Part shown: one piece after another, positions 1-64,000 of the stretch
How the letters are laid out: each line of letters opens with the position of its first letter
How positions within the stretch are numbered: position 1 is the stretch's first letter
Assembly (NCBI RefSeq): GCF_011046245.1
Contig: NZ_CP049241.1
Coordinates: 62,001-126,000 of the forward strand
DNA from: Allorhizobium pseudoryzae
GTDB taxonomy: Bacteria; Pseudomonadota; Alphaproteobacteria; Rhizobiales; Rhizobiaceae
Direction: 5' to 3'
Length of the DNA stretch: 64,000 nt
Notes under the pieces: generated by a model
What the model saw: only the letters and a program-made list of their open reading frames with translations
The model's database searches: none
What the model was told of the DNA's origin: nothing
Made by a program: the position numbers and the translations under genes

Positions 1-1237
1 TGCCCGCTTTGCCGACAAACAGCCGCACCATCTGGAAACAAGCCGACCCGAATGTCGCATGGCCGGATGGATAGGCGGGAAATGGTGGCTTGAACGCCTG
101 ACGATTGGTGTTTGTATCCGGGGCGCCGAGTGCAGTCCAGAATGGATCCGCATCCGAATCAATCGTCACCATACCGCCGATCGCCCCCGGCCCGCTGCCG
201 GTATCGTGCTCGCGGATGCCGGTTTGCGGCCGCCAGAGCTCCCACTTGTATTTTTCCTTCCAGGCAAATTTTCCGGCATCTGCCATGGCGACGTTGATAA
301 GGGCAAAAAGGCGAATAAGTTGCTCGTGCGTCAGGTTACCCGCCACGCCGTCCTGGTAGAGCTTGCGGACAATCTGGTTGTAGAGCCTCGGCGGGCTGCC
401 GATCAGGTTTGCCCCATCATAAGCCCAAAAAAAGGCGGCAACCGTCTGGTCCGGTTTTCTTGTCAGATGGGGGGTCCCAGGCGCACCACCCAAAGCAACG
501 ACTTCGCGCAATGCATCAATGTAAGCCTGCTCACCCCGCGGTGGCGGTGCGAGCACATGATCCTGCGGATGATGCACGGCAAAAGCCTGCACATCCCCAT
601 AATGGGGGCCATGATAGGCCCGAACGGGCTTGCTGCCACGCTCGGGATGTTCCGGATCAAGTGCTGCCCGACGGACAGGATGGACGGGATCCTCGCGGAA
701 CTTGTAGCGCCCCTTACTCGGACGATAATATCCGGCATCCGCGCCCGGCTCACCCGGCTTCACACCGAGTTTGCCGATGATCGTTACGCCGATCATTTCA
801 CCAAATACATACGCCGAATGCAGAGTATTAATCTCGCCCGGATAAGCGCCGATCAGGCCCCGCATCATCACGACGAGTGTTTCATGCGTTGCATCGGAGA
901 TCGCACTCGCCTTGCGCGCATACAATGCGTCGAGAACCTTGGTCGCGGCGCCAGCCAACGCGTGCTCTGCCTCTGCCGGCCCCCAGGCCGGATCGACCGT
1001 CGCGGGCAGCATTGTCAGATATGTCGGGTAGGGCGAGTTCTGCCCCAAAGCTCCGAAATAGGCATCATGCATGGCGAGATGCAGAAGACCCAGCGCTCTT
1101 GAACTCATCGTGGGACCGGTTAGCGGACCGTCTAGACTATGGACGACACGATTCATCTCCAGCCCCACATGGTTCCAGTACAGAACCGGAACACGGTTTA
1201 AACGGGCATCCTCATTCACAGCCGGAAGCATCAGCAT
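1..1237 (-). CDS. vanadium-dependent haloperoxidase (PAP2 superfamily), C-terminus cut by window edge
   Basis: The minus strand is open from an ATG at 1237 to the left edge, about 412 codons. The frame contains two of the vanadate-binding blocks of vanadium haloperoxidases and acid phosphatases: KYKWELWRP (Lys329 and Arg336, spaced seven apart as in fungal chloroperoxidase) and PAYPSGHATF (Ser391-Gly392-His393). The third block (Arg and the catalytic His) should lie past the edge. Such enzymes bind vanadate and oxidise halides with hydrogen peroxide; a related phosphatase activity cannot be excluded. No signal peptide is visible. A second in-frame ATG at 1231 is an alternative start. The upstream 217 bp hold no gene. 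Confidence 0.85.
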   Translation of the reverse strand, partial: MLMLPAVNEDARLNRVPVLYWNHVGLEMNRVVHSLDGPLTGPTMSSRALGLLHLAMHDAYFGALGQNSPYPTYLTMLPATVDPAWGPAEAEHALAGAATKVLDALYARKASAISDATHETLVVMMRGLIGAYPGEINTLHSAYVFGEMIGVTIIGKLGVKPGEPGADAGYYRPSKGRYKFREDPVHPVRRAALDPEHPERGSKPVRAYHGPHYGDVQAFAVHHPQDHVLAPPPRGEQAYIDALREVVALGGAPGTPHLTRKPDQTVAAFFWAYDGANLIGSPPRLYNQIVRKLYQDGVAGNLTHEQLIRLFALINVAMADAGKFAWKEKYKWELWRPQTGIREHDTGSGPGAIGGMVTIDSDADPFWTALGAPDTNTNRQAFKPPFPAYPSGHATFGSACFQMVRLFVGKAG

Positions 1238-1454
1238 GTCATCCCCCCCTGGACTCTGCTCATCAACCCAAAATGTCTGCTGAATGTGTTGTTTTGCAGA
1301 TTACCACAATCTAGAGGTACATCAATACGTATGTTGCACAATTACAAAAACACAACCGACGTTTGCGCAAACACCACCCACGATGCGGCTAACCGCCGTG
1401 TCCCACGGTCACGGACGGACGGTCAGGGGGACTTCGGAGGAAGGAAAACCAAAC

Positions 1455-1955
1455 TCACACCTTCAATTCCATGCAGGTCAGATCCAGCCAGCGGCCGAAC
1501 TTGATGCCGACCTCTGAAAAGCGCCCCACCTCACGAAAGCCGAGGCTCTGGTGCAGGCGGATGGAACCGGTATTGCCGGATTCGATGCAGCCGACCATGA
1601 CGTGGATGCCGCCTTTTCGGGCGCGTTCGACCAGCGCCTGCATCAGCGCCTTGCCGATGCCGCCGCCGCGATGGTCCTTCTCGATATAGACGGAATGTTC
1701 CACCGTGTGGCGAAAGCCTTCGAAGGCGCGCCAGTCGCCATAGGAGGCGTAACCGGCAATCCGCCCCTCCACCTCCGCCACCAGCACCGGGAAGCCGCGC
1801 TCCAGGCGCGCCTGATGCCAGGCCTTGCGGTTGTCGAGATCGACGAGCGTCTCGTTCCAGATCGCCGTGGTGTTGGCCACCGCATCATTATAGATGTCCA
1901 GGATGGCGGGAAGATCGCTCGACGCGGCATCGCGGATGGTCAGGGCGGCGGCCAT
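1455..1955 (-). CDS. GNAT N-acetyltransferase, phosphinothricin acetyltransferase-like
   Basis: A 166-residue protein covering a whole GNAT domain. It begins TIRDAASSDLPAI and ends near FGRWLDLTCM, both typical of the PAT/Bar/YncA subfamily that acetylates phosphinothricin, methionine sulfone or similar amino acid analogues. The acetyl-CoA binding loop is HRGGGIGKAL (about residues 101-110) and the conserved GCIESGN..S...H..LGF region follows. The frame stays open upstream to 2249, but the added residues are unlike the family and overlap the next gene, so the ATG at 1955 is chosen. The true substrate is unknown. Confidence 0.85.
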   Translation of the reverse strand: MAAALTIRDAASSDLPAILDIYNDAVANTTAIWNETLVDLDNRKAWHQARLERGFPVLVAEVEGRIAGYASYGDWRAFEGFRHTVEHSVYIEKDHRGGGIGKALMQALVERARKGGIHVMVGCIESGNTGSIRLHQSLGFREVGRFSEVGIKFGRWLDLTCMELKV

Positions 1956-2050
1956 GGGGAATTCCACTATAGTTGACTTTCGTCTCCCATAGCAGACGGG
2001 AAAGCCGTGGGTAAAGCGGCTTCTTGTGAGCACCGCTACCCGGCGACCCG

Positions 2051-2419
2051 TCAGGGTGCCACCGCGCCGGGGGCCGCTGCCTCGCCGCCGCTCGGCGACC
2101 GCCCGGCCGGGCTGCGGGCGATTTCGGCGCGGATCAGTGCCAGTGCGCGCTGGCCAATCCCCTCGAGCCGCAGCATGTCGCGGTCGGTGAGGTCTGCCAG
2201 CTGGCTGAGGCGACGGATGCGGTTGGCCTTCAGTGCCTTGACGATCCACGGTGGAAGGCGGCTGTGGCTCAGGAGATCGCCGGCAGTCTGGCTGCCGGCT
2301 TTCGATCGGGACTGCGGTTTTGGCGAAGCAAGGGGCATGGCGGGTTCTGCCAATGAGTGCGGGAAGGGGTTGACGGGTCCGGCTAAACGAACAACCGGAA
2401 AGGCCGGCAGTTCCCGCAT
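2051..2419 (-). CDS. small protein with RNA polymerase alpha-CTD-like helix-hairpin-helix domain
   Basis: A 122-residue protein with a low-complexity N-terminus (about residues 1-50, rich in Pro, Ser and Ala). A compact C-terminal domain (about 55-105) reads LPPWIVKALKANRIRRLSQL followed by a DLTDRDMLRLEGIGQRAL segment. This pattern of two helices, a short loop and a Gly-containing hairpin resembles the C-terminal DNA-binding domain of the RNA polymerase alpha subunit and other HhH modules. The fold is an inference from pattern; no catalytic residues are seen. It may bind DNA or a transcription regulator. The Ala/Pro/Gly-rich tail is probably disordered. Confidence 0.6.
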   Translation of the reverse strand: MRELPAFPVVRLAGPVNPFPHSLAEPAMPLASPKPQSRSKAGSQTAGDLLSHSRLPPWIVKALKANRIRRLSQLADLTDRDMLRLEGIGQRALALIRAEIARSPAGRSPSGGEAAAPGAVAP

Positions 2420-2484
2420 CGGAGCGTGAAGTTTTCGGGCGGCCTTGCCGCCAAGCCCCCGCCCGTTACCTCCACGGCAAAGCC

Positions 2485-2934
2485 TCAGGAGTACCCGCCC
2501 TCTGCCCGCTGTTCGGCCAGTTCCTCCTGGGCGCGGTCGAGCTCGCTTCGGTCATCGGTCGTCCGGTCGACCGCGGGCAGCTGGCTCGGATCGAAATAGG
2601 TGCGGAAGGCGGTGATCTTGCCGTCCTTTTCCTCCAGCACCGAGACGCCGCCATACCGGAAGGGCTTGCCATCGATCTGACCCCGGCTTTCCCATTCGAG
2701 GAAGGCGGTGCCGGCCTCTTCGGCCACGGCACGGAACTCGGAGGTGATCTCATCGAAGCTTGCATGATAATCGCGCCAGAAGCGGGCGGGCTCATCACCG
2801 CCCTTCCCCTCGCCCGACAGGATCGGGTTGGACACGATCGCATCCTCGTGGAACAGCGCGAGAACGGCCTCGACCTCGCCCTTCCGTTCCAGCCGCTTCA
2901 ACGCCTCGACAAATTCATCCGCAAGCTTCGCCAT
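2485..2934 (-). CDS. SnoaL/NTF2-like domain protein
   Basis: A 149-residue acidic protein with the NTF2-like cone fold pattern: an N-terminal helix (FVEALKRLERKGEVEAVLAL), then FHEDAIVSNPIL, a central FWRDYHASFDEI helix and strands ending FRTYFDPSQL. Many such proteins are SnoaL-like small-molecule binders or isomerases, and most lack an assigned substrate. The tail after about residue 125 is charged and probably unstructured (many Glu and Arg). It stands alone between two minus-strand genes with about 65 and 120 bp gaps. The start ATG at 2934 has AGGAAA a few bases upstream. Confidence 0.75.
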   Translation of the reverse strand: MAKLADEFVEALKRLERKGEVEAVLALFHEDAIVSNPILSGEGKGGDEPARFWRDYHASFDEITSEFRAVAEEAGTAFLEWESRGQIDGKPFRYGGVSVLEEKDGKITAFRTYFDPSQLPAVDRTTDDRSELDRAQEELAEQRAEGGYS

Positions 2935-3054
2935 GGGTTTTCCTTTCTAATGGGTGCTGTGTGACCAACCGAAAGGGTAGACGAGTGTTCCCGGATTGTT
3001 TTTCGAGGGGCGGCCTCTCCCGGACGCTGATCGATGGACCGGCCGGAGCGCTGA

Positions 3055-6051
3055 TCAAAGCGGCAGCAGGGCATCCACCAGGCGTTCGATGGTTTCCGCC
3101 ACACCATCGGCCACCAGAGCCTCGCGGATCAAGCCGCGCTTGGTGGTGAAATAAGCCTCGTCCGGCAGCGTCACCCGCGCGGCGACGGCGTGCGCATGCA
3201 AAGCCGCCGCCGCGAGATCGACGTGCAGGGCTTCCGTCGGATCATATTCCGGGATGGGGAGGGTCCAGACGAGGTTGTCGAAATCACGCGGGTCTCTTTG
3301 ACCGACCGGCTGCAGGTCCTTCACGCGATCGAGGACGACCTTCGTGTTCAGGATCGCTGTGATGTAGGCGGCTTCTTCGAGCGAGTGTGCGGCTGACCAA
3401 TAGGCCTTATGATCGATAATGACGTCGTCTTCCTTTATCCAGCAGGCACTTAGTCGCGTTCCTGCTTTTGTATAGAGAACTCGTATGGACGTCCGACTCG
3501 ATTGGGCACGAAGCATTCCCATCGCATCCAGACGCTCAGCAAGGGACATGCGAGCATGGCCCTTGCCGTCCTTATTGCTGTGTTCGTTCCATTTCCCTTC
3601 AGCATCGCGAAGCCAACCAGACAGACCGCGATATCCACGCCCGTCCGCGCTGGCGGCCGTCAGGATCGTGCCATCCTCCATCGGCACCACACCCGTCACG
3701 AGATCAAGGATCCGGTAGGGCGCAACGGATTCGCCAAGTGCGATGCGGCGCAGGAACTGGCGCTCGATCGGCCCCTCCGGCGGCGTCACATCCGTCCAGG
3801 GCTTTTTGTCGAGATTGCCGATGCGGCCCCGCACGCGCGGTGCGTCACGACGGCTGCCAAGGCGTCCTGTGTTGGCCGTCTCCACGATAAAGAACCGGCG
3901 CGGCGTCAGCGTCGCACCCTGTCGGAACCGCGCCCGGTAGGGCGAAGCGGCAATCAGTGTTCGGGGTCTTGGCCATGCTGCATTGATATGCTGGAGAGCC
4001 TCCGCCGCCTCCGGCTCGGTGGCGTCCCGTCGTTTGAGAATACCCACCCAACGATCAAACTCTGCCGGTAATGGCGCGTCGCTATCGCGCTCGCCAAACA
4101 GAACGCAGGTGCTGGTCGTGCTGCTGCCGGACTGTGCCCCGAAGATCGGCCAGACCCGTTCCAGCCCCCAGGCGCCCGTGACCGCCACCTTGACGCGCTG
4201 CAGACCGCCATTGCGCATGCCGGCGAAGACCGGCGCGTTGAGCGCCGCATAGGGCAGGACCAGCGCCAGGCGTCCGCCTTCGCTGAGATAACGTTCGGCG
4301 CCGCGCGCCCAGAACAGGGCGAACATATCCTGATGCGTGGCGAGAGGTCCGCCGACCCAGAGCCCATAGCTTTGCAGCGCTTCGCGCAGGCGGTCCTTCA
4401 TCTCCGCACTCAGGTGGCGATAGACGATCCAGGGTGGATTGCCGATCAGCACATCGGCGCGATGGTCCGGATGCGACAGCCAGACCGGCCGCAGAAGGTT
4501 GCGCAGGACAAAGGTCCAGATGTGGTTGCGACCATCGAGAAAGAGCTGCTTCAGCTGAGCAAAGGTGCGGCCCAGCATGGCGGCATCTTCCGCCATGGCG
4601 CCGGCGCGGGCAATCGCATCGCGCACCGCTTCCGGCTCGGCCAGCGTATTGAGCCCGCGGTTCAGCTCGTCCAGCGCCTGCTCGAACAAGCCGAGATCGC
4701 TCGCAAGACCGGCGGGAATCCGCAAGGGCGGATCATTGGGCGGCACATCGACCAGCACTTCAGCGGAGGTTCCAAGCGGCCGGAGGTTCCACTGCATGGA
4801 ATCGCCCATATAGACCGGCACGGTCAGCACCGGCGGTCGGTCCTGCACCAGATCGCCAAGCGCCAGGAGCCAGGTGACGCGCGCGAGTGCCACCGCGACG
4901 GGATGCACGTCGATGCCGAAGACACGGTCGGCGCAGGCGGCGACAATCTCGGCGGGCGGCAGGCCTTCCTCCCGGCCCGTCGCAATCAGCCGGCGCAGCG
5001 CGTGGAACAGAAAAGTGCCTGATCCGCAGGACGGGTCGAGCACCCGTTGCTCCAGCGGGCGCGAGATAGCCGCCGAAACGACGCGCGCCGCCAGCCAGTC
5101 CGGCGTGTAATATTCGCCGAGATCATGGCGTTCGTCGGGATCGATCAGGCTTTCGTAAAGGCTTTTCAGAACATCGACTTCGACATCGCGCAGGCGAAAA
5201 CGCCGCGTCTCGGCCGCCAGCGTGCGCACCAGTTCATCGCCGCCTGCCGCAAGCAGCGGCCAGTCGAAGAAATCCGCCTCGACGGCGCCGACAATGCCTT
5301 CGTTGGCCAAAAGCCGGCCCGACAGCATCTCTGCCGGATCGTCGATTTCCAAATCAAGCACACGCGCGGCGATCGCCTTCACCAGGATCGTCAGATAGGT
5401 GTGCTGGAGAAACAGCGCATCACTGCCGACGTCATCGCCGTAGACCTGACGCAACAGGCCATCCCACAGGTCGCGCTTCAGCCGCACTTCAGGATTGGCG
5501 CCGACTTCCGCCCACAGGCGCTGAAGCTCTCCATGGGCGCGGCCGAAAGCCAGGCTGTAGCGACCGAACGCGAGCGCGACGGCAATCGGGGTGGGCATCG
5601 CCTCGGGAACAGGAGACAAAAGCGGCTCAAGCCAGCTCAGCAGCCGGTCCGGATGCTGGACATCGACTTCGTAGCGACCGATCTGCGACAGGGCGCCGCG
5701 ATCGAGCCGGTAGGCGATCAGCGTTGCGCCATCGGTGGCAAGGCCAACCGTCGTGCGGCCAGGTCCGCTGCTGCGGGCCGCATCCGCCAGATAATCGGGC
5801 ATGCGCGCGACGACATCGCGCTCTTCGCGCCGAAGGTCGCTTTTCAACTCGATCACCGTGGCGCCCCAGGCCACGTCGATGCGACCGCTGTTATCGACGA
5901 GATATCGTTCGTGCTCCAGTTCGCTGAACCGGGCGCCAAAACCATCGCGCAGCAGATCCGTAACAAGCCCGCGCAGGGCCTCGTGCCTTGGCCTTGACGC
6001 CATGGAGCGAACGATGTCCGGAAGTCTGTCTCTGCGCCAGTTGTTCGCCAT
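3055..6051 (-). CDS. fused PD-(D/E)XK nuclease and N6-adenine DNA methyltransferase (type IIG restriction-modification-like)
   Basis: A 998-residue protein. Near the N-terminus a PD-(D/E)XK motif is visible: Asp59, then Glu68-Leu-Lys70 in VIELKSDL. A helical connector follows, then an N6-adenine methyltransferase domain with SAM-binding motif I DPSCGSGTF (Asp339 onward) and catalytic motif IV NPPW (Asn538). The last 300 or so residues would hold the target-recognition region. This single-chain order (nuclease, connector, methylase, specificity) is that of type IIG/Eco57I-like enzymes, so it may cut and methylate without partners. No hsdR, hsdS or BREX genes are near. ATG 6051 is preferred over an upstream frame start at 6132 because a GGGGGG tract lies three bases upstream and the extension would overlap the divergent gene. 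Confidence 0.88.
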   Translation of the reverse strand: MANNWRRDRLPDIVRSMASRPRHEALRGLVTDLLRDGFGARFSELEHERYLVDNSGRIDVAWGATVIELKSDLRREERDVVARMPDYLADAARSSGPGRTTVGLATDGATLIAYRLDRGALSQIGRYEVDVQHPDRLLSWLEPLLSPVPEAMPTPIAVALAFGRYSLAFGRAHGELQRLWAEVGANPEVRLKRDLWDGLLRQVYGDDVGSDALFLQHTYLTILVKAIAARVLDLEIDDPAEMLSGRLLANEGIVGAVEADFFDWPLLAAGGDELVRTLAAETRRFRLRDVEVDVLKSLYESLIDPDERHDLGEYYTPDWLAARVVSAAISRPLEQRVLDPSCGSGTFLFHALRRLIATGREEGLPPAEIVAACADRVFGIDVHPVAVALARVTWLLALGDLVQDRPPVLTVPVYMGDSMQWNLRPLGTSAEVLVDVPPNDPPLRIPAGLASDLGLFEQALDELNRGLNTLAEPEAVRDAIARAGAMAEDAAMLGRTFAQLKQLFLDGRNHIWTFVLRNLLRPVWLSHPDHRADVLIGNPPWIVYRHLSAEMKDRLREALQSYGLWVGGPLATHQDMFALFWARGAERYLSEGGRLALVLPYAALNAPVFAGMRNGGLQRVKVAVTGAWGLERVWPIFGAQSGSSTTSTCVLFGERDSDAPLPAEFDRWVGILKRRDATEPEAAEALQHINAAWPRPRTLIAASPYRARFRQGATLTPRRFFIVETANTGRLGSRRDAPRVRGRIGNLDKKPWTDVTPPEGPIERQFLRRIALGESVAPYRILDLVTGVVPMEDGTILTAASADGRGYRGLSGWLRDAEGKWNEHSNKDGKGHARMSLAERLDAMGMLRAQSSRTSIRVLYTKAGTRLSACWIKEDDVIIDHKAYWSAAHSLEEAAYITAILNTKVVLDRVKDLQPVGQRDPRDFDNLVWTLPIPEYDPTEALHVDLAAAALHAHAVAARVTLPDEAYFTTKRGLIREALVADGVAETIERLVDALLPL

Positions 6052-6117
6052 TATCCCCCCTTTTTCCACTTCCGCGTCATTGCCGGGACGGAAGCGAAGG
6101 CGTAAATTGACGACATC

Positions 6118-6396
6118 ATGCGCCCGATACAAGCAGACTTATTCGCCCAAGACACCGCTGAACGCAATACGCTGTCGGAACAACAGCGCCAGGAACTCCG
6201 TGATAAGCTGGAAGCGACAATCGCGACGCTTGAGGCAACGGCGACTTTTCCCTGGCGGGACCCGCTCGACGCGGTTCACGAGGAAAACCGCTTCCAGCGC
6301 GGCAGCGACATGCTGGGCGAGGAAGGCGTGGCGCTGTGGGCACGATTCGACCGCGAGATGGAGCGGCTGCACGCAACGCAGTTTGCGTCAGACTGA
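6118..6396 (+). CDS. small conserved-looking protein divergent from the methyltransferase-nuclease
   Basis: A 92-residue soluble protein, not recognised as a named family. It has a charged helical N-terminal half (LSEQQRQELRDKLEATIATL) and a second part containing FPWRDPLDAVHEENRF and LWARFDREMERL. It is transcribed away from the large restriction-modification gene; the 66 bp between the two start codons must hold both promoters. This position would suit a regulator or accessory factor, but no helix-turn-helix is evident, so function is unassigned. It converges with the next gene with an 18 bp gap. Codon use matches the neighbours. Confidence 0.6.
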   Translation: MRPIQADLFAQDTAERNTLSEQQRQELRDKLEATIATLEATATFPWRDPLDAVHEENRFQRGSDMLGEEGVALWARFDREMERLHATQFASD

Positions 6397-6414
6397 TCCA
6401 CGAAATCGGTTAAC

Positions 6415-7080
6415 TCACACCCCGCCCGACAGGCTGAAACAGGTCATCACGGCCGAATAATGCACGGCGGCGGCGGCGATGACGAAGCCGTGCCAGATGG
6501 CGTTCTGGAAGCGCAGGCGTTCCCAGACGTGGAAGATGACGCCGAGCGAATAGATGATGCCGCCGATGACGATCAGCCAGAGGGTGATTGACGGCAAAAG
6601 TTCGGAGAGATGCGGCACCACCACGACGCCGCTCCAGCCCATGCCGAGATAAAGCAGGATGGCGAGACGATCGTAGCGGCCGGGAAACAGGCATTTCAGC
6701 GTAATCCCGATCACCGCCATGGCCCAGACGAAGACCAGCATCGACAGAATCATCGGGTCGGAGGCACCGCGCTGCAGGAAGGGCGTGTAGGTCGCCGCGA
6801 TCAGAACGTAGATCGCCGAATGGTCGAAACGGCGCAAGATCCATTTCGTCTTCGAATGCGGCCAGATGTTGTAGGTGAACGAGGTGGCGAGACAAAGCAC
6901 CAGCCCGATGCCATAGACCCAGGCGGCAGCCAATTCCCCATGGCTCGAAAAGATGGTGGCATAGACAATAAGCGCGGTCACGCCGATCAGCGCCAACACG
7001 ATGCCAATGCCGTGGATGACGCCATCGGCGACGATCTCGTGGAAATCATAGGTCCTGCCGAAGCGGAACAGGTCGGTCAT
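6415..7080 (-). CDS. trhA: TrhA/hemolysin III family membrane protein
   Basis: A 221-residue integral membrane protein with about seven hydrophobic segments. Family signatures are RFDHSAIYVLIAATYTPF after the second or third helix and FQNAIWHGFVIAAAAVHY in the last segment; the Asp/His and the late His match the metal-binding residues of PAQR-type proteins. Bacterial TrhA/YqfA members influence membrane energetics and fatty-acid homeostasis; the hemolysin name is historical. The start ATG at 7080 gives the usual family N-terminus with the FHEIVADGVIHGIGI segment. Confidence 0.9.
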   Translation of the reverse strand: MTDLFRFGRTYDFHEIVADGVIHGIGIVLALIGVTALIVYATIFSSHGELAAAWVYGIGLVLCLATSFTYNIWPHSKTKWILRRFDHSAIYVLIAATYTPFLQRGASDPMILSMLVFVWAMAVIGITLKCLFPGRYDRLAILLYLGMGWSGVVVVPHLSELLPSITLWLIVIGGIIYSLGVIFHVWERLRFQNAIWHGFVIAAAAVHYSAVMTCFSLSGGV

Positions 7081-7232
7081 GCGAGATCACTCAATGCAAA
7101 AGGTCGGCGGAGACGGTTTCATTGGCTGCAAGAATGCCGTCTGGGGGAGCAAGACGCAACCTTTGAGCCGGCACTTCTCCCATCACATTGCATTGTGATC
7201 GTTTAAGGATCGTTCAACGGCCACCGGCAAGT

Positions 7233-7273
7233 CCTTGCCTGTCGCGGCCACCGGGCCAGGGCGACAGGCAAGG
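7233..7273. terminator. strong hairpin downstream of the usp-dksA pair
   Basis: A 13-bp perfect inverted repeat (CCTTGCCTGTCGC and its complement) surrounds a 15-nt loop, 16 bp past the stop codon of the DksA-type gene. It lacks a clear U-tract on the minus strand, so it may stabilise the transcript end or act as a weak terminator. Confidence 0.5.
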
Positions 7274-7289
7274 AGGGACCGGAGACGGT

Positions 7290-7619
7290 TCAAGACGAGG
7301 CGCAATCGGCACAGAGTGCGGCATGCGGCACGGCGTCCAGCCGTTCCTTTGCAATCGGTTCGCCGCATTTGGCGCAATCGCCATAGGTGCCGTGGGCAAT
7401 GCGCTCCAGCGCCGCCTCGATCGCCACGAGTTCCTTCTGTCCGGCCCCGCCCAGGCTTTCCAGCACCTCGTCATTGTTGCGTTCGATGGCGCGGTCGTCG
7501 TCATCTGCATTGCGCGGCTGGTCGAGATCGGTCTCGATGCGTTCCAGGCGCGTGGTGAGTTCGGCGCGCCGGGCGTTAAGGATCCTGGCGTAATGGCCGA
7601 CATCAATGGTTTGCTGCAT
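7290..7619 (-). CDS. TraR/DksA-type C4 zinc-finger protein
   Basis: A 109-residue protein: an N-terminal coiled-coil region (about 10-70, including LNARRAELTTRLERIETDL) and a C-terminal four-cysteine zinc finger, CAKCGEPI...CADC. It resembles short DksA/TraR/YbiI-like proteins that may enter the RNA polymerase secondary channel. The coiled-coil tip contains acidic residues (DDDD) that could correspond to the DksA tip, but this is uncertain. The ATG at 7619 is preferred to an upstream frame start because the extra Arg/Gly-rich residues are unlike the family. It lies 23 bp behind the universal stress gene, so the two are probably one operon. Confidence 0.8.
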   Translation of the reverse strand: MQQTIDVGHYARILNARRAELTTRLERIETDLDQPRNADDDDRAIERNNDEVLESLGGAGQKELVAIEAALERIAHGTYGDCAKCGEPIAKERLDAVPHAALCADCASS

Positions 7620-7642
7620 GGCGCGTCTCCCTGGCCTTGCCC

Positions 7643-8053
7643 TCAACGATCCACCAGGACCGAGCACTTGGCATGGCGCACCACACGGTCGGCGGTGGCG
7701 CCGATGAAATAATTGGAGAAATCCGGCACATGCGAAGCGAGCATGATGAGATCGGCCTTGTTGGCTTCGGCGGCGGCGAGGATTTCGTGCGCCGGACCGC
7801 CCTGGCGGATCTCGATCGTCGCATCAACCGCGAGCTTGTCGCGCAGGGCGCCAAGCTTGGCGTTGGCATCGGCCCGCGCCTGGCCCATCAGATCCATCGG
7901 GATGTCGATGGTGAGATAGCCCGGCACCTCCTCGACGACATTGACGATGACGAGCCTGCCTTCCGTATCGAGAAGGCTCGCCGCCTTGGCAAGCAGGCGC
8001 TCTCCCTTATCCAACTGGGCAATATCGACGGCAACGGTGATGCACTTGTACAT
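7643..8053 (-). CDS. universal stress protein (UspA family)
   Basis: A 136-residue single Usp domain. It has the N-terminal strand YKCITVAVDIA, the ADLIMLASHVPD segment and the C-terminal GATADRVVRHAKCSVLV block, which is the usual nucleotide-loop region in a slightly divergent form (no full G-x2-G-x9-G pattern), so ATP binding is uncertain. It leads an apparent operon with the DksA-type gene. An FNR/FixK-like box about 58 bp upstream of the start fits the common oxygen-limitation control of such genes in rhizobia. Confidence 0.9.
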   Translation of the reverse strand: MYKCITVAVDIAQLDKGERLLAKAASLLDTEGRLVIVNVVEEVPGYLTIDIPMDLMGQARADANAKLGALRDKLAVDATIEIRQGGPAHEILAAAEANKADLIMLASHVPDFSNYFIGATADRVVRHAKCSVLVDR

Positions 8054-8110
8054 GATCTGGCTCCCAATGTGCTGATGGGGCCACTCTTCACCCGTTGCGG
8101 TGGCGGCGCC

Positions 8111-8124
8111 TTGAGGGAAGTCAA
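8111..8124. promoter_or_regulatory. FNR/FixK-like box upstream of the universal stress gene
   Basis: TTGAGGGAAGTCAA keeps both half-sites (TTGA and TCAA with six bases between) of the FNR/FixK consensus TTGAYNNNNRTCAA, with one mismatch at Y. It lies 58-71 bp upstream of the start codon of the Usp gene, suitable for an activator site near -41. Confidence 0.5.
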
Positions 8125-8253
8125 ATTCCCGTTGCGATCCGGCCGCCGCGAGATTGTTTCAGAATTGCGAACATTGTTTCGCCGTTTCGACAGCTTTGTT
8201 GAACGCGCGCGCACGCCTATATGGACGTTAACCCCTGTTCACCGAAAGCTGAG

Positions 8254-9123
8254 ATGATGGCAGACACCCCTTCCCCCGCCTTTGCGCTGACACGGCCCGC
8301 CCATGTCGCCTCGGCTCACCTCGTGGTGCAGGATCTCGACCGGGTGGTGCGGTTCTACCGCGAGATCATCGGATTGTCGGTGCTGGAAAGCGCTCTCAGC
8401 GGCGTGGTGCTTGGCGTCGCGGGCGTGCCGCTTCTGACGCTCACGACCGGCACCACCGTCTCGCGGGCACCGCGCCGTGCCGCGGGTCTGTTTCACAACG
8501 CCTTCCTGGTGCCGGACCGGCCGGCGCTGGCCGCCTGGCTGGCGCATGCCGTGCATGCCGGTGTCCAGCTCGACGGCGCGTCCGATCACCTCGTCAGCGA
8601 GGCGATCTACCTCTCCGATCCGGAAGGCAACGGCATCGAGATCTACCGCGACCGGCAGCCTTCCGAGTGGACCTATCACGACGACGGGACCGTGGAGATG
8701 GCGACCGAGCGGCTTAACCTGCAGGCGCTCTATGACAGCGCGCCCAAGCAGCGGTTCGAAGGCATGGCAGAGGGGACGGCACTCGGCCACATCCATCTGC
8801 AGGTGGGCGAGGTTGCGCAGGCGGATGCCTTCTTCCGCGATGTGCTGGGGCTGAAGGTGATGGCGCGGTATCCGGGCGCGAGCTTTTTTGCGACGGGCGG
8901 TTATCATCACCATGTCGCCGCCAATATCTGGAACAGCCGCGGGGCGCAGGCCCGCCAGACCGGCATGACCGGTCTTGCCGATTACCGGCTGAAATTCAAC
9001 GCCGAAGGCGACCTTCAGGCAGCACTGGCCGCTCTCGACCGACAGGAGATCGCGACCACCCGCACAAGCGAGGGATGGTCGCTGCGCGACCCCTGGGGCA
9101 TGGGCCTGACGCTCCTCGCTTAA
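8254..9123 (+). CDS. two-domain VOC family protein, CatE-like (catechol 2,3-dioxygenase/glyoxalase fold)
   Basis: A roughly 289-residue protein with two VOC modules. The first begins VASAHLVVQDLDRVVRFYRE; the second begins LGHIHLQVGEVAQADAFFRD and contains GGYHHHVAANIW, supplying candidate metal-ligand histidines. The IYLSDPEGNGIEIYRDR segment is typical of CatE/YfiE-like ring-cleavage dioxygenases. The substrate is unknown. The frame opens at 8221 (ATG), but ATG 8254 or 8257 has a GAAAGCTGAG stretch before it and matches the family start better. It stands alone, divergent from the Usp gene. Confidence 0.8.
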   Translation: MMADTPSPAFALTRPAHVASAHLVVQDLDRVVRFYREIIGLSVLESALSGVVLGVAGVPLLTLTTGTTVSRAPRRAAGLFHNAFLVPDRPALAAWLAHAVHAGVQLDGASDHLVSEAIYLSDPEGNGIEIYRDRQPSEWTYHDDGTVEMATERLNLQALYDSAPKQRFEGMAEGTALGHIHLQVGEVAQADAFFRDVLGLKVMARYPGASFFATGGYHHHVAANIWNSRGAQARQTGMTGLADYRLKFNAEGDLQAALAALDRQEIATTRTSEGWSLRDPWGMGLTLLA

Positions 9124-9194
9124 GGCCTGCTGGCGGGCTTGGAACCCTCTGTCTTCTGGCACGTTGATGGCGTCGATCAGGAGAACAACCTTTC

Positions 9195-10346
9195 ATGTCC
9201 ACCACCAGCGCCCGCACCCTGCGCAGCAAACGCCGCACCATCGAACACGAGGCGGCGCGGCAGGACGAAGTGGCCGTGTATGGCGACGCGACCGAGTTTT
9301 TGCCGCTGGGCCGCGAGGCGCTGGAAGTCGCCAAGGCCTGGGCCGTCATTGGCCTGTTCCTGATCGCCAGCATGGCCATCGTCGAACAGCTCGGCCTGCT
9401 GTTGAAGCCGCTGACGCTGGCGCTCGTCGTCGGCATGATTCTGGGCATGGTGGCCGACCGGATGGGCGAGATCGGCATTCCGCGCTTCGGCATCGCGATC
9501 ATCCTCTCCTCGCTCGTCATGCTGGCCGTCTTCCTGCTGATCAATGCGCTCGCCGAGCCCTTGGCGATGCTGGTCAATGACGGACCGCGCGTGCTGGAGC
9601 AGATCGTCGGAAAGGTGACGCCGTTTCTCGAACGCCATCACTGGCTGAACATCAGCCCCTCCACCTTCGAGGCGGCGCCGATGACGATGGAGAAGCTCGT
9701 TGAAAACAGCGGGAGCGTGCTCAGCGTTCTATCCGGCAGCCTGACGCCGGCGATCGTGCAGGGCCTCATCTTCTTTGCCGGCCTGCTGCTGTTCCTCTAT
9801 GGCCGGCTGCGGCTGCGCCGCACCCTGATCATGGCCTTTCCGAGCCGCCGCCAGCGCCTGCTGTCGATCCGCATCATGAATGCGATCGAGGAAGTGCTCG
9901 GCTATTATTTCGCCACCGCCAGCCTGATGTATCTGGGGCTCGGCGTGATCATGGCGGTGATCGCCTATCTGGGCGGGCTGCCGATGCCGGTGCTCTGGGG
10001 CGTTTTCGCCTTTCTCTCCAGCTTCATTCCTTTCCTCGGGATCACGCTGATGACGTTTTCCGTCGCGGTGGCCGGTGTCCTGACCCACGATGCGCTCCTG
10101 ATCGCGCTTTTGCCGGCAACCGTCTTCTTCCTCGTTCACCTGATCATGGAGAACCTTTTGTTTCCCGCGGTGATGGGGCGGCAGTGGGAGATCAACCCCT
10201 TCCTCGTCTTCATCGCCATCCTGTTCTGGACCTGGATGTGGGGGGCGGTCGGCGCGATGCTGGCGCTGCCTTTGTCGCTGATCGTCATGACGATTGCGCA
10301 GGAGCTTTTCCCCGAGCGCCGGACGATGCCGCAACTGCCGGGATGA
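9195..10346 (+). CDS. AI-2E family transporter (PerM/YdiK/TqsA-like permease)
   Basis: A 383-residue membrane protein with a cytosolic N-terminal stretch of about 45 residues and about eight hydrophobic segments. The diagnostic late regions are LGGLPMPVLWGVFAFLSSFI and GRQWEINPFLVFIAILFW, typical of the AI-2 exporter superfamily. Members move autoinducer-2, indole or ions, and the cargo of this one cannot be deduced. A large extramembrane domain (about 125-185) precedes the VQGLIFFAGLLLFLYG helix. It is a single gene; SD-like AGGAG lies about 10 bases before the ATG. Confidence 0.88.
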   Translation: MSTTSARTLRSKRRTIEHEAARQDEVAVYGDATEFLPLGREALEVAKAWAVIGLFLIASMAIVEQLGLLLKPLTLALVVGMILGMVADRMGEIGIPRFGIAIILSSLVMLAVFLLINALAEPLAMLVNDGPRVLEQIVGKVTPFLERHHWLNISPSTFEAAPMTMEKLVENSGSVLSVLSGSLTPAIVQGLIFFAGLLLFLYGRLRLRRTLIMAFPSRRQRLLSIRIMNAIEEVLGYYFATASLMYLGLGVIMAVIAYLGGLPMPVLWGVFAFLSSFIPFLGITLMTFSVAVAGVLTHDALLIALLPATVFFLVHLIMENLLFPAVMGRQWEINPFLVFIAILFWTWMWGAVGAMLALPLSLIVMTIAQELFPERRTMPQLPG

Positions 10347-10379
10347 AGGTCCCGGCTTCGAGAGCCGGGACGTTTGTCG

Positions 10380-10775
10380 TCATTCGTAGAGATAATATTC
10401 CGACCACTCGTCGCGCGGCACCTTGGTGCCAACCTTGTAGTCGAAGGACTGGATCGTCAGGCCGTCCTCGGCCGTCTTGCACTTGTATTTCAGCCGGTAC
10501 CATTCGCCCTTGCTGCGAAAGACGGCGCCCGGTGCCTTGAAGAGATCGCCCGCTTCCACGGTATCGCCAAAGGTGTAGGCAATCACCTTGTCGGGGCGGA
10601 AATCCCCCTCCTGCTTGGCAATGCGGCGCATGGCCTCGATGTCGCAACGCTGCTCGCGCCGCTCCTCGGGCGTCAGGCGGTCGAGCTGCTGAACGATGCT
10701 GCTGTCGAGCGCATGGGCGGGAAAAGCCGCCATCAGCGCAAGGCAGGCGGCGGCGGTCGAAGGTCTCAGTGTCAT
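10380..10775 (-). CDS. secreted DUF930 domain protein
   Basis: A 131-residue exported protein: signal peptide (MTLRPSTAAACLALMAAFPA, cleavage after AHA) then a DUF930 domain with LDRLTPEERREQRCDIEAM, FRPDKVIAYTF, APGAVFRSKGEWYRLKYKCK and a C-terminal WSEYYLY. Two cysteines (EQRCD and YKCKT) probably form a disulfide. DUF930 is widespread in Rhizobiales and has no known function. A TTG codon at 10790 could extend the protein by five residues; the ATG gives a normal signal peptide. It converges with the AI-2E gene with a 33 bp gap. Confidence 0.88.
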   Translation of the reverse strand: MTLRPSTAAACLALMAAFPAHALDSSIVQQLDRLTPEERREQRCDIEAMRRIAKQEGDFRPDKVIAYTFGDTVEAGDLFKAPGAVFRSKGEWYRLKYKCKTAEDGLTIQSFDYKVGTKVPRDEWSEYYLYE

Positions 10776-10908
10776 GTCATGTCCATCCAATGTGACTCGG
10801 ACGGGGCGGAAACTAGGGGAGGTGTATCAAATTGACCACCTACCATTGCGGGAATAGGATGAAATGTGATCACGGCTCGGGGGACGGCATGCGGATGAGG
10901 CACGCACC

Positions 10909-11181
10909 ATGACGATCGGCGACGGCGAGGCAACCGCCGCACCTCGGCCTCTGTCGGACGCGCGCAAGGAGCAGGTGAAGCTGCGCGCAACCTTTTTGAA
11001 CGGGATCGGCATCGGGGTGATGCTGATCGGGGTGTTCACGCCGGTCACGCGGATGATCTACGGCGATATGAGCGCGGAGATCAGCCCCATTTGGTTGGCT
11101 CTCACTCCGCTTGGTTGCTTTGTCCTGGGCATCGCATTACATTGGGTCGGCAGCGTGATCCTGAAAGGATTAAGCCAGTGA
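10909..11181 (+). CDS. small two-helix membrane protein
   Basis: A 90-residue protein with a hydrophilic N-terminal arm and two hydrophobic segments, roughly ATFLNGIGIGVMLIGVFTPV and WLALTPLGCFVLGIALHWV. Not recognised as a named family. Its stop codon overlaps the start of the next 40-residue membrane protein by two bases, which suggests translational coupling and a shared role. Confidence 0.65.
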   Translation: MTIGDGEATAAPRPLSDARKEQVKLRATFLNGIGIGVMLIGVFTPVTRMIYGDMSAEISPIWLALTPLGCFVLGIALHWVGSVILKGLSQ

Positions 11182-11300
11182 TCGAGACCATCATCCTGAT
11201 TTCCCTGCCCGTGATTGGAGTCGCGATGGCCATTGGCTTTGTCTACTGGCAGAGCTGGCGCGATGGCGTGCTGCCCGGCCAGCGGTCGAAAGAGAAGTAG
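11178..11300 (+). CDS. 40-residue single-helix membrane protein
   Basis: The GTG at 11178 overlaps the upstream stop (GTGA) and opens a 40-codon frame. It has one hydrophobic segment (IETIILISLPVIGVAMAIGF) followed by YWQSWRDGVLPG and a basic tail, the look of a small type I or II membrane protein. No family is recognised. The tight overlap and good hydrophobic/basic pattern support it as a real gene. Confidence 0.5.
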   Translation: MIETIILISLPVIGVAMAIGFVYWQSWRDGVLPGQRSKEK

Positions 11301-11388
11301 GCACCGGCATCCCCCTCCGACCGGGCTTGTTCTCGCCCGCGCCCCGGCCTATCTCTGGCACTCCTTCCCCTGATGCCGGAGTTCACCC

Positions 11389-13494
11389 TTGGCCCGAACC
11401 AAAGCCGTTTTCCAGAACCTCCCTACCCCACCGAACGCCAAGAAGGTTGCCTTCAGCGATACCCGCCACGGGATAACCCGCACGGATGATTACGCCTGGC
11501 TGCGCGCCGACAACTGGCAGGCAATGTTCAAGGACCCGTCGATCCTCGATCCGGAGATCCGGGCGCATCTGGAGGCGGAAAACGCCTACATGGAAGCCGC
11601 CCTTGGTGACACGGCCGACCTGCAGAAGGCCCTGTTTGCCGAAATGAAGGGGCGCATCAAGGAGGATGACAGCTCCGTTCCGGTGAAGGACGGCGCGTTT
11701 GCCTATGGCACGCTGTTCGTCACCGGCGGCGAGCAGGCGCATTATTTCCGCACCCCGCGCGACGGCGGCGACAGACACCTCCTGCTCGACGGCGACCGGG
11801 AAGCCGAGGGCAAGGACTATTTCCGGCTTGCCGGAATCGACCATTGCAGCGACCACAGCCACGGCATCTGGGGTTATGACGACAAGGGCTCGGAATATTT
11901 CACCCTTCGCGTGCGCAATCTCGAAACCGGTGAGGATCTTTCCGACGTGATCGAGAACACCGCCGGCGGCGGCGTCTGGGCGCCGGACGGCAAGAGTTTC
12001 TTCTACACGCTGCAGGACGAAAACCACCGCCCGTCCAAAGTCTTCCACCACATTGTCGGTCAGCCGCAATCGGCCGACCGGCTGGTCTACGAGGAGAAGG
12101 ACCCGGGCTTCTTCATGGGTGTCGGCGGCTCGCTGCTGGACGACGTGATCTATATCGACATCCACGACCACGAGACCTCAGAATACCGCATCCTCTCGAC
12201 CAGGGACCTGACCGCCGAACCTAAACTGGTAGCGGAGCGCGAAGAGGGCGTGGAATATTCCATGACCGAGGGCGGCGATATCTTCTACATCCTGACCAAT
12301 GATGGCGGCGCCAAGGATTTCAAGATCATGGCCGCTCCCTTCGATCGCCCGGGCAAGGCGAATTGGGTGGACGTGGTGCCGCACGAGCCGGGCCGTCTCA
12401 TCCTCTCGCATGCCGCCTATGCGCGCCATCTGATCTGGCTGGAACGCCGCGAGGGCCTGCCGCGCATCGTGATCATGGACCGCGCAAGCGGCGAGCAACA
12501 TGCGATCGCCTTTGCCGAAGAGGCCTATTCGCTGGGGCTTCAGGGGGCGGCGGAATATGACACCGACGTCATCCGCTTCTCCTATTCCTCGATGACGACG
12601 CCGAGCCAGCTCTTCGACTACAACATGGCGACGCGCGAACGGGTGCTGTTGAAGACGCAGGAAGTGCCCTCCGGCCATAACCCGGACGACTACGTGACGC
12701 GCCGGGTGATGGCGCCCGCGCAGGACGGCGAACTGGTGCCGGTCTCGCTGCTCTACCGCCGCGACACCAAGCTCGACGGCTCGGCGCCCTGCCTGCTCTA
12801 CGGTTACGGCGCCTATGGCGTGACGATCCCCGCCTCGTTTTCCACCAATACGCTGTCGCTCGCCGATCGCGGTTTTGTGTACGCCATCGCCCATGTCCGC
12901 GGCGGCAAGGACAAGGGTTTTGCCTGGTACGAAGACGGCAAGATGGAAGGCAAGCAAAACACCTTCAAGGACTTCATCGCCGCCGCCGACCATCTGGTGA
13001 AGGAAGGGGTCACCTCCTACGACAACATCATTGCCGAGGGCGGGTCTGCCGGCGGGATGCTGATGGGGGCGATCGCCAACATGGCGCCGGAAAAGTTTGC
13101 CGGCATCATCGCCGCGGTGCCGTTTGTCGACGTCTTGAACACCATGCTGGACGATACCCTGCCGCTCACCCCGCCGGAATGGCCGGAATGGGGCAATCCG
13201 CTCGAGTCGGAAGAGGAATATCGCTGGATCGCCGCCTATTCGCCCTATGACAATGTCGGCGACAAACCCTATCCGCCGATTCTCGCCATCTCCGGCCTCA
13301 CCGACCCGCGCGTCACCTACTGGGAGCCAACCAAGTGGATCGCCCGGTTGCGCGACACGGCACCTGAGGCAGGTCCCTATCTCCTGAAGACCAACATGGC
13401 CGCCGGCCACGGCGGCAAGTCCGGCCGCTTCCAGCGGCTGGAGGAAATCGCCTTCGAATATGCGTTCGCGATCAAGGTGGCGGGGAAGATGTGA
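11389..13494 (+). CDS. ptrB: oligopeptidase B, prolyl oligopeptidase family S9A
   Basis: A 701-residue serine peptidase that cuts short peptides after basic residues. The N-terminal beta-propeller covers about 70-420 and the C-terminal alpha/beta-hydrolase domain follows. The catalytic triad is visible: Ser553 in GGSAGGMLMG, Asp639 in TDPRV and His674 in GHGGKSG. Length matches E. coli PtrB (686). The start is TTG at 11389, with GGAG nine bases upstream; the nearest upstream ATG is out of frame. Its last 28 codons are repeated 0.9 kb downstream (see repeats), suggesting an insertion at the 3' end that left the gene intact. A terminator follows at 13592. Confidence 0.95.
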   Translation: MARTKAVFQNLPTPPNAKKVAFSDTRHGITRTDDYAWLRADNWQAMFKDPSILDPEIRAHLEAENAYMEAALGDTADLQKALFAEMKGRIKEDDSSVPVKDGAFAYGTLFVTGGEQAHYFRTPRDGGDRHLLLDGDREAEGKDYFRLAGIDHCSDHSHGIWGYDDKGSEYFTLRVRNLETGEDLSDVIENTAGGGVWAPDGKSFFYTLQDENHRPSKVFHHIVGQPQSADRLVYEEKDPGFFMGVGGSLLDDVIYIDIHDHETSEYRILSTRDLTAEPKLVAEREEGVEYSMTEGGDIFYILTNDGGAKDFKIMAAPFDRPGKANWVDVVPHEPGRLILSHAAYARHLIWLERREGLPRIVIMDRASGEQHAIAFAEEAYSLGLQGAAEYDTDVIRFSYSSMTTPSQLFDYNMATRERVLLKTQEVPSGHNPDDYVTRRVMAPAQDGELVPVSLLYRRDTKLDGSAPCLLYGYGAYGVTIPASFSTNTLSLADRGFVYAIAHVRGGKDKGFAWYEDGKMEGKQNTFKDFIAAADHLVKEGVTSYDNIIAEGGSAGGMLMGAIANMAPEKFAGIIAAVPFVDVLNTMLDDTLPLTPPEWPEWGNPLESEEEYRWIAAYSPYDNVGDKPYPPILAISGLTDPRVTYWEPTKWIARLRDTAPEAGPYLLKTNMAAGHGGKSGRFQRLEEIAFEYAFAIKVAGKM

Positions 13495-13497
13495 GGC
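13411..13497 (+). repeat. 87-bp direct repeat, copy A (3' end of ptrB)
   Basis: The last 28 codons of ptrB and a few bases beyond match 14292-14378 at 83 of 87 positions. Three differences are synonymous third-position changes and one changes Ile to Thr, so both copies have been under coding selection. Between the copies lies about 0.8 kb with an unrelated gene. Confidence 0.9.
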
Positions 13498-13591
13498 GGC
13501 GCGTTTGTTGACAAGTTCGGCGACCAGCATCATATTCTCTTTTGAGCGAGGGCGCCGGACCATTGGTTACCCGGGATCGCTCAACAACTGG

Positions 13592-13620
13592 AGCCCACCT
13601 CATGGTGGGCTTTGGTTTTT
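13592..13620 (+). terminator. rho-independent terminator after ptrB
   Basis: An 8-bp stem AGCCCACC/GGTGGGCT with loop TCAT is followed by a T-rich tract TTTGGTTTTT on the plus strand. It ends ptrB transcription and overlaps the 3' end of the convergent insert gene. Confidence 0.85.
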
Positions 13621-14154
13621 CGGCTGGAGAGTGTCGCCCTTGGGAATGACCGAAAATAGCTCAGCGCGCGGCTTTCTGGCCGTCATCTCGGAGACAGCCT
13701 GATCGTAGATCGTGTTCCCCCAACGATCCTGCCGACCACGCAGGTTACGCAGACACGACATCTTCGCCGTTATGATTGCTATCGCTTCTTCCGCGAGCGC
13801 GTGCCGGATCTGCTCGATCATATCATCGATGGAATAGCCGTCGCGATGGGGGCTCACATAAAGATGTCGCCCGATAAACACGATTTCATTCTGGCCGAGT
13901 GGATGAAGATCTGCATCAAGTCTTGCAAAATTGATGTCCTCAAACTGTCTCGCCGAAAAATATCCGACCGAGATCAGCGGCGCCCTGCCCCCGCGTGCGA
14001 GAAGTTCCAGATTCCCTCTGATTTGCCGCTCGGCACCTGGATACATTGGCAACCTTGCTGTTCCCCACCCCATCAACAGATAGCTGAGGGAGCACACGCA
14101 TGACAAGAAGAATTGCGCAATTCTTCCCTCTATCCGATTACGAGATGCCAGCAA
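13600..14154 (-). CDS. unrecognised exported or membrane-anchored protein in the ptrB insert
   Basis: A frame of 184 codons opened by TTG at 14154; a later start is possible. The N-terminus has a hydrophobic stretch (IAQFFLSCVCSLSYLLMGW) that could be a signal peptide or anchor. The rest reads as a soluble domain with RGGRAPLISVGYFSARQF, GQNEIVFIGRHLYVSPH and YSIDDMIEQIRHAL. I do not recognise a family. It lies wholly between the two copies of the ptrB 3' end, and its base composition looks lower in GC than flanking genes, so it is probably acquired DNA. No convincing SD is seen. Confidence 0.5.
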   Translation of the reverse strand: MLASRNRIEGRIAQFFLSCVCSLSYLLMGWGTARLPMYPGAERQIRGNLELLARGGRAPLISVGYFSARQFEDINFARLDADLHPLGQNEIVFIGRHLYVSPHRDGYSIDDMIEQIRHALAEEAIAIITAKMSCLRNLRGRQDRWGNTIYDQAVSEMTARKPRAELFSVIPKGDTLQPKNQSPP

Positions 14155-14180
14155 CTAAGGGCGATGCCCCGCCCTTCCCC

Positions 14181-14291
14181 TCACCCGCTCGCCAGCTTTC
14201 GCGGCCGCCCGCCATTTGATCCGTTGGCGCGTGCCGCAGCCGCCTTGGCGGGTGACGTGGTCTTTCCGGCCAAACGGGCCAGTGCCCTCAA
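14181..14291 (-). other. short coding-like remnant ending in an Arg/Gly-rich tail
   Basis: On the minus strand just inside the second ptrB repeat, the frame reads KAAAARANGSNGGRPRK then stops at 14181. This Ala/Arg/Gly/Lys pattern is seen at the ends of some mobile-element or DNA-binding proteins. The frame runs backward into the ptrB repeat, so nothing upstream of it remains. It may be the remnant of a gene of the inserting element. Confidence 0.25.
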
Positions 14292-14378
14292 GGCGGCAAG
14301 TCCGGCCGGTTCCAGCGACTGGAAGAAATCGCCTTCGAATATGCGTTCGCGACCAAGGTGGCGGGGAAGATGTGAGGC
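14292..14378 (+). pseudogene. displaced 3' end of ptrB (copy B of the 87-bp direct repeat)
   Basis: This segment can be read as the last 28 codons of an oligopeptidase B gene, from the Gly-Gly-Lys-Ser-Gly motif after the catalytic His to the stop codon. It has three silent changes and one amino acid change relative to the intact gene. It has no start and no catalytic residues. The best reading is the original or a foreign ptrB end, separated from the gene when a small element entered at the 3' end and supplied copy A. Confidence 0.8.
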
Positions 14379-14379
14379 A

Positions 14380-14419
14380 TTGACAAGGATCATCTGTGAA
14401 CTACAGTTCACAGATGATC
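14380..14419 (+). promoter_or_regulatory. promoter and palindromic operator of the higBA-type module
   Basis: TTGACA (14380-14385) and a TACAGT element (14402-14407) with a 16-bp spacer form a likely promoter. A perfect 15-bp inverted repeat with a 2-bp centre spans 14388-14419 (arms start GATCATCTGTGAACT), covers the -10 region and includes the ATG at 14414. This is the normal place for autorepression by a toxin-antitoxin complex. Confidence 0.65.
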
Positions 14420-14704
14420 GAGGTCCGCCAACATCCGGATTTTGTGCGATGGCTCAGGAGCCTGAGAGATCGGGCAGCGCAGGTGCGCATTGCCATGCGG
14501 CTGGTGCGTCTTGAGGCCGGTCTGATGGGAGATGCCAAGTTCTTTGACGGCATCGGCGAGCTGCGCATCGATTATGGCCCGGGCTATCGGGTCTATTTCG
14601 TCAAGCGCGGCACGCGCTTGATCATTCTGCTGTGCGGCGGAGACAAGTCGAGCCAGGCCAGAGACATCGCGCAGGCGAAAAGGCTGGCGGAGGATGTACC
14701 ATGA
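14414..14704 (+). CDS. higB: HigB/RelE-type toxin (phage Gp49-like addiction killer)
   Basis: A 96-residue protein (102 if the GTG at 14396 is used). It matches the addiction-module killer family: FVRWLRSLRDRAAQVRIAMR, then GDAKFFDGIGELRIDYGPGYRVYF and LIILLCGGDKSSQARDIAQA. Relatives are ribosome-dependent mRNA interferases. The toxin precedes its antitoxin, as in HigBA, with ATGA overlap. The ATG at 14414 lies inside the operator palindrome and near the predicted transcription start, with no SD before it, so a leaderless message is possible. Confidence 0.88.
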   Translation: MIEVRQHPDFVRWLRSLRDRAAQVRIAMRLVRLEAGLMGDAKFFDGIGELRIDYGPGYRVYFVKRGTRLIILLCGGDKSSQARDIAQAKRLAEDVP

Positions 14705-15000
14705 CAGTCGAACCCATTCCCTTCGAAGCGAGCGAGTTCTTCGAGACGGTCGACAGCCAGGCGCTGCTGTTGAGCGATGCTCTGGAGACCGGCGATTGCG
14801 CCTATATCGCCCATGCCTTCGGCGTCATTGCCAAGGCGCGGGGCATGACGGGGATCGCCCGGGAAGCGGGCGTGACCCGCGAGGCGCTCTACAAGGCGCT
14901 GAGCGAAAAAGGTGATCCGAAACTGTCCACCCTTTTGGGCGTTGCCAAGGCGTTGGGCCTGAAGTTTACGGTCGTTCCAGCATCGGATGCGGCAGAATAG
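14701..15000 (+). CDS. higA: HigA-type antitoxin with helix-turn-helix (addiction module antidote)
   Basis: A 99-residue antitoxin whose start overlaps the toxin stop (ATGA). The C-terminal half is a Xre-type helix-turn-helix: IAREAGVTREALYKALSEKG followed by PKLSTLLGVAKALGLKF. The N-terminal half (SQALLLSDALETGDCAYIA) is the toxin-facing region of this family. It should neutralise the neighbouring HigB-type toxin and bind the palindrome at 14388-14419. Confidence 0.9.
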   Translation: MTVEPIPFEASEFFETVDSQALLLSDALETGDCAYIAHAFGVIAKARGMTGIAREAGVTREALYKALSEKGDPKLSTLLGVAKALGLKFTVVPASDAAE

Positions 15001-15129
15001 AGCGACGGCCGCCGGCGCCTGAAGCTCCACCCCGCCTCACGCTGTGGCACAACCCACCGCGGGGTGCGACGGCGACCCAGTTGCCCGAATCTCCGTCGCA
15101 AGAGCTTTGCGTGTAGAAACCTCCGCCGC

Positions 15130-16554
15130 TCACTCCGCCGGGGCGGTGCGCGGACGGCGGGTGGCGTGACGGACCTTGTCCAGCCGCCAGCGTATGCCGT
15201 CGATCAGCACGAAGGCGATCAGGCTCAAGCCCATGACCGGGAGCGCGAGACCGAGGGCGAGCGCCACCGCAAGGACGCAAAGCTTGCTGAGGGTCCCGAG
15301 ATAGAGCCAGGACTGGATGAGCGTGCGGGCCGGTGCCCCCGGTGCCGGGCGGCGCTTCCACCAGAGCACATAGCCGTAGACGATCGAGACACAGAGCGCG
15401 CTGCCGATCACCGCCATGACGATCTGGTTGATGAGGCCGAACTTGATGCCCATGTGGATATCGATGCCCCAGCGGATCAGCTTCGGAATGATCGTGAAGG
15501 TGTCGAAATCGGCCCGGCTCGTCACCGTCATGCTGGCCGGGTCAATCGCGATCGTATCCACCTCCGTCGGGGTGGACCGGTCGTATTCGCGCACCATCCA
15601 GGCCTTGTCGGCGGATTTCGAGGGGCGGATCTCCACCATCGGCGAATTAATGCCGGCCGCCTTTGCGGTCGCAAGAACCGGATCCATCAGGGTCGCCGGA
15701 TCAGGCAGGCCGGGGGTCGGCGCCGGCATCGTCGCCTTCATGTGATCGGCATGGGCGGCATGATCGGCGTGGCCGGCATGCGGGTCGGCAGTCAGCACGG
15801 CGGCGTCCAGCTTCAGCGACACCGAGGGCGTGATCCAGTTCAGCGACTGGCGCAGTGCATCGATGTTATCGCCGGCATATTTCGACCAGGTGAGCCCGGT
15901 CGCCGAGAGGAAGAGAAGTCCCGCCGCCAGCCACAGGCCGAGGGTCGTGTGCATTCGGCGGGCGCCGGCCTCTGGCGTCCTCTTCGTGCGTGCCGCATCG
16001 AAGCGGCGCCGCAAGGCCCAGAGCGTGACGCCGCCGAGTGTGGCGATCCACAGCCAGGAGGCGGCGAGTTCACTGTAGTTGCGGCCGATGGCGCCGAGCA
16101 GCAGATGACGGTGGAAGAGGTCGATGGTGAGGCGCAGAGGCAGGATACCGCTCGTGCCATAGACCACCAGATCCCCCTTCACGGCGAGCGTCACCGGATC
16201 GACGAAGACGGCGCGCGTTTCGGATTCGCCGAGCGTCGGGTCGGCAAACATCACCCGCGTGGTATCGCCGGGTCTCGGTGCCGGGCGGACGGCAAACAGG
16301 GAGGCATCCGGCCCGAGATACGTGCGCGCCGCATTCACCTGCCGCTCCAGGCTCTGGGCCTCGCCGGTGGCGCCGGTCAGATAGTCCCGGAAGACGTAGT
16401 TTTCGAGTTGAGGGGTCAGCACATAGAGCGTGCCGGACAGGGCCGCCACGAAGATGAACGGCCCGACGAAGAGGCCGATGTAGAAATGCAGCCGGGTGAG
16501 GAAGGCCCGCATTTCAGGACTGAGGAACGGCTTGGACGGGGCGGACCGGCTCAT
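15130..16554 (-). CDS. PepSY-associated membrane protein (PiuB-like, metal uptake)
   Basis: A 474-residue membrane protein with four or more hydrophobic segments: an N-terminal FYIGLFVGPFIFVAALSGTL, a central ASWLWIATLGGVTLWALRR and LWLAAGLLFLSATGLTWSKY, and two C-terminal segments. PepSY-type regions lie between them. Family members sit with TonB receptors and are linked to siderophore or metal reduction and uptake. A His-rich stretch (HAGHADHAAHADHMKA) in the second periplasmic loop suggests metal handling. Start ATG 16554 is preceded by GGAGG eight bases upstream. It is probably co-transcribed with the upstream DUF2946-like gene. Confidence 0.85.
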   Translation of the reverse strand: MSRSAPSKPFLSPEMRAFLTRLHFYIGLFVGPFIFVAALSGTLYVLTPQLENYVFRDYLTGATGEAQSLERQVNAARTYLGPDASLFAVRPAPRPGDTTRVMFADPTLGESETRAVFVDPVTLAVKGDLVVYGTSGILPLRLTIDLFHRHLLLGAIGRNYSELAASWLWIATLGGVTLWALRRRFDAARTKRTPEAGARRMHTTLGLWLAAGLLFLSATGLTWSKYAGDNIDALRQSLNWITPSVSLKLDAAVLTADPHAGHADHAAHADHMKATMPAPTPGLPDPATLMDPVLATAKAAGINSPMVEIRPSKSADKAWMVREYDRSTPTEVDTIAIDPASMTVTSRADFDTFTIIPKLIRWGIDIHMGIKFGLINQIVMAVIGSALCVSIVYGYVLWWKRRPAPGAPARTLIQSWLYLGTLSKLCVLAVALALGLALPVMGLSLIAFVLIDGIRWRLDKVRHATRRPRTAPAE

Positions 16555-16718
16555 GAGCGGCCTCCGCGCGACGAGAGGGTGCGGCACGGAAGGGTGCGGA
16601 AAAGACGGGCGCAGTCAGGCGCGGGCGGGCAGCAGACGCCGCCACGATAAAAAGACAACATGGAAAAGATCTCCGAAGATCACGGATGTGGTGCCGCTGG
16701 TGTCTCACCAGCCGGCGG

Positions 16719-17132
16719 TTACAGCGTGCGGGAGATCAAGGGAGGACCGCGGGCCTGCGGCGTGTCGTAGAGCGTCGAGACCGCCGCACGCGCGCTAGCC
16801 GTGGCAAAGGGAACGGACTGGCTGGCCGGCTGATGGGACGGCAGGTCGCGCAGGACAGCGGCCAGCGCCGGGCCGGAACCGCAGGCGAGCTGGCAGAGGG
16901 CCAGACAATGCGCCTTGCCCTGATCACCGGCAGGGTCATCGGCGGGATGGGCGCCGATAGCGAGGCCGGACATGCTGGAACAGATGACGGCCTCGCTATC
17001 GAGTGCCGCGACCACCATCTTCTGCTGGAAATAGGCGCCGACGAACAGCTGAATCGCCAGCGCATAGCCCAGAAGGACTATGGTCAGGCCCTTCTGCAGC
17101 AGGCCGGGCGGGCAGGTGTCGCGTGTCGTCAT
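16719..17132 (-). CDS. DUF2946-like protein upstream of the PepSY gene
   Basis: A 137-residue protein with one N-terminal hydrophobic segment (LTIVLLGYALAIQLFVGAYF) that could be an uncleaved signal. A Cys/His-containing region follows (EAVICSSMSGL, then GKAHCLALCQLACGSG) before a low-complexity tail. Small DUF2946 proteins with such Cys/His patterns commonly lie next to TonB receptors or PepSY proteins and are thought to deal with copper or other metals. The family assignment is moderate. Its stop is 164 bp from the PepSY gene start. Confidence 0.6.
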   Translation of the reverse strand: MTTRDTCPPGLLQKGLTIVLLGYALAIQLFVGAYFQQKMVVAALDSEAVICSSMSGLAIGAHPADDPAGDQGKAHCLALCQLACGSGPALAAVLRDLPSHQPASQSVPFATASARAAVSTLYDTPQARGPPLISRTL

Positions 17133-17288
17133 CCCACAGCCTTGCCACAGCCGTGTTCCAGCGTCATCCCGCGAGAAGAATGATCCCCTGCGACATTTTA
17201 TCGGGCCGCATCACGCCGGCCCGTCGCAACGGCTTGCCGTTCTGACGAACCCGGCAATATTAAACGGGAGTTCGGGCCGGGAGTCTTT

Positions 17289-18548
17289 ATGTTTTCCAAC
17301 CAGATCTGGTTTCTGAAGCAGATGATGCGGCGGTTGTGGTTTACCGCCACGCTGTATTGCCTGTTCGGCATTGCAACGGCGCTCGCCGCCATCTGGCTTG
17401 CGCCCTACCTGCCGGAGGATCTGCCGCGCACCTTTGGTGCGAAATCGGTGGATTCGATCCTCACCATCATTGCCTCCAGCATGCTGGCGGTGACGACCTT
17501 TTCGCTGACCACGCTGGTGTCGGCCACCAGTGCTGCGGCCAACAGCGCCACGCCGCGCGCCACAAGCCTGCTTCTGGAAGACCGCACGGCGCAACGGGCG
17601 CTCTCCACCTTTCTCGGCTCCTTCCTGTTTTCGCTGATCGGCCTGATTGCGCTCAATACCGAGCTTTACGGCGAGCGCGGGCGTTTTCTCCTGTTTCTCT
17701 CCACCCTTTTGATGGTGGCGCTGATCGTTGTGACGCTGCTGCGCTGGATCGACCATCTGGCGGGGCTTGGCCGCGTCGGCGAGACCATTTCACGGGTGGA
17801 GGATGCCGCAAGCGGGGCGCTTTCCGCCCACCGCAGGGACCCGAGCCTCGGAGCCCGGGCCTGGCAGGCACCGCCGGCCGGGGCCATCGACATCCTGCAT
17901 GACACGGTGGGCTATGTGCAGTATCTCGACATGGCATCGATCGGCCGGCTGGCGGAACAACTCGATGCGACGATCCACGTCACCCGCCGGCCTGGCAGCC
18001 AGTGCGACCCGTCCGAGCCCATCGCGCATCTGGTGCTGAAGGATCACGGGCAGACGCTGTCGCCCGAGTCTGTCGCAAGCCTGCGGGCCGCCTTTTCGAT
18101 CGGCGATCGCCGCTCCTTCGACCAGGATCCGCGGTTTGGCCTGATCACGCTGTCGGAAATCGCCTCCAAGGCGCTGTCGCCCGGCATCAACGATCCCGGC
18201 ACGGCGATCGACGTTCTGGCGACCATCACGAGGCTTCTGGCGCAGGCGCCTCACAGCGAACCGGCGCCGGTGCGGCACGACAGGGTCTATGTGGCGCCAC
18301 TTTCCGACGAGGAACTGCTCGATGCCGCCTTCATGCCGATCTCGCGGGACGGCGCCGGCCAGGTGGAGGTGGCGATCCGCCTGCAGAAATCACTGGCGGC
18401 GATTGCCGCTGCCGGGATCGACGACCGGGCGGCCTGCCGCCGGATAGCACGCTCTGCGCTCGGACGGGCGACGGCCGCATTGTCCTTTGAGGAGGACCGC
18501 GAGCGGCTTGAGGCCGTGCATTCCCGCCTCTTTTCGCAAGCCGACTGA
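17289..18548 (+). CDS. DUF2254 membrane protein
   Basis: A 419-residue protein. The first 150 residues hold four hydrophobic segments (for example LWFTATLYCLFGIATALAAI and LSTFLGSFLFSLIGLIAL) with the conserved TTFSLTTLVSATSAAANSATPR between. The C-terminal half is soluble with RRSFDQDPRFGLITLSEIAS and LSPGINDPGTA, the hallmark of DUF2254. The family is membrane-bound and uncharacterised; channel roles have been suggested by pattern only. SD GGGAG lies seven bases before the ATG at 17289. Confidence 0.9.
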   Translation: MFSNQIWFLKQMMRRLWFTATLYCLFGIATALAAIWLAPYLPEDLPRTFGAKSVDSILTIIASSMLAVTTFSLTTLVSATSAAANSATPRATSLLLEDRTAQRALSTFLGSFLFSLIGLIALNTELYGERGRFLLFLSTLLMVALIVVTLLRWIDHLAGLGRVGETISRVEDAASGALSAHRRDPSLGARAWQAPPAGAIDILHDTVGYVQYLDMASIGRLAEQLDATIHVTRRPGSQCDPSEPIAHLVLKDHGQTLSPESVASLRAAFSIGDRRSFDQDPRFGLITLSEIASKALSPGINDPGTAIDVLATITRLLAQAPHSEPAPVRHDRVYVAPLSDEELLDAAFMPISRDGAGQVEVAIRLQKSLAAIAAAGIDDRAACRRIARSALGRATAALSFEEDRERLEAVHSRLFSQAD

Positions 18549-18754
18549 AAGAGAGTGTTAACCCTTTGCCGGTCAACTGGTCGGCAGGTTTTCACGTGGC
18601 TTTACGACACGCGCCGCGGCGCAAAGCAGCGACAACCGCGATAACGGCGCGCGTGTCAACGCCCAAAAACCCGGACTACGGCAAAGCCGCAAGCCTCGCG
18701 CAAGCTTCAATGGTTAATGAAGGTTTAATACCTTCAGAATCATGAGCCAGCGCC

Positions 18755-19009
18755 ATGCAGATTGAAAGCCGACTGAGTGGCTACGGTTACCCCGCAAAGC
18801 CATATACACTGGACCGCAAGGCAGAAGAAAACGTGCCCTCGACCAGTGAAGGCCGCCGTTACAGCGACGGCGCCATCACCGGCAGCAGCACGCTTCTGTC
18901 GTCCTCGCTCGCCAATGCGCTCTGGGCCGTCGAAGGCGACCGTCACGACGCCAGCGAATCCCGCGCCTCCTCCATCGCGCAGGTGGAAGACATCTACTCC
19001 GAATTCTGA
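18755..19009 (+). CDS. small hydrophilic protein of unknown function
   Basis: An 84-residue Ser-rich protein (GSSTLLSSSLANALWAVEG in the middle, VEDIYSEF at the end). No family, helix bundle or signal peptide is apparent. Codon use is consistent with a real gene, but the SD is poor, so the start is uncertain. It lies alone between the DUF2254 gene and dmeF; the 206 bp before it hold AT-rich sequence and hairpin-forming segments that could include its promoter. Confidence 0.45.
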   Translation: MQIESRLSGYGYPAKPYTLDRKAEENVPSTSEGRRYSDGAITGSSTLLSSSLANALWAVEGDRHDASESRASSIAQVEDIYSEF

Positions 19010-19050
19010 CCCCTCGACCCTGATCCATCGAGGCCTGACCCATCGCCGCG

Positions 19051-20085
19051 TCAGGCTGGCGTGACCTCCATCGTCACATGCGAGAGACCTTTCAGGTCGG
19101 CAATCTTTTGCTTGTAAGCCTCCGGCGGCTGCGGCCTCTCTGTCACCAACGAGACGATGGCCGCGTGATGGCCGGGCCCCACCTGCCAGACGTGCAGATC
19201 GGTGATCCTTTCCCCCTCCCCTTCCAGACGCGCGCGGATCGACCGGGTCAATTGCCCTTCGCCGGGTACCGCATCCAGCAGCACGCGCGAGGTGTCGCGG
19301 ATCAGGCTGAACGACCAGCGCGCAATGACCAGACCGCCGACAATGCCCATGACCGGATCGAGCCAGACGAGACCATAGGCCCGCCCCAGCAGTAGGGCGA
19401 CGATGGCAAGCACCGAGGTCAAGGCATCGGCCAGCACATGCAGATAGGCAGCCCGCAGATTGTTGTCTGCCCCGGCGTGGTGGCCATGGTGACCATGATG
19501 GCCGTGGTGCCCGTGGTGCCCGTGATGACCATCGTGATGATGGGCGCCCTTGTGCCGGTGATCGTCATGGTGATGCCCGTGATGGTGCGTATCCTTCAGC
19601 AGCCAGGCGCTGGCCAGATTGACGACAAGCCCGAGCACCGCCACCAGGATGGCCTGATCAAAGGCGATGGCACCCGGCGCATACAGGCGCAGCAGGCTTT
19701 CCACGGCAATCAGGAGGGCGATCAGCGCCAGCGCCACGGCGCTCGCAAAACCGGCGAGATCCCCCAGCTTGCCGGTGCCGAAGGTGAAGCGGCTATTGTG
19801 CGCCTCGCGCCGCGCATACCAATAGGCGCCGGCGGCAATCAGCATGGCGCCGGCATGGGTGGACATGTGCCAGCCATCCGCCAGAAGCGCCATGGAGCCA
19901 TAAACCGTGCCGGCAACGATTTCCGCCACCATGGTGACGGCCGTCAGGGCGATGACGAGCCAGACCTTGCGTTCATTCCGGCTGTGGTTTTCGCCGAGAA
20001 AGACATGGGCGTGGGTATGGGCGTGGTGATGGTGTTCATCAAGGTGATCGTGATGGCCGTGGCCGGTCCCGCTGGCGGTTTCCAT
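19051..20085 (-). CDS. dmeF: DmeF, cobalt/nickel cation diffusion facilitator
   Basis: A 344-residue CDF exporter. The N-terminus is His-rich (HGHHDHLDEHHHHAHTHAH). Six hydrophobic segments follow, with HxxxD metal sites in LLADGWHMSTHAGAML and LHVLADALTSVLAI, then a C-terminal cytoplasmic domain ending in LSHVTMEVTP. The loop between helices IV and V carries a Gly-His-His run. The start at 20085 has GGAGG upstream, and dmeR lies 37 bp before it. In rhizobia DmeRF exports cobalt and nickel; the same role is inferred here. Confidence 0.93.
   Translation of the reverse strand: METASGTGHGHHDHLDEHHHHAHTHAHVFLGENHSRNERKVWLVIALTAVTMVAEIVAGTVYGSMALLADGWHMSTHAGAMLIAAGAYWYARREAHNSRFTFGTGKLGDLAGFASAVALALIALLIAVESLLRLYAPGAIAFDQAILVAVLGLVVNLASAWLLKDTHHHGHHHDDHRHKGAHHHDGHHGHHGHHGHHGHHGHHAGADNNLRAAYLHVLADALTSVLAIVALLLGRAYGLVWLDPVMGIVGGLVIARWSFSLIRDTSRVLLDAVPGEGQLTRSIRARLEGEGERITDLHVWQVGPGHHAAIVSLVTERPQPPEAYKQKIADLKGLSHVTMEVTPA
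19477..19530 (-). repeat. six 9-bp coding repeats (Gly-His-His) inside dmeF
   Basis: Six tandem 9-bp units encode six Gly-His-His triplets, surrounded by more His residues, in the cytoplasmic metal-binding loop of DmeF. Such arrays can vary in number by slippage without breaking frame. Confidence 0.85.
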
Positions 20086-20122
20086 GGGGTTTCCTCCGTG
20101 TTGCTGCATCGTCTTCGTTCTG

Positions 20123-20395
20123 TCAGCGGATATAGGTGCGCAAAACCTCGGCCAGTTCCGCAGCGGCCGCCTCGCGCTCGGCCTCGCTTGCCGCATGCAC
20201 GACATGTTCGTGCAGGTGATCGTGCATCACCTCACCGGTGAGGCCCGAGAGCGCTCCGCGGATGGACGCCAGCAGTTGCAGCACCTCGCCGCAGGGTTTT
20301 TCCGCCAGAAGCGCACGCTCCACCGCCTCCATCTGCCCTTTGAGGCGGCGGACCCGCGTCAAAAGCTTGTCCCTGTCCCGAACCGTGTGCGTCAT
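20123..20395 (-). CDS. dmeR: DmeR, RcnR/CsoR-family metal-responsive repressor
   Basis: A 90-residue all-helical repressor of the CsoR/RcnR/FrmR family. Features are DKLLTRVRRLKGQMEAVERAL, the conserved Cys in EKPCGEVLQLLA (about residue 35) and the VMHDHLHEHVVHA segment with further His ligands, a pattern found in nickel/cobalt sensors. It precedes dmeF in the same orientation, and a G-tract operator lies just upstream. It should derepress dmeRF when cobalt or nickel is high. Confidence 0.92.
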   Translation of the reverse strand: MTHTVRDRDKLLTRVRRLKGQMEAVERALLAEKPCGEVLQLLASIRGALSGLTGEVMHDHLHEHVVHAASEAEREAAAAELAEVLRTYIR

Positions 20396-20407
20396 GCGAA
20401 AGCCTCA

Positions 20408-20430
20408 ATACCATAGGGGGGTACCCTATC
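20408..20430 (-). promoter_or_regulatory. DmeR operator (C-tract between AT-rich half-sites)
   Basis: The minus strand reads GATAGGGTACCCCCCTATGG immediately upstream of dmeR. RcnR/DmeR-type repressors bind a C/G tract flanked by inverted AT-rich half-sites; the six-C tract with TA-flanks fits. Confidence 0.6.
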
Positions 20431-20561
20431 TTGTACAGGGACAAACCGGGTTTGGCAAATCCATGCGGCAAGGCGGTCCCGGTACGAACCGGGACCGCCT
20501 TGATGATGACACAACAGGACAGGAGGAGCCCAGCCGGACGGCCGGTTCCTCGCAGCCCGCC

Positions 20562-21302
20562 TCAGTGGGCGTGGCCATGATGATGGTCGGCGTGTTGGCC
20601 GTCGTGCGCGCAGCACGCACCGCCGCCTTTGGCCTTAGCCTGCCCCGCCTGCCCGTGATCATGCGGATCGAGATCCGGGTCGATCGCGCCGCCCGCCCGC
20701 CATTCGGCAAAGGACTGGGTCAGGATCTGGAAGGACGACGTCAGGAACAGGCCGGCCATGACGGCGGCGACCGCCAGATCCGGCCAGGCGGTGGCCGTGC
20801 CCCAGACGCCGAGTGCGGCGATCATGACGACCACATTGCCGATCGCATCATTGCGCGAGCAGAGCCAGACCGAGCGGACATTGGCATCGCCATCCTTGTA
20901 GTTGACCAGCAACAGCACGCTTGCCAGGTTGGCGGCAAGCGCCAGGAAACCGATGACGCCCATGATCGGCGCTTCCGGCACGCCGGTGACAAAGACGCGG
21001 TAGACGGTGGACCCGAAGACGAAGAGGCCCATCAGGAACAGGCTGAGGCCCTTTGCCGCCGCCGCCAGCGTGCGCACCTTCAGGGACGCGCCGATCACCG
21101 CAAGCGAAATGCCGTAGGTGACGGAATCGGCGAAGAAATCCAGCGCATCCGCCTGCAGCGCCTGGGAACCGGCCATGCGCCCCGCCGTCATTTCCACGAA
21201 AAACATCACCGCATTGATGGCGATGACCGCCCAGAGGCGCCGTTTGTAATCGGCCGAAAGGCCCTCGAATGTGCCGTGATGATGGCCGCAGCCCGCGCTC
21301 AT
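20562..21302 (-). CDS. cation diffusion facilitator-type transporter (heavy metal)
   Basis: A 246-residue membrane protein with about six hydrophobic segments. The N-terminal HHH after Cys and the C-terminal CCAHDGQHADHHHGHAH tail are metal-ligand rich. LQADALDFFADSVTYGISLA corresponds to helix II (Asp-based site) and CSRNDAIGNVVVMIAA to helix V of CDF proteins, so metal specificity may differ from DmeF. It lacks the long C-terminal cytoplasmic domain. It is divergent from a MerR regulator across a typical MerR operator. The ATG at 21302 has AGAAGGTG upstream. Confidence 0.85.
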   Translation of the reverse strand: MSAGCGHHHGTFEGLSADYKRRLWAVIAINAVMFFVEMTAGRMAGSQALQADALDFFADSVTYGISLAVIGASLKVRTLAAAAKGLSLFLMGLFVFGSTVYRVFVTGVPEAPIMGVIGFLALAANLASVLLLVNYKDGDANVRSVWLCSRNDAIGNVVVMIAALGVWGTATAWPDLAVAAVMAGLFLTSSFQILTQSFAEWRAGGAIDPDLDPHDHGQAGQAKAKGGGACCAHDGQHADHHHGHAH

Positions 21303-21340
21303 GATGTCACCTTCTCGCTTGCAATTTTCTGGTGACACCA

Positions 21341-21371
21341 CAGATAATCCCTCTAGTGACTAGAGGTTCAA
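21341..21371 (-). promoter_or_regulatory. MerR-type promoter of the CDF gene with a 19-bp spacer
   Basis: On the minus strand, -35 TTGAAC and -10 TATCTG are separated by 19 bp, longer than normal. The spacer holds the inverted repeat CCTCTAG-N3-CTAGAGG. This is the layout activated by MerR-family proteins such as PbrR or CadR. Confidence 0.8.
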
Positions 21372-21385
21372 GAGGGTTTTCGAAA

Positions 21386-21799
21386 ATGTTCTCGATCGGC
21401 GACGTGTCGAAGCGGACGGGCGTGAAGGTGCCGACCATCCGCTACTATGAGCAGATGGGGCTGATGGCACCCTCGGAACGCTCCGAGGGCAACCAGCGGC
21501 GCTACAGCCGCACGGATGTGGAGCGGCTGACTTTTATCCGCCACGCCCGCGACCTCGGCTTCGAGATCGACCGCATCCGCGAGCTGATTGCGCTCAGCCA
21601 CCACAAGGACGCGCCGTGCGACGGCGCAGACCGCATCGCGACTGCCCATCTCACCGAAGTGCGCCAGAAGATCGACCAGCTGAAGCGGCTGGAGACGGAG
21701 CTGGAACGCATCGTCTCCCACTGCGGCGGCCATACGGTGGAGGATTGCTATGTGATCCGCGCGCTCTCGGACCATGGGCTGTGCGAGCACGAGCATTGA
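21386..21799 (+). CDS. MerR-family metal-responsive regulator (CadR/PbrR-like)
   Basis: A 137-residue MerR protein: winged helix-turn-helix (SIGDVSKRTGVKVPTIRYYEQ then GNQRRYSRTDVERLTFIRHA) and a dimerisation helix (EVRQKIDQLKRLETELERIV). Cysteines suited to metal sensing lie at the start of that helix (APCDGAD) and in the C-terminus (SHCGGHTVEDCYVIRAL, GLCEHEH). It is divergent from the CDF gene, and the operator between them fits activation of that gene. The start at 21386 is chosen over an in-frame upstream codon at 21332 because of the usual MFSIGD N-terminus. Confidence 0.9.
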   Translation: MFSIGDVSKRTGVKVPTIRYYEQMGLMAPSERSEGNQRRYSRTDVERLTFIRHARDLGFEIDRIRELIALSHHKDAPCDGADRIATAHLTEVRQKIDQLKRLETELERIVSHCGGHTVEDCYVIRALSDHGLCEHEH

Positions 21800-21853
21800 G
21801 GGAGTTGGGCCCGGATTTGCTTCCCCCGTGCGGTACCCAAGTCGGGCGAGAGC

Positions 21854-22189
21854 TCATGTCCCCTGTTGCGGATCATCCTTTGCCCGCGCGGCAAGGCGTT
21901 CCGGTCGTAGATCTTTTCCGGCATACAGAAAGCCCAGCACCATCAACGTGTGCGCCCGGACCACAAACGCGATGCTCATCCTGCGCCGGTATCCGATGAT
22001 ACGCATGTCTTTGAAGGCGCCCCCTCTTACCGTTCCCCGCTCCGGAAAATCAGCGAGCCGCTCCAGAAACTGCTGAAGACCGGAAACATAGCTCCATGCC
22101 CGTTCGGCCCCCGCACGATCGGCGATATAATCGTAAACCTCGCGCAACTCCTGCGCCGCCTCCGCGTGAATGACGACGCGGTATCTCAT
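21854..22189 (-). CDS. parE: ParE-family toxin
   Basis: A 111-residue RelE/ParE-fold toxin. It carries YRVVIHAEAAQELREVYDYI at the N-terminus, FLERLADFPERGT in the middle and MSIAFVVRAHTLMVLGFLYAG at the end, as in ParE proteins that poison gyrase. The start overlaps the end of the antitoxin by 4 bp. It is somewhat longer than usual because of a polar tail. Confidence 0.88.
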   Translation of the reverse strand: MRYRVVIHAEAAQELREVYDYIADRAGAERAWSYVSGLQQFLERLADFPERGTVRGGAFKDMRIIGYRRRMSIAFVVRAHTLMVLGFLYAGKDLRPERLAARAKDDPQQGT

Positions 22190-22455
22190 GAGCCAGCCGA
22201 AACGCCCTTCCGGTGCCGCTCGGCCAGATCCGCAAAGACATCCGACGCAGCCAGAAAGCGTTCAGGCCGGTTCTCGATGTCGGTGAGACGCGGCCGGACA
22301 TCGTTGTCCAACCAGTCCTCACGTTCGCGATCCTGATCCTCGATGAGGGCCAGGCCGTGGCGCACGAGATCGGCTGCATCCTCGAAGCGACCGGTCGAAA
22401 GATGCCGCGCAATCCTCTGCTCGTCCTCCGGCGTCAACGACAATTTCACCACCAT
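22186..22455 (-). CDS. parD: ParD-like antitoxin
   Basis: An 89-residue antitoxin with ribbon-helix-helix N-terminus (KLSLTPEDEQRIARHLSTG then FEDAADLVRHGLALIEDQD) and a toxin-binding C-terminal tail with DNDVRPRLTDIENRPER. It precedes parE with 4-bp overlap, so the two are co-translated. SD CAGGAGG lies before the ATG. Confidence 0.88.
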   Translation of the reverse strand: MVVKLSLTPEDEQRIARHLSTGRFEDAADLVRHGLALIEDQDREREDWLDNDVRPRLTDIENRPERFLAASDVFADLAERHRKGVSAGS

Positions 22456-22627
22456 GACGCACCTCCTGTCGTAACCACTCTACCACCGTCGCCGCGCCGC
22501 GTCACACGCCTCTTGACTCTGCCGCCGATCGGGCGCATGCATGCCGCCATGATGATCGTACACGCACCCATCGCTGCCATGTATTTTTGGGCCTACCGGT
22601 AACGGGCGGCTCGACAGATCACAATGT

Positions 22628-22656
22628 CAACAAGCCGCCGTCAGGCGGCTTTGTTG
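22628..22656 (+). terminator. strong hairpin with T-rich 3' side and no upstream plus-strand gene
   Basis: GCCGCC-GTCA-GGCGGC extends through flanking CAACAA/TTTGTTG into a long stem. It resembles a rho-independent terminator on the plus strand. Nothing coding lies upstream on that strand for 800 bp, so it may end a short RNA starting in 22500-22560 or attenuate the downstream gene. Confidence 0.5.
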
Positions 22657-22703
22657 TAAGAAGACGGCACCTGACGGCACGAAACCTGAAAAAGGATGCC
22701 GCA

Positions 22704-23192
22704 ATGCCTGAAGATACCGAAATCTCCCTTCTGCGCCCGGCCGTGGTGAATATTCGGGTGGCGAAACCCCGCGACCTGCCGGACCTCAACGACATGATTG
22801 CGGCACTGGCCGCCCATCACGGCGATGCATCGGCAATGACGCCCGAGGCGCTGGAGCGCGACCTGTTCGGCCCGATGCCGTGGATCCAGGCGCTGGTGGC
22901 CGATGGCGGCGACGGACTGATGGGATATGCCATTCTCGTGCCGCTCTACCGCGCCCAGGAGGGCAAACGCGGCATGGACCTGCACCATCTTTTCGTGCGC
23001 GACGGCCATCGTGGCCATGGCATCGGCCAGCATCTCGTCAACCGTGCGCGGGACTGCGCCCGCGCGCAAGGCTGCGACTTCCTCTCGGTCTCGGCCGCCA
23101 CCGGCAATTTCGCCGCGCACCGGTTCTACGAACAGATGGATTTCATCCCGCGCCCGGTGACCGGCATGCGCTTTCTGCAGCCGCTGGCCTGA
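22704..23192 (+). CDS. GNAT family N-acetyltransferase
   Basis: A 162-residue GNAT enzyme: NIRVAKPRDLPDLNDMIAAL at the N-terminus, LHHLFVRDGHRGHGIGQHLV with the acetyl-CoA loop (GHRGHGIG), and VSAATGNFAAHRFYEQMDF at the end. It resembles diamine or small-amine acetyltransferases; the substrate is not known. The ATG at 22704 has AAAGG upstream. It precedes the DJ-1/PfpI-like gene by 31 bp, so the two may form an operon. Confidence 0.85.
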   Translation: MPEDTEISLLRPAVVNIRVAKPRDLPDLNDMIAALAAHHGDASAMTPEALERDLFGPMPWIQALVADGGDGLMGYAILVPLYRAQEGKRGMDLHHLFVRDGHRGHGIGQHLVNRARDCARAQGCDFLSVSAATGNFAAHRFYEQMDFIPRPVTGMRFLQPLA

Positions 23193-23223
23193 CTACCCCT
23201 TGGTCGACCGAAGGAACCCCGTC

Positions 23224-23790
23224 ATGGCCCGCCTCGCGATTGCACTCACCCCCGCCTATGCCGATTGGGAGATCGGCATGCTGACGGCCGTCGCCCGCAG
23301 CTTTCTCGGCGCCGAAATCGTCACCGCCTCGCCGGACGGCGCGCCCGTCACCTCGATGGGCGGGCTGAAAGTGACCCCCGACAGCGCCTACGGCGATCTT
23401 GTGCCGACGGAATTCGATGCGCTCGTCATTCCGGGCGGCATGATCTGGGGCACGGCCAAGGCGCCGGACCTTGTGCCGCTCGCCACCGCCTTCCGGAGCG
23501 AAAGCAAGACGGTCGCCGCCATCTGCGCCGCCGCCAGCGCGCTGGCCGGCACCGGCCTCCTCAACAGCGTCGCCCATACCGGCAATGCGCTTGCCGCCCA
23601 CCAGGCTTATCCCGCCTATCGCGGCGAAGCGCTTTACCGCGACCAGCCGAAGGCCGTCTCCGACCACGGCGTGATCACCGCCCCGGGCACCGCACCGTTT
23701 ACGTTCACGGTGGAGATTTTGAAGGCGCTCGATTTGTGGACGGAGGAGGCCGCGGCGGAGATGGCAGGGTTTGGGGCGGAGTTTCGGTAG
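23224..23790 (+). CDS. DJ-1/PfpI family glutamine amidotransferase-like protein
   Basis: A 188-residue class I glutamine amidotransferase-fold protein. The nucleophile-elbow cysteine is in VAAICAAASALAGTGLLN, and FDALVIPGGMIWGT precedes it. An acidic residue in PAYADWEIG plays the role seen in DJ-1/YajL proteins that repair or degrade glycated or stressed molecules. Other members are isonitrile hydratases or regulators, so the reaction is open. Start at ATG 23224 with AAGGA upstream. Confidence 0.85.
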   Translation: MARLAIALTPAYADWEIGMLTAVARSFLGAEIVTASPDGAPVTSMGGLKVTPDSAYGDLVPTEFDALVIPGGMIWGTAKAPDLVPLATAFRSESKTVAAICAAASALAGTGLLNSVAHTGNALAAHQAYPAYRGEALYRDQPKAVSDHGVITAPGTAPFTFTVEILKALDLWTEEAAAEMAGFGAEFR

Positions 23791-24094
23791 GGGGTGGGAG
23801 TGGGCCGGGAGGGGATAATCCGAAGTTGGGCTCCCAAAAGGTGAAAGCGATATCCAAACCTTCGTCGATATCGTCCGATTTAGTCTTGATCCGGACATTG
23901 ATGACCGGAGGCGAAGGCGCAACTGCGCGCCGCGTGTCGGCCGTTCAAGCCAACCCGCCACCGCCCTGAAATCTTGTCCATCTACTCATGTTCCGGCATC
24001 GTCAGTCGGTTGCGTCGGGTAGGAATTTCGCCATGTGCAAAAAGTCATGACATCAGGCATGAGCCGCTAGTTTGAAAGACGGCACGCTTAACAC
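23791..24094. other. intergenic stretch without a recognised gene
   Basis: About 300 bp between the DJ-1-like gene and the ArsR operators. It holds no frame with convincing codon use and no RNA gene that I recognise. GC is lower toward the right end, consistent with a promoter for the arsR-type operon. Confidence 0.6.
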
Positions 24095-24110
24095 TTAGCC
24101 ATATGGCAAA
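24095..24110. promoter_or_regulatory. ArsR-type operator, distal copy
   Basis: TTAGCCATATGGCAAA is a near-palindrome. A second copy, TTAGCAATATGGCTAA, overlaps the start codon at 24144-24159. The centres are 49 bp apart. Confidence 0.65.
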
Positions 24111-24143
24111 GTTTATCTTGCATGTCTCGCCAAGCCGATTAAG

Positions 24144-24159
24144 TTAGCAATATGGCTAA
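24144..24159. promoter_or_regulatory. ArsR-type operator overlapping the start codon
   Basis: TTAGCAATATGGCTAA includes the ATG at 24152, so a repressor bound here would block transcription start or early elongation and autoregulate the operon. Confidence 0.65.
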
Positions 24160-24493
24160 GCATGATCCCGCTCTTTCCTTATTATTCCAGGCGCTGGCAG
24201 ATCCGACGCGTCGGTCAATGTTGACAACGCTCGCCGCCCACCCGGTCAGCGTGACCGACCTTGCCGGGCCAACAGGACTGCGGCTGCCAACTGTGATGCG
24301 GCACCTATCAGTGCTGGAAGGGGCCGGGCTGATCACGACGGCGAAGGATGGGCGGGTTCGCACCTGTGCCATTGTACCCGAGGCTCTGGGGCTCGCACAA
24401 GCATGGCTCAACCAGCAACAAGCGCTTTGGGAATCAAGGCTCGATCGGTTGGACGGACTTGTGATGGAGAAAATGAAAGGACGTGAGGAATGA
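24152..24493 (+). CDS. ArsR-family repressor paired with an SRPBCC protein
   Basis: A 113-residue winged-helix repressor: LSLLFQALADPTRRSMLTTL, VTDLAGPTGLRLPTVMRHLS and VLEGAGLITTAKDGRVRTC are the ArsR recognition-helix and wing. No Cys pair for metal sensing is seen; members fused or coupled to an AHSA1-like gene form a common non-metal subgroup. Its stop overlaps the next start by 4 bp. Confidence 0.92.
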   Translation: MAKHDPALSLLFQALADPTRRSMLTTLAAHPVSVTDLAGPTGLRLPTVMRHLSVLEGAGLITTAKDGRVRTCAIVPEALGLAQAWLNQQQALWESRLDRLDGLVMEKMKGREE

Positions 24494-24954
24494 CCCTGGA
24501 TATTGAGAACGCAGCGGATCGGACGATGGTGCTGCAGCGGATCATCAAGGCGCCGCGATCCGTCGTTTGGGCCGTATGGATGGACCCGGAAACATTGCCT
24601 CTGTGGTGGGGTCCGGAAGGTTTTTCCTGCCGAACAAGGAAAATTGACCTGCGCAGTGGCGGTGAATGGATCTTCGACATGATCGGGCCGGATGGAACGG
24701 TTTTCCCGAACCACCACCTTTACCGCGAGGTGTGGCCCGAAGCGCGGATCAGCTACGCGCTTCTTTGGGGCGAGAACGGACCCAAGCATGCCGATGCCGT
24801 CGTTTCCTTGGATGAACAGGATGGCGCAACCAAGGTGACACTCACGATGGTCTTCAGCACCGCTGCAGAATATCAAACAGCCAAGGGCTTTGGAGCTGAA
24901 GACCTGGGGCAACAAACATTAGCCAAGCTGGAACGTTTCACTGTCTCACGCTGA
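24490..24954 (+). CDS. SRPBCC/AHSA1 domain protein
   Basis: A 154-residue START-like hydrophobic-cavity protein. It has TMVLQRIIKAPRSVVWAVWM, DPETLPLWWGPEGFSCRT, GGEWIFDMIGPDG and a C-terminal helix with EDLGQQTLAKLERF, the AHSA1 pattern. It is translationally coupled to the ArsR gene. The operon may respond to a hydrophobic ligand held by this protein, but that is inference. Confidence 0.9.
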   Translation: MTLDIENAADRTMVLQRIIKAPRSVVWAVWMDPETLPLWWGPEGFSCRTRKIDLRSGGEWIFDMIGPDGTVFPNHHLYREVWPEARISYALLWGENGPKHADAVVSLDEQDGATKVTLTMVFSTAAEYQTAKGFGAEDLGQQTLAKLERFTVSR

Positions 24955-25061
24955 AGCATGAGGTTCTGTCGCGGAATCGCCGCACTTCGTTCACGAAGTC
25001 GATGGGCCCGGTTCGCTACGGGGCGATGACGAAATATTCGACACCGGCGCGGGGTGAATAC

Positions 25062-25298
25062 CGGATTGATGCGGAACATAAGCTTGCCGAATTAGGGTTT
25101 GCGGGGTCAGCATCCAAGCGTTTCGCGGGCAGCCAGATAATCCTCCACCGCTTCGTGAAAGGCCTTCTTCAGGCCCTTCACCGTATCGGCATGGAAACCG
25201 ATGACATCGGGAATTCCCGCGATGCGACCGACGAAGATTTCATCCTCGCCATCGAATTCGATCCGGGCTGTATATCCGTGATAGGTCAGCGTGGTCAT
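25062..25298 (-). pseudogene. HicB-type antitoxin with two in-frame stop codons
   Basis: The open part (25107-25298, 63 codons) is the N-terminal HicB fold: YHGYTARIEFDGEDEIFVGR, IAGIPDVIGFHADTVKGLKK and AFHEAVEDYL. After a TGA (25107-25109) the same frame continues P-R-K-P, then TAA (25092-25094), then FGKLMFRINP. Intact HicB proteins read EPRKPYSGKLMLRIPP here, so the Tyr codon has become TAA and an earlier codon TGA. The helix-turn-helix part is lost beyond. No hicA lies next to it. A residual N-terminal fragment could still be made. Confidence 0.75.
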
Positions 25299-25366
25299 GG
25301 CGGGATGATAACCGCGCCACCGCTGATTGCAAGCGCGTCACCTATCAGCCCAACGACGGAGTTTGG

Positions 25367-25474
25367 CTACTTCTTCTTCGCCTGGTCATGGTGCCATTTG
25401 ATCGCAAAGAACATGCCGGTGCCGAGCACGATGAGCTTGAGGGGAAAGAAGACGATCGGGAACCAATCCCACAT
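25367..25474 (-). CDS. 35-residue membrane protein
   Basis: A short frame reading MWDWFPIVFFPLKLIVLG, then TGMFFAIKWHHDQAKKK: one hydrophobic helix with a basic tail. AGGAG lies ten bases before the ATG. Not recognised as a family; the good SD and hydrophobic pattern favour a real small protein. It stands alone. Confidence 0.6.
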   Translation of the reverse strand: MWDWFPIVFFPLKLIVLGTGMFFAIKWHHDQAKKK

Positions 25475-25581
25475 GTTTCAACACTCCTGTTCCGGGGTGA
25501 CGTGCTGTTTGCGGGGAGGACTACCGCAAGGAGGCGGGCGACGACACCTGCCATGTTGACGCAGATGTGGGGCGCGCGCCC

Positions 25582-25962
25582 TCAGCCGCCCAGCACGCGG
25601 CAGGCTTTGGCCTTTGTGGCGGCCTGCTCGCCCTCCATTGCGCGGCGGATGTCGCGGCTGTTGAGGTGGAGGTTTTGTCCCCTCGGGATCGACTGGCGGT
25701 GGATTTTGGCGTGGGCGGCGGCGTGGAAGGCTTCGTTTTTTCGGGCAAACAGGGTGAGGCAGGCGTCCCGGTCCGGCGCCGGAGGCTGCGCGGGTTTGCC
25801 GGATCGGTTGTCGGCGGGCAGGCTCTGAGCCGTGCTGCCTGCGGGATGTGCGACCAGCGCGCGGAAGGCCAGGCGGTGGACGAGTGCATGGGCGCCGTGG
25901 CCGGGCACGGCAAATCGCAGGGCGTCGAGATCGTCCCGCCAGTCTGCCGCCGGTCCGGTCAT
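25582..25962 (-). CDS. conserved-looking hypothetical protein downstream of cbtA
   Basis: A 126-residue soluble protein with WRDDLDALRFAVPGHGAHAL, VHRLAFRALV, a Pro/Ser-rich middle, FARKNEAFHAAAHAKIHRQ and HLNSRDIRRAM. Several His lie in the first half. No named family. It follows cbtA after 97 bp in the same direction, so it may be part of the riboswitch-controlled transcript. The start at 25962 is chosen over an in-frame codon at 26010 because the extra residues are Gly/Arg-rich. Confidence 0.6.
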   Translation of the reverse strand: MTGPAADWRDDLDALRFAVPGHGAHALVHRLAFRALVAHPAGSTAQSLPADNRSGKPAQPPAPDRDACLTLFARKNEAFHAAAHAKIHRQSIPRGQNLHLNSRDIRRAMEGEQAATKAKACRVLGG

Positions 25963-26059
25963 CTCTGTCTCACCGCCTCTCCTCCCTGCACTCTGCGGCC
26001 CGTTGGGCAACCCGTCAGGCCGCCCGTTACCGGTTGGTCATCCGTCCGGTCCCGGGCTT

Positions 26060-26860
26060 TCAGCGAGCCGGTGCGGCGCCCCTTTCGAAGCGCTGCAACA
26101 GCGCGCCGCTCAAGCTTCCGACGAGCGCCCAGAACAGGAAACTCGTGACGGTAGCGGCGACGATGAACTGCCGTTCGAGGGAGAGCGGTGCGAGCGGATG
26201 TTCGCCCTCCGGCGGCAGCGGCGCGCCGACCACATGCGGGGCGGCGATCAAGAGGACGGCGAAGACGGCGGCGATCGGTTCGCGACGGAAGGCGAGAAGC
26301 GCGATGCCGGCGGCGGTGGCAAGCGCGGTTGCGATCCACCAGGTCTGGCGGGCGCCAAGTTCTGCGGCGGGCGAGCCCGGCAGTTCCGGCGGAAGCCCCA
26401 GCATCGGCGCCAGCATGACGGAGGCAAAGCCAGCGAGACCGAAGGCGAGACCGGTGCGCCAGCCGCTCTTATCCGTCGCGCCCGTCTGGCGGGCGATCGA
26501 GAGCGCTGCGGAGAGCACCAGCGCATAGCCGATGGCCGTCAGGATGTTGGCGGCCATGGTATAGGCGGTGCGCTCGATGCCGTCGGCAGGCGCCCAGCCG
26601 TCGCCGTGGTCGTGGCCCGCATCGTGGGAATGGGCACTGGTGGCGACAGGGGCGGCATGGTCATGGGCATGCTCATGCGCGGCGGTTCCCGGCGCATGGG
26701 TGTGGGGCGCGGCAGCCGGTTCGGCAGCGGCGGGCTCTGCGGTCTCATAGGCCTCGGCGGCGATGATGAGCGGCGTCGTGCCGGCCATCTGCAGCAAGGA
26801 TACGGCCATGCCGCTGGCGATCCCCGCGATGACCGCGGAGAAGACAATCGATCTGAACAT
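26060..26860 (-). CDS. cbtA: CbtA, predicted cobalt transporter membrane subunit
   Basis: A 266-residue membrane protein with about six hydrophobic segments. It starts MFRSIVFSAVIAGIASGMAV and has a His-rich periplasmic loop (HTHAPG, HEHAHDHAAP, HSHDAGHDHGDG) between the first two segments, as expected for CbtA. WRTGLAFGLAGFASVMLAP and AAPHVVGAPLPPEGEHPL are family landmarks. It lies 16 bp behind cbtB and behind a cobalamin riboswitch, the standard context for these proposed cobalt uptake genes. Confidence 0.93.
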   Translation of the reverse strand: MFRSIVFSAVIAGIASGMAVSLLQMAGTTPLIIAAEAYETAEPAAAEPAAAPHTHAPGTAAHEHAHDHAAPVATSAHSHDAGHDHGDGWAPADGIERTAYTMAANILTAIGYALVLSAALSIARQTGATDKSGWRTGLAFGLAGFASVMLAPMLGLPPELPGSPAAELGARQTWWIATALATAAGIALLAFRREPIAAVFAVLLIAAPHVVGAPLPPEGEHPLAPLSLERQFIVAATVTSFLFWALVGSLSGALLQRFERGAAPAR

Positions 26861-26876
26861 GGTTGACGTCCCTGGC

Positions 26877-27053
26877 TTAGTGGCAGGGGAAGGCGTTGGC
26901 GTGGCGCGTATCATGCGCGGCATTGTGCACGGCTTCCGCATGGGAAAAGCCGACAAAACCGACGATGAACAGGCCGAGGCAGGCGGCAAACACGGCCTGC
27001 AGCAGAGCGGACGACGTGGCCGTGGTCTTGACGGCCTGGGACTGGATCGACAT
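26877..27053 (-). CDS. cbtB: CbtB, small partner of the cobalt transporter
   Basis: A 58-residue single-helix protein: LLQAVFAACLGLFIVGFVGF followed by a His-bearing tail (HAEAVHNAAHDTRHANAFPCH). The C-terminal His residues are the proposed metal site of CbtB. ATG 27053 has GAGGGG upstream, directly downstream of the riboswitch. Confidence 0.9.
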   Translation of the reverse strand: MSIQSQAVKTTATSSALLQAVFAACLGLFIVGFVGFSHAEAVHNAAHDTRHANAFPCH

Positions 27054-27084
27054 GCAAATACCCCTCGTTGCATCGATGTTGCGA

Positions 27085-27275
27085 CAGGTGCGCCGGCAGG
27101 TCTCCTGGCTCGCGGGTCTTAACATGCCGATCAGCCTTCCCGGTTTCCCAGTGGCCAGAATGATCGAAACGCTCGCCGCTCACAGTTGCGGGGGCAGCCA
27201 CGAATGAGGCGGATCGAGCCGCCCTATCGTGTTCCCTTTTCATCCCGGCAGCCTTCACCGCCGGAAACCGGTGCA
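27085..27275 (-). ncRNA. cobalamin (B12) riboswitch controlling cbtBA
   Basis: On the minus strand the leader shows the conserved B12-box and neighbours in order: GATGAAAAGGGAA near the 5' end, CCCGCAACTGTGAGCG, GCCACTGGGAAACCGGGAAG, and GAGCCAGGAGACCTGCCGGC just before cbtB. Binding of adenosylcobalamin should shut off cbtBA, so cobalt uptake is raised when B12 is low. The ends are approximate. Confidence 0.92.
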
Positions 27276-27450
27276 CGTCATTCTTGTGCGCAGGGTTGGA
27301 ACGGGCTGTCAAGGCGGGCTTCTGGCGTGCCAACGTTTTCGCGAGGGGTGCCGGCTGCGCCATCATCCTCGGCCTGACCCGAGAATGACGGAGCATCGCT
27401 TGGGCTTTCCATCCCTTGGCGACCGTGCGCAAAGTTTGCGCGGCGCCTCC
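27276..27450. other. intergenic stretch between riboswitch promoter side and cytochrome gene
   Basis: About 175 bp that should contain the promoter for the riboswitch transcript and the 3' end of the cytochrome operon. No clear promoter or hairpin stands out. Confidence 0.5.
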
Positions 27451-28365
27451 TCACCGGGCCGGAATGGCCTTCAGGTAGGCGGCAATCGCAGCGAGATCCT
27501 GCTTCGGCAGGTGCGACAGGTTTTTCTGCACCTCCACCATGGAGCCGCCGACACTGTCGAAGTCCGGCGTGAAGCCGGTTTCGAGGTAGGCGGCGATTTC
27601 GTCCTCGCTCCAGTTGCCGATCGATTCGGAGCCGGGGGTGATGTCCGGAATACGCCCCTCGCCTTCCGGGTTCGGGCCGCCCGCCAGCCACTGGCCGGTC
27701 TGGAAACCGCCCAGCACGTTGCGCGGCGTGTGGCATTCGCCGCAATGGCCGGGGCCTTCCACCAGATACTGGCCGCGCTTGACGGCGTCGGAGGCATTGG
27801 CGATCTCGACGCGCGGCTGGTCGGAGAAATAGAGAAGCTTCCAGCCGCCAAGCGTCATGCGGATATTGAAGGGGAAGGAGAGTTCGTGCGCCGGCGCGAC
27901 GTTTTCGCTCGCCGGCAGGCTTTTCAGGTAACCGAAGAGGTCGTTGATATCCGCCTTCGTCATGCGGGCATAGGAGCCATAGGGGAAGGACGGGTAAAGG
28001 TGTTCGCCGGACGGCCCGACGCCCCGGGTCATGGCATTGCCGAACTGGGCAATCGTCCAGGCGCCGATGCCGGCCTTTTCATCGGGCGAGATATTGGGCA
28101 CATGGAAGGTGCCAAAGGCGGTCGGCAGTTCGCGTCCGCCGGACATGATTTTAAGCGCGTCGCCTTCCGCACCCTTTGCCGCATGGCAGCTGGCACAGCC
28201 GCCGGCCCAGAACAGGGTTTCGCCATGCGCGAGATCCGGCGCACCAAGCCCTGCCCAATAGGCATCGGGATGCGGATCGGGCTTCGTCAGCGCGTAGGCG
28301 ACTCCGGCCCCGACAACCGCCGCGACAACACCGGCAAGCGCAAATTTGGTGACGATCGAGGCCAT
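27451..28365 (-). CDS. diheme c-type cytochrome, membrane-anchored
   Basis: A 304-residue periplasmic cytochrome with a signal/anchor helix (FALAGVVAAVVGAGVAYAL) and two heme c sites: CASCH (about residue 57) and CGECH (about 207). Met ligands are likely in later segments. The layout resembles cytochrome subunits of periplasmic alcohol, sorbosone or gluconate dehydrogenases and of sulfur oxidation, but no dehydrogenase gene is near. It is probably an electron carrier for an unlinked dehydrogenase. Confidence 0.88.
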   Translation of the reverse strand: MASIVTKFALAGVVAAVVGAGVAYALTKPDPHPDAYWAGLGAPDLAHGETLFWAGGCASCHAAKGAEGDALKIMSGGRELPTAFGTFHVPNISPDEKAGIGAWTIAQFGNAMTRGVGPSGEHLYPSFPYGSYARMTKADINDLFGYLKSLPASENVAPAHELSFPFNIRMTLGGWKLLYFSDQPRVEIANASDAVKRGQYLVEGPGHCGECHTPRNVLGGFQTGQWLAGGPNPEGEGRIPDITPGSESIGNWSEDEIAAYLETGFTPDFDSVGGSMVEVQKNLSHLPKQDLAAIAAYLKAIPAR

Positions 28366-28401
28366 GGCCTTCCCCTTCGATCACGACAGGTCAGAACGGA
28401 G

Positions 28402-28437
28402 AAAAGCCGCCGCCCGGCAACACGGCCAGACGGCGGC
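28402..28437 (-). terminator. terminator downstream of the cytochrome c' gene
   Basis: On the minus strand a GCCGCCG/CGGCGGC stem with an 18-nt loop is followed by CTTTTCTCC, giving a GC-rich hairpin and short U-tract 18 bp after the stop codon. Confidence 0.7.
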
Positions 28438-28454
28438 GCATCAGGGCGCGAGCC

Positions 28455-28898
28455 TCAGCGCTTCAGGCGGTAGGTCTGGTGGCACACGCCGCATTCGGCG
28501 CCGAGCGTCTGCATGGCCTGGCCAACGCCTGCCTGATCGGCCGGCATGGAAGCGAGAATGGTCTTGGCATCGGCGGACAGCTTCATGGCCTTGGCCTTGA
28601 AATCATCCATGTTCTGCCAGATGGCCGGAGCGGCTTCTGTTTCCATGCCGGTTTCGGAACCGGCCGGGAAGTGGTTGGGGAAATCCGCAGCGGACTCGGC
28701 AATCGTCGACAGCGCAGTCTTCACCGTTGCCGCCTCATAGGGCTTCTGGCCCTTGGCGATGGCACCGAGCGCGCCCATGGAGCCGCCGATCTTCTTCATC
28801 AGCTCCTGACGGACCACCTGCGGCTCGCCGGCTGCAAAGACGGCGCTTGCGCCCAGACAGAGTGCCACCACGCCTGCCGTCAGCATCTTGAATTTCAT
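28455..28898 (-). CDS. cytochrome c' (soluble four-helix heme c protein)
   Basis: A 147-residue protein: signal peptide (MKFKMLTAGVVALCLGASA, cleavage after VFA) and a four-helix domain ending in CGVCHQTYR, the C-terminal heme site of the cytochrome c'/c-556 family. PNHFPAGSETGMETEAAPAI and IWQNMDDFKAKAMKLSADA are typical middle segments. Family members bind NO or CO or act as electron carriers. The ATG at 28898 follows GGGGAG. A 4 x 14 bp tandem repeat lies upstream. Confidence 0.93.
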   Translation of the reverse strand: MKFKMLTAGVVALCLGASAVFAAGEPQVVRQELMKKIGGSMGALGAIAKGQKPYEAATVKTALSTIAESAADFPNHFPAGSETGMETEAAPAIWQNMDDFKAKAMKLSADAKTILASMPADQAGVGQAMQTLGAECGVCHQTYRLKR

Positions 28899-28911
28899 GA
28901 AGCAACTCCCC

Positions 28912-28967
28912 TGATTGTCCGTGCTTGAGTGTGGGTACTTGAATATCGGTGCCTGATTGTCGGTGCC
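28912..28967. repeat. four 14-bp tandem repeats upstream of the cytochrome c' gene
   Basis: Units on the plus strand: TGATTGTCCGTGCT, TGAGTGTGGGTACT, TGAATATCGGTGCC, TGATTGTCGGTGCC. The units keep TGA, GT and the final C/T positions. They end 14 bp before the start codon region and abut the SD, so they lie in the leader or promoter. Confidence 0.85.
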
Positions 28968-29086
28968 GGATCCGTCCCGGCACACCGTACGACGCTCGAA
29001 TGATTACATGCTAGGCAGCGGAAAAACATGACGATTTCCGGGCGGACACACAGATGTGATTGTGCCGGAACGGGACTGCTATCCCC

Positions 29087-29929
29087 TCATGCGAAGGGAA
29101 GGCTGCGGCTTTGCTCGCGGCCGAAACCGCGGATCTCCAGGCGGTCGGCATAAAGATCGACCCATGCGAAGGCATTGTCTGACGGCGTATCGACCATGCC
29201 CTTGAAGGTGACGAACCAGCAGGTACCGGCGCGCCCCAGACCGCCGCGGTGATCATGGCCGCACAGATAGGCGATGACCTGCGGCGAGGCAGCCAGCAGA
29301 TCGGCCAGTTGTTCGGCATCCCACAGGCAGTGGTCGGTGGCCGGGTGGAGCGGGTAATGCCCCATAACGATCACCTTCTGGCCAAGAGCGCGGGCCGCCT
29401 CCAGCTGGCCGGCGATCCAGGCGAACTGCCTGTCCGAAATCCCGGCATTCCAGTCCATGGCATTCTCCGCACCTTTGGCCTTGAGGGCCGCAAGACGCGC
29501 GCTTGCAAGCGCATGGCGGCCTGGATCGGCGGCGGTCGAAAACAGGCTCTCCTCGCAACCATCGATGACGAGAAAACGGATGCCGCTGCGGGCAAAGCTG
29601 TAATAGGGCGCCGGCATGCCGAGTGCGGCATGCACGAAGGCGATCCGGTCCGGTTCGACCAGGAAATCGTGGTTGCCGGGCAGGAACAGGCATTCGTGGC
29701 GCGACCGTTGGTAGATGGACAGCGGTGCCTCAAAACTCTCCCAGCCGCGGTCGATCAGGTCGCCCAGCGTCATGACGAAGGAGAGATCCTCGCCCTCGAA
29801 GGTGGCGACGGCTTCCGACAGCTTGGCGAGGCTGCCGCGAAAATGCCGGTTCAGCACCGGGTTGGGGTCACGATCGGCATATTGGGGATCGGCGATGATG
29901 CCGAAGCGGAGAAGTGGTTCCTGGGTCAT
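29087..29929 (-). CDS. metallophosphoesterase, ADP-ribose/CDP-alcohol diphosphatase-like
   Basis: A 280-residue calcineurin-like phosphoesterase with all five metal-site motifs: IADPQY, TLGDLIDRG, PGNHDF, GHYPLHP and CGHDHRGG. The YADRDPNPVLNRHFRGSLAK segment after the first motif resembles manganese-dependent ADP-ribose/CDP-alcohol diphosphatases (ADPRibase-Mn). The substrate is inferred from that similarity only. The frame has a start at 29938 and a second ATG at 29929, which is preferred. No partner gene is linked. Confidence 0.85.
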   Translation of the reverse strand: MTQEPLLRFGIIADPQYADRDPNPVLNRHFRGSLAKLSEAVATFEGEDLSFVMTLGDLIDRGWESFEAPLSIYQRSRHECLFLPGNHDFLVEPDRIAFVHAALGMPAPYYSFARSGIRFLVIDGCEESLFSTAADPGRHALASARLAALKAKGAENAMDWNAGISDRQFAWIAGQLEAARALGQKVIVMGHYPLHPATDHCLWDAEQLADLLAASPQVIAYLCGHDHRGGLGRAGTCWFVTFKGMVDTPSDNAFAWVDLYADRLEIRGFGREQSRSLPFA

Positions 29930-30058
29930 GGCGCGCACTTAAGGCGCCTGCGTGACACGGCTGTGACAGGCTGTGGGCGCATGCGCACCGGCAGCCACCC
30001 CGGCCATTGACCGCGCCAGCATGCGGTTTTACGGCGACGGCGGTAAAGGAGAATGCCC

Positions 30059-30586
30059 ATGATGACCCTTCCCCAGAGAGCCGAACCCGCCCGCATCGAC
30101 CTCAGGCCCGTGCGGCGCCGCGATGCGGCCGATCTGATCGCCGCCAATGTCGAAAGCCTGCAGCATCATCACCCCTATGCCGATCCGCCGAAGGATGAAG
30201 CCGCGTTCGAGGCCTGGTACGGGCAGATGGTCACCGGCGCCAATGTGAGCCTGCTGGCAAGGCTTGCGGAAACGGGCGAGATCGTCGGCGTCTTTAATTT
30301 CAGCCAGATCGCGCTCGGCAATTTCCGCAGCTGTTACCTCGGCTATTACGGTATGGCAGCGCTTGCCGGCCGCGGACTGATGACCGCGGCACTGAACCTG
30401 GCGCTCGACCACGCCTTTCACGAGATCGGCCTCAACCGGGTCGAGGCGAACATCCAGCCCGGCAACACCCGGTCGCTGGCGCTCGTTGCCCGGTGCGGTT
30501 TCCGCAAGGAGGGTTTTTCGCCGCGTTACCTGAAGATCAACGGAGACTGGTGCGACCACGAACGCTGGGCGCGACTTTCAGAGTGA
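30059..30586 (+). CDS. RimJ/RimL-like GNAT acetyltransferase
   Basis: A 175-residue GNAT of the ribosomal-protein-acetyltransferase subgroup: IDLRPVRRRDAADLIAANVE at the N-terminus, LGYYGMAALAGRGLMTAALN with the acetyl-CoA loop (AGRGLMTAA), then GLNRVEANIQPGNTRSLALV and the closing GFRKEGFSPRYLKINGDWCD. The substrate is an N-terminal or small-molecule amine. AGGAG lies seven bases before the ATG at 30059, so this is preferred to the ATG at 30053. Confidence 0.9.
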   Translation: MMTLPQRAEPARIDLRPVRRRDAADLIAANVESLQHHHPYADPPKDEAAFEAWYGQMVTGANVSLLARLAETGEIVGVFNFSQIALGNFRSCYLGYYGMAALAGRGLMTAALNLALDHAFHEIGLNRVEANIQPGNTRSLALVARCGFRKEGFSPRYLKINGDWCDHERWARLSE

Positions 30587-30602
30587 CAGGGCACAGCACG
30601 GA

Positions 30603-30631
30603 AAAAGGCCGCGACAGATGCCGCAGCCTTT
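30603..30631 (+). terminator. hairpin between the convergent GNAT and sod genes
   Basis: AAAGGCCGC pairs with the facing GC(A)GCCTTT across about 12 bases. It lies about 20 bp past the GNAT stop and can serve the plus-strand transcript. A second perfect 8-bp stem ACCGGCGG/CCGCCGGT (30645-30667) serves the opposite sod transcript. Confidence 0.55.
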
Positions 30632-30644
30632 CAAACAGTGCCTG

Positions 30645-30667
30645 ACCGGCGGCCCATGACCGCCGGT
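30645..30667 (-). terminator. hairpin downstream of the sod gene
   Basis: An 8-bp perfect stem with loop CCCATGA, 19 bp after the sod stop codon on the minus strand. The U-tract is weak. Confidence 0.5.
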
Positions 30668-30685
30668 GGCAAAAGGGAGTACCGC

Positions 30686-31288
30686 TTACTTCGTGGCGGC
30701 TTCGTACATTTCCAGCACGTAATCCCAGTTGATCAGGCTGTCGACGAAGGCTTCGAGGTACTTCGGACGAGCATTGCGGTAGTCGATGTAGTAGGAATGT
30801 TCCCAGACATCGACGCCGAGGATCGGGGACGCGCCGTGGACCAGCGGGTTTTCGCCGTTCGGGGTTTTCGAGATGACGAGTTTGCCGTCCTTCACCGATA
30901 CCCAGGCCCAGCCGGAGCCGAACTGCGTGGTGCCGGCGGCGACGAAATCGGCCTTGAACTTGTCATAACCGCCGAGATCGCTGTCGATCGCTGCCTGCAG
31001 CTTGCCCGGCAGCTTGTTGCCGCCGCCATCCTTCTTCATCCACTTCCAGAAATGGATGTGGTTGTAGTGCTGGGCCGCATTGTTGAAGAGACCGGCATTG
31101 GTGCCGAAGGACTTCTTCACGACGTCTTCCAGCGACAGATCGGCCATGCCGGCTTCGGCGGCCAGCTTGTTGCCGTTGTCGACATAGGCCTTGTGGTGCT
31201 TGTCGTGGTGGTATTCCAGCGTTTCCTTCGACATGAAGGGCTGCAGGGCTTCGTAATCGTAAGGGAGTGCGGGAAGTTCGAAGGCCAT
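30686..31288 (-). CDS. sodB: superoxide dismutase, Fe/Mn type
   Basis: A 200-residue SOD: FELPALPYDYEALQPFMS at the start, the metal ligands His27 (YHHDKHHKAYV), a later His in NNAAQHYNHIHFW, Asp and His in VDVWEHSYYIDY. GTTQFGSGWAWV is the usual middle block. It converts superoxide to hydrogen peroxide and oxygen in the cytosol. Metal choice cannot be read with certainty. The ATG at 31288 matches the family start; the frame stays open farther upstream without support. Confidence 0.95.
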   Translation of the reverse strand: MAFELPALPYDYEALQPFMSKETLEYHHDKHHKAYVDNGNKLAAEAGMADLSLEDVVKKSFGTNAGLFNNAAQHYNHIHFWKWMKKDGGGNKLPGKLQAAIDSDLGGYDKFKADFVAAGTTQFGSGWAWVSVKDGKLVISKTPNGENPLVHGASPILGVDVWEHSYYIDYRNARPKYLEAFVDSLINWDYVLEMYEAATK

Positions 31289-31586
31289 GGTCTTACTCCT
31301 TTTCGGCAGAACACCTGAAGTGATGTTGAGCCGGAACATAGGTTTGAACGACCGAAGAGGCAACGGGCGACGGGGGAAAATTCGAAGCGTTCGGATGCCG
31401 GCGGCCACGCTTTCCGATGGCGCGCAGGCCGCGTGTCGCGACACTCCCTGGAAGCGTTTAAATTCGCCAAATACAGCTAAGGGTTGATTTGTGCAGCGGC
31501 AGATGCGACGTGTTGCTATCAGAGACTTCCCCGTACCCAACCTTTACTTTCGGACAAAAATGCCCGAAATTGTGTGAGAGTGATTT
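31289..31586. other. intergenic region between sodB and hicA
   Basis: About 300 bp holding the divergent promoters of sodB and hicAB. A TTTCGG-N9-CCCGAAA inverted repeat at about 31546-31567 lies 20-40 bp before hicA and may be the HicB operator. No gene or RNA is seen. Confidence 0.5.
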
Positions 31587-31784
31587 ATGGACAAGCGGGA
31601 CCGCTTTCTCCGTGACCTGAGACAGGAGGCGACATTGCGAGGGCTTTCCTTTCGGGTCAACAAGGCGAAAGGAAAAGGAAGCCATGCGACCGTGTTTGTC
31701 GGAGATCGCTTCACGACGCTGCCGAACCGCGACATCGATCCGAAGACAGCGGCGAAGATCAGGAAAACGCTGGGGCTCGACTGA
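31587..31784 (+). CDS. hicA: HicA-like toxin
   Basis: A 65-residue protein with a double-stranded RNA-binding-like fold pattern: LRDLRQEATLRGLSFRVN, GKGSHATVFVGDRFTTLP with the catalytic His after Gly-Ser, and NRDIDPKTAAKIRKTLGL at the end. HicA is an mRNA interferase. It is followed 27 bp later by its antitoxin. Confidence 0.88.
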   Translation: MDKRDRFLRDLRQEATLRGLSFRVNKAKGKGSHATVFVGDRFTTLPNRDIDPKTAAKIRKTLGLD

Positions 31785-31811
31785 TATCGATCCGGCGCAC
31801 AAGGTGACCGA

Positions 31812-32240
31812 ATGAAGACCTACACCTATGCGGCTCTGTTCGAGCCGAAGCAGCAGTCGGACGGTTATGTGGTGAGCTTTGCCGACGTTCCGGAGGCGAT
31901 CACCGAAGGCGACACACTTGGCGAAGCACGCTCCATGGCGGCCGATGCGCTTGGCATTGCCCTTTTGACCTATCTGCAGCTCGACCGGGCTTTGCCCACC
32001 GCTCAGGCGACGGGAATCCCGATCACGCCGGATGCGGAGGTCGCCGCCAAGATCGCCGTGATCGAGACGTTCCGCGCGTCCGGCATCAGCCAGTCCGAAC
32101 TTGCCCGGCGCCTCGGCAAGAACGAAAAGGAAGTCCGGCGCCTGCTGGATGCCGATCACCGCAGCAAGATTTCCAGCCTGAACGAGGCCCTATCGGTGAT
32201 GGGGCAAAGGCTTGTCATCGGGCTTGCCGCCGCCGAATAA
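31812..32240 (+). CDS. hicB: HicB-like antitoxin with helix-turn-helix
   Basis: A 142-residue protein: partial RNase H-fold N-terminus (YTYAALFEPKQQSDGYVVSF, ADVPEAITEGDTLGEARSMA) and C-terminal helix-turn-helix (IETFRASGISQSELARRLGK then EVRRLLDADH). It should neutralise HicA and repress the operon. Start ATG 31812. Confidence 0.9.
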   Translation: MKTYTYAALFEPKQQSDGYVVSFADVPEAITEGDTLGEARSMAADALGIALLTYLQLDRALPTAQATGIPITPDAEVAAKIAVIETFRASGISQSELARRLGKNEKEVRRLLDADHRSKISSLNEALSVMGQRLVIGLAAAE

Positions 32241-32277
32241 CACGGGTCCGTCTCCCCCTGCTGCCGAAGGAGTTTTC

Positions 32278-32598
32278 ATGCGATCTTATCTTGTTGCCAT
32301 TTCCCTTCTCGCCCTGACCGCCCCCGCCGTGCAGGCCTCCTCCGACGGCGCCTGGGCTGAATTCGGCAAGGCGGTCTCGACCGCCTGCGTCAAGGCGGCC
32401 GCCGGGCAGATCGAGAAACCACGGGCAGTGGTCGATCCCTATGGCAGTGACCATTTCGGTCTGGCGCTGGTCACCGGCAAGGCGAAGGGCGCCAAGCAGA
32501 CGATCTCGTTGATCTGCGTCTACGACAAGCAGATGAAGACGGTCGAGCTCAGCTCGGAATTTTCTGCCGATCAGGTGAAGGTCATGCCGGGGCGATAA
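32278..32598 (+). CDS. secreted small protein
   Basis: A 106-residue exported protein with a signal peptide (MRSYLVAISLLALTAPAVQA) and a small domain with ACVKAAAG, DHFGLALVTGKAKGAKQT and ISLICVYDKQMKTVELSSEF. The two Cys (ACVK and LICVY) may form a disulfide. No named family is recognised. It follows hicAB by 37 bp but codes a different type of product. Confidence 0.7.
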   Translation: MRSYLVAISLLALTAPAVQASSDGAWAEFGKAVSTACVKAAAGQIEKPRAVVDPYGSDHFGLALVTGKAKGAKQTISLICVYDKQMKTVELSSEFSADQVKVMPGR

Positions 32599-32656
32599 GG
32601 CGGCGCTTCGGGAGGATGGTGAATCGCCGTTGAGATATTGCGCGGCGCGGCTTCTA

Positions 32657-32698
32657 CCCCCCTCTCTCCGCCTGCGGGGAGAGGGTTGGGGTGAGGGG
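32657..32698. repeat. RIME-like palindromic repeat, type 1 copy a
   Basis: Palindromic core CTCTCCGCCTGCGGGGAGAG followed by GGTTGGGGTGAGGGG. Same family as 53250-53290 and 53594-53633. Confidence 0.8.
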
Positions 32699-32723
32699 CT
32701 ACGACGGCAGAGATAGCGCCTTG

Positions 32724-32774
32724 CCCCTCATCCGGCCTGCCGGCCACCTTCTCCCCGTTCTGACGGGGAGAAGG
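32724..32774. repeat. RIME-like palindromic repeat, type 2 copy a
   Basis: CCCCTCATCCGGC..., a GCCGGCC core and CTTCTCCCCGTTCTGACGGGGAGAAGG hairpin. Nearly identical to 37423-37471. Confidence 0.8.
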
Positions 32775-32868
32775 AGAAACGCGGCGAACGCCTGCCGCAT
32801 CGGAACCATTGCGGTTTATAGAAGACCAGAGCTTGCCTCAAAGGAGCAATCCACCCCTCGCCGCCCCT

Positions 32869-33756
32869 TTACGCCGCAGCCTTCACCGTAGCGCGTGCCC
32901 AGTCCATGTAGAGTTGCAGCGCCTTGCGGGCGAGCGGGCCTTCCTGGAATTCCTGGTCGTCCAGCCGGTTGATCGGCACGATCTTGGAATAGTTGCCGGA
33001 GGTGAAGATCTCGTCGGCTTTCTTGAAATCCTCGACCGTCAGCGTCACCTCCCGCACCTCGACGCCGGCGCTGCGCAACAGGTTGATGACGCGCGAACGG
33101 GTGATGCCGGCAAGGAAGGTGCCGTTGGCGACCGGCGTCATCACCACACCGTCCTTGGCGAGGAAGATGTTGGAGGAGGCGGTTTCCGCCACGTTGCCGT
33201 TCAGGTCGCGCATCAGCGCATTGTCGAAACCGCGGGCGCGGGCCTCGATGATGGCGCGGCCGCTGTTCGGATAGAGGCTGCCGGTCTTGGCATTGGTCAT
33301 GGCCACTTCCGGGTTCGGCCGGCGGAAGGGCGAGACGGTGATGGAGGACGGCTGGGCGGTGTGCATCGGCGCTTCGAACAGGCAGAGCGCAAACCGCGTC
33401 GAGTCCGGATCGGCAGCCACGACGGAGCCCGCCATGCCGTGTTCGGCCCAGTACATCGGCTTGATGTAGATCGCCGTCTTGCCGTCGAATTTCTTCACGC
33501 CCTCCAGCGCCAGCGCCTCGATCTCTTCGGCTGTCATCACCGGTTTCATGCCCATGGCGGTGGCGGAGCGGTTGACGCGCTGGCAATGCAGGTCGAGATC
33601 CGGCGAAATGCCCTCGAACCAGCGGGCGCCGTCGAAAACGGTGGAGCCCAGCCACATGGCGTGCGAGGTCGGGCCGATGAGCGGCGGATTACCGGTGACC
33701 CAATCCCCATCGACGAATGTCCAGGTGGTGCTGCGGGGCGTGGTATCGACAGGCAT
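32869..33756 (-). CDS. branched-chain or D-amino-acid aminotransferase, class IV
   Basis: A 295-residue PLP enzyme of fold type IV. The Schiff-base Lys is in MTNAKTGSLYPNSGRAI and the phosphate-binding region LAGITRSRVINLL. GSTVFDGARWFEG is the N-terminal signature, RDLNGNVAETASSNIFLA the conserved Glu region. This group includes IlvE and aminotransferases for D-amino acids or beta-amino acids; substrate is open. SD GGAG lies seven bases before the ATG at 33756. Confidence 0.88.
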   Translation of the reverse strand: MPVDTTPRSTTWTFVDGDWVTGNPPLIGPTSHAMWLGSTVFDGARWFEGISPDLDLHCQRVNRSATAMGMKPVMTAEEIEALALEGVKKFDGKTAIYIKPMYWAEHGMAGSVVAADPDSTRFALCLFEAPMHTAQPSSITVSPFRRPNPEVAMTNAKTGSLYPNSGRAIIEARARGFDNALMRDLNGNVAETASSNIFLAKDGVVMTPVANGTFLAGITRSRVINLLRSAGVEVREVTLTVEDFKKADEIFTSGNYSKIVPINRLDDQEFQEGPLARKALQLYMDWARATVKAAA

Positions 33757-33963
33757 TTTCTTCTCCTCGGAAAACGAATTTTCCGGAAGTGAAGGCGCCT
33801 GACCCGGCAAGGTCAAGAATTTTTTGCCCCTGCCGACAGGTTCGACAGAAAATTGCGCAGGAACCACCCCTCCCTGAAATGGCCGTTCCGCATGCACCAC
33901 AGCCTTACATCATCCCATCAGGAAAAGTGATCCATGACGCCGCCCGGCGCGGATCGGACCGCG

Positions 33964-34128
33964 TCAAGGGCGACTGTGACCCGACTGCGCGGGCACCGGC
34001 AGAAACGGGCTTTCCTGCCCCTGGTTCGTCTGCGGGCCGTGGGATGAGGTGTTTGACCGGTCGATCAGCGGGATGGCCAAGACAACGGCCAGGAGGATCG
34101 CCAGCCACAACAGGCACCAGGTACGCAT
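33964..34128 (-). CDS. 54-residue single-helix membrane protein
   Basis: The frame reads MRTWCLLWLAILLAVVLAIP, then a Ser/Gln/Pro-rich periplasmic-like tail. GGAG lies eight bases before the ATG. It resembles the many small membrane proteins of unknown role in rhizobia. A different frame across the same region is longer but lacks such an N-terminus, so this one is preferred. Confidence 0.6.
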   Translation of the reverse strand: MRTWCLLWLAILLAVVLAIPLIDRSNTSSHGPQTNQGQESPFLPVPAQSGHSRP

Positions 34129-34280
34129 AACAGTATCTCCTCATTCACGCGCAGACGATAGCCGATCTATGCGGCGCAAATTCGGTCCGGCCGCCTTTTG
34201 TCCCGCGCCAGGGAACAAACAGCCGGGACCTTGCGTCTTGGCAGGGTATCCTGACAAACGGCTGAACGAAGCGGAGCGAC

Positions 34281-35759
34281 ATGACCACCTCCATTCTGGC
34301 AGAAGGCGAAAGCTGCTGGCGGATCGCCGAAGCGGATCGCTTTTCCGTCATCGTCGATGCGGGCGGCTTTTTCCGCCTGGCCCGCGCGGCAATGCTGAAG
34401 GCGCAGCATTCGATCATGCTGATCGGCTGGGACTTCGACACGCGCATCCGGCTGACGCCGGACCAGCCGCCCGGCGACCGGCCCGACAAGCTCGGCCGGT
34501 TTCTGGAAGATCTCGCCAAGCAGAACGAGGCGCTGCAGATCCGCATCCTGAAATGGGATTACGGGTTGCTTTCCTCCCTCACCCGAGGCGAAACGCCCTT
34601 CCACATGCTGCGCTGGATGATCTCGCGCCAGATCCACCTGAAGCTCGACCGGGCGCACCCGCCGATGGCGGCGCATCACATGAAACTGCTCGTCATCGAT
34701 GATGCGGTGGCCTTCTGCGGCGGGATCGACATGACCGTTGGCCGCTGGGACAGCCGCGACCACCGGGAAGATGACCCGAACCGGCTTTCGCCCTTCGGGC
34801 GGCCGGAGCCACCGTGGCACGATGCCACGACCTGCGCCTCCGGACCCGCCGCCCGCGCGCTTGGCGACCTTGCGCGCGACCGTTGGGAAATGGCGACCGG
34901 CGAGCGCCTCGATCCTGTCGAGAGGTCCAGCGCTTCGGTTGATCCGTGGCCGGAGGATCTCGAACCGGAGTTCCTCAACGTCCGCATCGGCATTGCCCGC
35001 ACCTCGCCGAAATACCAGGAGCGGCGCGAGGTGGTGGAGATCGAGACCGCGACGCTGGCGATGATCGCGAGCGCCAGGCAGAGCCTCTACATCGAAAGCC
35101 AGTACTTCGCCTCCCGCCGTCTTGCCGAGGCCATGGCCAAGCGGCTTTCCGAACCGGACGGGCCGGACATCATCATCGTCAATCCGAAATCGGCCAGCGG
35201 CTGGCTGGAGGAGAAGACGATGGACACGGCGCGGGCCCGGATGATCAAGCTGATGCAGGAGGCCGACCGGCATGACCGGTTCCGCATCCTCTATCCGGTG
35301 AACGAAGCGGGCACCGCCATCTACGTGCACGCCAAGATCATGATCGTCGACGACCGCATCCTGAAGCTCGGATCGGCCAATCTCAACAATCGCTCGATGG
35401 GGTACGACACCGAAAGCGACGTCATCCTGGAGGTTTCCGAGGAGGATGTCGATCTTCGCGCGGCGATCCGGGCACGGCGTGACGATCTGATGGGCGAACA
35501 TCTGGGCACGTCTGCGCAGGCGGTGGCAGATGCGATTGCCGCCGCCGGCGGCTCCCTCGCCCAGACGATCGACGCACTCAGCCGCCGCGATGGCCGCAGC
35601 CTGAAGCCGGTGGGCGAGCGCGAGATGGGACTGGACGACGAGCTGGTGGCCGAAAGCGACCTGGTCGATCCGGAGCGCCCGGCCGGGGTGCGTTACAAGA
35701 CCTCGCAATTCCTGCGCAACCGTTTCGGGCGGCGCCTGTTTTTGGCTCAGCAGAGCTGA
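34281..35759 (+). CDS. phospholipase D-like protein with two HKD motifs
   Basis: A 492-residue protein with two PLD domains. HKD motif 1 is HHMKLLVIDD and motif 2 is VHAKIMIVDDRILKLGSANL. The first domain also has LIGWDFDTRI, and the region between carries LYIESQYFASRRL. Members are cardiolipin synthases, phospholipases D or phosphatidyltransferases. No signal peptide is seen, and the N-terminus is short, so cytosolic or peripheral membrane action is likely. It is followed 21 bp later by exoD. Confidence 0.9.
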   Translation: MTTSILAEGESCWRIAEADRFSVIVDAGGFFRLARAAMLKAQHSIMLIGWDFDTRIRLTPDQPPGDRPDKLGRFLEDLAKQNEALQIRILKWDYGLLSSLTRGETPFHMLRWMISRQIHLKLDRAHPPMAAHHMKLLVIDDAVAFCGGIDMTVGRWDSRDHREDDPNRLSPFGRPEPPWHDATTCASGPAARALGDLARDRWEMATGERLDPVERSSASVDPWPEDLEPEFLNVRIGIARTSPKYQERREVVEIETATLAMIASARQSLYIESQYFASRRLAEAMAKRLSEPDGPDIIIVNPKSASGWLEEKTMDTARARMIKLMQEADRHDRFRILYPVNEAGTAIYVHAKIMIVDDRILKLGSANLNNRSMGYDTESDVILEVSEEDVDLRAAIRARRDDLMGEHLGTSAQAVADAIAAAGGSLAQTIDALSRRDGRSLKPVGEREMGLDDELVAESDLVDPERPAGVRYKTSQFLRNRFGRRLFLAQQS

Positions 35760-35780
35760 CGGGTGAAGGAGCCGGGCCGG

Positions 35781-36434
35781 ATGGTGCAACAGGGAGAGAA
35801 CACGGGCAGGCACGCTGCGGGCGCGGATACTGCCGGCGCGCAAGGCAGCCCATCGGCGGAAGGCCTCTGCGATCTTCTGACGATGATCGACGAGCTTGGC
35901 GACCGGCAGCGCAATGTCAGCGTCCATGACATCCGCGAGGAGATCGGCGAACGGTCGTTCGGGCCTTTCCTGCTGGTGCCGGCGGTGATCGAGATGAGCC
36001 CGATCGGCGGCATTCCCGGCCTGCCGACGGCGCTTGCCGTGATCATCAGCCTGTTTGCCGTGCAGATCCTGTTTGGCGCCCAAAATCTGTGGCTGCCGCA
36101 GTTCGTCGAAAAGCGGACCATCGACGGCAAGCGGCTGAAAAGCGCCATGGACACGATGATGCCGGTGGCGCGTTTCATCGACCGTTTCCTGAAACCGCGG
36201 CTCAAATGGCTGACGAAACCGCCCTGGGTGCAGGTGGCGGCGGCGCTCTCCATCCTCATCTGCTGCACCGTGCCGCCGCTCGAACTCATTCCGTTTGCCA
36301 GCACCGCGCCGATGGGAGCGATTGCCCTCTTCGGCCTGTCGCTGATGGCGCGCGACGGGCTGCTGACGGTGATTGCCGGCCTGGTGTCACTGAGCGCGAT
36401 CTACCTCGTCTATACCGTGCTCTTGGGCGGATAG
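35781..36434 (+). CDS. exoD: ExoD-like exopolysaccharide synthesis membrane protein
   Basis: A 217-residue membrane protein. After a polar N-terminus it has VHDIREEIGERSFGPFLLVP (about 47-66), PAVIEMSPIGGIPGLPTALA and four hydrophobic segments, the ExoD signature. In Rhizobium ExoD mutants have altered exopolysaccharide and alkaline sensitivity. ATG 35781 has AAGGAG nine bases upstream; a GTG at 35763 is possible but less likely. Probable operon with the PLD-like gene. Confidence 0.9.
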   Translation: MVQQGENTGRHAAGADTAGAQGSPSAEGLCDLLTMIDELGDRQRNVSVHDIREEIGERSFGPFLLVPAVIEMSPIGGIPGLPTALAVIISLFAVQILFGAQNLWLPQFVEKRTIDGKRLKSAMDTMMPVARFIDRFLKPRLKWLTKPPWVQVAAALSILICCTVPPLELIPFASTAPMGAIALFGLSLMARDGLLTVIAGLVSLSAIYLVYTVLLGG

Positions 36435-36558
36435 GCCGTCCGCGCCCGCCGGGCACGCGCTTGAACTGAACCGGGCAAAGCCCATGTAGGTGGGACACCC
36501 TTTTCGGGCGGCACCCCGCCGCCTGCTTTTTATCGACACGACCCCACAAGGAGACATC

Positions 36559-37386
36559 ATGCACAACGTCAGCGCCAATGGCGCCCATATTCCGGCCCTC
36601 GGTTTCGGCACCTTCCGCATGCCGGGTGCGGATGTGCTGCGCGTCCTGCCGAAGGCGATCGAGCTCGGCTTCCGCCACATCGACACCGCGCAGATCTATG
36701 GCAACGAGGCGGAGGTGGGCGAAGCGATTGCCGGCTCCGGCGTTGCCCGCGGCGACATCTTCCTCACCACGAAAGTCTGGGTCGACAAGTTTGCCCACGA
36801 TGCCTTTCTCGCCTCGGTGGACGAGAGCCTGAAGAAGCTGAAGACCGATTATGTCGACCTGCTTCTGCTGCACTGGCCGCAGAGCGACGTGCCACTTGCC
36901 GAGCGGATGGGCAGCCTGAATGCGGTCAAGGCCGCCGGCAAAGTGCGCCATATCGGCATTTCCAACTTCAACATCGCCATGATGCGCGAGGCGGCAGAGC
37001 TGTCCGAGGCGAAGATCGCCACCAACCAGGTGGAATACCATCCCTATCTCGACCAGTCGAAGCTGCTGGATGCCGCCCGCCAACTGGGCATTTCGCTGAC
37101 CGCCTATTACCTGATGGCGGATGGCAAGGTGCCGAACGATCCGGTTCTGAAGGAGATCGGCGCCAAGCACGGAAAGACGGCGGCACAGGTGGTGCTGCGC
37201 TGGGCCGTGCAACAGGACGGCGTGATCGCGCTCTCGAAGACCGCGACCGAAAGCCGGCTGACGGAGAATTTCGACATCTTCGATTTCGAACTCTCGGCTG
37301 AAGAGATGCAGGCGATCCAGGCGCTGTCGAAACCGGATGGCCGCATCGTCAACCCGGCGCACCTGCGCCCGCCGCACTGGGATTGA
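36559..37386 (+). CDS. aldo/keto reductase
   Basis: A 275-residue NADPH-linked reductase. The catalytic tetrad is visible as Asp and Tyr in FRHIDTAQIYGNE, Lys in FLTTKVWV and His in VDLLLLHWP. SNFNIAMMREA and a C-terminal SKTATESRL nucleotide-binding segment complete the family pattern. Resembles 2,5-diketogluconate reductase and YeaE-like enzymes. SD AAGGAG before ATG 36559. Alone in its strand. Confidence 0.92.
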   Translation: MHNVSANGAHIPALGFGTFRMPGADVLRVLPKAIELGFRHIDTAQIYGNEAEVGEAIAGSGVARGDIFLTTKVWVDKFAHDAFLASVDESLKKLKTDYVDLLLLHWPQSDVPLAERMGSLNAVKAAGKVRHIGISNFNIAMMREAAELSEAKIATNQVEYHPYLDQSKLLDAARQLGISLTAYYLMADGKVPNDPVLKEIGAKHGKTAAQVVLRWAVQQDGVIALSKTATESRLTENFDIFDFELSAEEMQAIQALSKPDGRIVNPAHLRPPHWD

Positions 37387-37422
37387 GCGAAGGTTGGGGA
37401 TTTGGGCGCGCTCCTGCGAGAG

Positions 37423-37471
37423 CCCCTCATCCGGCTGCCGCCACCTTCTCCCCGTTCTGACGGGGAGAAGG
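37423..37471. repeat. RIME-like palindromic repeat, type 2 copy b
   Basis: CCCCTCATCCGGCTGCCGCC and TTCTCCCCGTTCTGACGGGG, nearly identical to 32724-32774. It lies about 80 bp from the truncated antitoxin gene. Confidence 0.8.
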
Positions 37472-37550
37472 AAAAACCCGGCGCCGCCGTGCTCAAATGG
37501 CACACGAGTTTTGCGAGGAATGCCTGAACGCCCGGAGCTCCGGCCGCACG

Positions 37551-37730
37551 TCAGAAGGCTAAGTGGCGGTTCTCATACTGTTCGATGAGCAGTACAAGCG
37601 CATCGAAGTCGGCCGCCTCGGGCGTTCCGGCATCCGGCTCGCTCTCGAAATACGGGCGGACGGCGGTCAGCGCAGACTGATATTCTGCCTCTGTCTGAAT
37701 ACGATGTCTGTCACGTGGCGGCGTTGCCAT
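37551..37730 (-). pseudogene. N-terminal fragment of a HigA-type antitoxin
   Basis: A 59-residue frame: TEAEYQSALTAVRPYFESEP then GTPEAADFDALVLLIEQYEN and a stop. Normal HigA-like antitoxins of this group begin with this segment and continue to about 120 residues with a helix-turn-helix, which is absent here. It overlaps the end of the TM2 gene by 20 bp. The rest may have been lost near the RIME-like repeat. It could still be expressed as a short protein. Confidence 0.6.
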
Positions 37731-37998
37731 CCTTGTCGATCCGTATGTTGATGACAGGAGCGACCACATTGCTCACAGAAGCGCTTGCACGTGCCCCGGC
37801 GAGACCGTTGATCAGATTCGCCTGTCGGACCATCGAGCCCAACAGGAAAAGATCAATGAGCTGTCCGATCCCCAGAAGACCAAACGTCAACAGCCACAAA
37901 AGCCCGCTTCCAGTGCGCCCCGTATAGAAACGATGGATGCCGCACACGCCAATCAGGCATAAAAGCCAGCACAAGAACGCCACAAACCCGGATTTCAT
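37711..37998 (-). CDS. TM2 domain membrane protein
   Basis: A 95-residue protein with two hydrophobic helices and the TM2 signature [20 protein letters not shown] followed by [11 protein letters not shown]. The C-terminal third is polar. TM2 proteins are small membrane proteins of unknown role. Start ATG 37998. Confidence 0.85.
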
Positions 37999-38071
37999 CT
38001 ACGCCCCCTATCGCTATGATGGTGCATCATAGCTCAATACAGCCTTAAATAAAGTCCGTTTCACGCCACAC

Positions 38072-38659
38072 TCAATGCTTCAGCATGTACACCGCATAGA
38101 CCCCGATCAGCGCGGCGGCGGCGACTGCCGAGATCAGCTTCAGGCGTTTTTCGATGAAGTGGCGCATGTCTTCGCCATAGCGATTGATGAGCCAGGCGAG
38201 TGCGAAGAAGCGGGCGCCGCGGGCGGCAATCGCCGAGAGGATGAAGAGGCCGAGGCTGAAATTGGCGACGCCGGAGAGGATCGTCACCACCTTGATCGGC
38301 GGCAGATGCGCAAGGCCGGAGGTGACGAGCAAGAGCAGCATGGTCTTCCAATCGACGGCGGAGGCGAGGCTCTCGAAGGTCTCGAGCTTGCCGTAGAAGG
38401 TGAGCACCGGTTTCGCAACCGCCTCGAAGGCATAATGGCCGATCGTCCAGCCCAGAATGCCGCCGAGCACCGAGGCGATGGTGGCGATCGTTGCGTAGAG
38501 ATAGGCGCGCTTCGGCCGGGCGAGCACCATGGGGATGAACAGCACATCCGCCGGCACCAGGAAGAAGGAGCTTTCGACGAAGGCGATGACCGCCAGCCAC
38601 CAGGCGGCGGCCTTGCGGGCGGCGAGCGCCAGGGTCCAGGTGTAGAGTTTGCGCAGCAT
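38072..38659 (-). CDS. YqaA-type DedA/SNARE-associated membrane protein
   Basis: A 195-residue membrane protein with FVESSFFLVPADVLFIPMVL, VLGGILGWTIGHYAFEAV and FEAVAKPVLTFYGKLETFES; later YGEDMRHFIEKRLKLIS. These landmarks match the YqaA group of the VTT/DedA superfamily, thought to move or flip membrane lipids. Start ATG 38659. The 236 bp upstream hold no gene. Confidence 0.9.
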   Translation of the reverse strand: MLRKLYTWTLALAARKAAAWWLAVIAFVESSFFLVPADVLFIPMVLARPKRAYLYATIATIASVLGGILGWTIGHYAFEAVAKPVLTFYGKLETFESLASAVDWKTMLLLLVTSGLAHLPPIKVVTILSGVANFSLGLFILSAIAARGARFFALAWLINRYGEDMRHFIEKRLKLISAVAAAALIGVYAVYMLKH

Positions 38660-38895
38660 GGGAAGGCTCCGGACGTTCGGGCGCGGCTTGATCCGGAGAG
38701 AGAGCCGGATCGGCGGGTGCGGGCCGGTTAGCGCGAAAGTGCGGCGCTGGCAAGGTCAGGGAGCGTCCCCGCACGATGCGGACAAGGCTGCCGGCCATGC
38801 CGCTAAAGGGCACCGGGAGCGGCACGGAGACACTACGCGGGGACAGTACACTGGGACACTCTGCAGAGAGGAACTCTCTCCGGCTCACCCGGCCA

Positions 38896-39384
38896 TCAGC
38901 GTCTCTCGGCCATCATACGGTCGCCCGCCTCCGTCAAATTTTGCTGGAGCGTTTTCAACCGCTCGCGCAGCATAACGACTTCGTCCAAGCCGCAGCCGGT
39001 CGCTTCGGCGACGGCGGGCATGATGGCGGCAGCCTGCGCCTGCAGCGCCCTGCCCTTCTCCGTCAGCGTGATATTGACCTGCCGCTCATCCTGCTTGTCG
39101 CGGGTGCGCAACACAAGGCCTGCCTGTTCGAGGCGCTTCAGAAGCGGCGAGAGCGTGCCGGAATCGAGCCCCAGCGCCTCACCGAGCCCCTTCACCGGCT
39201 GGCCATCTTTCTCCCACAAGCTAATCATCACCAGATATTGCGGATAGGTCAGGCCCAGCGGCTCCAGAAGCGGCTTGTAGGCACGCGAAAAGGCGTGCGC
39301 CGCGCCATAGAGCGCAAAGCACAGCATCTCGTTTAGGCGGATGGTTTCGTCTTCGGTTTTCGGCACTTTCATCGTCTTTGTCAT
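38896..39384 (-). CDS. ohrR: OhrR, organic hydroperoxide-sensing MarR-type repressor
   Basis: A 162-residue MarR protein with the sensor Cys22 in [18 protein letters not shown], the winged helix ([20 protein letters not shown] and [20 protein letters not shown]) and dimer helices. Oxidation of Cys22 by organic peroxide relieves repression of ohr. It is divergent from ohr; paired operators lie between them. ATG 39384 matches the family length. Confidence 0.93.
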
Positions 39385-39467
39385 CACGGGTCCTGACTTT
39401 GGCGGAGACCGCCCTAACTTTTTCCATTGTCGCAGGCTTGACGCCGGACTGCAATGCGCATAGATAT

Positions 39468-39492
39468 ATTGCACGCAATCAAATTGCGCAAT
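39468..39492. promoter_or_regulatory. OhrR operator region between ohrR and ohr
   Basis: Two palindromic sites, ATTGCACGCAAT (39468-39479) and ATTGCGCAAT (39483-39492), lie between the divergent genes. Closely similar sites occur upstream of the chloroperoxidase-like gene at 47393 and 47449. Confidence 0.75.
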
Positions 39493-39555
39493 AATTATTA
39501 GCCGCGGCCGCAGGGCTGCGACCATCCGCAAGGCTCGAACTCAAGGAGACGCCCC

Positions 39556-39978
39556 ATGTCCATTCTCTACACCACCAAGGCCTCTGCCACCGGCGGCCGC
39601 GCAGGCCGCGCCCATTCCGAAAACGGCGTGCTGGACGTCGTTTTGACGGTGCCGAAGGAACTCGGCGGCGACGGCGCCACCGGCACCAATCCCGAGCAGC
39701 TGTTTGCCGCCGGTTACTCCGCCTGCTTCCTCGGCGCGCTGAAGAACGTCGCCGGCAAGGCGAAGGTGAAGATCCCGGAAGACGCGAAGGTGACGGCCAC
39801 CGTCGGCATCGGCCCGCGCGATGACGGCACCGGCTTCGGCATCGAGGTTTCGCTCGTCGTCGACATTCCGGGCCTCGACCGCGCCACCGCGGAAGACCTG
39901 GTCGCCAAGGCGCACATCGTCTGCCCCTACAGCCACGCCATGCGCACCTCCACCGAAGTGCCGGTTTCGGTCGCCTGA
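39556..39978 (+). CDS. ohr: organic hydroperoxide resistance protein Ohr
   Basis: A 140-residue peroxidase of the Ohr/OsmC family. The redox cysteines are Cys57 in [12 protein letters not shown] and Cys123 in [11 protein letters not shown]. The N-terminal [14 protein letters not shown] and the [18 protein letters not shown] segment match Ohr. It reduces organic hydroperoxides with lipoyl-dependent thiol recycling. A terminator follows at 40004. Confidence 0.96.
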
Positions 39979-40003
39979 GGCTTTTCAGACTACGAACGAC
40001 GGG

Positions 40004-40025
40004 AAGGGTCGCGCAGGCGGCCCTT
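40004..40025 (+). terminator. rho-independent terminator of ohr
   Basis: AAGGGTCGC pairs with GCGGCCCTT (one G-T pair) around a GCAG loop, followed by TCTTGCATTTT, 25 bp after the ohr stop. Confidence 0.75.
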
Positions 40026-40080
40026 TCTTGCATTTTGCAAGTTGACGTGCTATTTCTTTCTCAGGAAAGGAATTTTCGCG

Positions 40081-40458
40081 ATGAACGTTCATCTTCAGCA
40101 ACACCATGCAGCCGACGGCGCCCTCGTCAGCAAAGCGGTGGTTCGCGCCGCCGAACGGCTGGGCTTGAGCGGCAAGGGGCTCGGCAGCATCCTCGGCCTT
40201 TCAGAAGCCTCTGTCTCGCGTCTGAAGCGCTCAGAACTGCAGCTTTCGCCAATGGAGAAGAGCTTCGAGCTCGCCCTGCTGTTCATTCGCCTTTTCCGCG
40301 CGCTGGATGCCATCACCGGCGGGGACGAAGCGGTGGCGAAGGCCTGGTTGCGCAACGAGAACACGGCACTCGGCGGCATTCCGCTGGACAAGATCATGAC
40401 AATTTCAGGCCTTATCGATGTCCTCACCTATCTGGACGCCAGACGCGCTCTCGTCTGA
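40081..40458 (+). CDS. Xre/MbcA/ParS-type antitoxin of a RES toxin
   Basis: A 125-residue protein with a helix-turn-helix (LGSILGLSEASVSRLKRSEL) and the C-terminal MbcA/ParS/Xre segment LRNENTALGGIPLDKIMTIS. It is followed by a RES-domain toxin whose start lies 40 bp inside its 3' end. SD AAAGG precedes ATG 40081; a longer frame from 40042 lacks the family N-terminus. Confidence 0.9.
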   Translation: MNVHLQQHHAADGALVSKAVVRAAERLGLSGKGLGSILGLSEASVSRLKRSELQLSPMEKSFELALLFIRLFRALDAITGGDEAVAKAWLRNENTALGGIPLDKIMTISGLIDVLTYLDARRALV

Positions 40459-41206
40459 AGCGCAGCCGCTCACCGGCGCATTCTGGCGACTGGTGGAAGC
40501 GCAGCACCAGGTTTCGACAATGAAGCTGACCGACACCAGCAGCGAGCAGGCGCGGCTGGAAACGCTCCTGGAGGACACAAAGCCCACTCTCCCCGCGGAC
40601 GCACAGGTCCTGGACTATCTGCTGGCGACACCCTTCCGCTACGGCGCCCTCTACCCGCAGGGCTCACGCTTTCGGCGCGCAGGAAGAACGCTTGGTGTCT
40701 TTTATGCCGCCGTGCGCGAGACGACGGCGGTGGCCGAGATGGCCTTTTATCGCCTTCTGTTCTTCAGGGAATCACCGGCCACCCCGCTTTCGGCAAATCC
40801 TTCCGACTACACAGCCTTTGCAGCGAAGATCTCAACGCCCCGCGCCATCAACCTCACCCGTCCGCCCCTGTCGCGGGACCGGGCGGCCTGGGAACACCCG
40901 ACCGAATACGGCGCCTGCCAGGCTCTGGCCGATGCAGCGCGCTCGGCTTCCATAGAGGCAATCCTGTACCGGTCGGTCCGCGATCCCGAAGGCGGCACCA
41001 ATCTGGCCTTACTCAGCCCTGCAGGTTTTGCGCAGAACAAACCGGTCGCTCGCCGAAGCTGGCGTATTCACTTCTCGGCTGAACACGTTCAAGCTCTGTC
41101 GGATTTTCCTCGTCGCAGGCTCGGCTTTGCCCTTACCGATTTTACTTCCGATCCCAGGATTGCCGAGCGGATTGCCCCTATCGGATCGCCGCAAGATCCG
41201 CCCTGA
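40418..41206 (+). CDS. RES-domain toxin (NAD-degrading family)
   Basis: A 262-residue protein with a RES domain: TPFRYGALYPQGSRFRRAG, then VFYAAVRETTAVAEMAFYRL with the acidic residue, and SIEAILYRSVRDPEG and GTNLALLSP. RES toxins such as ParT and MbcT consume NAD or ADP-ribosylate targets. The catalytic Arg/Tyr/Glu/Ser arrangement is consistent. The start overlaps the antitoxin gene, so translation is coupled. An N-terminal part of about 80 residues precedes the domain, as usual. Confidence 0.9.
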   Translation: MSSPIWTPDALSSEAQPLTGAFWRLVEAQHQVSTMKLTDTSSEQARLETLLEDTKPTLPADAQVLDYLLATPFRYGALYPQGSRFRRAGRTLGVFYAAVRETTAVAEMAFYRLLFFRESPATPLSANPSDYTAFAAKISTPRAINLTRPPLSRDRAAWEHPTEYGACQALADAARSASIEAILYRSVRDPEGGTNLALLSPAGFAQNKPVARRSWRIHFSAEHVQALSDFPRRRLGFALTDFTSDPRIAERIAPIGSPQDPP

Positions 41207-41624
41207 GGCGGCCGGGGCCGCCTTCACCTAAAAATTCGTCCACTGCGGCATGGGTCTTGGTCCAGACCGGCAGGGCGCGGGTCAGCAGCGCACGCCCCTC
41301 CTCCGTCAGCTTGAGCAGGCGGCTTCTGGCATCCTTCGGATCGTGTACCACCTCCAGGAGGCCGCGCCGCTGCAGCGGCTTCAGCGCCGCCGTCAGCGTC
41401 GTGCGGTCCATGTCGAGCACGGCAGCAACAGAGCCCATCGGCGCCGGTTGCGGGCGGTTCAAGGACATCAGCAGGGAAAACTGGCCGTTGGTGAGCCCCA
41501 GCGGCTTCAAGGCCTGATCGAACCTTCGGGCAAGCGCCCGGGCGGCGCGCTGCACGTGGAGGCAGAGACAGGTGTCGCGCACATGAACGGTGGTTGAAAA
41601 GGGAATCACATTTTCGTTTGACAT
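41178..41624 (-). CDS. MarR-family regulator
   Basis: A 148-residue MarR protein: LHVQRAARALARRFDQALKP, GSVAAVLDMDRTTLTAALKP for the recognition helix and the wing residues DPKDARSRLLKLTEEGRALL. Two Cys (DTCLCLH) near the N-terminus might sense redox or thiol-reactive compounds, but there is no OhrR-type context. It is divergent from the DUF899 operon and its 3' end overlaps the RES toxin gene by 29 bp. A palindrome upstream is its probable operator. Confidence 0.88.
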   Translation of the reverse strand: MSNENVIPFSTTVHVRDTCLCLHVQRAARALARRFDQALKPLGLTNGQFSLLMSLNRPQPAPMGSVAAVLDMDRTTLTAALKPLQRRGLLEVVHDPKDARSRLLKLTEEGRALLTRALPVWTKTHAAVDEFLGEGGPGRLRADLAAIR

Positions 41625-41635
41625 GACCTATATAC

Positions 41636-41647
41636 GTTGATATCAAC
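41636..41647. promoter_or_regulatory. MarR operator between the marR-type and DUF899 genes
   Basis: GTTGATATCAAC is a perfect 12-bp palindrome in the 62-bp divergent promoter region, suited to a MarR dimer controlling both directions. Confidence 0.7.
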
Positions 41648-41686
41648 TTAAATGTCAAGATCAACGAGGACATCTGGGAGGATGTG

Positions 41687-42430
41687 ATGACGCGTGATGC
41701 GACGAACCATGCGGTTGTTTCCCGCGAGGAATGGCTTGCCGCTCGCCAGGCGCTTCTGGCGCGCGAGAAGGAAATGACGCGGCTGCGTGACGCGATCAAC
41801 CGCGAACGGCTCGCCCTTCCCTGGGTGAAAGTGGAGGAAGACTATCGCTTCCAGACGCCCGAGGGCGAAAAGACGCTGTCCGACCTCTTTGACGGGCGCA
41901 GCCAGCTGATCGTCTATCACTTCATGTTCGGGCCCGACTGGGAGGCCGGTTGTCCGGGTTGTTCCTTCCTTGCCGACCATCTGGACGGCACGCTGCCGCA
42001 CCTCAACCATCACGATGTGACGCTCGTCTGCGTCTCGCGCGCGCCGCTCGACAAGATCACCGCCTACAAGCGCCGCATGGGCTGGCAGTTTCCCTGGGTC
42101 TCGTCCTTCAGCAGCCGCTTCAATTTCGATTTCGGCGTTTCCTTCACGAAAGACGAACTCGCCTCCGGCTCGGTCTTCTACAATTTCCGTGACACGCCGG
42201 CCGCCCAGGCGAATGACGAGCTGCCGGGGCAATCGGCCTTCTTCAAGGACGAGACGGGCCAGATTTTCCACACCTATTCCTCCTTTGCCCGCGGCGGCGA
42301 GGACATGCTGGGCACCATGATGATCCTCGACATCGCGCCGAAGGGCCGCAACGAGGATTCAACGATGAACTTCGTCAAACGTCATGACGAGTATGAAGAC
42401 CAGCCGAAGGTGGCCGCCTGCTGTCACTGA
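41687..42430 (+). CDS. DUF899 thioredoxin-like protein
   Basis: A 247-residue protein of DUF899, a thioredoxin-fold family. It has FDGRSQLIVYHFMFGPDWEA, then GCPGCSFLADHLDGTLPHL carrying the paired Cys, and VCVSRAPLDKITAYKRRMGW. Near the C-terminus is CCH. The family is linked to unlinked oxidation or dithiol chemistry but has no defined reaction. GGGAGG stands before ATG 41687. It heads the DUF899-DUF1579-VOC set. Confidence 0.9.
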   Translation: MTRDATNHAVVSREEWLAARQALLAREKEMTRLRDAINRERLALPWVKVEEDYRFQTPEGEKTLSDLFDGRSQLIVYHFMFGPDWEAGCPGCSFLADHLDGTLPHLNHHDVTLVCVSRAPLDKITAYKRRMGWQFPWVSSFSSRFNFDFGVSFTKDELASGSVFYNFRDTPAAQANDELPGQSAFFKDETGQIFHTYSSFARGGEDMLGTMMILDIAPKGRNEDSTMNFVKRHDEYEDQPKVAACCH

Positions 42431-42451
42431 GCCCTTCAGGGAGGAAGACCG

Positions 42452-42925
42452 ATGGACATGACCATGCCTCAGCCGCGCGCCGAACACGCCTTTCTGCAAA
42501 AACTCGTCGGCCGCTGGCAGGTCTCGGCTGAGGACATGACCGACGGCGAGGACTGGATCGAGGAGGTGCGGGCGCTGAACGGCATCTGGTTCCTCGCCGA
42601 GGGCCGCGGCAGGATGCCGGGCGGGGCTCCGGCGACCACACTCCTGACCCTTGGCCACGACAGCCGCACCGGCCGGTATGTCGGCAGCTGGATCGGCACG
42701 ATGATGGAGCATATGTGGGTCTATGACGGCGAGGTGTCGGACGACGGCTCGACGCTCAGCCTCTTCACCACCGGCCCGAGCTTTGCCGATGCCAGCGTCA
42801 CACAGGCGTATCGCGAACAGATTATCTTCACCGGCGCCGACACCCGCATCTTCACCTCCAGCAGCAGACAGCCGGATGGCGGCTGGCAGACATTCATGCG
42901 CGCCGACTATACGCGTCTGGCCTGA
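42452..42925 (+). CDS. DUF1579 domain protein
   Basis: A 157-residue protein with LQKLVGRWQVSAEDMTDGED, LNGIWFLAEGRGRMPGG, YVGSWIGTMMEHMWVYDGEV and a C-terminal beta-rich part, the DUF1579/lipocalin-like pattern. Its function is unknown. It follows the DUF899 gene by 21 bp. Confidence 0.85.
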   Translation: MDMTMPQPRAEHAFLQKLVGRWQVSAEDMTDGEDWIEEVRALNGIWFLAEGRGRMPGGAPATTLLTLGHDSRTGRYVGSWIGTMMEHMWVYDGEVSDDGSTLSLFTTGPSFADASVTQAYREQIIFTGADTRIFTSSSRQPDGGWQTFMRADYTRLA

Positions 42926-42999
42926 GCGCCACACGCTGCCAGCCCGATGCGCATCCGGTGTCGAGACGCGCCAAACCATTTCGTCACGAAAGGACGCTC

Positions 43000-43794
43000 A
43001 TGCCCTCCCCCACCCACGGCACCTTCATCTGGTGCGAGCTGATGACCACCGACATGGACAAGGCCGCCGAATTTTATGGGTCCGTCGTCGGCTGGAAGGC
43101 GAAGACCATGCCGATGCCCGGCATGGAGGACGAGCCGTATGGCATTTTCGACACCCGCAGCGGTGACGAGGATTGCGGGGTGGCCGGCTTCATGATCCTG
43201 CCGCCGGAGATGGCAGGCGAGATCCCGCCGAACTGGACCGGTTATGTCGGCGTCGACGACGTGGACGCGATGGTAAAACAGGTCGTCGCGGAGGGCGGCT
43301 CGCTCCGCAAGGAGCCGTTCGATGTACCGTGTGTCGGGCGTATGGCGGTGGTGGCCGATCCGCACGGCGCGGTCCTCTGCATCATGACGCCGGTTCCGAT
43401 GGACAATCCGCCGCCGATGGCGCCGATCGGCACGCCCGGCACCTTCGGCTGGCAGGAACTCTACGCCAATGACGGCCGCGAGGCGCTTGCCTTTTACGGC
43501 AAACTGTTTGGCTGGACGCTCGACCACGCCATGCCGATGGGCGAGATGGGTGACTACCTGATCTTTGCCCATCACGGCCGCGCGATCGGCGGCATGATGA
43601 CCCGCCCGCCGGCGGTGCCCGTCGCCTGCTGGAGCTATTACGTGAATGTAGCCTCGATTGCGACTGCGGTGGACAGGATCAAGGCCGGCGGCGGCACGGT
43701 GGTCTTCGGCCCGCAGGACGTGCCGGGCGGCAGCCAGATCGTCCAGGCGCTCGACCCGCAGGGCGCCTATTTCGCACTGGTGGGAGGGGCTTGA
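43000..43794 (+). CDS. two-domain VOC family protein
   Basis: A 264-residue protein with two glyoxalase/bleomycin-resistance modules. The first starts GTFIWCELMTTDMDKAAEFY; the second starts TFGWQELYANDGREALAFYG and ends near VQALDPQGAYFALVG. Members bind or modify small molecules; metal ligands cannot be fixed. GAAAGGA lies before ATG 43000. It closes the MarR-controlled set. Confidence 0.85.
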   Translation: MPSPTHGTFIWCELMTTDMDKAAEFYGSVVGWKAKTMPMPGMEDEPYGIFDTRSGDEDCGVAGFMILPPEMAGEIPPNWTGYVGVDDVDAMVKQVVAEGGSLRKEPFDVPCVGRMAVVADPHGAVLCIMTPVPMDNPPPMAPIGTPGTFGWQELYANDGREALAFYGKLFGWTLDHAMPMGEMGDYLIFAHHGRAIGGMMTRPPAVPVACWSYYVNVASIATAVDRIKAGGGTVVFGPQDVPGGSQIVQALDPQGAYFALVGGA

Positions 43795-43805
43795 GGGGAA
43801 CGCTC

Positions 43806-45101
43806 CTACGCCTCCCTGAGCTTCAGCACCACGCCGCGGGCGGCGGCAAAGGAGAGGAGCGACAGAATGGCGGCCGTGCCCCAGAGCGCGAAGACCGCAT
43901 GGCCGGGCTGACCTTCCGCCACCGCACTCTGCACGGCAAACAGCGAGCCGAGACCGCCGACGATGATCGCGCCGGCAACATAACCGCTGGTTTCCAGCGC
44001 CGGCAAAAGCGCGCTCGTTGCCAGGCGATGTTCGGGGTCTGCGTCCTCGATCACCGCCTGGTTGGCGCTGGCAAAGACCATGGCAAAGGCAATGCCGTTC
44101 AGCATCTGGCCGAAGAGAACGAGCGGCAGCAGGCTGAGAAACAGGCCGGTTGCGACGAAGAGCGCGCCGGTTGCCTGCAACAAGGGCCCTGCCCGCAGGA
44201 TCGCCTGGCGTTTGGCGAGGCTGTCGACATTGCCGATCGGGATCGCCGCCGCACTCCAGGAGAGCGACAGCGTGATCAGCACCAGACCGACACGCACCGG
44301 CGGCAGGCCGAGGCGCACATGCAGCGTGTAGGCAAGAAACACGGTGGAGACGCTCTGCGCCGCCGTCATCAGGAACAAAAGCCAGCTGCCGCGCCCGACC
44401 GTTCCGGTGAGCGAAAACAGTCTTGGCGGCAGGAGGCTTGGCCGCGGCGCACCCGGTGATGCGGGGGCCCGAGTCTCGTCGCGTGGCAGCGCAAAGGGCA
44501 TCACGGCAAAGAACAGCGCGATCACCGGCAGGCTGACGGTCAGTGCCCAGCGCCAGCCGAGCATTTCCACCGAGAGCCCACCGGCAAAGGGCCCGAGAAC
44601 GGCGGCGAGCGCCCAGACCATGGCTTCCGCGGTAAAGATGCGCGGCACGAGGCGCGGCGGAAACAGATCGGCGATCAGCGTGTAGCACAGAGCAACGATC
44701 CAGCCGTCCGACAGGCCCTGCAGCGCACGACCCGCCATCAGCATCAGCGGACCCACGGCAAAGGCCTGCACCGCCACGCCGCAGGCATACAGCAGCCCGG
44801 CACACAACAGCGCCCGGCGGGCGCCGAGCCGCAGGCGCAACGGCGACGCGGTCAAGCCGCCCATGATCACGCTGACGAAGAAGGCCGCATACACGAAGGG
44901 AAGAAGCGCCACGCCTTGCAGCGCCGTCACCGCGATCGGCAGCACCGGGCCGATCGCCACCTCGTTGAAGGCATGCAGGCCGATGCCGGCGGAGACCGCC
45001 GCGAGCCGCAGCCCATGCGGCGCCCGCAACAGGGCGGCCCAGCCCCGGATATCCTCCTCTGCCGGTGCCTCAGTCCGGCTGCCGCCTGTCACCTGATCCA
45101 T
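43806..45101 (-). CDS. MFS efflux transporter under SoxR control
   Basis: A 431-residue MFS protein with about twelve hydrophobic segments. Landmarks include SVIMGGLTASPLRLRLGARR between helices 2 and 3, AGRALQGLSDGWIVALCYT, and the ALPRDETRAPASPGAP central loop. It is divergent from soxR with a 54-bp gap holding a SoxR box, so it probably exports redox-active compounds or drugs. Substrate unknown. Confidence 0.88.
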   Translation of the reverse strand: MDQVTGGSRTEAPAEEDIRGWAALLRAPHGLRLAAVSAGIGLHAFNEVAIGPVLPIAVTALQGVALLPFVYAAFFVSVIMGGLTASPLRLRLGARRALLCAGLLYACGVAVQAFAVGPLMLMAGRALQGLSDGWIVALCYTLIADLFPPRLVPRIFTAEAMVWALAAVLGPFAGGLSVEMLGWRWALTVSLPVIALFFAVMPFALPRDETRAPASPGAPRPSLLPPRLFSLTGTVGRGSWLLFLMTAAQSVSTVFLAYTLHVRLGLPPVRVGLVLITLSLSWSAAAIPIGNVDSLAKRQAILRAGPLLQATGALFVATGLFLSLLPLVLFGQMLNGIAFAMVFASANQAVIEDADPEHRLATSALLPALETSGYVAGAIIVGGLGSLFAVQSAVAEGQPGHAVFALWGTAAILSLLSFAAARGVVLKLREA

Positions 45102-45148
45102 CGCTATCGTCCGATCCTCTTTGCACCATCGGACAGAGTCTGTAAAAC

Positions 45149-45164
45149 CTCAACCATGGTTGAG
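45149..45164. promoter_or_regulatory. SoxR box overlapping the soxR start codon
   Basis: CTCAACCATGGTTGAG is a 16-bp perfect palindrome that contains the soxR ATG (45156). For the MFS direction it lies in a 19-bp spacer between TTGATC and TACAGA, the layout activated by MerR-type proteins. Confidence 0.75.
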
Positions 45165-45626
45165 ATCAAGACGACAGAGACGGAAAAATCTCGCCGGAGC
45201 GAACTTTCCATCGGCGAGGTGGCGCGACGGGCGGGCGTTGCCGTCTCCGCCCTGCATTTCTACGAGGCGGAAGGGCTGATCCTCAGCCAGCGCACCCAAA
45301 GCGGCCACCGGCGCTACGGCCGCGACGTGCTGCGCCGGATTGCCGTGATCCGGGTAGCGCAGGCGGCGGGTCTCAGCCTGAAGGAGATCGCAGCCGCCTT
45401 CGCAAGCCTGCCGGACGGGCGCACGCCGACGGCCAAGGACTGGGCCGCGCTTTCGGCCTCCTGGCGCGATCTGCTGGACAGCCGCATCCGCCAGATGACG
45501 CGGCTGCGCGACGCGCTTTCCGGCTGCATCGGCTGCGGCTGCCTGTCGCTAGACGAGTGCCCCTTGCGCAATGACGGCGACCGCCTGGCCAAAGAGGGTG
45601 CCGGTGCGCGGCTTTTGGTGGAGTGA
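45156..45626 (+). CDS. soxR: SoxR, iron-sulfur redox-sensing MerR-family activator
   Basis: A 156-residue MerR protein with a winged helix (SIGEVARRAGVAVSALHFYE, SGHRRYGRDVLRRIAVIRVA), a long dimer helix and the [2Fe-2S] ligand region CIGCGCLSLDECPL near residue 125-139. It activates the divergent MFS gene when oxidised by redox-cycling compounds. Start ATG 45156 lies within its own operator. Confidence 0.95.
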   Translation: MVEIKTTETEKSRRSELSIGEVARRAGVAVSALHFYEAEGLILSQRTQSGHRRYGRDVLRRIAVIRVAQAAGLSLKEIAAAFASLPDGRTPTAKDWAALSASWRDLLDSRIRQMTRLRDALSGCIGCGCLSLDECPLRNDGDRLAKEGAGARLLVE

Positions 45627-45699
45627 GAGGGACGCGGGGCAATTACAGAATTTCGCCGCCCCGGGGTGGGGCGGCGCGTGCTTTGCATCCGGAAAACCC

Positions 45700-46482
45700 T
45701 TAGCGGGCGGCCTCTTCGATGAGGGCGGCGACGGCCTTGGGCTGCGAGACCATCACGACATGCGAGGCGCCGTCGATGACCACCGTATGCTTCGAACCGG
45801 CGCGTTCGGCCATGAAACCCAAGGCCTTGGCGGGCACGTTGCGGTCCCCCGTGCCGTAGACGAAGTAGGAGGGTACCGTCTTCCAGGCCGGCTTGCCGGA
45901 CTTCTCCGTCAGCGCGCCTTCGGTGACCGGGCGCTGGCCGGCGGCCATCAGGGCGGCGTCTGCGGCGTCCACATCCTCAGCGAACTGCTGGTGGAATTTT
46001 GCCTGGTCGATGGAGAGATCCACGCCGCCATCCTTCAGCTTGACGGGAGCGGCGAGTGCCTCACCCAGTGTGCCGCCCGGAAACTTTGCGGCGAGTTCGG
46101 CCACCGACTCGCCTTCCTCCGGCGCAAAGGCTGCGACGTAGACCAGCGACTTGACGGTCTTGTGGCCGTTGGCAGCCGTGCTGATCACCTGGCCGCCATA
46201 GGAATGGCCGACGAGGACGACCGGGCCTTCGATTGCGCCGACGATATCGGCGACATAGGCCGCATCGGCGGTAACGCTGCGCAGCGGATTGGCGGCGGCC
46301 ACGACCTTGTAGCCGTCCTTCTGCAGGATTTTCGTGACGCCGTTCCAGCTGGAGCTGTCGGCAAAGGCGCCGTGGACGAGGACGATGGTGGGCTTTGCCG
46401 GCTCGGCGGCGACCGGTGCGGCGCTCAGCAGAGCCCCCGCCAGAGCAGCAGCCAGGGCGGCGGCGGTTGCGAACTTCGACAT
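45700..46482 (-). CDS. secreted alpha/beta hydrolase
   Basis: A 260-residue exported hydrolase: signal peptide (KFATAAALAAALAGALLSAA, cleavage after AAA/VAA-E), the oxyanion region IVLVHGAFADSSSWNGV, nucleophile GHSYGG, and the later acidic and His residues (TGDRNVPAKALGF, DGASHVVMVSQP). Related proteins are putative haloperoxidases or esterases. It is 49 bp downstream of the chloroperoxidase-like gene and probably in the same operon. The S. meliloti chloroperoxidase-like protein in this regulon is secreted, which fits. Confidence 0.9.
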   Translation of the reverse strand: MSKFATAAALAAALAGALLSAAPVAAEPAKPTIVLVHGAFADSSSWNGVTKILQKDGYKVVAAANPLRSVTADAAYVADIVGAIEGPVVLVGHSYGGQVISTAANGHKTVKSLVYVAAFAPEEGESVAELAAKFPGGTLGEALAAPVKLKDGGVDLSIDQAKFHQQFAEDVDAADAALMAAGQRPVTEGALTEKSGKPAWKTVPSYFVYGTGDRNVPAKALGFMAERAGSKHTVVIDGASHVVMVSQPKAVAALIEEAAR

Positions 46483-46531
46483 GATGATATCCTTTCTTCC
46501 ATAAGACAGAGTTGCGGCAAGACCTGCGGGA

Positions 46532-47359
46532 TCAGCCGCGGATGAAGGCGAGAACGTCGGCGTTGAAGCGGTCGGCTTCGATTTCGGCGAGCCCGTGCGA
46601 GCCGCCCGGATAGATCGTCAGCGTGGCATCCGCGACGAGTTCGGCGGCGCGGTGGGCAGAGGCTTCGATCGGCACGATCTGGTCGTCGTCACCGTGGATG
46701 ATCAGCGTCGGGCGGTCGATGCGCTTCAGGTCTTGCGTGTAATCCACCTCGGAAAACTCGTGGATGCAGTCATACTGCCCCTTGATGCCGCCCTGCATGC
46801 CGATGCGGCGGAAGTTTTCGCGCAGGCCGTCGTTCACCGTCACGCCGTCGCGGTTGAAGCCGTAGAAGGGCACGGTGAGATCGAAGAAGAACTGCGAGCG
46901 GTTCTTGGCCGTGTTGTCGCGGATGCTGTCGAAGACCGAGAGCGGCGTGCCGTGCGGGTTTGCCTCCGTCTTCAGCATCAGCGGCGGAACGGCACCGACC
47001 AGCACGACCTTGGCAACCCGGGCGGTGCCATGGCGGCCGATGTAGTGCGCCACCTCCCCGCCTCCGGTCGAATGGCCGACCAGGATCGCATCCTTCAGGT
47101 CGAGCGCCTCGATCAGTTCGGCGAGATCATCGGCATACTGGTCCATGTGGTTGCCGTCCCAGGTCTGGTCCGAGCGGCCATGACTGCGGCGATCATGGGC
47201 GATGACGCGAAAGCCGTTCTCTCCGAAAAACAGCATCTGCTGGTCCCAGGCATCCGACGACAGCGGCCATCCATGGGCAAAGACGATCGGCTGGCCGGTG
47301 CCCCAGTCCTTGTAGAAGAGGCGCGTTCCGTCGGTGGTGGTGAAGAAGCTCATGTCCAT
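46532..47359 (-). CDS. cpo: non-heme chloroperoxidase-like alpha/beta hydrolase
   Basis: A 275-residue protein: [56 protein letters not shown], nucleophile [14 protein letters not shown], then an Asp ([13 protein letters not shown]) and His ([14 protein letters not shown]). This is the pattern of cofactor-free haloperoxidases/perhydrolases. Upstream there are two OhrR-like boxes, so it belongs to a likely organic-peroxide regulon. No signal peptide is seen. Confidence 0.93.
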
Positions 47360-47392
47360 CTCTCCTTTGTGAATTTGGTTTTGCGCATTTCG

Positions 47393-47404
47393 ATTGCACG
47401 CAAC
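47393..47404. promoter_or_regulatory. OhrR-like box upstream of the chloroperoxidase-like gene
   Basis: ATTGCACGCAAC differs from the box between ohrR and ohr at one position. A second copy lies at 47449. Confidence 0.7.
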
Positions 47405-47448
47405 CTATATCGCTGAACCTGCGACCCATGTCAACAGCGAACAATTAG

Positions 47449-47460
47449 ATTGTGCGCAAT
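47449..47460. promoter_or_regulatory. second OhrR-like box upstream of the chloroperoxidase-like gene
   Basis: ATTGTGCGCAAT is a near-palindrome similar to the OhrR sites at 39468 and 39483. It lies about 90 bp before the start. Confidence 0.65.
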
Positions 47461-47781
47461 TTTTATTGGCAAGCGCGCCCTGCCTCTGGCCAGTGGGCGC
47501 CATTGGGCTGAAAAATCGCATGCGCCCTCTTGGCAGGACCCCGGCCCACCAGGTCCGCATGACGGCAGACTGTCAGGGGCGCGATGCCGAAAGATACGGC
47601 GGCTTGCTACATGGTTTTGCGCCAGGTTTTACGGACGGCATCTGTGCGCCGACGATGGAATCACCTAGGGTTCTGCCCATGAGAATCATGGTCGATGATG
47701 GTTTTCACTGTCGCGATACCCATATCCTCGGACCGCCTTCCATCGACGTTCGCGATTGCCCATTTTCAACGGAAACGATGG
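47461..47781. other. intergenic stretch between the chloroperoxidase and glycan regions
   Basis: About 320 bp. I see no convincing gene or RNA. It should hold the promoter for the glycosyltransferase-like gene. GC is lower than in the genes around it. Confidence 0.5.
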
Positions 47782-48630
47782 ATGTCCAAACTTCTCTTTT
47801 CACTTCCCGTTCACGAAAAGCCTGAGATCGTCAGAGACCAGATCGAGAACATCAATTATTTCGCGCCCGGCTCGCATATCTGCATCCATATTTCGCAGCT
47901 GGCGGAGAATCTCCGAGACGAATTCCAGACGGCCTGCGACTTCGACAACGTGACGATCAACCCGGTCTCCTACGAATCGGTCTGGTCGGGCGGCATTCTC
48001 CACACCCACATCGCCAATTTCGAACATGCACTGGAGGTCGGCGTCGATTTCGACAAGATCATCCTGATTTCTTCGAACGAGCTGTTGGTCAAGCCGGGGC
48101 TCGTGGAGTATGTGGCCGCGAACATGATCGGCGCCCAGACGGAGGTCTACGAGGATTCCGCGGACTGGGGCGTATTCTGCGACAAGCATCTGCAGATGCC
48201 GGGCATGCAGGCGTTCCTTGCTCGGCTCCATCTGCCGCTGTTTTTCGGCGGTCAGGCCGAGGGACAGTTTTTCCCGAAGAACATCTTCCAGATCCTGTCC
48301 AACAACTACCGCCAATGCTTTCCGATGGCGCCGGTCGGCTTTCCGATCGAAGAAGCGATTCCCGCCACGGTCGCCGCCCGTTTTGCCTTTACCGGCGTGG
48401 ATGTGGTGCCACCGATCACCTTCTGCGATTACTGCACGAATATCGAGATCAACCAGGAGGTGATCGACCAGATCCGCCGCGGCACGGGCACGATCTTTGC
48501 CCGCACGGTGCCGCGCACGCTGCAATCGCCGCACATCAACAAGTCGGTGCTGAAGGGTGTGTTTGCGGTCAAGCGCGTTCCTCGCGAGGATTGCGACCTG
48601 CGACGCTATGTGCGCAGCCTGATGGTGTAG
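47782..48630 (+). CDS. glycosyltransferase-like protein
   Basis: A 282-residue soluble protein that starts LLFSLPVHEKPEIVRDQIEN and contains HISQLAENLRDEFQTACDFD, VGVDFDKIILISSNELLVKP and MPGMQAFLARLHLPLFFGG. The general pattern (polar start, repeated FD... acidic motif in a Rossmann-like segment) suggests a glycosyltransferase or glycan-modifying enzyme of a polysaccharide locus, but I cannot name the family. It converges with the nucleotidyltransferase operon (38 bp gap). The start MSKLLF at 47782 is chosen over the in-frame codon at 47695 because the first residues match nothing. Confidence 0.6.
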   Translation: MSKLLFSLPVHEKPEIVRDQIENINYFAPGSHICIHISQLAENLRDEFQTACDFDNVTINPVSYESVWSGGILHTHIANFEHALEVGVDFDKIILISSNELLVKPGLVEYVAANMIGAQTEVYEDSADWGVFCDKHLQMPGMQAFLARLHLPLFFGGQAEGQFFPKNIFQILSNNYRQCFPMAPVGFPIEEAIPATVAARFAFTGVDVVPPITFCDYCTNIEINQEVIDQIRRGTGTIFARTVPRTLQSPHINKSVLKGVFAVKRVPREDCDLRRYVRSLMV

Positions 48631-48668
48631 TGAGACGCCATCACCTGCGGTCAGGACTGCCTGCCTTT

Positions 48669-49364
48669 TCAGGGCAAATGAAAGATCTTGCCCGCGGGGC
48701 GGCAGTCTTTGATCGGACATGCGATCACGGTGTTGCCGCCAGCAATGACGCCATTGACCATCGGACACACAAATAGACTGCCTTTGACTGAAAGCTCTGC
48801 ACGGTGGCGGATGCTGTGCGCCGCAGCCGTCAGACAGATGTCGCTATTGCGAAATACGTAGACGCCAGCGGAGGCATGCTGGGAGATGACCTGCTTTTCG
48901 CGGGCTTCCGTGACCACTCCGTCGACAATGCGGAGATAGCTGTAGCAGGGTTCGTCCGACACGAAGGTGGGAACGATCGCACCCCAGTCCTGGCCGCCGG
49001 TGATCGGCTCGAACCCCGCCGGTCCCTCGGAGAACAGGATGTCGGCGAGATCGACGACGATCGGCTCGTCCACGGCGACCAACGCCAGCCCGGCGAGGAC
49101 CGAGAACAGGGCGCCACCGCTCAGGTCCGACAATGTGACGATGCGGCAGCCCGGCCAGGCGTTTCGCAAGAAGACCACCAGCTCTGCCGTCGCTTCGGTT
49201 TCACGCACCACGAACACGTAATCCGACGGTGCCAGGCGCGAGACCCAGGCGCGCTCGCGCAAGGCATGTTCGATCATCGGCGTTCCATCGACCTTCACCA
49301 GGGGACGCAGACCGTAACGCTGCGTCCACAGATCTGGCCCCGCCAGGGGAACGACGCACTTCAT
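48669..49364 (-). CDS. nucleotidyltransferase-like protein of a surface glycan operon
   Basis: A 231-residue Rossmann-fold protein resembling sugar-phosphate nucleotidyltransferases. The start reads VVPLAGPDLWTQRYGLRPLV, with PLAGPD instead of the usual LAAGxGTRL loop. Further landmarks are KVDGTPMIEHAL, a metal-site-like LADILF and a C-terminal FVCPMVNGVIAGG. It is the third such domain in this operon and overlaps the upstream gene by 4 bp. A group with exactly this PLAGPD start exists in polysaccharide loci; the substrate is unknown. Confidence 0.7.
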   Translation of the reverse strand: MKCVVPLAGPDLWTQRYGLRPLVKVDGTPMIEHALRERAWVSRLAPSDYVFVVRETEATAELVVFLRNAWPGCRIVTLSDLSGGALFSVLAGLALVAVDEPIVVDLADILFSEGPAGFEPITGGQDWGAIVPTFVSDEPCYSYLRIVDGVVTEAREKQVISQHASAGVYVFRNSDICLTAAAHSIRHRAELSVKGSLFVCPMVNGVIAGGNTVIACPIKDCRPAGKIFHLP

Positions 49365-50854
49365 GCGCTTTTCAGGAGTTCGAGATAGCTATCGAGATCG
49401 TTCGGCGTCCCGATCCCATGCATCGCCACGGCGGGGATTTCATAGACACCCACGCGGCCGCCCCGCTTCAGCAGATAGTTGTAGACCGGGCAGACATAGA
49501 ACTCGTTGTTGGAACGGTCATTGGCCGTGATCATGTCAACCGCAGCATCAATGAAGTCTGAGGCCCTGCGGAAATAGTAGATACCGACCGTTGCGAGATC
49601 GGATATCGCCACCTTTTCCTTCACTTCCTCGACCAAGCCGCTGTCGTTGGTGCGTGCGAACGACCATTTCGGATCCATGTCGCGGTCGCGGAAGCAGAGG
49701 ATGGAACCGTCCAGTTCCCGCGTGTCTGCATCGCGAAGGAAATCCTTGCAGTCGAAATCGATGATCTGGTCGCAGTTTGCGATCATCAAGGGCGCATCCG
49801 GATCAAGATGCGACCGGGCGGTGAGAACCGTGCACGCAGCGCCTTCCGTCAGATAGTCGATCGGGGAGAAGATCAGTTCGCGCCTGTCGAGAAGCGACTG
49901 TGCCACGATGGGTTCCGCCTCGAGATGCTCGCGGCGGGCAATCAGGATGAAGCGGGCGCCATCGACCGTCAGATTGTCCATCACCCGCTCGATCATGGTC
50001 TGGCCATCCACATCGATGAAGGGTTTGGGCTTGGCGTATCCCGCCTTCGTGAAGCGGCTTCCCAGTCCCGCCATGGGAATGACCACCTGCACGCTTGGCA
50101 AAGGCTGCGACAAGGCGGCAAACCGGCCCCGCGCTTCCGACTGGTAATGCTCGACACGCTTCGGCGAATAGAAGGAGACGTAATCATCCGCTGCAATCGA
50201 GAACTGCGCGATGCGCCCACCGGCAAGAACGACCTCGTTCAAGACGGCTGACAGATAATACTTGCCGCCGGACGGATCGGACTTCAGGATGTAGCTCTGC
50301 GCCAGCGAGACGAACTGCCGCCCGCGGCGAAAATAGTATAATCCGGCGATGGCCTTGCGGCTGAGAACACGCTTTTCCGCCGTCTCGACGATCCGTCCTT
50401 CCACATCTTCCCGAACATAGGACCATCGGGGATGGACCGACGGGAAGGTCACGACACCGGCATCTGCTTCCGAGTGGAAAAAGGCACTGGTGACCGCGCC
50501 GAGATTGGCATCGACGATCTGGTCGCCGTTGCAGATGACCAAAGGCTCATCGTCGTCAATGAGATCGACCGCCATCAGCGCCGAACAGACAGCGCCCATG
50601 GTCGGCTCGTGCAACTCGACGACGCTCGTTTCCGGGCCGGCCACAAGCCGCAGGATTGAATCGAGGCTGTACTCCAGAACATCCTGCCGCAGGACGATGA
50701 AAATGAACCGGGCTGTTGGATCCCTGCGTCGAATGGATCCGACAACGAGGGAAATCATCGGCACACCGTCGATTTCGATGAGCGGCTTTGGAAAATGGAA
50801 TTCTTCCTTCGGAAAAAGATCATCCTTGGAAGCGATGGGGATCAGGTATCTCAT
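49361..50854 (-). CDS. protein with two nucleotidyltransferase domains in tandem
   Basis: A 497-residue protein built of two related domains. The first (about 1-240) begins LIPIASKDDLFPKEEFHFPK, lacks the glycine-rich NTP loop, and has an NGDQIVD metal site. The second (about 253-497) begins VVIPMAGLGSRFTKAGYAKP with the canonical loop and has NCDQIID. The C-terminal ends match (YYFRR...). Each half resembles a cytidylyl- or sugar nucleotidyltransferase. The start codon overlaps the stop of the HAD gene (TGATG). This tandem arrangement is unusual: one half could be catalytic and the other regulatory, or each may act on a different substrate. Confidence 0.8.
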   Translation of the reverse strand: MRYLIPIASKDDLFPKEEFHFPKPLIEIDGVPMISLVVGSIRRRDPTARFIFIVLRQDVLEYSLDSILRLVAGPETSVVELHEPTMGAVCSALMAVDLIDDDEPLVICNGDQIVDANLGAVTSAFFHSEADAGVVTFPSVHPRWSYVREDVEGRIVETAEKRVLSRKAIAGLYYFRRGRQFVSLAQSYILKSDPSGGKYYLSAVLNEVVLAGGRIAQFSIAADDYVSFYSPKRVEHYQSEARGRFAALSQPLPSVQVVIPMAGLGSRFTKAGYAKPKPFIDVDGQTMIERVMDNLTVDGARFILIARREHLEAEPIVAQSLLDRRELIFSPIDYLTEGAACTVLTARSHLDPDAPLMIANCDQIIDFDCKDFLRDADTRELDGSILCFRDRDMDPKWSFARTNDSGLVEEVKEKVAISDLATVGIYYFRRASDFIDAAVDMITANDRSNNEFYVCPVYNYLLKRGGRVGVYEIPAVAMHGIGTPNDLDSYLELLKSA

Positions 50855-51480
50855 CAGTGCGCAGCCTCAATCGCCGAAATTTCATGCATGATCCGGTCGT
50901 AGGTCACATCGTTCACGGAGCCGACGACCATCACATGCGCGCCTGAGGCGCGAGCAGCCTGAATGCCGTGTTCATTGTCCTCAACGACGAGGCATTCCTC
51001 CGGACGCAGTTGCAACCGATCCATCGCCGTCAGGTAGATCTCGGGGTCTGGCTTGGCCTTGGTGACATCCTGGTTGGACAGAAAGAAATCCAGATAGCGC
51101 AGCAGATTGGACTGCTGCATCATCGCTTCGACCGTGGAGCGGACGGAGTTGGAGCAAACCACAATGTGCTTGCCGTCCCGCTGCAGACGCCCCAGCGCAT
51201 ATTCGTGATGAAAGACAGGTCGGCATTTCTCGATAATGACCCGGTAGGTCATCTTCTGCTTCAACGCGTTGAGAAAGTCGTGAAGCTTGGGAGAAAGGCC
51301 GCGGGTGCGGCTCAGCAGTTCCAGCTTCTTGCGCGTCGGAAGACCGTCATAGACGGCGAGATGCTCCGTCCGACTGATGTTCAGACCGAACACGGCCAGC
51401 GCATCATTCAGCGTCTCGTAATGCCAGTCCTTGGCGTCAATGAGGACGCCATCCATATCGAAAAGAACCGCTTTTATCAC
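50854..51480 (-). CDS. HAD-superfamily phosphatase
   Basis: A 208-residue HAD enzyme: nucleophile Asp in VLFDMDGVLIDAKDWHYETL, motif II Ser in HIVVCSNSV, motif III Lys in QDVTKAKPDPEIYLTA, motif IV acidic residues in CLVVEDNEHGIQAARASGAH. The cap is of the small alpha type seen in sugar-phosphate phosphatases. GTG at 51480 is the start because it follows the GDPD gene by 19 bp and matches the family start (GTG ATA AAA GCG). Probably removes phosphate from a biosynthetic intermediate in this operon. Confidence 0.85.
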   Translation of the reverse strand: MIKAVLFDMDGVLIDAKDWHYETLNDALAVFGLNISRTEHLAVYDGLPTRKKLELLSRTRGLSPKLHDFLNALKQKMTYRVIIEKCRPVFHHEYALGRLQRDGKHIVVCSNSVRSTVEAMMQQSNLLRYLDFFLSNQDVTKAKPDPEIYLTAMDRLQLRPEECLVVEDNEHGIQAARASGAHVMVVGSVNDVTYDRIMHEISAIEAAH

Positions 51481-51499
51481 AGCGCCCCACCAACCCTGC

Positions 51500-52120
51500 T
51501 CAATTGAAAAAATTCGCAGCCTGATCCGGCAGATCCGTACAGATCTCCAGACGGTCGCTGCGCAGACCACGCCACGAGTCCCATGCGGCCCGGTGATCGC
51601 GCCCATGAAGCTCGGGCGACACCAGAGCCACGCGCCTGCCCGCCGCAAGATGCTGCTCGACAACCTCGGGGACAATCCAGTCCCCGTAGAACGCATCCAA
51701 CCAAACGCCCTGCGCCTGATCCAGAAAAGCAGGAACCGTCTCAACCTCGGACTGGCGCGTATAGGTGCAGAAACCACCCCGCACATACCCGAGCGCGTCC
51801 GGCACAGCCATGTCGAAACAGAAGAGATCGTCGACCGGGTTTTCCGCTAGATCCGACCGGAGAAGCTTTTGAAGGCCGTCCGCCTTGATGTTGAGGGCAA
51901 TTCTGCCCGCACCCGGATAGGATCGATGCAAACGGAGAAAATCCGCAAAGGACATGAGCCCATCACCGACCGGCACATCATGAGCGATTCTGAGGATACC
52001 CTCCTGATCCCGCACATCCGTCTCCACGCCAAATCCGCCCTCAAACGCCCGGCGGAATGCCACTTCGCTATTCTTCTCGGCAGGCGAGAGCCACCAGCCC
52101 CGATGCGCAAGTATCTTCAC
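51500..52120 (-). CDS. glycerophosphodiester phosphodiesterase-like protein
   Basis: A 206-residue GDPD-fold protein. Catalytic residues are present: the HRG motif in ILAHRGWWLSPAEKNSEVAF, Glu and Asp in GVETDVRD, and His in IAHDVP. It is shorter than canonical GDPD enzymes and has no signal peptide. It heads the operon of HAD and nucleotidyltransferases, so it may open or remodel a phosphodiester in a glycan precursor rather than act on phospholipid. ATG 52120. Confidence 0.8.
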   Translation of the reverse strand: MKILAHRGWWLSPAEKNSEVAFRRAFEGGFGVETDVRDQEGILRIAHDVPVGDGLMSFADFLRLHRSYPGAGRIALNIKADGLQKLLRSDLAENPVDDLFCFDMAVPDALGYVRGGFCTYTRQSEVETVPAFLDQAQGVWLDAFYGDWIVPEVVEQHLAAGRRVALVSPELHGRDHRAAWDSWRGLRSDRLEICTDLPDQAANFFN

Positions 52121-52448
52121 AAACCCTCTCCAGAGACCGATCCATTAAGACTGCAAAATCAATTTCTTCCGGGACAAAAGCCTGCGGAGCGAACTACTTC
52201 AGTGCCGACCATCCGAAAGCCAAACGACTCCTTGAAACTGAACGTTACAGTAGAATTTTCATCTTGCTCGTGGCTGGATTTGTACCTTCTGGCAAACACG
52301 AGACAGGCCTTGCGCGACAGGGGAGTGGCAAACACATCCCATCCGCCCGACACGTCATGTGGGCGCGTGCCGACCCGTGCCCGTGCCACCCATTGTGCGG
52401 CGGAGCGAGGCGACCCATATTGCCGTTTCGTCAAAGAACCGGATCCGC
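52121..52448. other. divergent promoter stretch with lowered GC
   Basis: About 330 bp between the GDPD gene and the HNH gene. It is visibly AT-rich in the first half (for example GACTGCAAAATCAATTTCTTC) and holds no convincing gene. It should contain the promoter of the glycan operon; the low GC fits acquired DNA. Confidence 0.5.
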
Positions 52449-52805
52449 ATGGCCCGCAAACACCGCGAAAAGATCGCCGCCTGGTACAGACCGCCGGAAG
52501 AGGTGGTCTGCCCGCTGTGCAGCCGTCCCATTCCGGAAGACCAGCGGGACGAGCACCACCTCGTGCCGAAGAGCCGCGGCGGGCGGGAAACACAAACGCT
52601 GCACCGCATCTGCCACCGGCAGATCCACGCGCTGTTTTCCGAAGCCGAGTTGGAAACCAACTATTCCAGCGTGGAGGCGCTGCTGGCCCATCCGGACATG
52701 GCCAAGTTCATCCGCTGGGTCTCGACCAAGCCGCCCGGCTTTTTCGACGGCACGCGGCGCAGCAACCGACGGCGCGAGACGGGGAAACCGGCGGCGCGCT
52801 GGTGA
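52449..52805 (+). CDS. HNH endonuclease-type small protein
   Basis: A 118-residue protein with Cys pairs for zinc (CPLCSRPIPEDQRDEHHLVP, then ICHRQIHALF) and the HNH core EHHLVPKSRGG. It is a stand-alone HNH domain protein like those found widely in proteobacteria; possible roles are DNA repair, mobile-element homing or defence. The start at 52449 follows the family; a longer frame from 52359 is not supported. No transposase is adjacent. Confidence 0.85.
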   Translation: MARKHREKIAAWYRPPEEVVCPLCSRPIPEDQRDEHHLVPKSRGGRETQTLHRICHRQIHALFSEAELETNYSSVEALLAHPDMAKFIRWVSTKPPGFFDGTRRSNRRRETGKPAARW

Positions 52806-52927
52806 GGCCTACCCGAGGCGAAGGGGCGTCATCAGACCGCGACAGGAACCGGCTAAGCGCCAGGTTTTGACTTCCGGCCGCAGAGCGCCTATGGCGCCTG
52901 CAGATGAGACAAGAAGGACAAGCCAGC

Positions 52928-53230
52928 ATGGCCGCCGATGACGACGATTACATCTATGACGAAGCAACCGGCGAATGGCGCCCGGCCTCCGAGCTGAAGG
53001 CCGAAGCCGCCAAGGGTGCAGACGTGCGCGATGCCTCCGGCACGCTGCTGGCCGACGGCGATTCCGTCGTTCTGATCAAGGACCTGAAGGTGAAGGGCGC
53101 CGGCCAGACGCTGAAGCAGGGCACGGTGATCAAATCCATCCGGCTTACCGACAACCCGGAAGAAATCGACTGCCGCCACGACGCCATCAAGGGCCTCGTG
53201 CTGCGCACGGAATTCGTGCGGAAGCGGTAA
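52928..53230 (+). CDS. PhnA-like protein lacking the N-terminal zinc ribbon
   Basis: A 100-residue protein whose last 70 residues match the PhnA/YjdM C-terminal domain: DASGTLLADGDSVVLIKDLK, VKGAGQTLKQGTVIKSIRL and DCRHDAIKGLVLRTEFVRK. Normal PhnA also begins with a zinc ribbon of four Cys, absent here; instead an acidic DDDDYIYDEATGEW start is seen. It may be a regulatory or incomplete family member. ATG 52928. Confidence 0.8.
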   Translation: MAADDDDYIYDEATGEWRPASELKAEAAKGADVRDASGTLLADGDSVVLIKDLKVKGAGQTLKQGTVIKSIRLTDNPEEIDCRHDAIKGLVLRTEFVRKR

Positions 53231-53249
53231 GGGTTCCCTTCCGGGCTTT

Positions 53250-53290
53250 GCCCCTCACCCTAGCCCTCTCCCCGCAAGCGGGGAGAGGGA
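53250..53290. repeat. RIME-like palindromic repeat, type 1 copy b (inverted)
   Basis: CCCCTCACCCTAGCCCTCTC with the CCCCGCAAGCGGGG hairpin. It is in inverted orientation relative to 53594-53633, 340 bp away. Confidence 0.8.
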
Positions 53291-53593
53291 ACTGCGGCGT
53301 GCCTCGTCCCACCAATCGAAGCCCAATGAGACGCTCCCTCTTGCGAGACAAGGCATTGGGCAGAGCTCTTTATTTCGGTTTCTGCAGCGCCAATTCCCCA
53401 AGGCACATCCGGTGACGTGTTCGATATCTGCAAACACGGGGAAGAGGCGTTGGAACAGGCGTGCGCAGAGCGCCTATAACCCGGCACCCGCGAAGCCGGT
53501 GCTTCACTCCATCCGTTGAAAAGAGAACCATTCCTGCAAATACGGTGATCCCCGAGCCGCGGACTCGACCGGACGCGCCAGGCACGTCGCAGT
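53291..53593. other. stretch between two inverted RIME-like repeats
   Basis: About 300 bp bounded by inverted copies of the type 1 repeat. No gene or RNA is convincing. The two repeats could pair into a very long hairpin, so this unit may be a composite repeat or remnant of a moved segment. Confidence 0.5.
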
Positions 53594-53633
53594 CCCCTCT
53601 CCCCGCCTGCGGGGAGAGGGTTAGGGTGAGGGG
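53594..53633. repeat. RIME-like palindromic repeat, type 1 copy c
   Basis: CCCCTCTCCCCGCCTGCGGG, then AGAGGGTTAGGGTGAGGGG, same family as 32657-32698. Confidence 0.8.
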
Positions 53634-53655
53634 CAGCCCAACCCGCTGCGCGACA

Positions 53656-54060
53656 TCATCCGCACGGCAAGGCGGGATAGAAGCGCAGATCATAGGCCTC
53701 CACCCGTTCGGCCAGCCGACCGTCCAGAACGGCGAGAATAGTCTCGAGCACGCTGTCGGTCTCGCGCAGCACATCGACGTTCCAGACGCGCAAAACCGAC
53801 CAGCCCGCGCACTGCATGACGGCGTTGCGCCGTTGATCAGTCACAGACCCAGCGTGCTGACTGCCATCGACTTCCACCACCAGCATCCGCTCCCGGCAGG
53901 CGAAATCGGCGAAATAGGGGCCGAGAGGCAGTTGTCGGACGAATTTGAAACCGCCGAGCTGGCGGTTCCGCAGATGAGACCACAGGCGTTGCTCGGCATC
54001 ATTGTCCGATTGCCGCAAGGCCCGTGCCCGATGCGTCACAGCTTTCCTTGCACCCCGCAT
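53656..54060 (-). CDS. DUF559 endonuclease-like protein (Vsr-like)
   Basis: A 134-residue protein of DUF559: RALRQSDNDAEQRLWSHLRN, FKFVRQLPLGPYFADFACRE, MLVVEVDGSQHAGSVTDQRR with the PD-(D/E)XK-type Asp and Glu, then WSVLRVWNVDVLRETDSVLE. The family is related to very short patch repair endonucleases, but most members have no known role. It follows a repeat region and precedes the HerA-like gene convergently by direction of transcription downstream. Confidence 0.88.
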   Translation of the reverse strand: MRGARKAVTHRARALRQSDNDAEQRLWSHLRNRQLGGFKFVRQLPLGPYFADFACRERMLVVEVDGSQHAGSVTDQRRNAVMQCAGWSVLRVWNVDVLRETDSVLETILAVLDGRLAERVEAYDLRFYPALPCG

Positions 54061-54117
54061 GCCTCCTCCCGCGCTCTCCGTGCGAAGGCGGGCCGGCCCG
54101 AAGATCCCTCAAGCCCC

Positions 54118-55731
54118 CTACCGCTTCAAGCTCCCCAAGATCCCGCGCACGAGCGCCCGGCCGAGCTGGTTGGCGACCGAGGTGGCGACGGAGCGGGCCG
54201 CACTTTTCATCGCCGCTTCGATCACCGTTTCGCGCTGATAACCGGAGCTTTTGCCGGCGGAACTGCGTTTTTTCGGCGGCTCTTCGCGGAGCGCTTCGTC
54301 TGCCGCATCGCCAAAGCCGGGGAGCGACCAGCGGCCGGCGGCGCTATCGGTTTTCCGGGTGGGCTCCGCCTCCTCGTGTGCTTCCGGCGCCACTTCGGCG
54401 CGTTTCGGCACCGCGCCCTTGGCCGCCTTTTCGGCACGCGCCATCAGGATCTCGAAGGCGGATTCGCGGTCGATGTCCTTGTCATACTGGCCGGCGACGG
54501 GGCTTGCGGCGATCAGCTTGCGGCGCTCGTCATCCGTGAGCGGCCCGATGCGGGCGGACGGCGGGCGGATCAGCGTGCGTTCCACCATGGAGGGCGCGCC
54601 CTTGCCTTCGAGCGTCGAGACCAGCGCCTCGCCGGTGCCGAGAAGCGTGATCGCCTCGTCGGTCTTGAAATCCGGGTTTGGGCGGAAGGTATCGGCCGCC
54701 GTCTTCACCGCCTTCTGCTCGCGCGGCGTATAGGCGCGCAGCGCGTGCTGCACCCGGTTGCCGAGCTGGGCAAGCACGGTTTCCGGCACGTCGAGCGGGT
54801 TCTGGGTGATAAAATAGACGCCGACGCCCTTGGAGCGGATGAGGCGCACCACCTGTTCCACCCGTTCGAGCAGCACCTTCGGCGCCTCGGAGAAGAGAAG
54901 ATGCGCCTCGTCGAAGAAGAAGACGAGCCGCGGCTTCTCCGGATCGCCGACTTCCGGCAGTTCCTCGAAGAGTTCCGACAGCAGCCAGAGCAGGAAGGTC
55001 GCGTAAAGCCTCGGGTTCATCATCAGCCGGTCGGCGGCAAGCACGGAGATCACGCCGCGGCCATCGGTGCTGGTGCGCATGATATCGGTGATCTTCAGCG
55101 CCGGTTCGCCAAAGAAATGTTCGGCACCCTGCTGCTCCAGCACCAGCAGGCCGCGCTGCAGCGAGCCGACGGAGGCCTTCGAGACAAAACCGTAACGCTG
55201 GGAGATTTCGCCCGCATGCTCGCCCATATAGGCGAGCAGCGCCTGCAGGTCCTTGAGGTCGAGCAGTGGCAGGCCGCCCTCGTCGGCGATCTTGAAGGCG
55301 ATGTTGAGGACGCCCTCCTGCGCCTCCGTCGCATCCATCAGGCGGGCGAGCAGAAGCGGCCCCATTTCGGCAATGGTGGAGCGCACGCGGTGGCCCTTTT
55401 CGCCGTAGAGATCCCAGAAGATCGTCGGGTAGGCCGCATTGTCATACTCGGCAAACTGGATCTGTTCGGCGCGCTTCAGCAAAAAGTCCTTCGGCTCGCC
55501 CATGGCGGCAATGCCGGAGAGATCGCCCTTGATGTCGGAGCAGAAGACCGGCACGCCGGCTTCCGAAAACCCTTCCGCCAGCACCTGCAACGTCACCGTC
55601 TTGCCGGTGCCGGTCGCGCCGGTGACGAGGCCGTGCCGGTTGCCGAACTTCAGGCTCAAGAATTCCGGCTTCTTCAACGTATCGTCCGGATTTCGACTTC
55701 CGCCGATAAAGAGTTTTCCTGCCTCAGTCAT
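54118..55731 (-). CDS. HerA/DUF853-type ATPase (YjgR-like)
   Basis: A 537-residue P-loop ATPase of the DUF853 family: Walker A GATGTGKT (residues 38-45), Walker [13 protein letters not shown] (about 260-271), and [20 protein letters not shown]. The C-terminal 130 residues are charged and low in complexity, with a final [16 protein letters not shown]. Homologs such as YjgR are related to the DNA-pumping HerA helicase, with a role that is not settled. It is divergent from the YihY gene. Confidence 0.92.
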
Positions 55732-55855
55732 GCAACCGCCCTTCCCTCAACTCGTTTGCATTTATGCGCATGTATGCGGCCCCCTGTATAGGGTGGGCTC
55801 ACGGGATCGGCAATGCTGGCTCAAACCCGCAACGAGACGGACAGGAGGAACACCG

Positions 55856-56827
55856 GTGGCACAGGCGGCAGGGACAGGCGAAGAGCATCGCGGACGGGAG
55901 GCGGAGCGCCCGCGTGACATTCCAGCCAAGGGGCTGAAGGATGTCTTCTGGCGCGTGTTTGCCGCCGTGCAGGAAGACCGGGTGCTGCTGGTGGCCGGCG
56001 GCGTCACCTTCTACCTGCTGCTTGCCATTTTTCCGGCCATGACGGCACTCGTCTCGCTCTACGGATTTTTTGCCGATCCGGCCACCATCACCGAACGGCT
56101 TTCCTTTCTGAACCAGGTCATGCCTTCGGAAGGTCTCAACATCTTCTTCGGCCAGTTGCAGACGCTGGCAAACGAAAAGCGCAGCGCCCTGAGTTATGGC
56201 CTGATCTTTGGTCTGGCGGTTGCCTTGTGGAGCGCCAACAACGGCGTCAAAGCCCTGTTCGAGGCCATGAACATTGCCTATGCGGAGGATGAAAAGCGCA
56301 GTTTCCTGCGGCTCAATCTCGTCTCCTTCGCCTTCACGATTGGCGGCCTGATCGGGCTCATCGTGCTGGTCATCGGGCTTGGCGTCATCCCGGCCGTGAT
56401 TGCCTTCGTCAATCTCGGCGGCGTGGCGGAAACGGTGCTGAGCGTGGTGCGCTGGCCGGTGCTCCTGGTGCTGATCGCCTTCGGCATCACGCTGCTCTAC
56501 CGCTATGGCCCGAGCCGCGAACGGGCAAGGCTGCGCTGGGTCACCTGGGGTGCGGCGATGGCCGCCCTCCTCTGGGTCATCGGCTCGCTCGGCGTTTCCT
56601 ATTATCTCTCCAACATTGCCGATTATAACGCCACCTACGGCACGCTCGGCGCGCTGATCGGCTTTCTGTTCTGGACGTGGATTTCCGCGGTCATCGTCAT
56701 CCTCGGGGCCGAGGTGAATGCGGAACTGGAACACCAGACGGCGCGCGACAGCACCACCGGCCCCGAACAGCCGATGGGACGGCGCGGTGCCTATATGGCC
56801 GATACACTCGGCGAAACCTCCGGCTGA
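55856..56827 (+). CDS. YihY/BrkB family membrane protein
   Basis: A 323-residue membrane protein with about six hydrophobic segments and the family landmarks LLVAGGVTFYLLLAIFPAMT, YGLIFGLAVALWSANNGVKA and YNATYGTLGALIGFLFWTWI. The N-terminus is polar with several basic residues. GTG 55856 is the start: AGGAGG lies seven bases upstream and the frame has no better codon. The BrkB/RNase BN name is historical; the function is unknown. Confidence 0.9.
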   Translation: MAQAAGTGEEHRGREAERPRDIPAKGLKDVFWRVFAAVQEDRVLLVAGGVTFYLLLAIFPAMTALVSLYGFFADPATITERLSFLNQVMPSEGLNIFFGQLQTLANEKRSALSYGLIFGLAVALWSANNGVKALFEAMNIAYAEDEKRSFLRLNLVSFAFTIGGLIGLIVLVIGLGVIPAVIAFVNLGGVAETVLSVVRWPVLLVLIAFGITLLYRYGPSRERARLRWVTWGAAMAALLWVIGSLGVSYYLSNIADYNATYGTLGALIGFLFWTWISAVIVILGAEVNAELEHQTARDSTTGPEQPMGRRGAYMADTLGETSG

Positions 56828-57010
56828 CCGCTCTCCCGTCAGCCCTCCTCCCGCACGATGCGTTACCATGCGCGGCGGGCGGCTTGCGCCACGCTGCAGC
56901 TTGCGCCGGGCGCGGCATCAACGCCATGTACTTTTCCCGGCAAAATGTTAGGCATCGCGGATGTACGACACGCGCTTGCGGCTTGCATCCGGGCGGCGAT
57001 TTATTTACTT
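56828..57010. other. intergenic region between YihY and the next gene
   Basis: About 180 bp without a gene, leading to a perfect palindrome at 57011. Confidence 0.5.
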
Positions 57011-57028
57011 TGACGTTAACGTCAAAAA
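57011..57028. promoter_or_regulatory. 18-bp perfect palindrome upstream of the DUF2267-like gene
   Basis: TTTGACGTTAACGTCAAA lies 16 bp before the ATG at 57044. It resembles binding sites of MerR/LiuR-type or GntR-type regulators of acyl-CoA catabolism (TTTACGT/ACGTAAA type), but the regulator is not in the window. Confidence 0.6.
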
Positions 57029-57043
57029 CCTGAGGAGAGTTTG

Positions 57044-57433
57044 ATGAACGATCTCGTGAACCGCGTGGCGGAGAATGTTGGCATCGCCCCGGACGTCGCG
57101 GAAAAGGCTGTCGGCATGATGCTGGGCTTCCTGCAGCGCGAAGCCGATGACGGCGCGGTGGCCCGCATGATCGAGGCGATCCCCGGCGCGCCGGAACTGG
57201 TCGCCAAGTTCAACGGCGCAGGTGCCGGCGGCGGCGGCCTTCTGGGCGGCCTGATGGCGAGCTTCGGCGGCGGCGTGATGGCGCTCGGCCAGCAGCTGAT
57301 GTCGCAGGGCTTGGGCATGGGTGAGATCACCGCGCTTGCCCGCGAAACCATCGCCGTCGCCCGCGAACATGCCGGCGCGGAGACAGTGGACGAGGTGGTG
57401 AATTCCGTGCCGGGCTTGAGCCAGTTCGTGTGA
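57044..57433 (+). CDS. DUF2267-like protein with glycine-rich linker
   Basis: A 129-residue protein. The first 50 residues (NDLVNRVAENVGIAPDVAEK) and the last 45 (EITALARETIAVAREHAGAE) are helical, separated by a Gly-rich stretch (GAGAGGGGLLGGLMASFGGG). It resembles DUF2267 or DUF937-type proteins, but the family is uncertain. GAGGAG lies before ATG 57044. Confidence 0.65.
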   Translation: MNDLVNRVAENVGIAPDVAEKAVGMMLGFLQREADDGAVARMIEAIPGAPELVAKFNGAGAGGGGLLGGLMASFGGGVMALGQQLMSQGLGMGEITALARETIAVAREHAGAETVDEVVNSVPGLSQFV

Positions 57434-57525
57434 ACCTGATCGCGGGCTCGCCAGCGTGGCCCGCGTTCGACACGGTGAGCCGGACCCGTCGAGGGTCCGG
57501 CCATCAACTGCAGGTATTCTCTTTT

Positions 57526-57541
57526 ACAACAGCTTTGTTGT
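57526..57541. promoter_or_regulatory. inverted repeat upstream of parDE
   Basis: ACAACA-GCTT-TGTTGT, 70 bp before the ParD start, is a candidate operator for the ParDE complex. Confidence 0.5.
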
Positions 57542-57610
57542 CAGTTGCAGAAGCGGGCGCTTATCTTGCAGTATTTGTTGATATTATGAGATCTGGCATA
57601 AGAGGGAAGG

Positions 57611-57886
57611 ATGAAAGCGACCACCATGCGCACGCTGACCATATCCCTGACACCGCAACAGGCGGCAATGATGCAGACTGCCGTGGACAACGGCGGTTAT
57701 GCCTCCCACAGTGAAATTGTTCGCGACGCTCTCCGGCTTTGGGAAGAGCGCGAGGAAGTGCGCCAAATGGACCTCGCGCGTCTCAAAAAGGCTTACGATG
57801 AAGGTATGGCCAGTGGTGACGGCCGTGAGGTTAAGGCAGACGCCTTGCTCGCAGAGTTGAAGGCGGAAGCCCGTTTGCGTGGCTAA
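57611..57886 (+). CDS. parD: ParD/CC2985-type antitoxin
   Basis: A 91-residue ribbon-helix-helix protein: TLTISLTPQQAAMMQTAVDN, YASHSEIVRDALRLWEEREE, and a C-terminal tail for the toxin. GGAAGG lies directly before the ATG; MRTLT at 57626 is an alternative start. The stop overlaps the toxin start by 8 bp. Confidence 0.88.
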   Translation: MKATTMRTLTISLTPQQAAMMQTAVDNGGYASHSEIVRDALRLWEEREEVRQMDLARLKKAYDEGMASGDGREVKADALLAELKAEARLRG

Positions 57887-58169
57887 GTACCTTTTCAGCC
57901 CGCGTGCAGAGGAAGACCTTGGCGACATCTGGCGCGCAATTGCTCCCGACAATGAGCGGGCCGCAGATGGTTTACTGCGCCGTATTCTCGACAAGGCCGA
58001 GTTGGCAGCAGGGCAGCCCATGATGGGAACCTCCCGCCCGGAATTGAGTCCCACGGCGCGCATTCTTATCGAGGGGCGCTACATCATCATTTACGAGCCG
58101 ATGCCTTACGGTATCTTCGTCGTGGCCATCGTCTACGGCACACGCGACATGGATAGCTGGTTGCGTTGA
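57879..58169 (+). CDS. parE: ParE-type toxin
   Basis: A 96-residue toxin: KYLFSPRAEEDLGDIWRAIA, LLRRILDKAELAAGQPMMGT and ILIEGRYIIIYEPMPYGIFV, all ParE landmarks. GTG start at 57879 overlaps the antitoxin gene. Confidence 0.88.
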   Translation: MAKYLFSPRAEEDLGDIWRAIAPDNERAADGLLRRILDKAELAAGQPMMGTSRPELSPTARILIEGRYIIIYEPMPYGIFVVAIVYGTRDMDSWLR

Positions 58170-58420
58170 GCTTTTGCGAAGGGCACCCAAACGATTGACC
58201 GTTTGTAGCCCGGGCGCCGCTTGAGACTGACACCGAACAGCAAGCTACTGCAGACGCCTGCGCCGCGACCAGGGTCGGCACCGGCATGGCCCTGGTTCCG
58301 GCGCCGTCTCAGGAGGCCGGGCCAACGTCTTGGCAACACATCATTAACGACAATTTTAAAAATTAAACTTGTGACTAATTTTCCGCCCCAGTCGCGCGTT
58401 ATCTTGAAACGGTAACACGG
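58170..58420. other. intergenic stretch before the carboxypeptidase gene
   Basis: About 250 bp without a gene. An AT-rich block at 58336-58382 (for example AATTTTAAAAATTAAACTTG) is the likely promoter of the carboxypeptidase gene. Confidence 0.5.
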
Positions 58421-58447
58421 ATTTCGGGGATTTCGGGGATTTTGGGG
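58421..58447 (+). repeat. three 9-bp tandem repeats abutting the start codon
   Basis: ATTTCGGGG, ATTTCGGGG and ATTTTGGGG end exactly at the ATG at 58448. The GGGG of the last unit serves as the SD-like tract. Confidence 0.85.
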
Positions 58448-59926
58448 ATGACTGAGACGACGGGCGGGTTTGGCCGCCACGCCGCCGCAATTGCGCTGAT
58501 GATGGGCGTCTGGCTTTTTGCGCTCGAGGCGAAGGCCGGTTACGCGGATTTCATTCTGGACGTCAATTCGGGCAAGGTTTTGCAGGCGACGAATGCCGAC
58601 GAGCTGAACCATCCGGCCTCGCTCACCAAGATGATGACGCTCTACATGGTGTTCGAGGCGCTGCGCGATGGTCGGCTCAAATGGGACCAGCAGATCGTGA
58701 TGTCGGCCAACGGTGCGCGCACCATCCCGATGAAGCTCGGCATTCGCCAGGGCCAGACCTATACGGTGCGCGAAGCCGTCTACGGCATGATCGTGCGCTC
58801 GGCCAATGACGTGGCAGAGGGCATCGGCGATCATCTCTATGGGTCCGAGGAGCGGTTTGGCGCCGCAATGACGGCGAAGGCCCGGCAGCTCGGCATGAGC
58901 CGCACCGTGTTCCGCAACGGCTCCGGCCTGCCCGACAGCCGGCAGGTGACGACGGCGCGCGACATGGCGCGGCTGGGTCTCGCGCTGATGCGCGACTTTC
59001 CCCGCGAGTACCAACTGTTTTCCACCGCAAGCTTCAGCTTCCGCGGCAAGACGCTGCGCGGCCACAACAATCTCATGTATCGCTACAAGGGCATGGACGG
59101 CATCAAGACCGGCTTTACCAATGCCAGCGGCTTCAACCTCGTCAGCGCCGTCAACGACAATGGCCGCCGGGTGATCGGCGTCGTTCTGGGCGGCAAAAGC
59201 GCCCGCAGCCGCGATGCGCGCATGGCCGAACTGCTGGACGAGACGATGCCGAAGGCAACGACCCGCGGCGGCACGCTGATGGCAGCGCTGCGGCCCGCAG
59301 CGCAACCAGGGCCGCAGCCGATGTTTTCCGACACGCCCGCACCGCCGCGCAGCGGCGTGCCGGCACCGGTGATGCGCAGCGTAGAGGATGAGCGTGTGGA
59401 ACAGGCCCCGACACGAACCGTGAAGCGGCAGGAGGCGAGTTTCCCGGTCGCACCGCGCCCTCCCGCCTCTTCTGCGCCCGCAATCGCCACCCCTGCCCTG
59501 CCGCAACCGGTGATCGCCGATCGCTATACGCCCTCTGCCGCCGTGCCGCAGCCGCCGGCCGCCATCGCCCGGGCGCAACGGGCAGAGATCGCACCGGCCG
59601 CGCCGCGCTCCGACCTCGCGTATACGCAGACGCCGAGCGCCGAGGCCGCCCTGCCCTTCAAGATCGTCACGAGCGCCGGCTGGCGGGTGCAGGTCGGCTC
59701 CGCCGGCAATGAAACCGACGCAATTTCGCTTCTGTCGCGGGCGATGCCGAAACTCGACGGTCGTTTCCAGGGCCTGACGCCCTATACCGATTCCGTGCAC
59801 GGCAAAGCCGGCGCCACCTACCGCGCCCGCTTCTCCGGCTTTTCCGATCAAGCCTCGGCGCTCTCGGCCTGCAAGGTGCTGAAGGCGGAGAGTTTCGCCT
59901 GCCAGGTGGTGCCGGCGGGGGGATGA
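58448..59926 (+). CDS. D-alanyl-D-alanine carboxypeptidase with C-terminal SPOR domain
   Basis: A 492-residue penicillin-binding protein. After a signal peptide (AAAIALMMGVWLFALEAKAG) the active-site motifs are SLTK (Ser58-Lys61), SAN (Ser118-Asn120) and KTG (Lys220). A long Pro/Ala-rich linker (about 290-410) joins to a SPOR domain (WRVQVGSAGNETDAISLLSR, TYRARFSGFSDQASALSACK) that binds denuded peptidoglycan at the septum. Typical of rhizobial DacC-like proteins. TTG at 58442 in frame is an alternative start. Confidence 0.94.
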   Translation: MTETTGGFGRHAAAIALMMGVWLFALEAKAGYADFILDVNSGKVLQATNADELNHPASLTKMMTLYMVFEALRDGRLKWDQQIVMSANGARTIPMKLGIRQGQTYTVREAVYGMIVRSANDVAEGIGDHLYGSEERFGAAMTAKARQLGMSRTVFRNGSGLPDSRQVTTARDMARLGLALMRDFPREYQLFSTASFSFRGKTLRGHNNLMYRYKGMDGIKTGFTNASGFNLVSAVNDNGRRVIGVVLGGKSARSRDARMAELLDETMPKATTRGGTLMAALRPAAQPGPQPMFSDTPAPPRSGVPAPVMRSVEDERVEQAPTRTVKRQEASFPVAPRPPASSAPAIATPALPQPVIADRYTPSAAVPQPPAAIARAQRAEIAPAAPRSDLAYTQTPSAEAALPFKIVTSAGWRVQVGSAGNETDAISLLSRAMPKLDGRFQGLTPYTDSVHGKAGATYRARFSGFSDQASALSACKVLKAESFACQVVPAGG

Positions 59927-59971
59927 CGAGGCCGCTTGAAGGGGTGGCGACGTCGCGCTATTCTCAGTCTC

Positions 59972-60214
59972 ATGAAACAGATGCGCCTCTCTCTGCCGGA
60001 AGATCTGGACAGCTTTGTTGAAACCGAGGCGGCAGCCCGGGGGTTTTCGACGCGCGATGCCTATGTCCTTGATCTCATCGGGCGTGAACAGCAGCGGCAA
60101 GCGCTTCGCGCCAAACTGCAGGAAGGCCTTGCATCGCCAACCATTGCCGTTGCCGATGCGAACTATTTTGCCAAGCTGATGGCTCGGGCGTCGGATGGCT
60201 TGGAGGATAGGTGA
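59972..60214 (+). CDS. parD: ParD-type antitoxin
   Basis: An 80-residue protein: MRLSLPEDLDSFVETEAAAR, GFSTRDAYVLDLIGREQQRQ as the ribbon-helix-helix, and a short tail ending ARASDGLEDR. Starts at ATG 59972; the frame is open earlier without support. Its end overlaps the toxin start by 4 bp. Confidence 0.82.
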   Translation: MKQMRLSLPEDLDSFVETEAAARGFSTRDAYVLDLIGREQQRQALRAKLQEGLASPTIAVADANYFAKLMARASDGLEDR

Positions 60215-60534
60215 CGCTGCGGGCCGTTCGCCTCAATGCGGTTGCGGCTCTCGATATCGATCGGGCGATCGATGGCTACAGGAGCGATGCGGGAGCGGCT
60301 GTAGCACGACGTTTTGTCGCTAGCCTCCAGCAATCCCTCCTGCTCCTTGCGGAGTACCCAGAGACCGGCTCTCTGCGCTACGCGCAATCCGTCAACATCA
60401 AGGACTTGAGAACGCTGCAGATCAAGGGATTTCCCTGGATGCTGTTCTACATTGTCCAGACAGAGGTGACGGTCATACGAATGCTGCATAGTCACAGCGA
60501 TATCCCGTCCTGGCTGTCGGACGAGAACAGGTGA
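60211..60534 (+). CDS. parE: ParE-type toxin
   Basis: A 107-residue toxin: RAVRLNAVAALDIDRAIDGY, FVASLQQSLLLLAEYPETGS, then IKGFPWMLFYIVQTEVTVIR as in ParE. GTG start, coupled to the antitoxin. A terminator follows directly. Confidence 0.85.
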   Translation: MTLRAVRLNAVAALDIDRAIDGYRSDAGAAVARRFVASLQQSLLLLAEYPETGSLRYAQSVNIKDLRTLQIKGFPWMLFYIVQTEVTVIRMLHSHSDIPSWLSDENR

Positions 60535-60559
60535 GCCCAGCGCTTCAGAGCGCCGGGCT
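60534..60559 (+). terminator. terminator after parDE
   Basis: AGCCCAGCGCT/AGCGCCGGGCT stem (one mismatch) around TCAG, followed by TCTCCTATTTT. Confidence 0.7.
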
Positions 60560-60568
60560 TCTCCTATT

Positions 60569-61264
60569 TTACTGCCACACCACGATCCGTGCCTTGTTCG
60601 GCACGCGTTCGTAGAGGTCGATGATGTCCTGGTTCATCAGGCGCACGCAGCCCGAGGAGACGGCCTTGCCGATGGAGTTCCATTCGGGATTGCCGTGCAG
60701 GCGGTAGAGCGTGTCCTTGCCATTCTGGAAGATGTAGAGCGCGCGGGCGCCGAGCGGGTTCATCAGGCCGGGTGCCATGCTGCCATTGGCGGCGGAATAT
60801 TTGGCGAGCTCGGGCTGGCGGGCGATCATTTCCTCCGGCGGGGTCCATTTCGGCCATTTCTGCCGCCACTGGATGACGCCCTCGCCCTGCCAGGCAAAGC
60901 CTTCGCGGCCGATGCCGACGCCGTAGCGCATGGCGGTCTCGCCGCCCGATTCGACCAGATAGAGGAAACGCGATTTCGTATCGACGATGACGGTGCCCGC
61001 CGGTTCGCCGGTGATGTTGGCCACCCGCTGGCGGTAGAAGCGCGGCGGGATCTTCCAATAGGGCACGGCGGGGATGACAAAACCGCCATCCACCATCTGG
61101 CCGTAGGTGGCATCGAGTTCGGGAGAGCGGCCCGTCGGCGGCGCCGGCAGTTGCGGGGCGGCGATGGCGATGGGGCGGAGACCGGGCGGGCCGGAGGAGG
61201 CGCAGCCGGCAAGCGTGGAGGCGGTACCGACGGCGAGCAAGCTCAGGAGACGGCGGCGGTTCAT
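60569..61264 (-). CDS. L,D-transpeptidase lipoprotein (YkuD)
   Basis: A 231-residue protein with a lipobox (LAVGTASTLAGC) after a short RR-containing N-terminus, then a YkuD catalytic domain with the His of LYRLHGNPEW and the Cys of SSGCVRLMNQDI. It makes 3-3 peptidoglycan cross-links or attaches proteins to the wall. ATG 61264 gives the usual lipoprotein signal; ATG 61279 is possible. A second paralog lies upstream in the same direction. Confidence 0.9.
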   Translation of the reverse strand: MNRRRLLSLLAVGTASTLAGCASSGPPGLRPIAIAAPQLPAPPTGRSPELDATYGQMVDGGFVIPAVPYWKIPPRFYRQRVANITGEPAGTVIVDTKSRFLYLVESGGETAMRYGVGIGREGFAWQGEGVIQWRQKWPKWTPPEEMIARQPELAKYSAANGSMAPGLMNPLGARALYIFQNGKDTLYRLHGNPEWNSIGKAVSSGCVRLMNQDIIDLYERVPNKARIVVWQ

Positions 61265-61438
61265 AGTGTCTGAAATCATGGGGCCGGGTTTACTTCTTGA
61301 CTGGAGACGGCGGACGATGGAACGCGAACCAACGGATGGTCCCGACTTTGGTTCCGCAATTGTGGCCAGAAGAAGTATAGGGAGGCTTAATGCGGCGGCC
61401 AGAGGCGGTCGCCGCACCTTATCGTGACCCTCGTGTGA

Positions 61439-62263
61439 TCAGATCACCACAATCGGCGTGTTGGAGGGCACTCGATCGAAGAGATCAATCACGTCCTGGT
61501 TCAGCAGGCGCACGCAACCCGACGAGGTCGCCTTGCCGATCGACTGCCAGTCCGGCGTGCCGTGCACGCGGTAAAGCGTGTCCTTGCCGTCCTTGAAGAT
61601 GTAGAGCGCACGCGCACCGAGCGGATTATTGAGACCGGGCATGGCGCCGCCCTGCGCTGCGGAAAACTTCGCCAGTTCCGGCTGGCGCTGAACCATGTCG
61701 TTCGGCGGCGTCCAGCGCGGCCATTTCGCCTTCCACTGGATTACGCCGCGGCCCGACCAGGCAAACCCGTCGCGACCGATGCCGACGCCGTAGCGGATCG
61801 CCTTGCCGTTCGGCTGGACGAAGTAGAGGAAACGCGCCTTGGTATCGACGACGATGGTGCCCGGCGCCTCATTGGTGCGGTAATCCACCTCCTGGCGCAG
61901 ATAGCGGGCATCGATGCGCGAATAGGGAATGGCCGGCAGGGTAAACCCATCGTCGCGCAGGCTGGCATAATAGGCGCGGTGCACCGGGTTCGACACCGGG
62001 ATGCCATAGGTCTGGTGGAACTGCGTCTGGTAGAGGTCGCGCTTCTGCGGGATCGGCTGGCGTTCCGGCACCGGCTGCGGCTGCACGGGCACCTGCGCCG
62101 CATAGGCGGGATTGAGGAAGACGGGCGCCGTTTCCTGCACGAAGACATCCGGGTTCATGCGGCTGGTATCCGTGACGAGAATACAGCCGGACAGGCCGCC
62201 TGCCATCAGGGGCAGCGAAATCAGCGCAGCAATGCGGGACAGATGTCGGGCAGCAAGGGTCAT
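61439..62263 (-). CDS. L,D-transpeptidase lipoprotein (YkuD), second paralog
   Basis: A 274-residue lipoprotein: signal with lipobox LMAGGLSGC, a Gln/Pro-rich linker, and the YkuD domain with His in TLYRVHGTPDW and Cys in TSSGCVRLLNQDVI. The catalytic halves of the two paralogs are similar and the N-terminal linkers are not. GGAAG precedes ATG 62263. Tandem paralogs suggest gene duplication. Confidence 0.92.
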   Translation of the reverse strand: MTLAARHLSRIAALISLPLMAGGLSGCILVTDTSRMNPDVFVQETAPVFLNPAYAAQVPVQPQPVPERQPIPQKRDLYQTQFHQTYGIPVSNPVHRAYYASLRDDGFTLPAIPYSRIDARYLRQEVDYRTNEAPGTIVVDTKARFLYFVQPNGKAIRYGVGIGRDGFAWSGRGVIQWKAKWPRWTPPNDMVQRQPELAKFSAAQGGAMPGLNNPLGARALYIFKDGKDTLYRVHGTPDWQSIGKATSSGCVRLLNQDVIDLFDRVPSNTPIVVI

Positions 62264-62462
62264 GGAGGAACTTCCGGCAGATGACGTCCTGCCGACCATG
62301 GCAGTTGCGGCTGGCGCGAGGCTTTCGCCAAAGGGCAATCATCATGCTGTCAGCGGAATTCACTTGAGCCGGACGGCAGGCCATACTTCAACGGAAGCCA
62401 CACAGGACAGGCCGGCAGGCGAGTAGACAAGCACGCACAAGCACACACAAGGGAGACAACCG

Positions 62463-63164
62463 ATGACGGACAAGGTGGCACTCATCACGGCAGGCGGCAG
62501 TGGCATGGGGGCGGGTGCGGCACGCCGGCTTGCGGCGGAGGGTTTTAAGGTGGCGATCCTTTCGTCTTCGGGAAAAGGCGAAGCGCTGGCCAAGGAACTG
62601 GGCGGCATCGGCGTGACCGGCTCGAACCAGTCGAACGAGGATCTCGCCCGGCTGGTCGATCTTGCCATGACGACCTTCGGGCGCATCGATGCGCTCGTCA
62701 ACAGCGCCGGCCATGGCCCAAGAGCTCCCGTGCTCGATCTCACCGACGAGGACTGGCATCGCGGCATGGAGGTCTATTTCCTCAATGTCGTGCGCCCCAC
62801 CCGGTTGGTGACCCCCATCATGCAGGCGCAGAAGAGCGGCTCGATCGTCAACATCTCGACCTTTGCCGCCTTCGAACCGGACCCCGCTTTCCCCACCTCC
62901 GGCGTCTTCCGGGCGGGGCTTGCCGCCTTCACCAAGCTCTTTGCCGACCGTTATGCGGCCGACAATATCCGCATGAACAACGTGCTGCCGGGTTTCATCG
63001 ACAGCCTGCCGGAAAAGCCGGAATTCAAGGGGCGCATCCCGATGGGCCGCTACGGCACGGTGGACGAGATTTCGGAACTCGTGGCGCTGCTCGCCTCCGA
63101 ACGGGGCGGCTACATCACCGGCCAGAACATCCGCATCGACGGCGGCATCACCCGCTCCGTGTAA
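62463..63164 (+). CDS. SDR-family protein lacking the catalytic Tyr and Lys
   Basis: A 233-residue Rossmann protein with TAGGSGMGAGAARRLAAEG (nucleotide loop), NSAGHG and the Ser132 of VNISTFAAFE. The classical Tyr-x3-Lys is replaced by Ser146-x3-Arg150 in FPTSGVFRAGLAA, so ordinary SDR catalysis is doubtful. The C-terminal GGYITGQNIRIDGG is normal. Probably an atypical SDR with binding or altered chemistry. Start ATG 62463. Confidence 0.9.
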   Translation: MTDKVALITAGGSGMGAGAARRLAAEGFKVAILSSSGKGEALAKELGGIGVTGSNQSNEDLARLVDLAMTTFGRIDALVNSAGHGPRAPVLDLTDEDWHRGMEVYFLNVVRPTRLVTPIMQAQKSGSIVNISTFAAFEPDPAFPTSGVFRAGLAAFTKLFADRYAADNIRMNNVLPGFIDSLPEKPEFKGRIPMGRYGTVDEISELVALLASERGGYITGQNIRIDGGITRSV

Positions 63165-63181
63165 GGTGTGAGGCCCGCCAG

Positions 63182-64000
63182 TCACGCCCCGTGATGGCGG
63201 AAGAAGCGGATGCTTTCCTCCACCGCGCCCGGCACCACGCCATTATGCGTGCCGGGCAGCAGGCGGTGATCGATCGACACGCCGGCCGATCGGGCGCGAT
63301 CGATCAGCAACTGATCATTGGCATCAAAAGGCCGTTCCTCCGAGCCACGCAGAAGCAGCGTCGGGCATTTCAGGCTGGTGCCGAAGCAGACCGAGGAGCG
63401 CATGATCAGTTCGCGCTCATTCGTCGGATCGAACGGCATCTCCTTGCGAAAACGGCCAAAATAGCGCCAGGCGCTGACGCCGGCCGAAATCGGCGTCGCC
63501 GCCCTGAATTTGCGCGTCATGGCCGAGAGCAGCGACAGGGTTCCACCATTGCTGTGGCCGGCCAGATAGATGCGGTTCTTGTCGATGCCGGGCAGGTTTT
63601 CGAGAAACTCCGCCGCCGCCAGCGCATCGGAGGTTTCGTCGTAAAAACCGGAATAATTGCCCGCCTGGCCGTTTTCCCCGCGAAACGACGGCAGCATGGC
63701 GACGAAACCGGCCTTGGCATAGGGCATCACCAGTTCCCAGTGCCCATCCCCCGTCGCATTGCCGCCGTGCAGGAAAAGGACGGCCGGTTTCAGCTCCGTC
63801 GACGGCTCGTAGTGCGAGACCCAGGCGATCAGCTTCAGGGCGCCGTCGCGACCGCTCGGATAGAGCACCTTGCGGGCGCCGGGCGGCTCGCCGAGCGGGG
63901 CCGCCTGTTCCGGAGAGGGCCCGAAGCGCAGGAGTTTCGTCTCGAAATGCTTGCGGGCGACGGCATAGTCGTCCGTCTCCAGCGGCGGCACGGCGGGGAT
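63182..64000 (-). CDS. alpha/beta hydrolase (acyl-peptidase/dienelactone hydrolase-like), 5' end cut by window
   Basis: The frame reaches the right edge, so the true start may be off the window; a GTG at 63991 is the first codon seen. It has PAVLFLHGGNATGDGHWEL as the oxyanion region, nucleophile YLAGHSNGGTLSLLSAMTR and a late His in LLPGTHNGVV. LLLRGSEERPFDANDQLL holds the Asp. Resembles peptidase S9-like or dienelactone hydrolase-like proteins; a signal peptide would lie off the window. Confidence 0.85.
   Translation of the reverse strand: MPAVPPLETDDYAVARKHFETKLLRFGPSPEQAAPLGEPPGARKVLYPSGRDGALKLIAWVSHYEPSTELKPAVLFLHGGNATGDGHWELVMPYAKAGFVAMLPSFRGENGQAGNYSGFYDETSDALAAAEFLENLPGIDKNRIYLAGHSNGGTLSLLSAMTRKFRAATPISAGVSAWRYFGRFRKEMPFDPTNERELIMRSSVCFGTSLKCPTLLLRGSEERPFDANDQLLIDRARSAGVSIDHRLLPGTHNGVVPGAVEESIRFFRHHGA

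Follow-up and report, generated by a model that had tools for sequence, protein, structure and literature searches.

A conserved gene cassette for a GDPD-like enzyme, a HAD enzyme and three nucleotidyltransferase domains in Allorhizobium pseudoryzae, and its possible role in surface-glycan precursor synthesis

The locus described here lies in the window, i.e. the whole 64,000-nucleotide stretch of Allorhizobium pseudoryzae DNA that was analysed, and consists of four tightly packed minus-strand genes and one convergent plus-strand gene (Table 1). The gap between the stop of the GDPD-like gene and the HAD start is 19 bp, the HAD and tandem nucleotidyltransferase genes share 1 bp, the tandem and single genes share 4 bp, and 38 bp separate the plus-strand gene from the end of the single nucleotidyltransferase gene, so that the arrangement described in the initial annotation holds in both coordinates and spacing. 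Rfam, promoter and repeat scans of the locus yielded nothing useful. Since the gene set and its loop pattern recur in distant genomes, the pattern of the locus is not due to chance.

Table 1. Features of the cassette and the convergent gene, in positions of the window.
Feature	Position	Strand	Remark
GDPD-like phosphodiesterase	51500-52120	-	206 aa, GTG start
HAD-IA enzyme, PGMB/YqaB type, phosphatase or phosphomutase	50854-51480	-	GTG start, assigned in this analysis
Tandem nucleotidyltransferase, N-type + C-type domain	49361-50854	-	497 aa
N-type domain, degenerate	50120-50854	-	residues 1-245 of tandem protein
ASKDDLF at loop position, N-type domain	50813-50833	-	read from sequence
C-type domain, canonical	49364-50098	-	residues 253-497 of tandem protein
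GLGSR loop codons, C-type domain	50054-50068	-	read from sequence
S-type single nucleotidyltransferase-like protein, degenerate	48669-49364	-	231 aa
PLAGPD codons, S-type protein	49332-49349	-	read from sequence
Convergent orphan gene, transferase suspected	47782-48630	+	282 aa

In 71 of the best 80 of 120 confirmed loci, the GDPD-like, HAD and nucleotidyltransferase genes are found together, a count made with profiles that were built from the same loci; in the other nine, one of the genes was not found on the same strand inside the limit, and contig ends account for about five of these. The 80 loci are not independent, as they include 27 HAD-nucleotidyltransferase fusions, many of them from Pelagibacteraceae, and about ten close Rhizobium strains. 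Among 190 genomes, strong matches to the GDPD-like protein were found in six others, each of the six with a nucleotidyltransferase match at most 5 kb away. Three of these linkages are loose, with identities of 25-34% and distances of 1.6-4.7 kb, and in one of them the genes lie on opposite strands; a GDPD-like match was missing in three of ten nucleotidyltransferase-positive genomes. The genes would not be a unit if they were rarely together in other genomes, and the opposite was found; the 71 loci and the six linked genomes also rule out a chance proximity of the GDPD-like gene. The order GDPD, HAD, N, C, S is repeated in a Myxococcota genome (L038), and the three-enzyme module occurs in Pelagibacter, Patescibacteria, archaeal assemblies, plasmids and cyanophages with its active sites and neighbours kept, with the proviso that many loci, the archaeal ones included, come from metagenome or single-cell assemblies, where misassigned contigs are possible. 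The tandem protein was matched at E 0.001 or better by 7831 of 8000 scored candidates, distant kin included. DNA searches with two parts of a Scandinavium locus, aimed at an E. coli genome with the cassette, gave no match, at a sensitivity limited by DNA identity.

The GC content of positions 47782-52120 is 58.9% versus 63.0% for the whole window, which ranks the locus among the 2.5% of 4.3-kb segments with the lowest GC, and that of positions 52121-52450 is 55.2%. Furthermore, the GC3 of the five locus genes is 0.66-0.79 versus 0.79-0.86 in seven other genes of the window, and among genomes of the same genus the tandem protein is present in only 4 of 35 others, a two-gene form occurring in one further genome. 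The low GC and GC3 and this patchy presence back the earlier suggestion of acquisition, and the gene set was probably acquired as a mobile cassette.

No Pfam family matched the GDPD-like protein of the window, PF03009 being absent up to E 10; a longer relative (L074) matches PF03009 at 4.5e-12. Its identity as a GDPD stands via a profile search, in which it matched 1o1z with an E value of 1.9e-13, and via its predicted fold, a TIM barrel with the catalytic His, Arg, Glu-Asp and His. It shares its fold with the GDPDs of the GlpQ/UgpQ type, as well as the motifs H-R, E-x-D and H. In contrast to these, the family has its own PELH and CTD motifs, and the E-x-K motif is replaced by N-x-K or H-x-K (of 40 rows, 32 have Asn and 8 have His); in the structures 1o1z, 3no3 and 2pz0 this position is occupied by Glu, which we take to be the third acidic metal ligand.

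The HAD protein matches HAD_2 at 3e-33 and scores above the cut-off of TIGR01509; it matches TIGR02009 at 3.2e-34, yet under the cut-off (118.7 versus 153.35), and scores 87.9 versus 189.4 for TIGR01990. Residues D9, D11, H21, T50, K53, K75, N112, K144, E168 and D169 are invariant (100% of 68 sequences) and comprise the nucleophile and acid Asp, the Lys and the Glu-Asp of HAD-IA hydrolases. In pairwise alignment Thr50 (68/68) coincides with an Arg of beta-phosphoglucomutase (beta-PGM), presumably Arg49, which binds the second phosphate. A true beta-PGM is supported neither by the scores nor by Thr50, and the replacement of the Arg by Thr favours a phosphatase, although the enzyme may still be a mutase. 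In 27 of the best 80 of 120 confirmed loci, the HAD enzyme is fused to the nucleotidyltransferase.

For the plus-strand gene, the convergent position given in the initial annotation was borne out, while its glycosyltransferase identity gained no confirmation from sequence searches: of the 71 proteins found, its own copy included, none bears a functional name, Pfam gave no credible match (the best E value among 34 members was 0.023) and the PDB gave no match. The gene is convergent to the cassette in three other loci (L004, L006 and L007), its homologue lies about 5 kb from the cassette on an Acetobacter plasmid and away from it in two genomes (G003 and G032), and it is present in 4 of the 60 genomes of the relatives search, its own included; these distant or separate positions and the low count do not support it as an essential member of the cassette. 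In a further genome of the same genus (G019), two copies face another operon, which encodes a HAD enzyme, a nucleotidyltransferase only distantly related to that of the cassette and an APH-type kinase; a GDPD-like gene was absent from the 15 kb searched.

The presence of a kinase and the absence of a GDPD-like gene in this one alternative operon fit a role of the GDPD-like enzyme in phosphate supply, by analogy and through a distant relative. The GDPD-like enzyme would open a phosphodiester, by which a phosphorylated intermediate is supplied or a by-product is cleared. As the HAD enzyme and the nucleotidyltransferase are fused in many genomes, the HAD step is placed just before the latter, where it would remove or move a phosphate to yield a sugar- or polyol-1-phosphate. 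Alternatively, the GDPD-like and HAD enzymes may not feed the nucleotidyltransferase but act as a repair pair that clears one of its by-products, a wrong or cyclic phosphodiester; this would agree with the persistent linkage of the genes (71/80 loci; 6/6 linked genomes) and with a PGMB/YqaB-like HAD enzyme whose Thr at the beta-PGM Arg position points to a phosphatase; we regard it as unlikely, since the fusions suggest a sequential biosynthetic step and the kinase of the parallel operon suggests a supply role.

The tandem protein matches the Pfam families NTP_transferase (4.9e-14) and NTP_transf_3 (1.7e-13) in two stretches each, and the single protein has only a sub-threshold match to NTP_transf_3 (E 0.0013, 19.4 bits versus 27). 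The three domains and their loops (ASKDDLF, GLGSR and PLAGPD in N, C and S, respectively) are as first read. Since C and S sets chosen partly by the loop would make a count of the loop columns circular, residues were counted in sets defined by gene position. Among 120 C domains, both loop Gly (120), the loop Arg (119), the PKP Lys (120), D107, E158 and K159 (120 each) and the GTPxD Asp (119) are kept, and with its predicted nucleotidyltransferase fold, GxGxxR-type loop, PKP and metal Asp pair the C-type domain has the features of PF00483. The N-type domain lacks the PF00483 motif set: D107, E158 and K159 occur in 119/119, and the second loop Gly, the loop Arg and the second metal Asp each in 0/119. 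The S-type protein lacks this set as well as an above-cut-off Pfam score; D104, D107, E158 and K159 occur in 25/25, the second loop Gly is changed to D in 25/25 and the second metal Asp is missing in 25/25. Thus, by motif counts, two of the three domains are degenerate, not one as had been proposed.

In the tree, one clade comprises the S types (100/100), another the C types from most of the loci with several copies (100/99) and a third the majority of the N types (96/83), and each clade spans several phyla, which rules out a recent local duplication as the origin of the three domains. Because L036, L038 and L039 have N types that branch next to the N clade, and L041, L042 and L067 have C-like domains outside the C clade, a type may have had more than one origin. 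As the residues expected to hold the sugar phosphate are kept in N and S, and the triphosphate loop and second metal ligand are lost, both are most likely non-catalytic partners of the C-type enzyme with a regulatory or assembly role, and the C-type enzyme would couple the sugar- or polyol-1-phosphate to a nucleotide; the loss of motifs is no proof of lost activity. It seems quite improbable that all three domains are active on different substrates, N and S with an unusual loop, giving two or three NDP precursors: D107, E158 and K159 in every position-defined N and S member, the separate cross-phylum clades and the retention of both N and S beside C in L038 and L039 speak for it, but the second loop Gly and second metal Asp are absent throughout these N and S sets, and loci with one nucleotidyltransferase bear a G-x-G-x-R type loop.

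Glycosyltransferase, epimerase, WavE, O-antigen ligase and ABC-transporter genes surround many related loci, in a tally made without a control; among the best 80 of 120 confirmed loci, WavE lies within 6 kb in 17 and a cupin within 3 kb in 11. On the other hand, no glycan-polymer genes were found among the ten neighbours that were checked in the window, five of them close to the cassette, or among four tested in A. vitis (L009), and a search for WavE in the genome itself found none, its controls being silent too. The surface-glycan building block proposed at the outset is therefore supported by relatives and not by the tested neighbours here and in A. vitis; the phosphodiester linkage also put forward for it is conjectural. 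These neighbours would suit phospholipid-headgroup scavenging or another non-surface-glycan role in this organism, which is very unlikely given that the same genes stand amid glycan genes in other bacteria, plasmids and a cyanophage.

The product is most likely a building block for cell-surface sugars. The fuller proposal, that the cassette prepares an NDP-activated surface-glycan donor, with the GDPD-like enzyme as supplier or clearing enzyme, the HAD enzyme acting just before the nucleotidyltransferase, C as the active domain and N and S as partners, we hold to be right or wrong with about equal probability; the convergent gene may encode a transferase that consumes the product. Every specific-function NCBIfam model scored under its cut-off, mostly by far.

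Several known systems resemble parts of this scheme. In the GDP-heptose pathway, the HAD phosphatase GmhB is followed by the sugar-1-phosphate nucleotidyltransferase HddC, the same order of steps as here, and the C domain weakly matches PDB chains named "putative 6-deoxy-D-mannoheptose pathway protein" (5xhw, 1.4e-4; 6jq8, 2.2e-4). However, the present operon has a GDPD-like gene instead of a sugar kinase or isomerase gene, and the HddC equivalog model scored 19.8 versus a cut-off of 300, on the N domain. GMPPA/GMPPB and the ADP-glucose pyrophosphorylase subunits are heteromeric nucleotidyltransferases with a degenerate partner, which likewise set a catalytic domain beside paralogues without catalytic motifs; here, as far as sequences tell, there are two degenerate paralogues, one of them fused to the catalytic domain. 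The name BcbE originates from Pasteurella multocida. In plasmid records, C-type relatives bear the name "glycosyltransferase family 2 protein", as do BcbE-type proteins (IPR016873) at NCBI, and distant ones are called "capsular biosynthesis protein". A paper on a Vibrio capsule locus lists a BcbE-like protein with IPR016873, for which a glucosyltransferase role is proposed (PMC11641403), whereas the C-type domains here keep all nucleotidyltransferase motifs and the predicted fold.

A functional description of the cassette was not found in the open-licence literature searched, and with its active sites and neighbours so widely kept it makes a good target. Knowing the product would help to annotate the many loci with genes that databases list as "glycosyltransferase family 2" or "hypothetical", and pseudoenzyme partners could be studied in bacteria on the two degenerate nucleotidyltransferases, both of them conserved. 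More doubtful is a pathway that begins with a phosphodiester in place of a kinase step. Here an alcohol or sugar would be released in phosphorylated form by the GDPD-like enzyme, with glycerophospho-compounds from membrane turnover as one conceivable source, and would then be trimmed by the HAD enzyme; its activation would fall to a heteromeric nucleotidyltransferase in which one subunit works and two degenerate ones act as sensors. If true, the supply of surface glycans would be linked to the turnover of membranes in Bacteria, Archaea and cyanophages alike.

The cassette consists of four closely spaced minus-strand genes facing a convergent gene (table). The GDPD-like and HAD genes are separated by a 19-bp gap, the HAD and tandem genes overlap by 1 bp, and the tandem and single genes overlap by 4 bp. 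Pfam recognised the HAD and tandem proteins, matched the single protein only below threshold, and gave no match for the GDPD-like and plus-strand proteins. In the three nucleotidyltransferase domains (N and C, the first and second domains of the tandem protein, and S, the single protein) the loops read ASKDDLF, GLGSR and PLAGPD, and the description of them in the initial annotation proved exact.

Genes of the cassette and the convergent gene, by position in the window
Feature	Position	Strand	Basis
GDPD-like gene	51500-52120	-	gene reading of window
HAD gene	50854-51480	-	GTG start assigned in this analysis
Tandem nucleotidyltransferase, 497 aa	49361-50854	-	gene reading of window
Nucleotidyltransferase-like single gene, 231 aa	48669-49364	-	gene reading of window
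Convergent gene, 282 aa	47782-48630	+	gene reading of window

It is almost certain that the cassette is a real, conserved unit. Named genomes were scanned with only the tandem protein as query; 120 loci were confirmed, and the best 80 are used here. These 80 are mutually non-independent and include many from metagenome or single-cell assemblies. Counting genes no more than 3.5 kb away on the same strand, 72 of them have a GDPD-like gene, 76 a HAD gene and 71 both. The loci come from Rhizobiaceae, Caulobacterales, Azospirillum, Bacteroidota, Nitrospirota, Aquificota, Myxococcota, Bdellovibrionota, Campylobacterota, cyanobacteria, Patescibacteria-type lineages, Pelagibacteraceae and archaea. About five of the nine exceptions (L022, L040, L043, L045, L046, L057, L066, L067 and L080) sit at contig ends, and L046 and L067 carry the GDPD-like gene on the opposite strand. 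In a less biased test, 190 alphaproteobacterial genomes were searched with the GDPD-like profile. Strong matches (E 2e-31 or better, at least 186 of 209 positions) occurred in the own genome and six others, and in all six a tandem-protein match lies on the same contig, tightly linked in G069, G106 and G207 (0.03-0.7 kb apart, best identity 46-49%) and loosely in G214 (1.6 kb), G242 (4.5 kb, opposite strand) and G082 (4.7 kb), with identity of 25-34%. Eight weaker, partial matches (E 5e-14 to 9e-11), in genomes with no nucleotidyltransferase match, are presumably ordinary GDPDs. With this profile, which does not include the short GDPD-like form, no GDPD-like match appeared in G128, G189 and G217, three of the ten genomes that have a nucleotidyltransferase match.

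As to acquisition, the cassette lies in one of the stretches of the window with the lowest GC. The tandem protein was found in four of 35 other same-genus genomes, with two separate matches in one more (G034), and GDPD-like and HAD genes adjoin the nucleotidyltransferase in all five carriers.

The commonest gene string, GDPD, HAD, N-C, S, was found in 14 of the best 80 loci, a count from simple gene picking that missed some genes, e.g. at L004, where reading of the locus shows them. L038 (Myxococcota) has GDPD, HAD, N, C and S in this order as separate genes, with WavE after them, and in L039 (Fidelibacterota) one protein joins HAD to an N-like domain; 27 of the 80 loci have a HAD-nucleotidyltransferase fusion, and 21 of these 27 also have a short GDPD-like gene. 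A small cupin gene stands between N and C in L034, L035 and L037, and a cupin lies within 3 kb of the cassette in 11 of the best 80. This protein of ~108 aa recurs next to the nucleotidyltransferases or in the space between them (L034:8893-9219 and ten other loci) and may act as a sugar isomerase or epimerase. A maximum-likelihood tree built from 77 nucleotidyltransferase domains groups the S types in one clade (support 100/100, 14 rows), the C types from the majority of multi-copy loci in a second (100/99, 21 rows) and the majority of N types in a third (96/83, 19 rows); the N types of L036, L038 and L039 and the C-like domains of L041, L042 and L067 fall outside their clades.

Gene position defined the sets in which residues were counted, and the window's own protein was among them. 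All 120 C domains have both loop Gly, the PKP Lys, D107, E158 and K159; the loop Arg and the GTPxD Asp are each present in 119 and the loop Ser in 110. Judging by RmlA-type enzymes, we take E158-K159 to hold the sugar phosphate and the loop to hold the triphosphate. The second loop Gly, the loop Arg and the last Asp are absent from all 119 N domains, with R in 85, K in 31 and L in 3 in place of that Asp, and all keep N105, D107, Q108, E158 and K159; 29 N domains from the loci show the same pattern. All 25 S proteins retain D104, D107, E158 and K159, carry Asp for the second loop Gly and lack the last Asp. HAD residues D9, D11, H21, T50, K53, K75, N112, K144, E168 and D169 are conserved in 100% of 68 sequences, T50 aligning opposite an Arg of beta-PGM, presumably Arg49. 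The 40 GDPD-like sequences show no variation at H6, R7, E33, D35, H47, K79, D103, W140, D142, H172, C194 and T195; they have Asn (32) or His (8) in place of the Glu of E-x-K. Because catalytic residues are kept, the GDPD-like and HAD proteins and the C-type domain look active; N and S, because motif residues are lost, very probably do not work as nucleotidyltransferases.

The plus-strand gene adjoins the cassette in L004, L006 and L007. None of the 71 proteins that a search with it gave, own copy included, has a functional name, and those with a stated organism are mostly from Rhizobiaceae; PDB profile searches and Pfam scans gave no credible match, and glycosyltransferase is a guess. One homologue has as its neighbour an open reading frame of 1740 aa that contains 57 ALTTAQ-repeat stretches (PF20080; L117:8768-13990). 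In the same-genus genome G019 (L108:4847-9531), two copies face another operon, encoding a PGMB/YqaB-type HAD, an APH-type kinase and a nucleotidyltransferase whose C-terminal part gives a weak HAD-like match; a search of 15 kb there revealed no GDPD-like gene. This is an alternative, kinase-bearing activation cassette without a nearby GDPD-like gene. The GDPD-like enzyme would supply a phosphorylated intermediate, a tentative proposal made mainly because a kinase stands in that single operon whereas a GDPD-like gene stands here.

No account of the module was found in the open-licence literature. In PMC11641403 a BcbE-like protein of Vibrio is proposed to act as a glucosyltransferase; for the C-type domains, to which that protein may be related, motifs and fold speak against such a role.

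Among 131 proteins flanking related loci (one per cluster; raw counts without a control set), matches included glycosyltransferase families 1 and 2 (8 each), epimerase (6), RmlD (5), FkbM methyltransferase (4), WavE (4) and Polysacc_synt (3). WavE lies within 6 kb of the cassette in 17 of the best 80 loci. Plasmids of Pseudomonas aeruginosa PA83, Scandinavium and Ruegeria carry full sets, close to various combinations of genes for ABC transporters, O-antigen ligase, flippase and WavE. The PA83 set (L084:11998-20443) has two nucleotidyltransferases, a cupin, a GMC oxidoreductase and WavE; its plasmid is typed as conjugative, and insertion-sequence genes flank the cassette on both sides. At least 80% of the fusion protein was matched in eleven phage records, named Synechococcus phages (nine best, 66-72% identity). 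S-8S55, the single phage looked at in detail, additionally carries a short GDPD-like gene, beside GT6, GT11 and epimerase genes; its set (L087:5001-8158) comprises the fusion, a second HAD and that short gene.

In L008-L012, from Agrobacterium vitis and relatives, a 398-486-aa protein with a VDAE stretch is encoded directly upstream of the GDPD-like gene (about 5206-6675); it had no Pfam match in the one member scanned and may be that lineage's transferase. Two adjacent minus-strand L,D-transpeptidase (YkuD) genes at window 60569-62338 look like a duplication.

For this organism we only infer a glycan role, because the ten other window genes tested encode two alpha/beta hydrolases, an HNH-like protein, YjdM, HerA, two L,D-transpeptidases, an MFS transporter, a D-Ala-D-Ala carboxypeptidase and a short-chain dehydrogenase, and the A. 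vitis neighbours tested (L009) are two regulators, a ribonucleotide reductase and a chemoreceptor. The genes form a mobile activation cassette, apparently uncharacterised, which probably serves surface-glycan synthesis.
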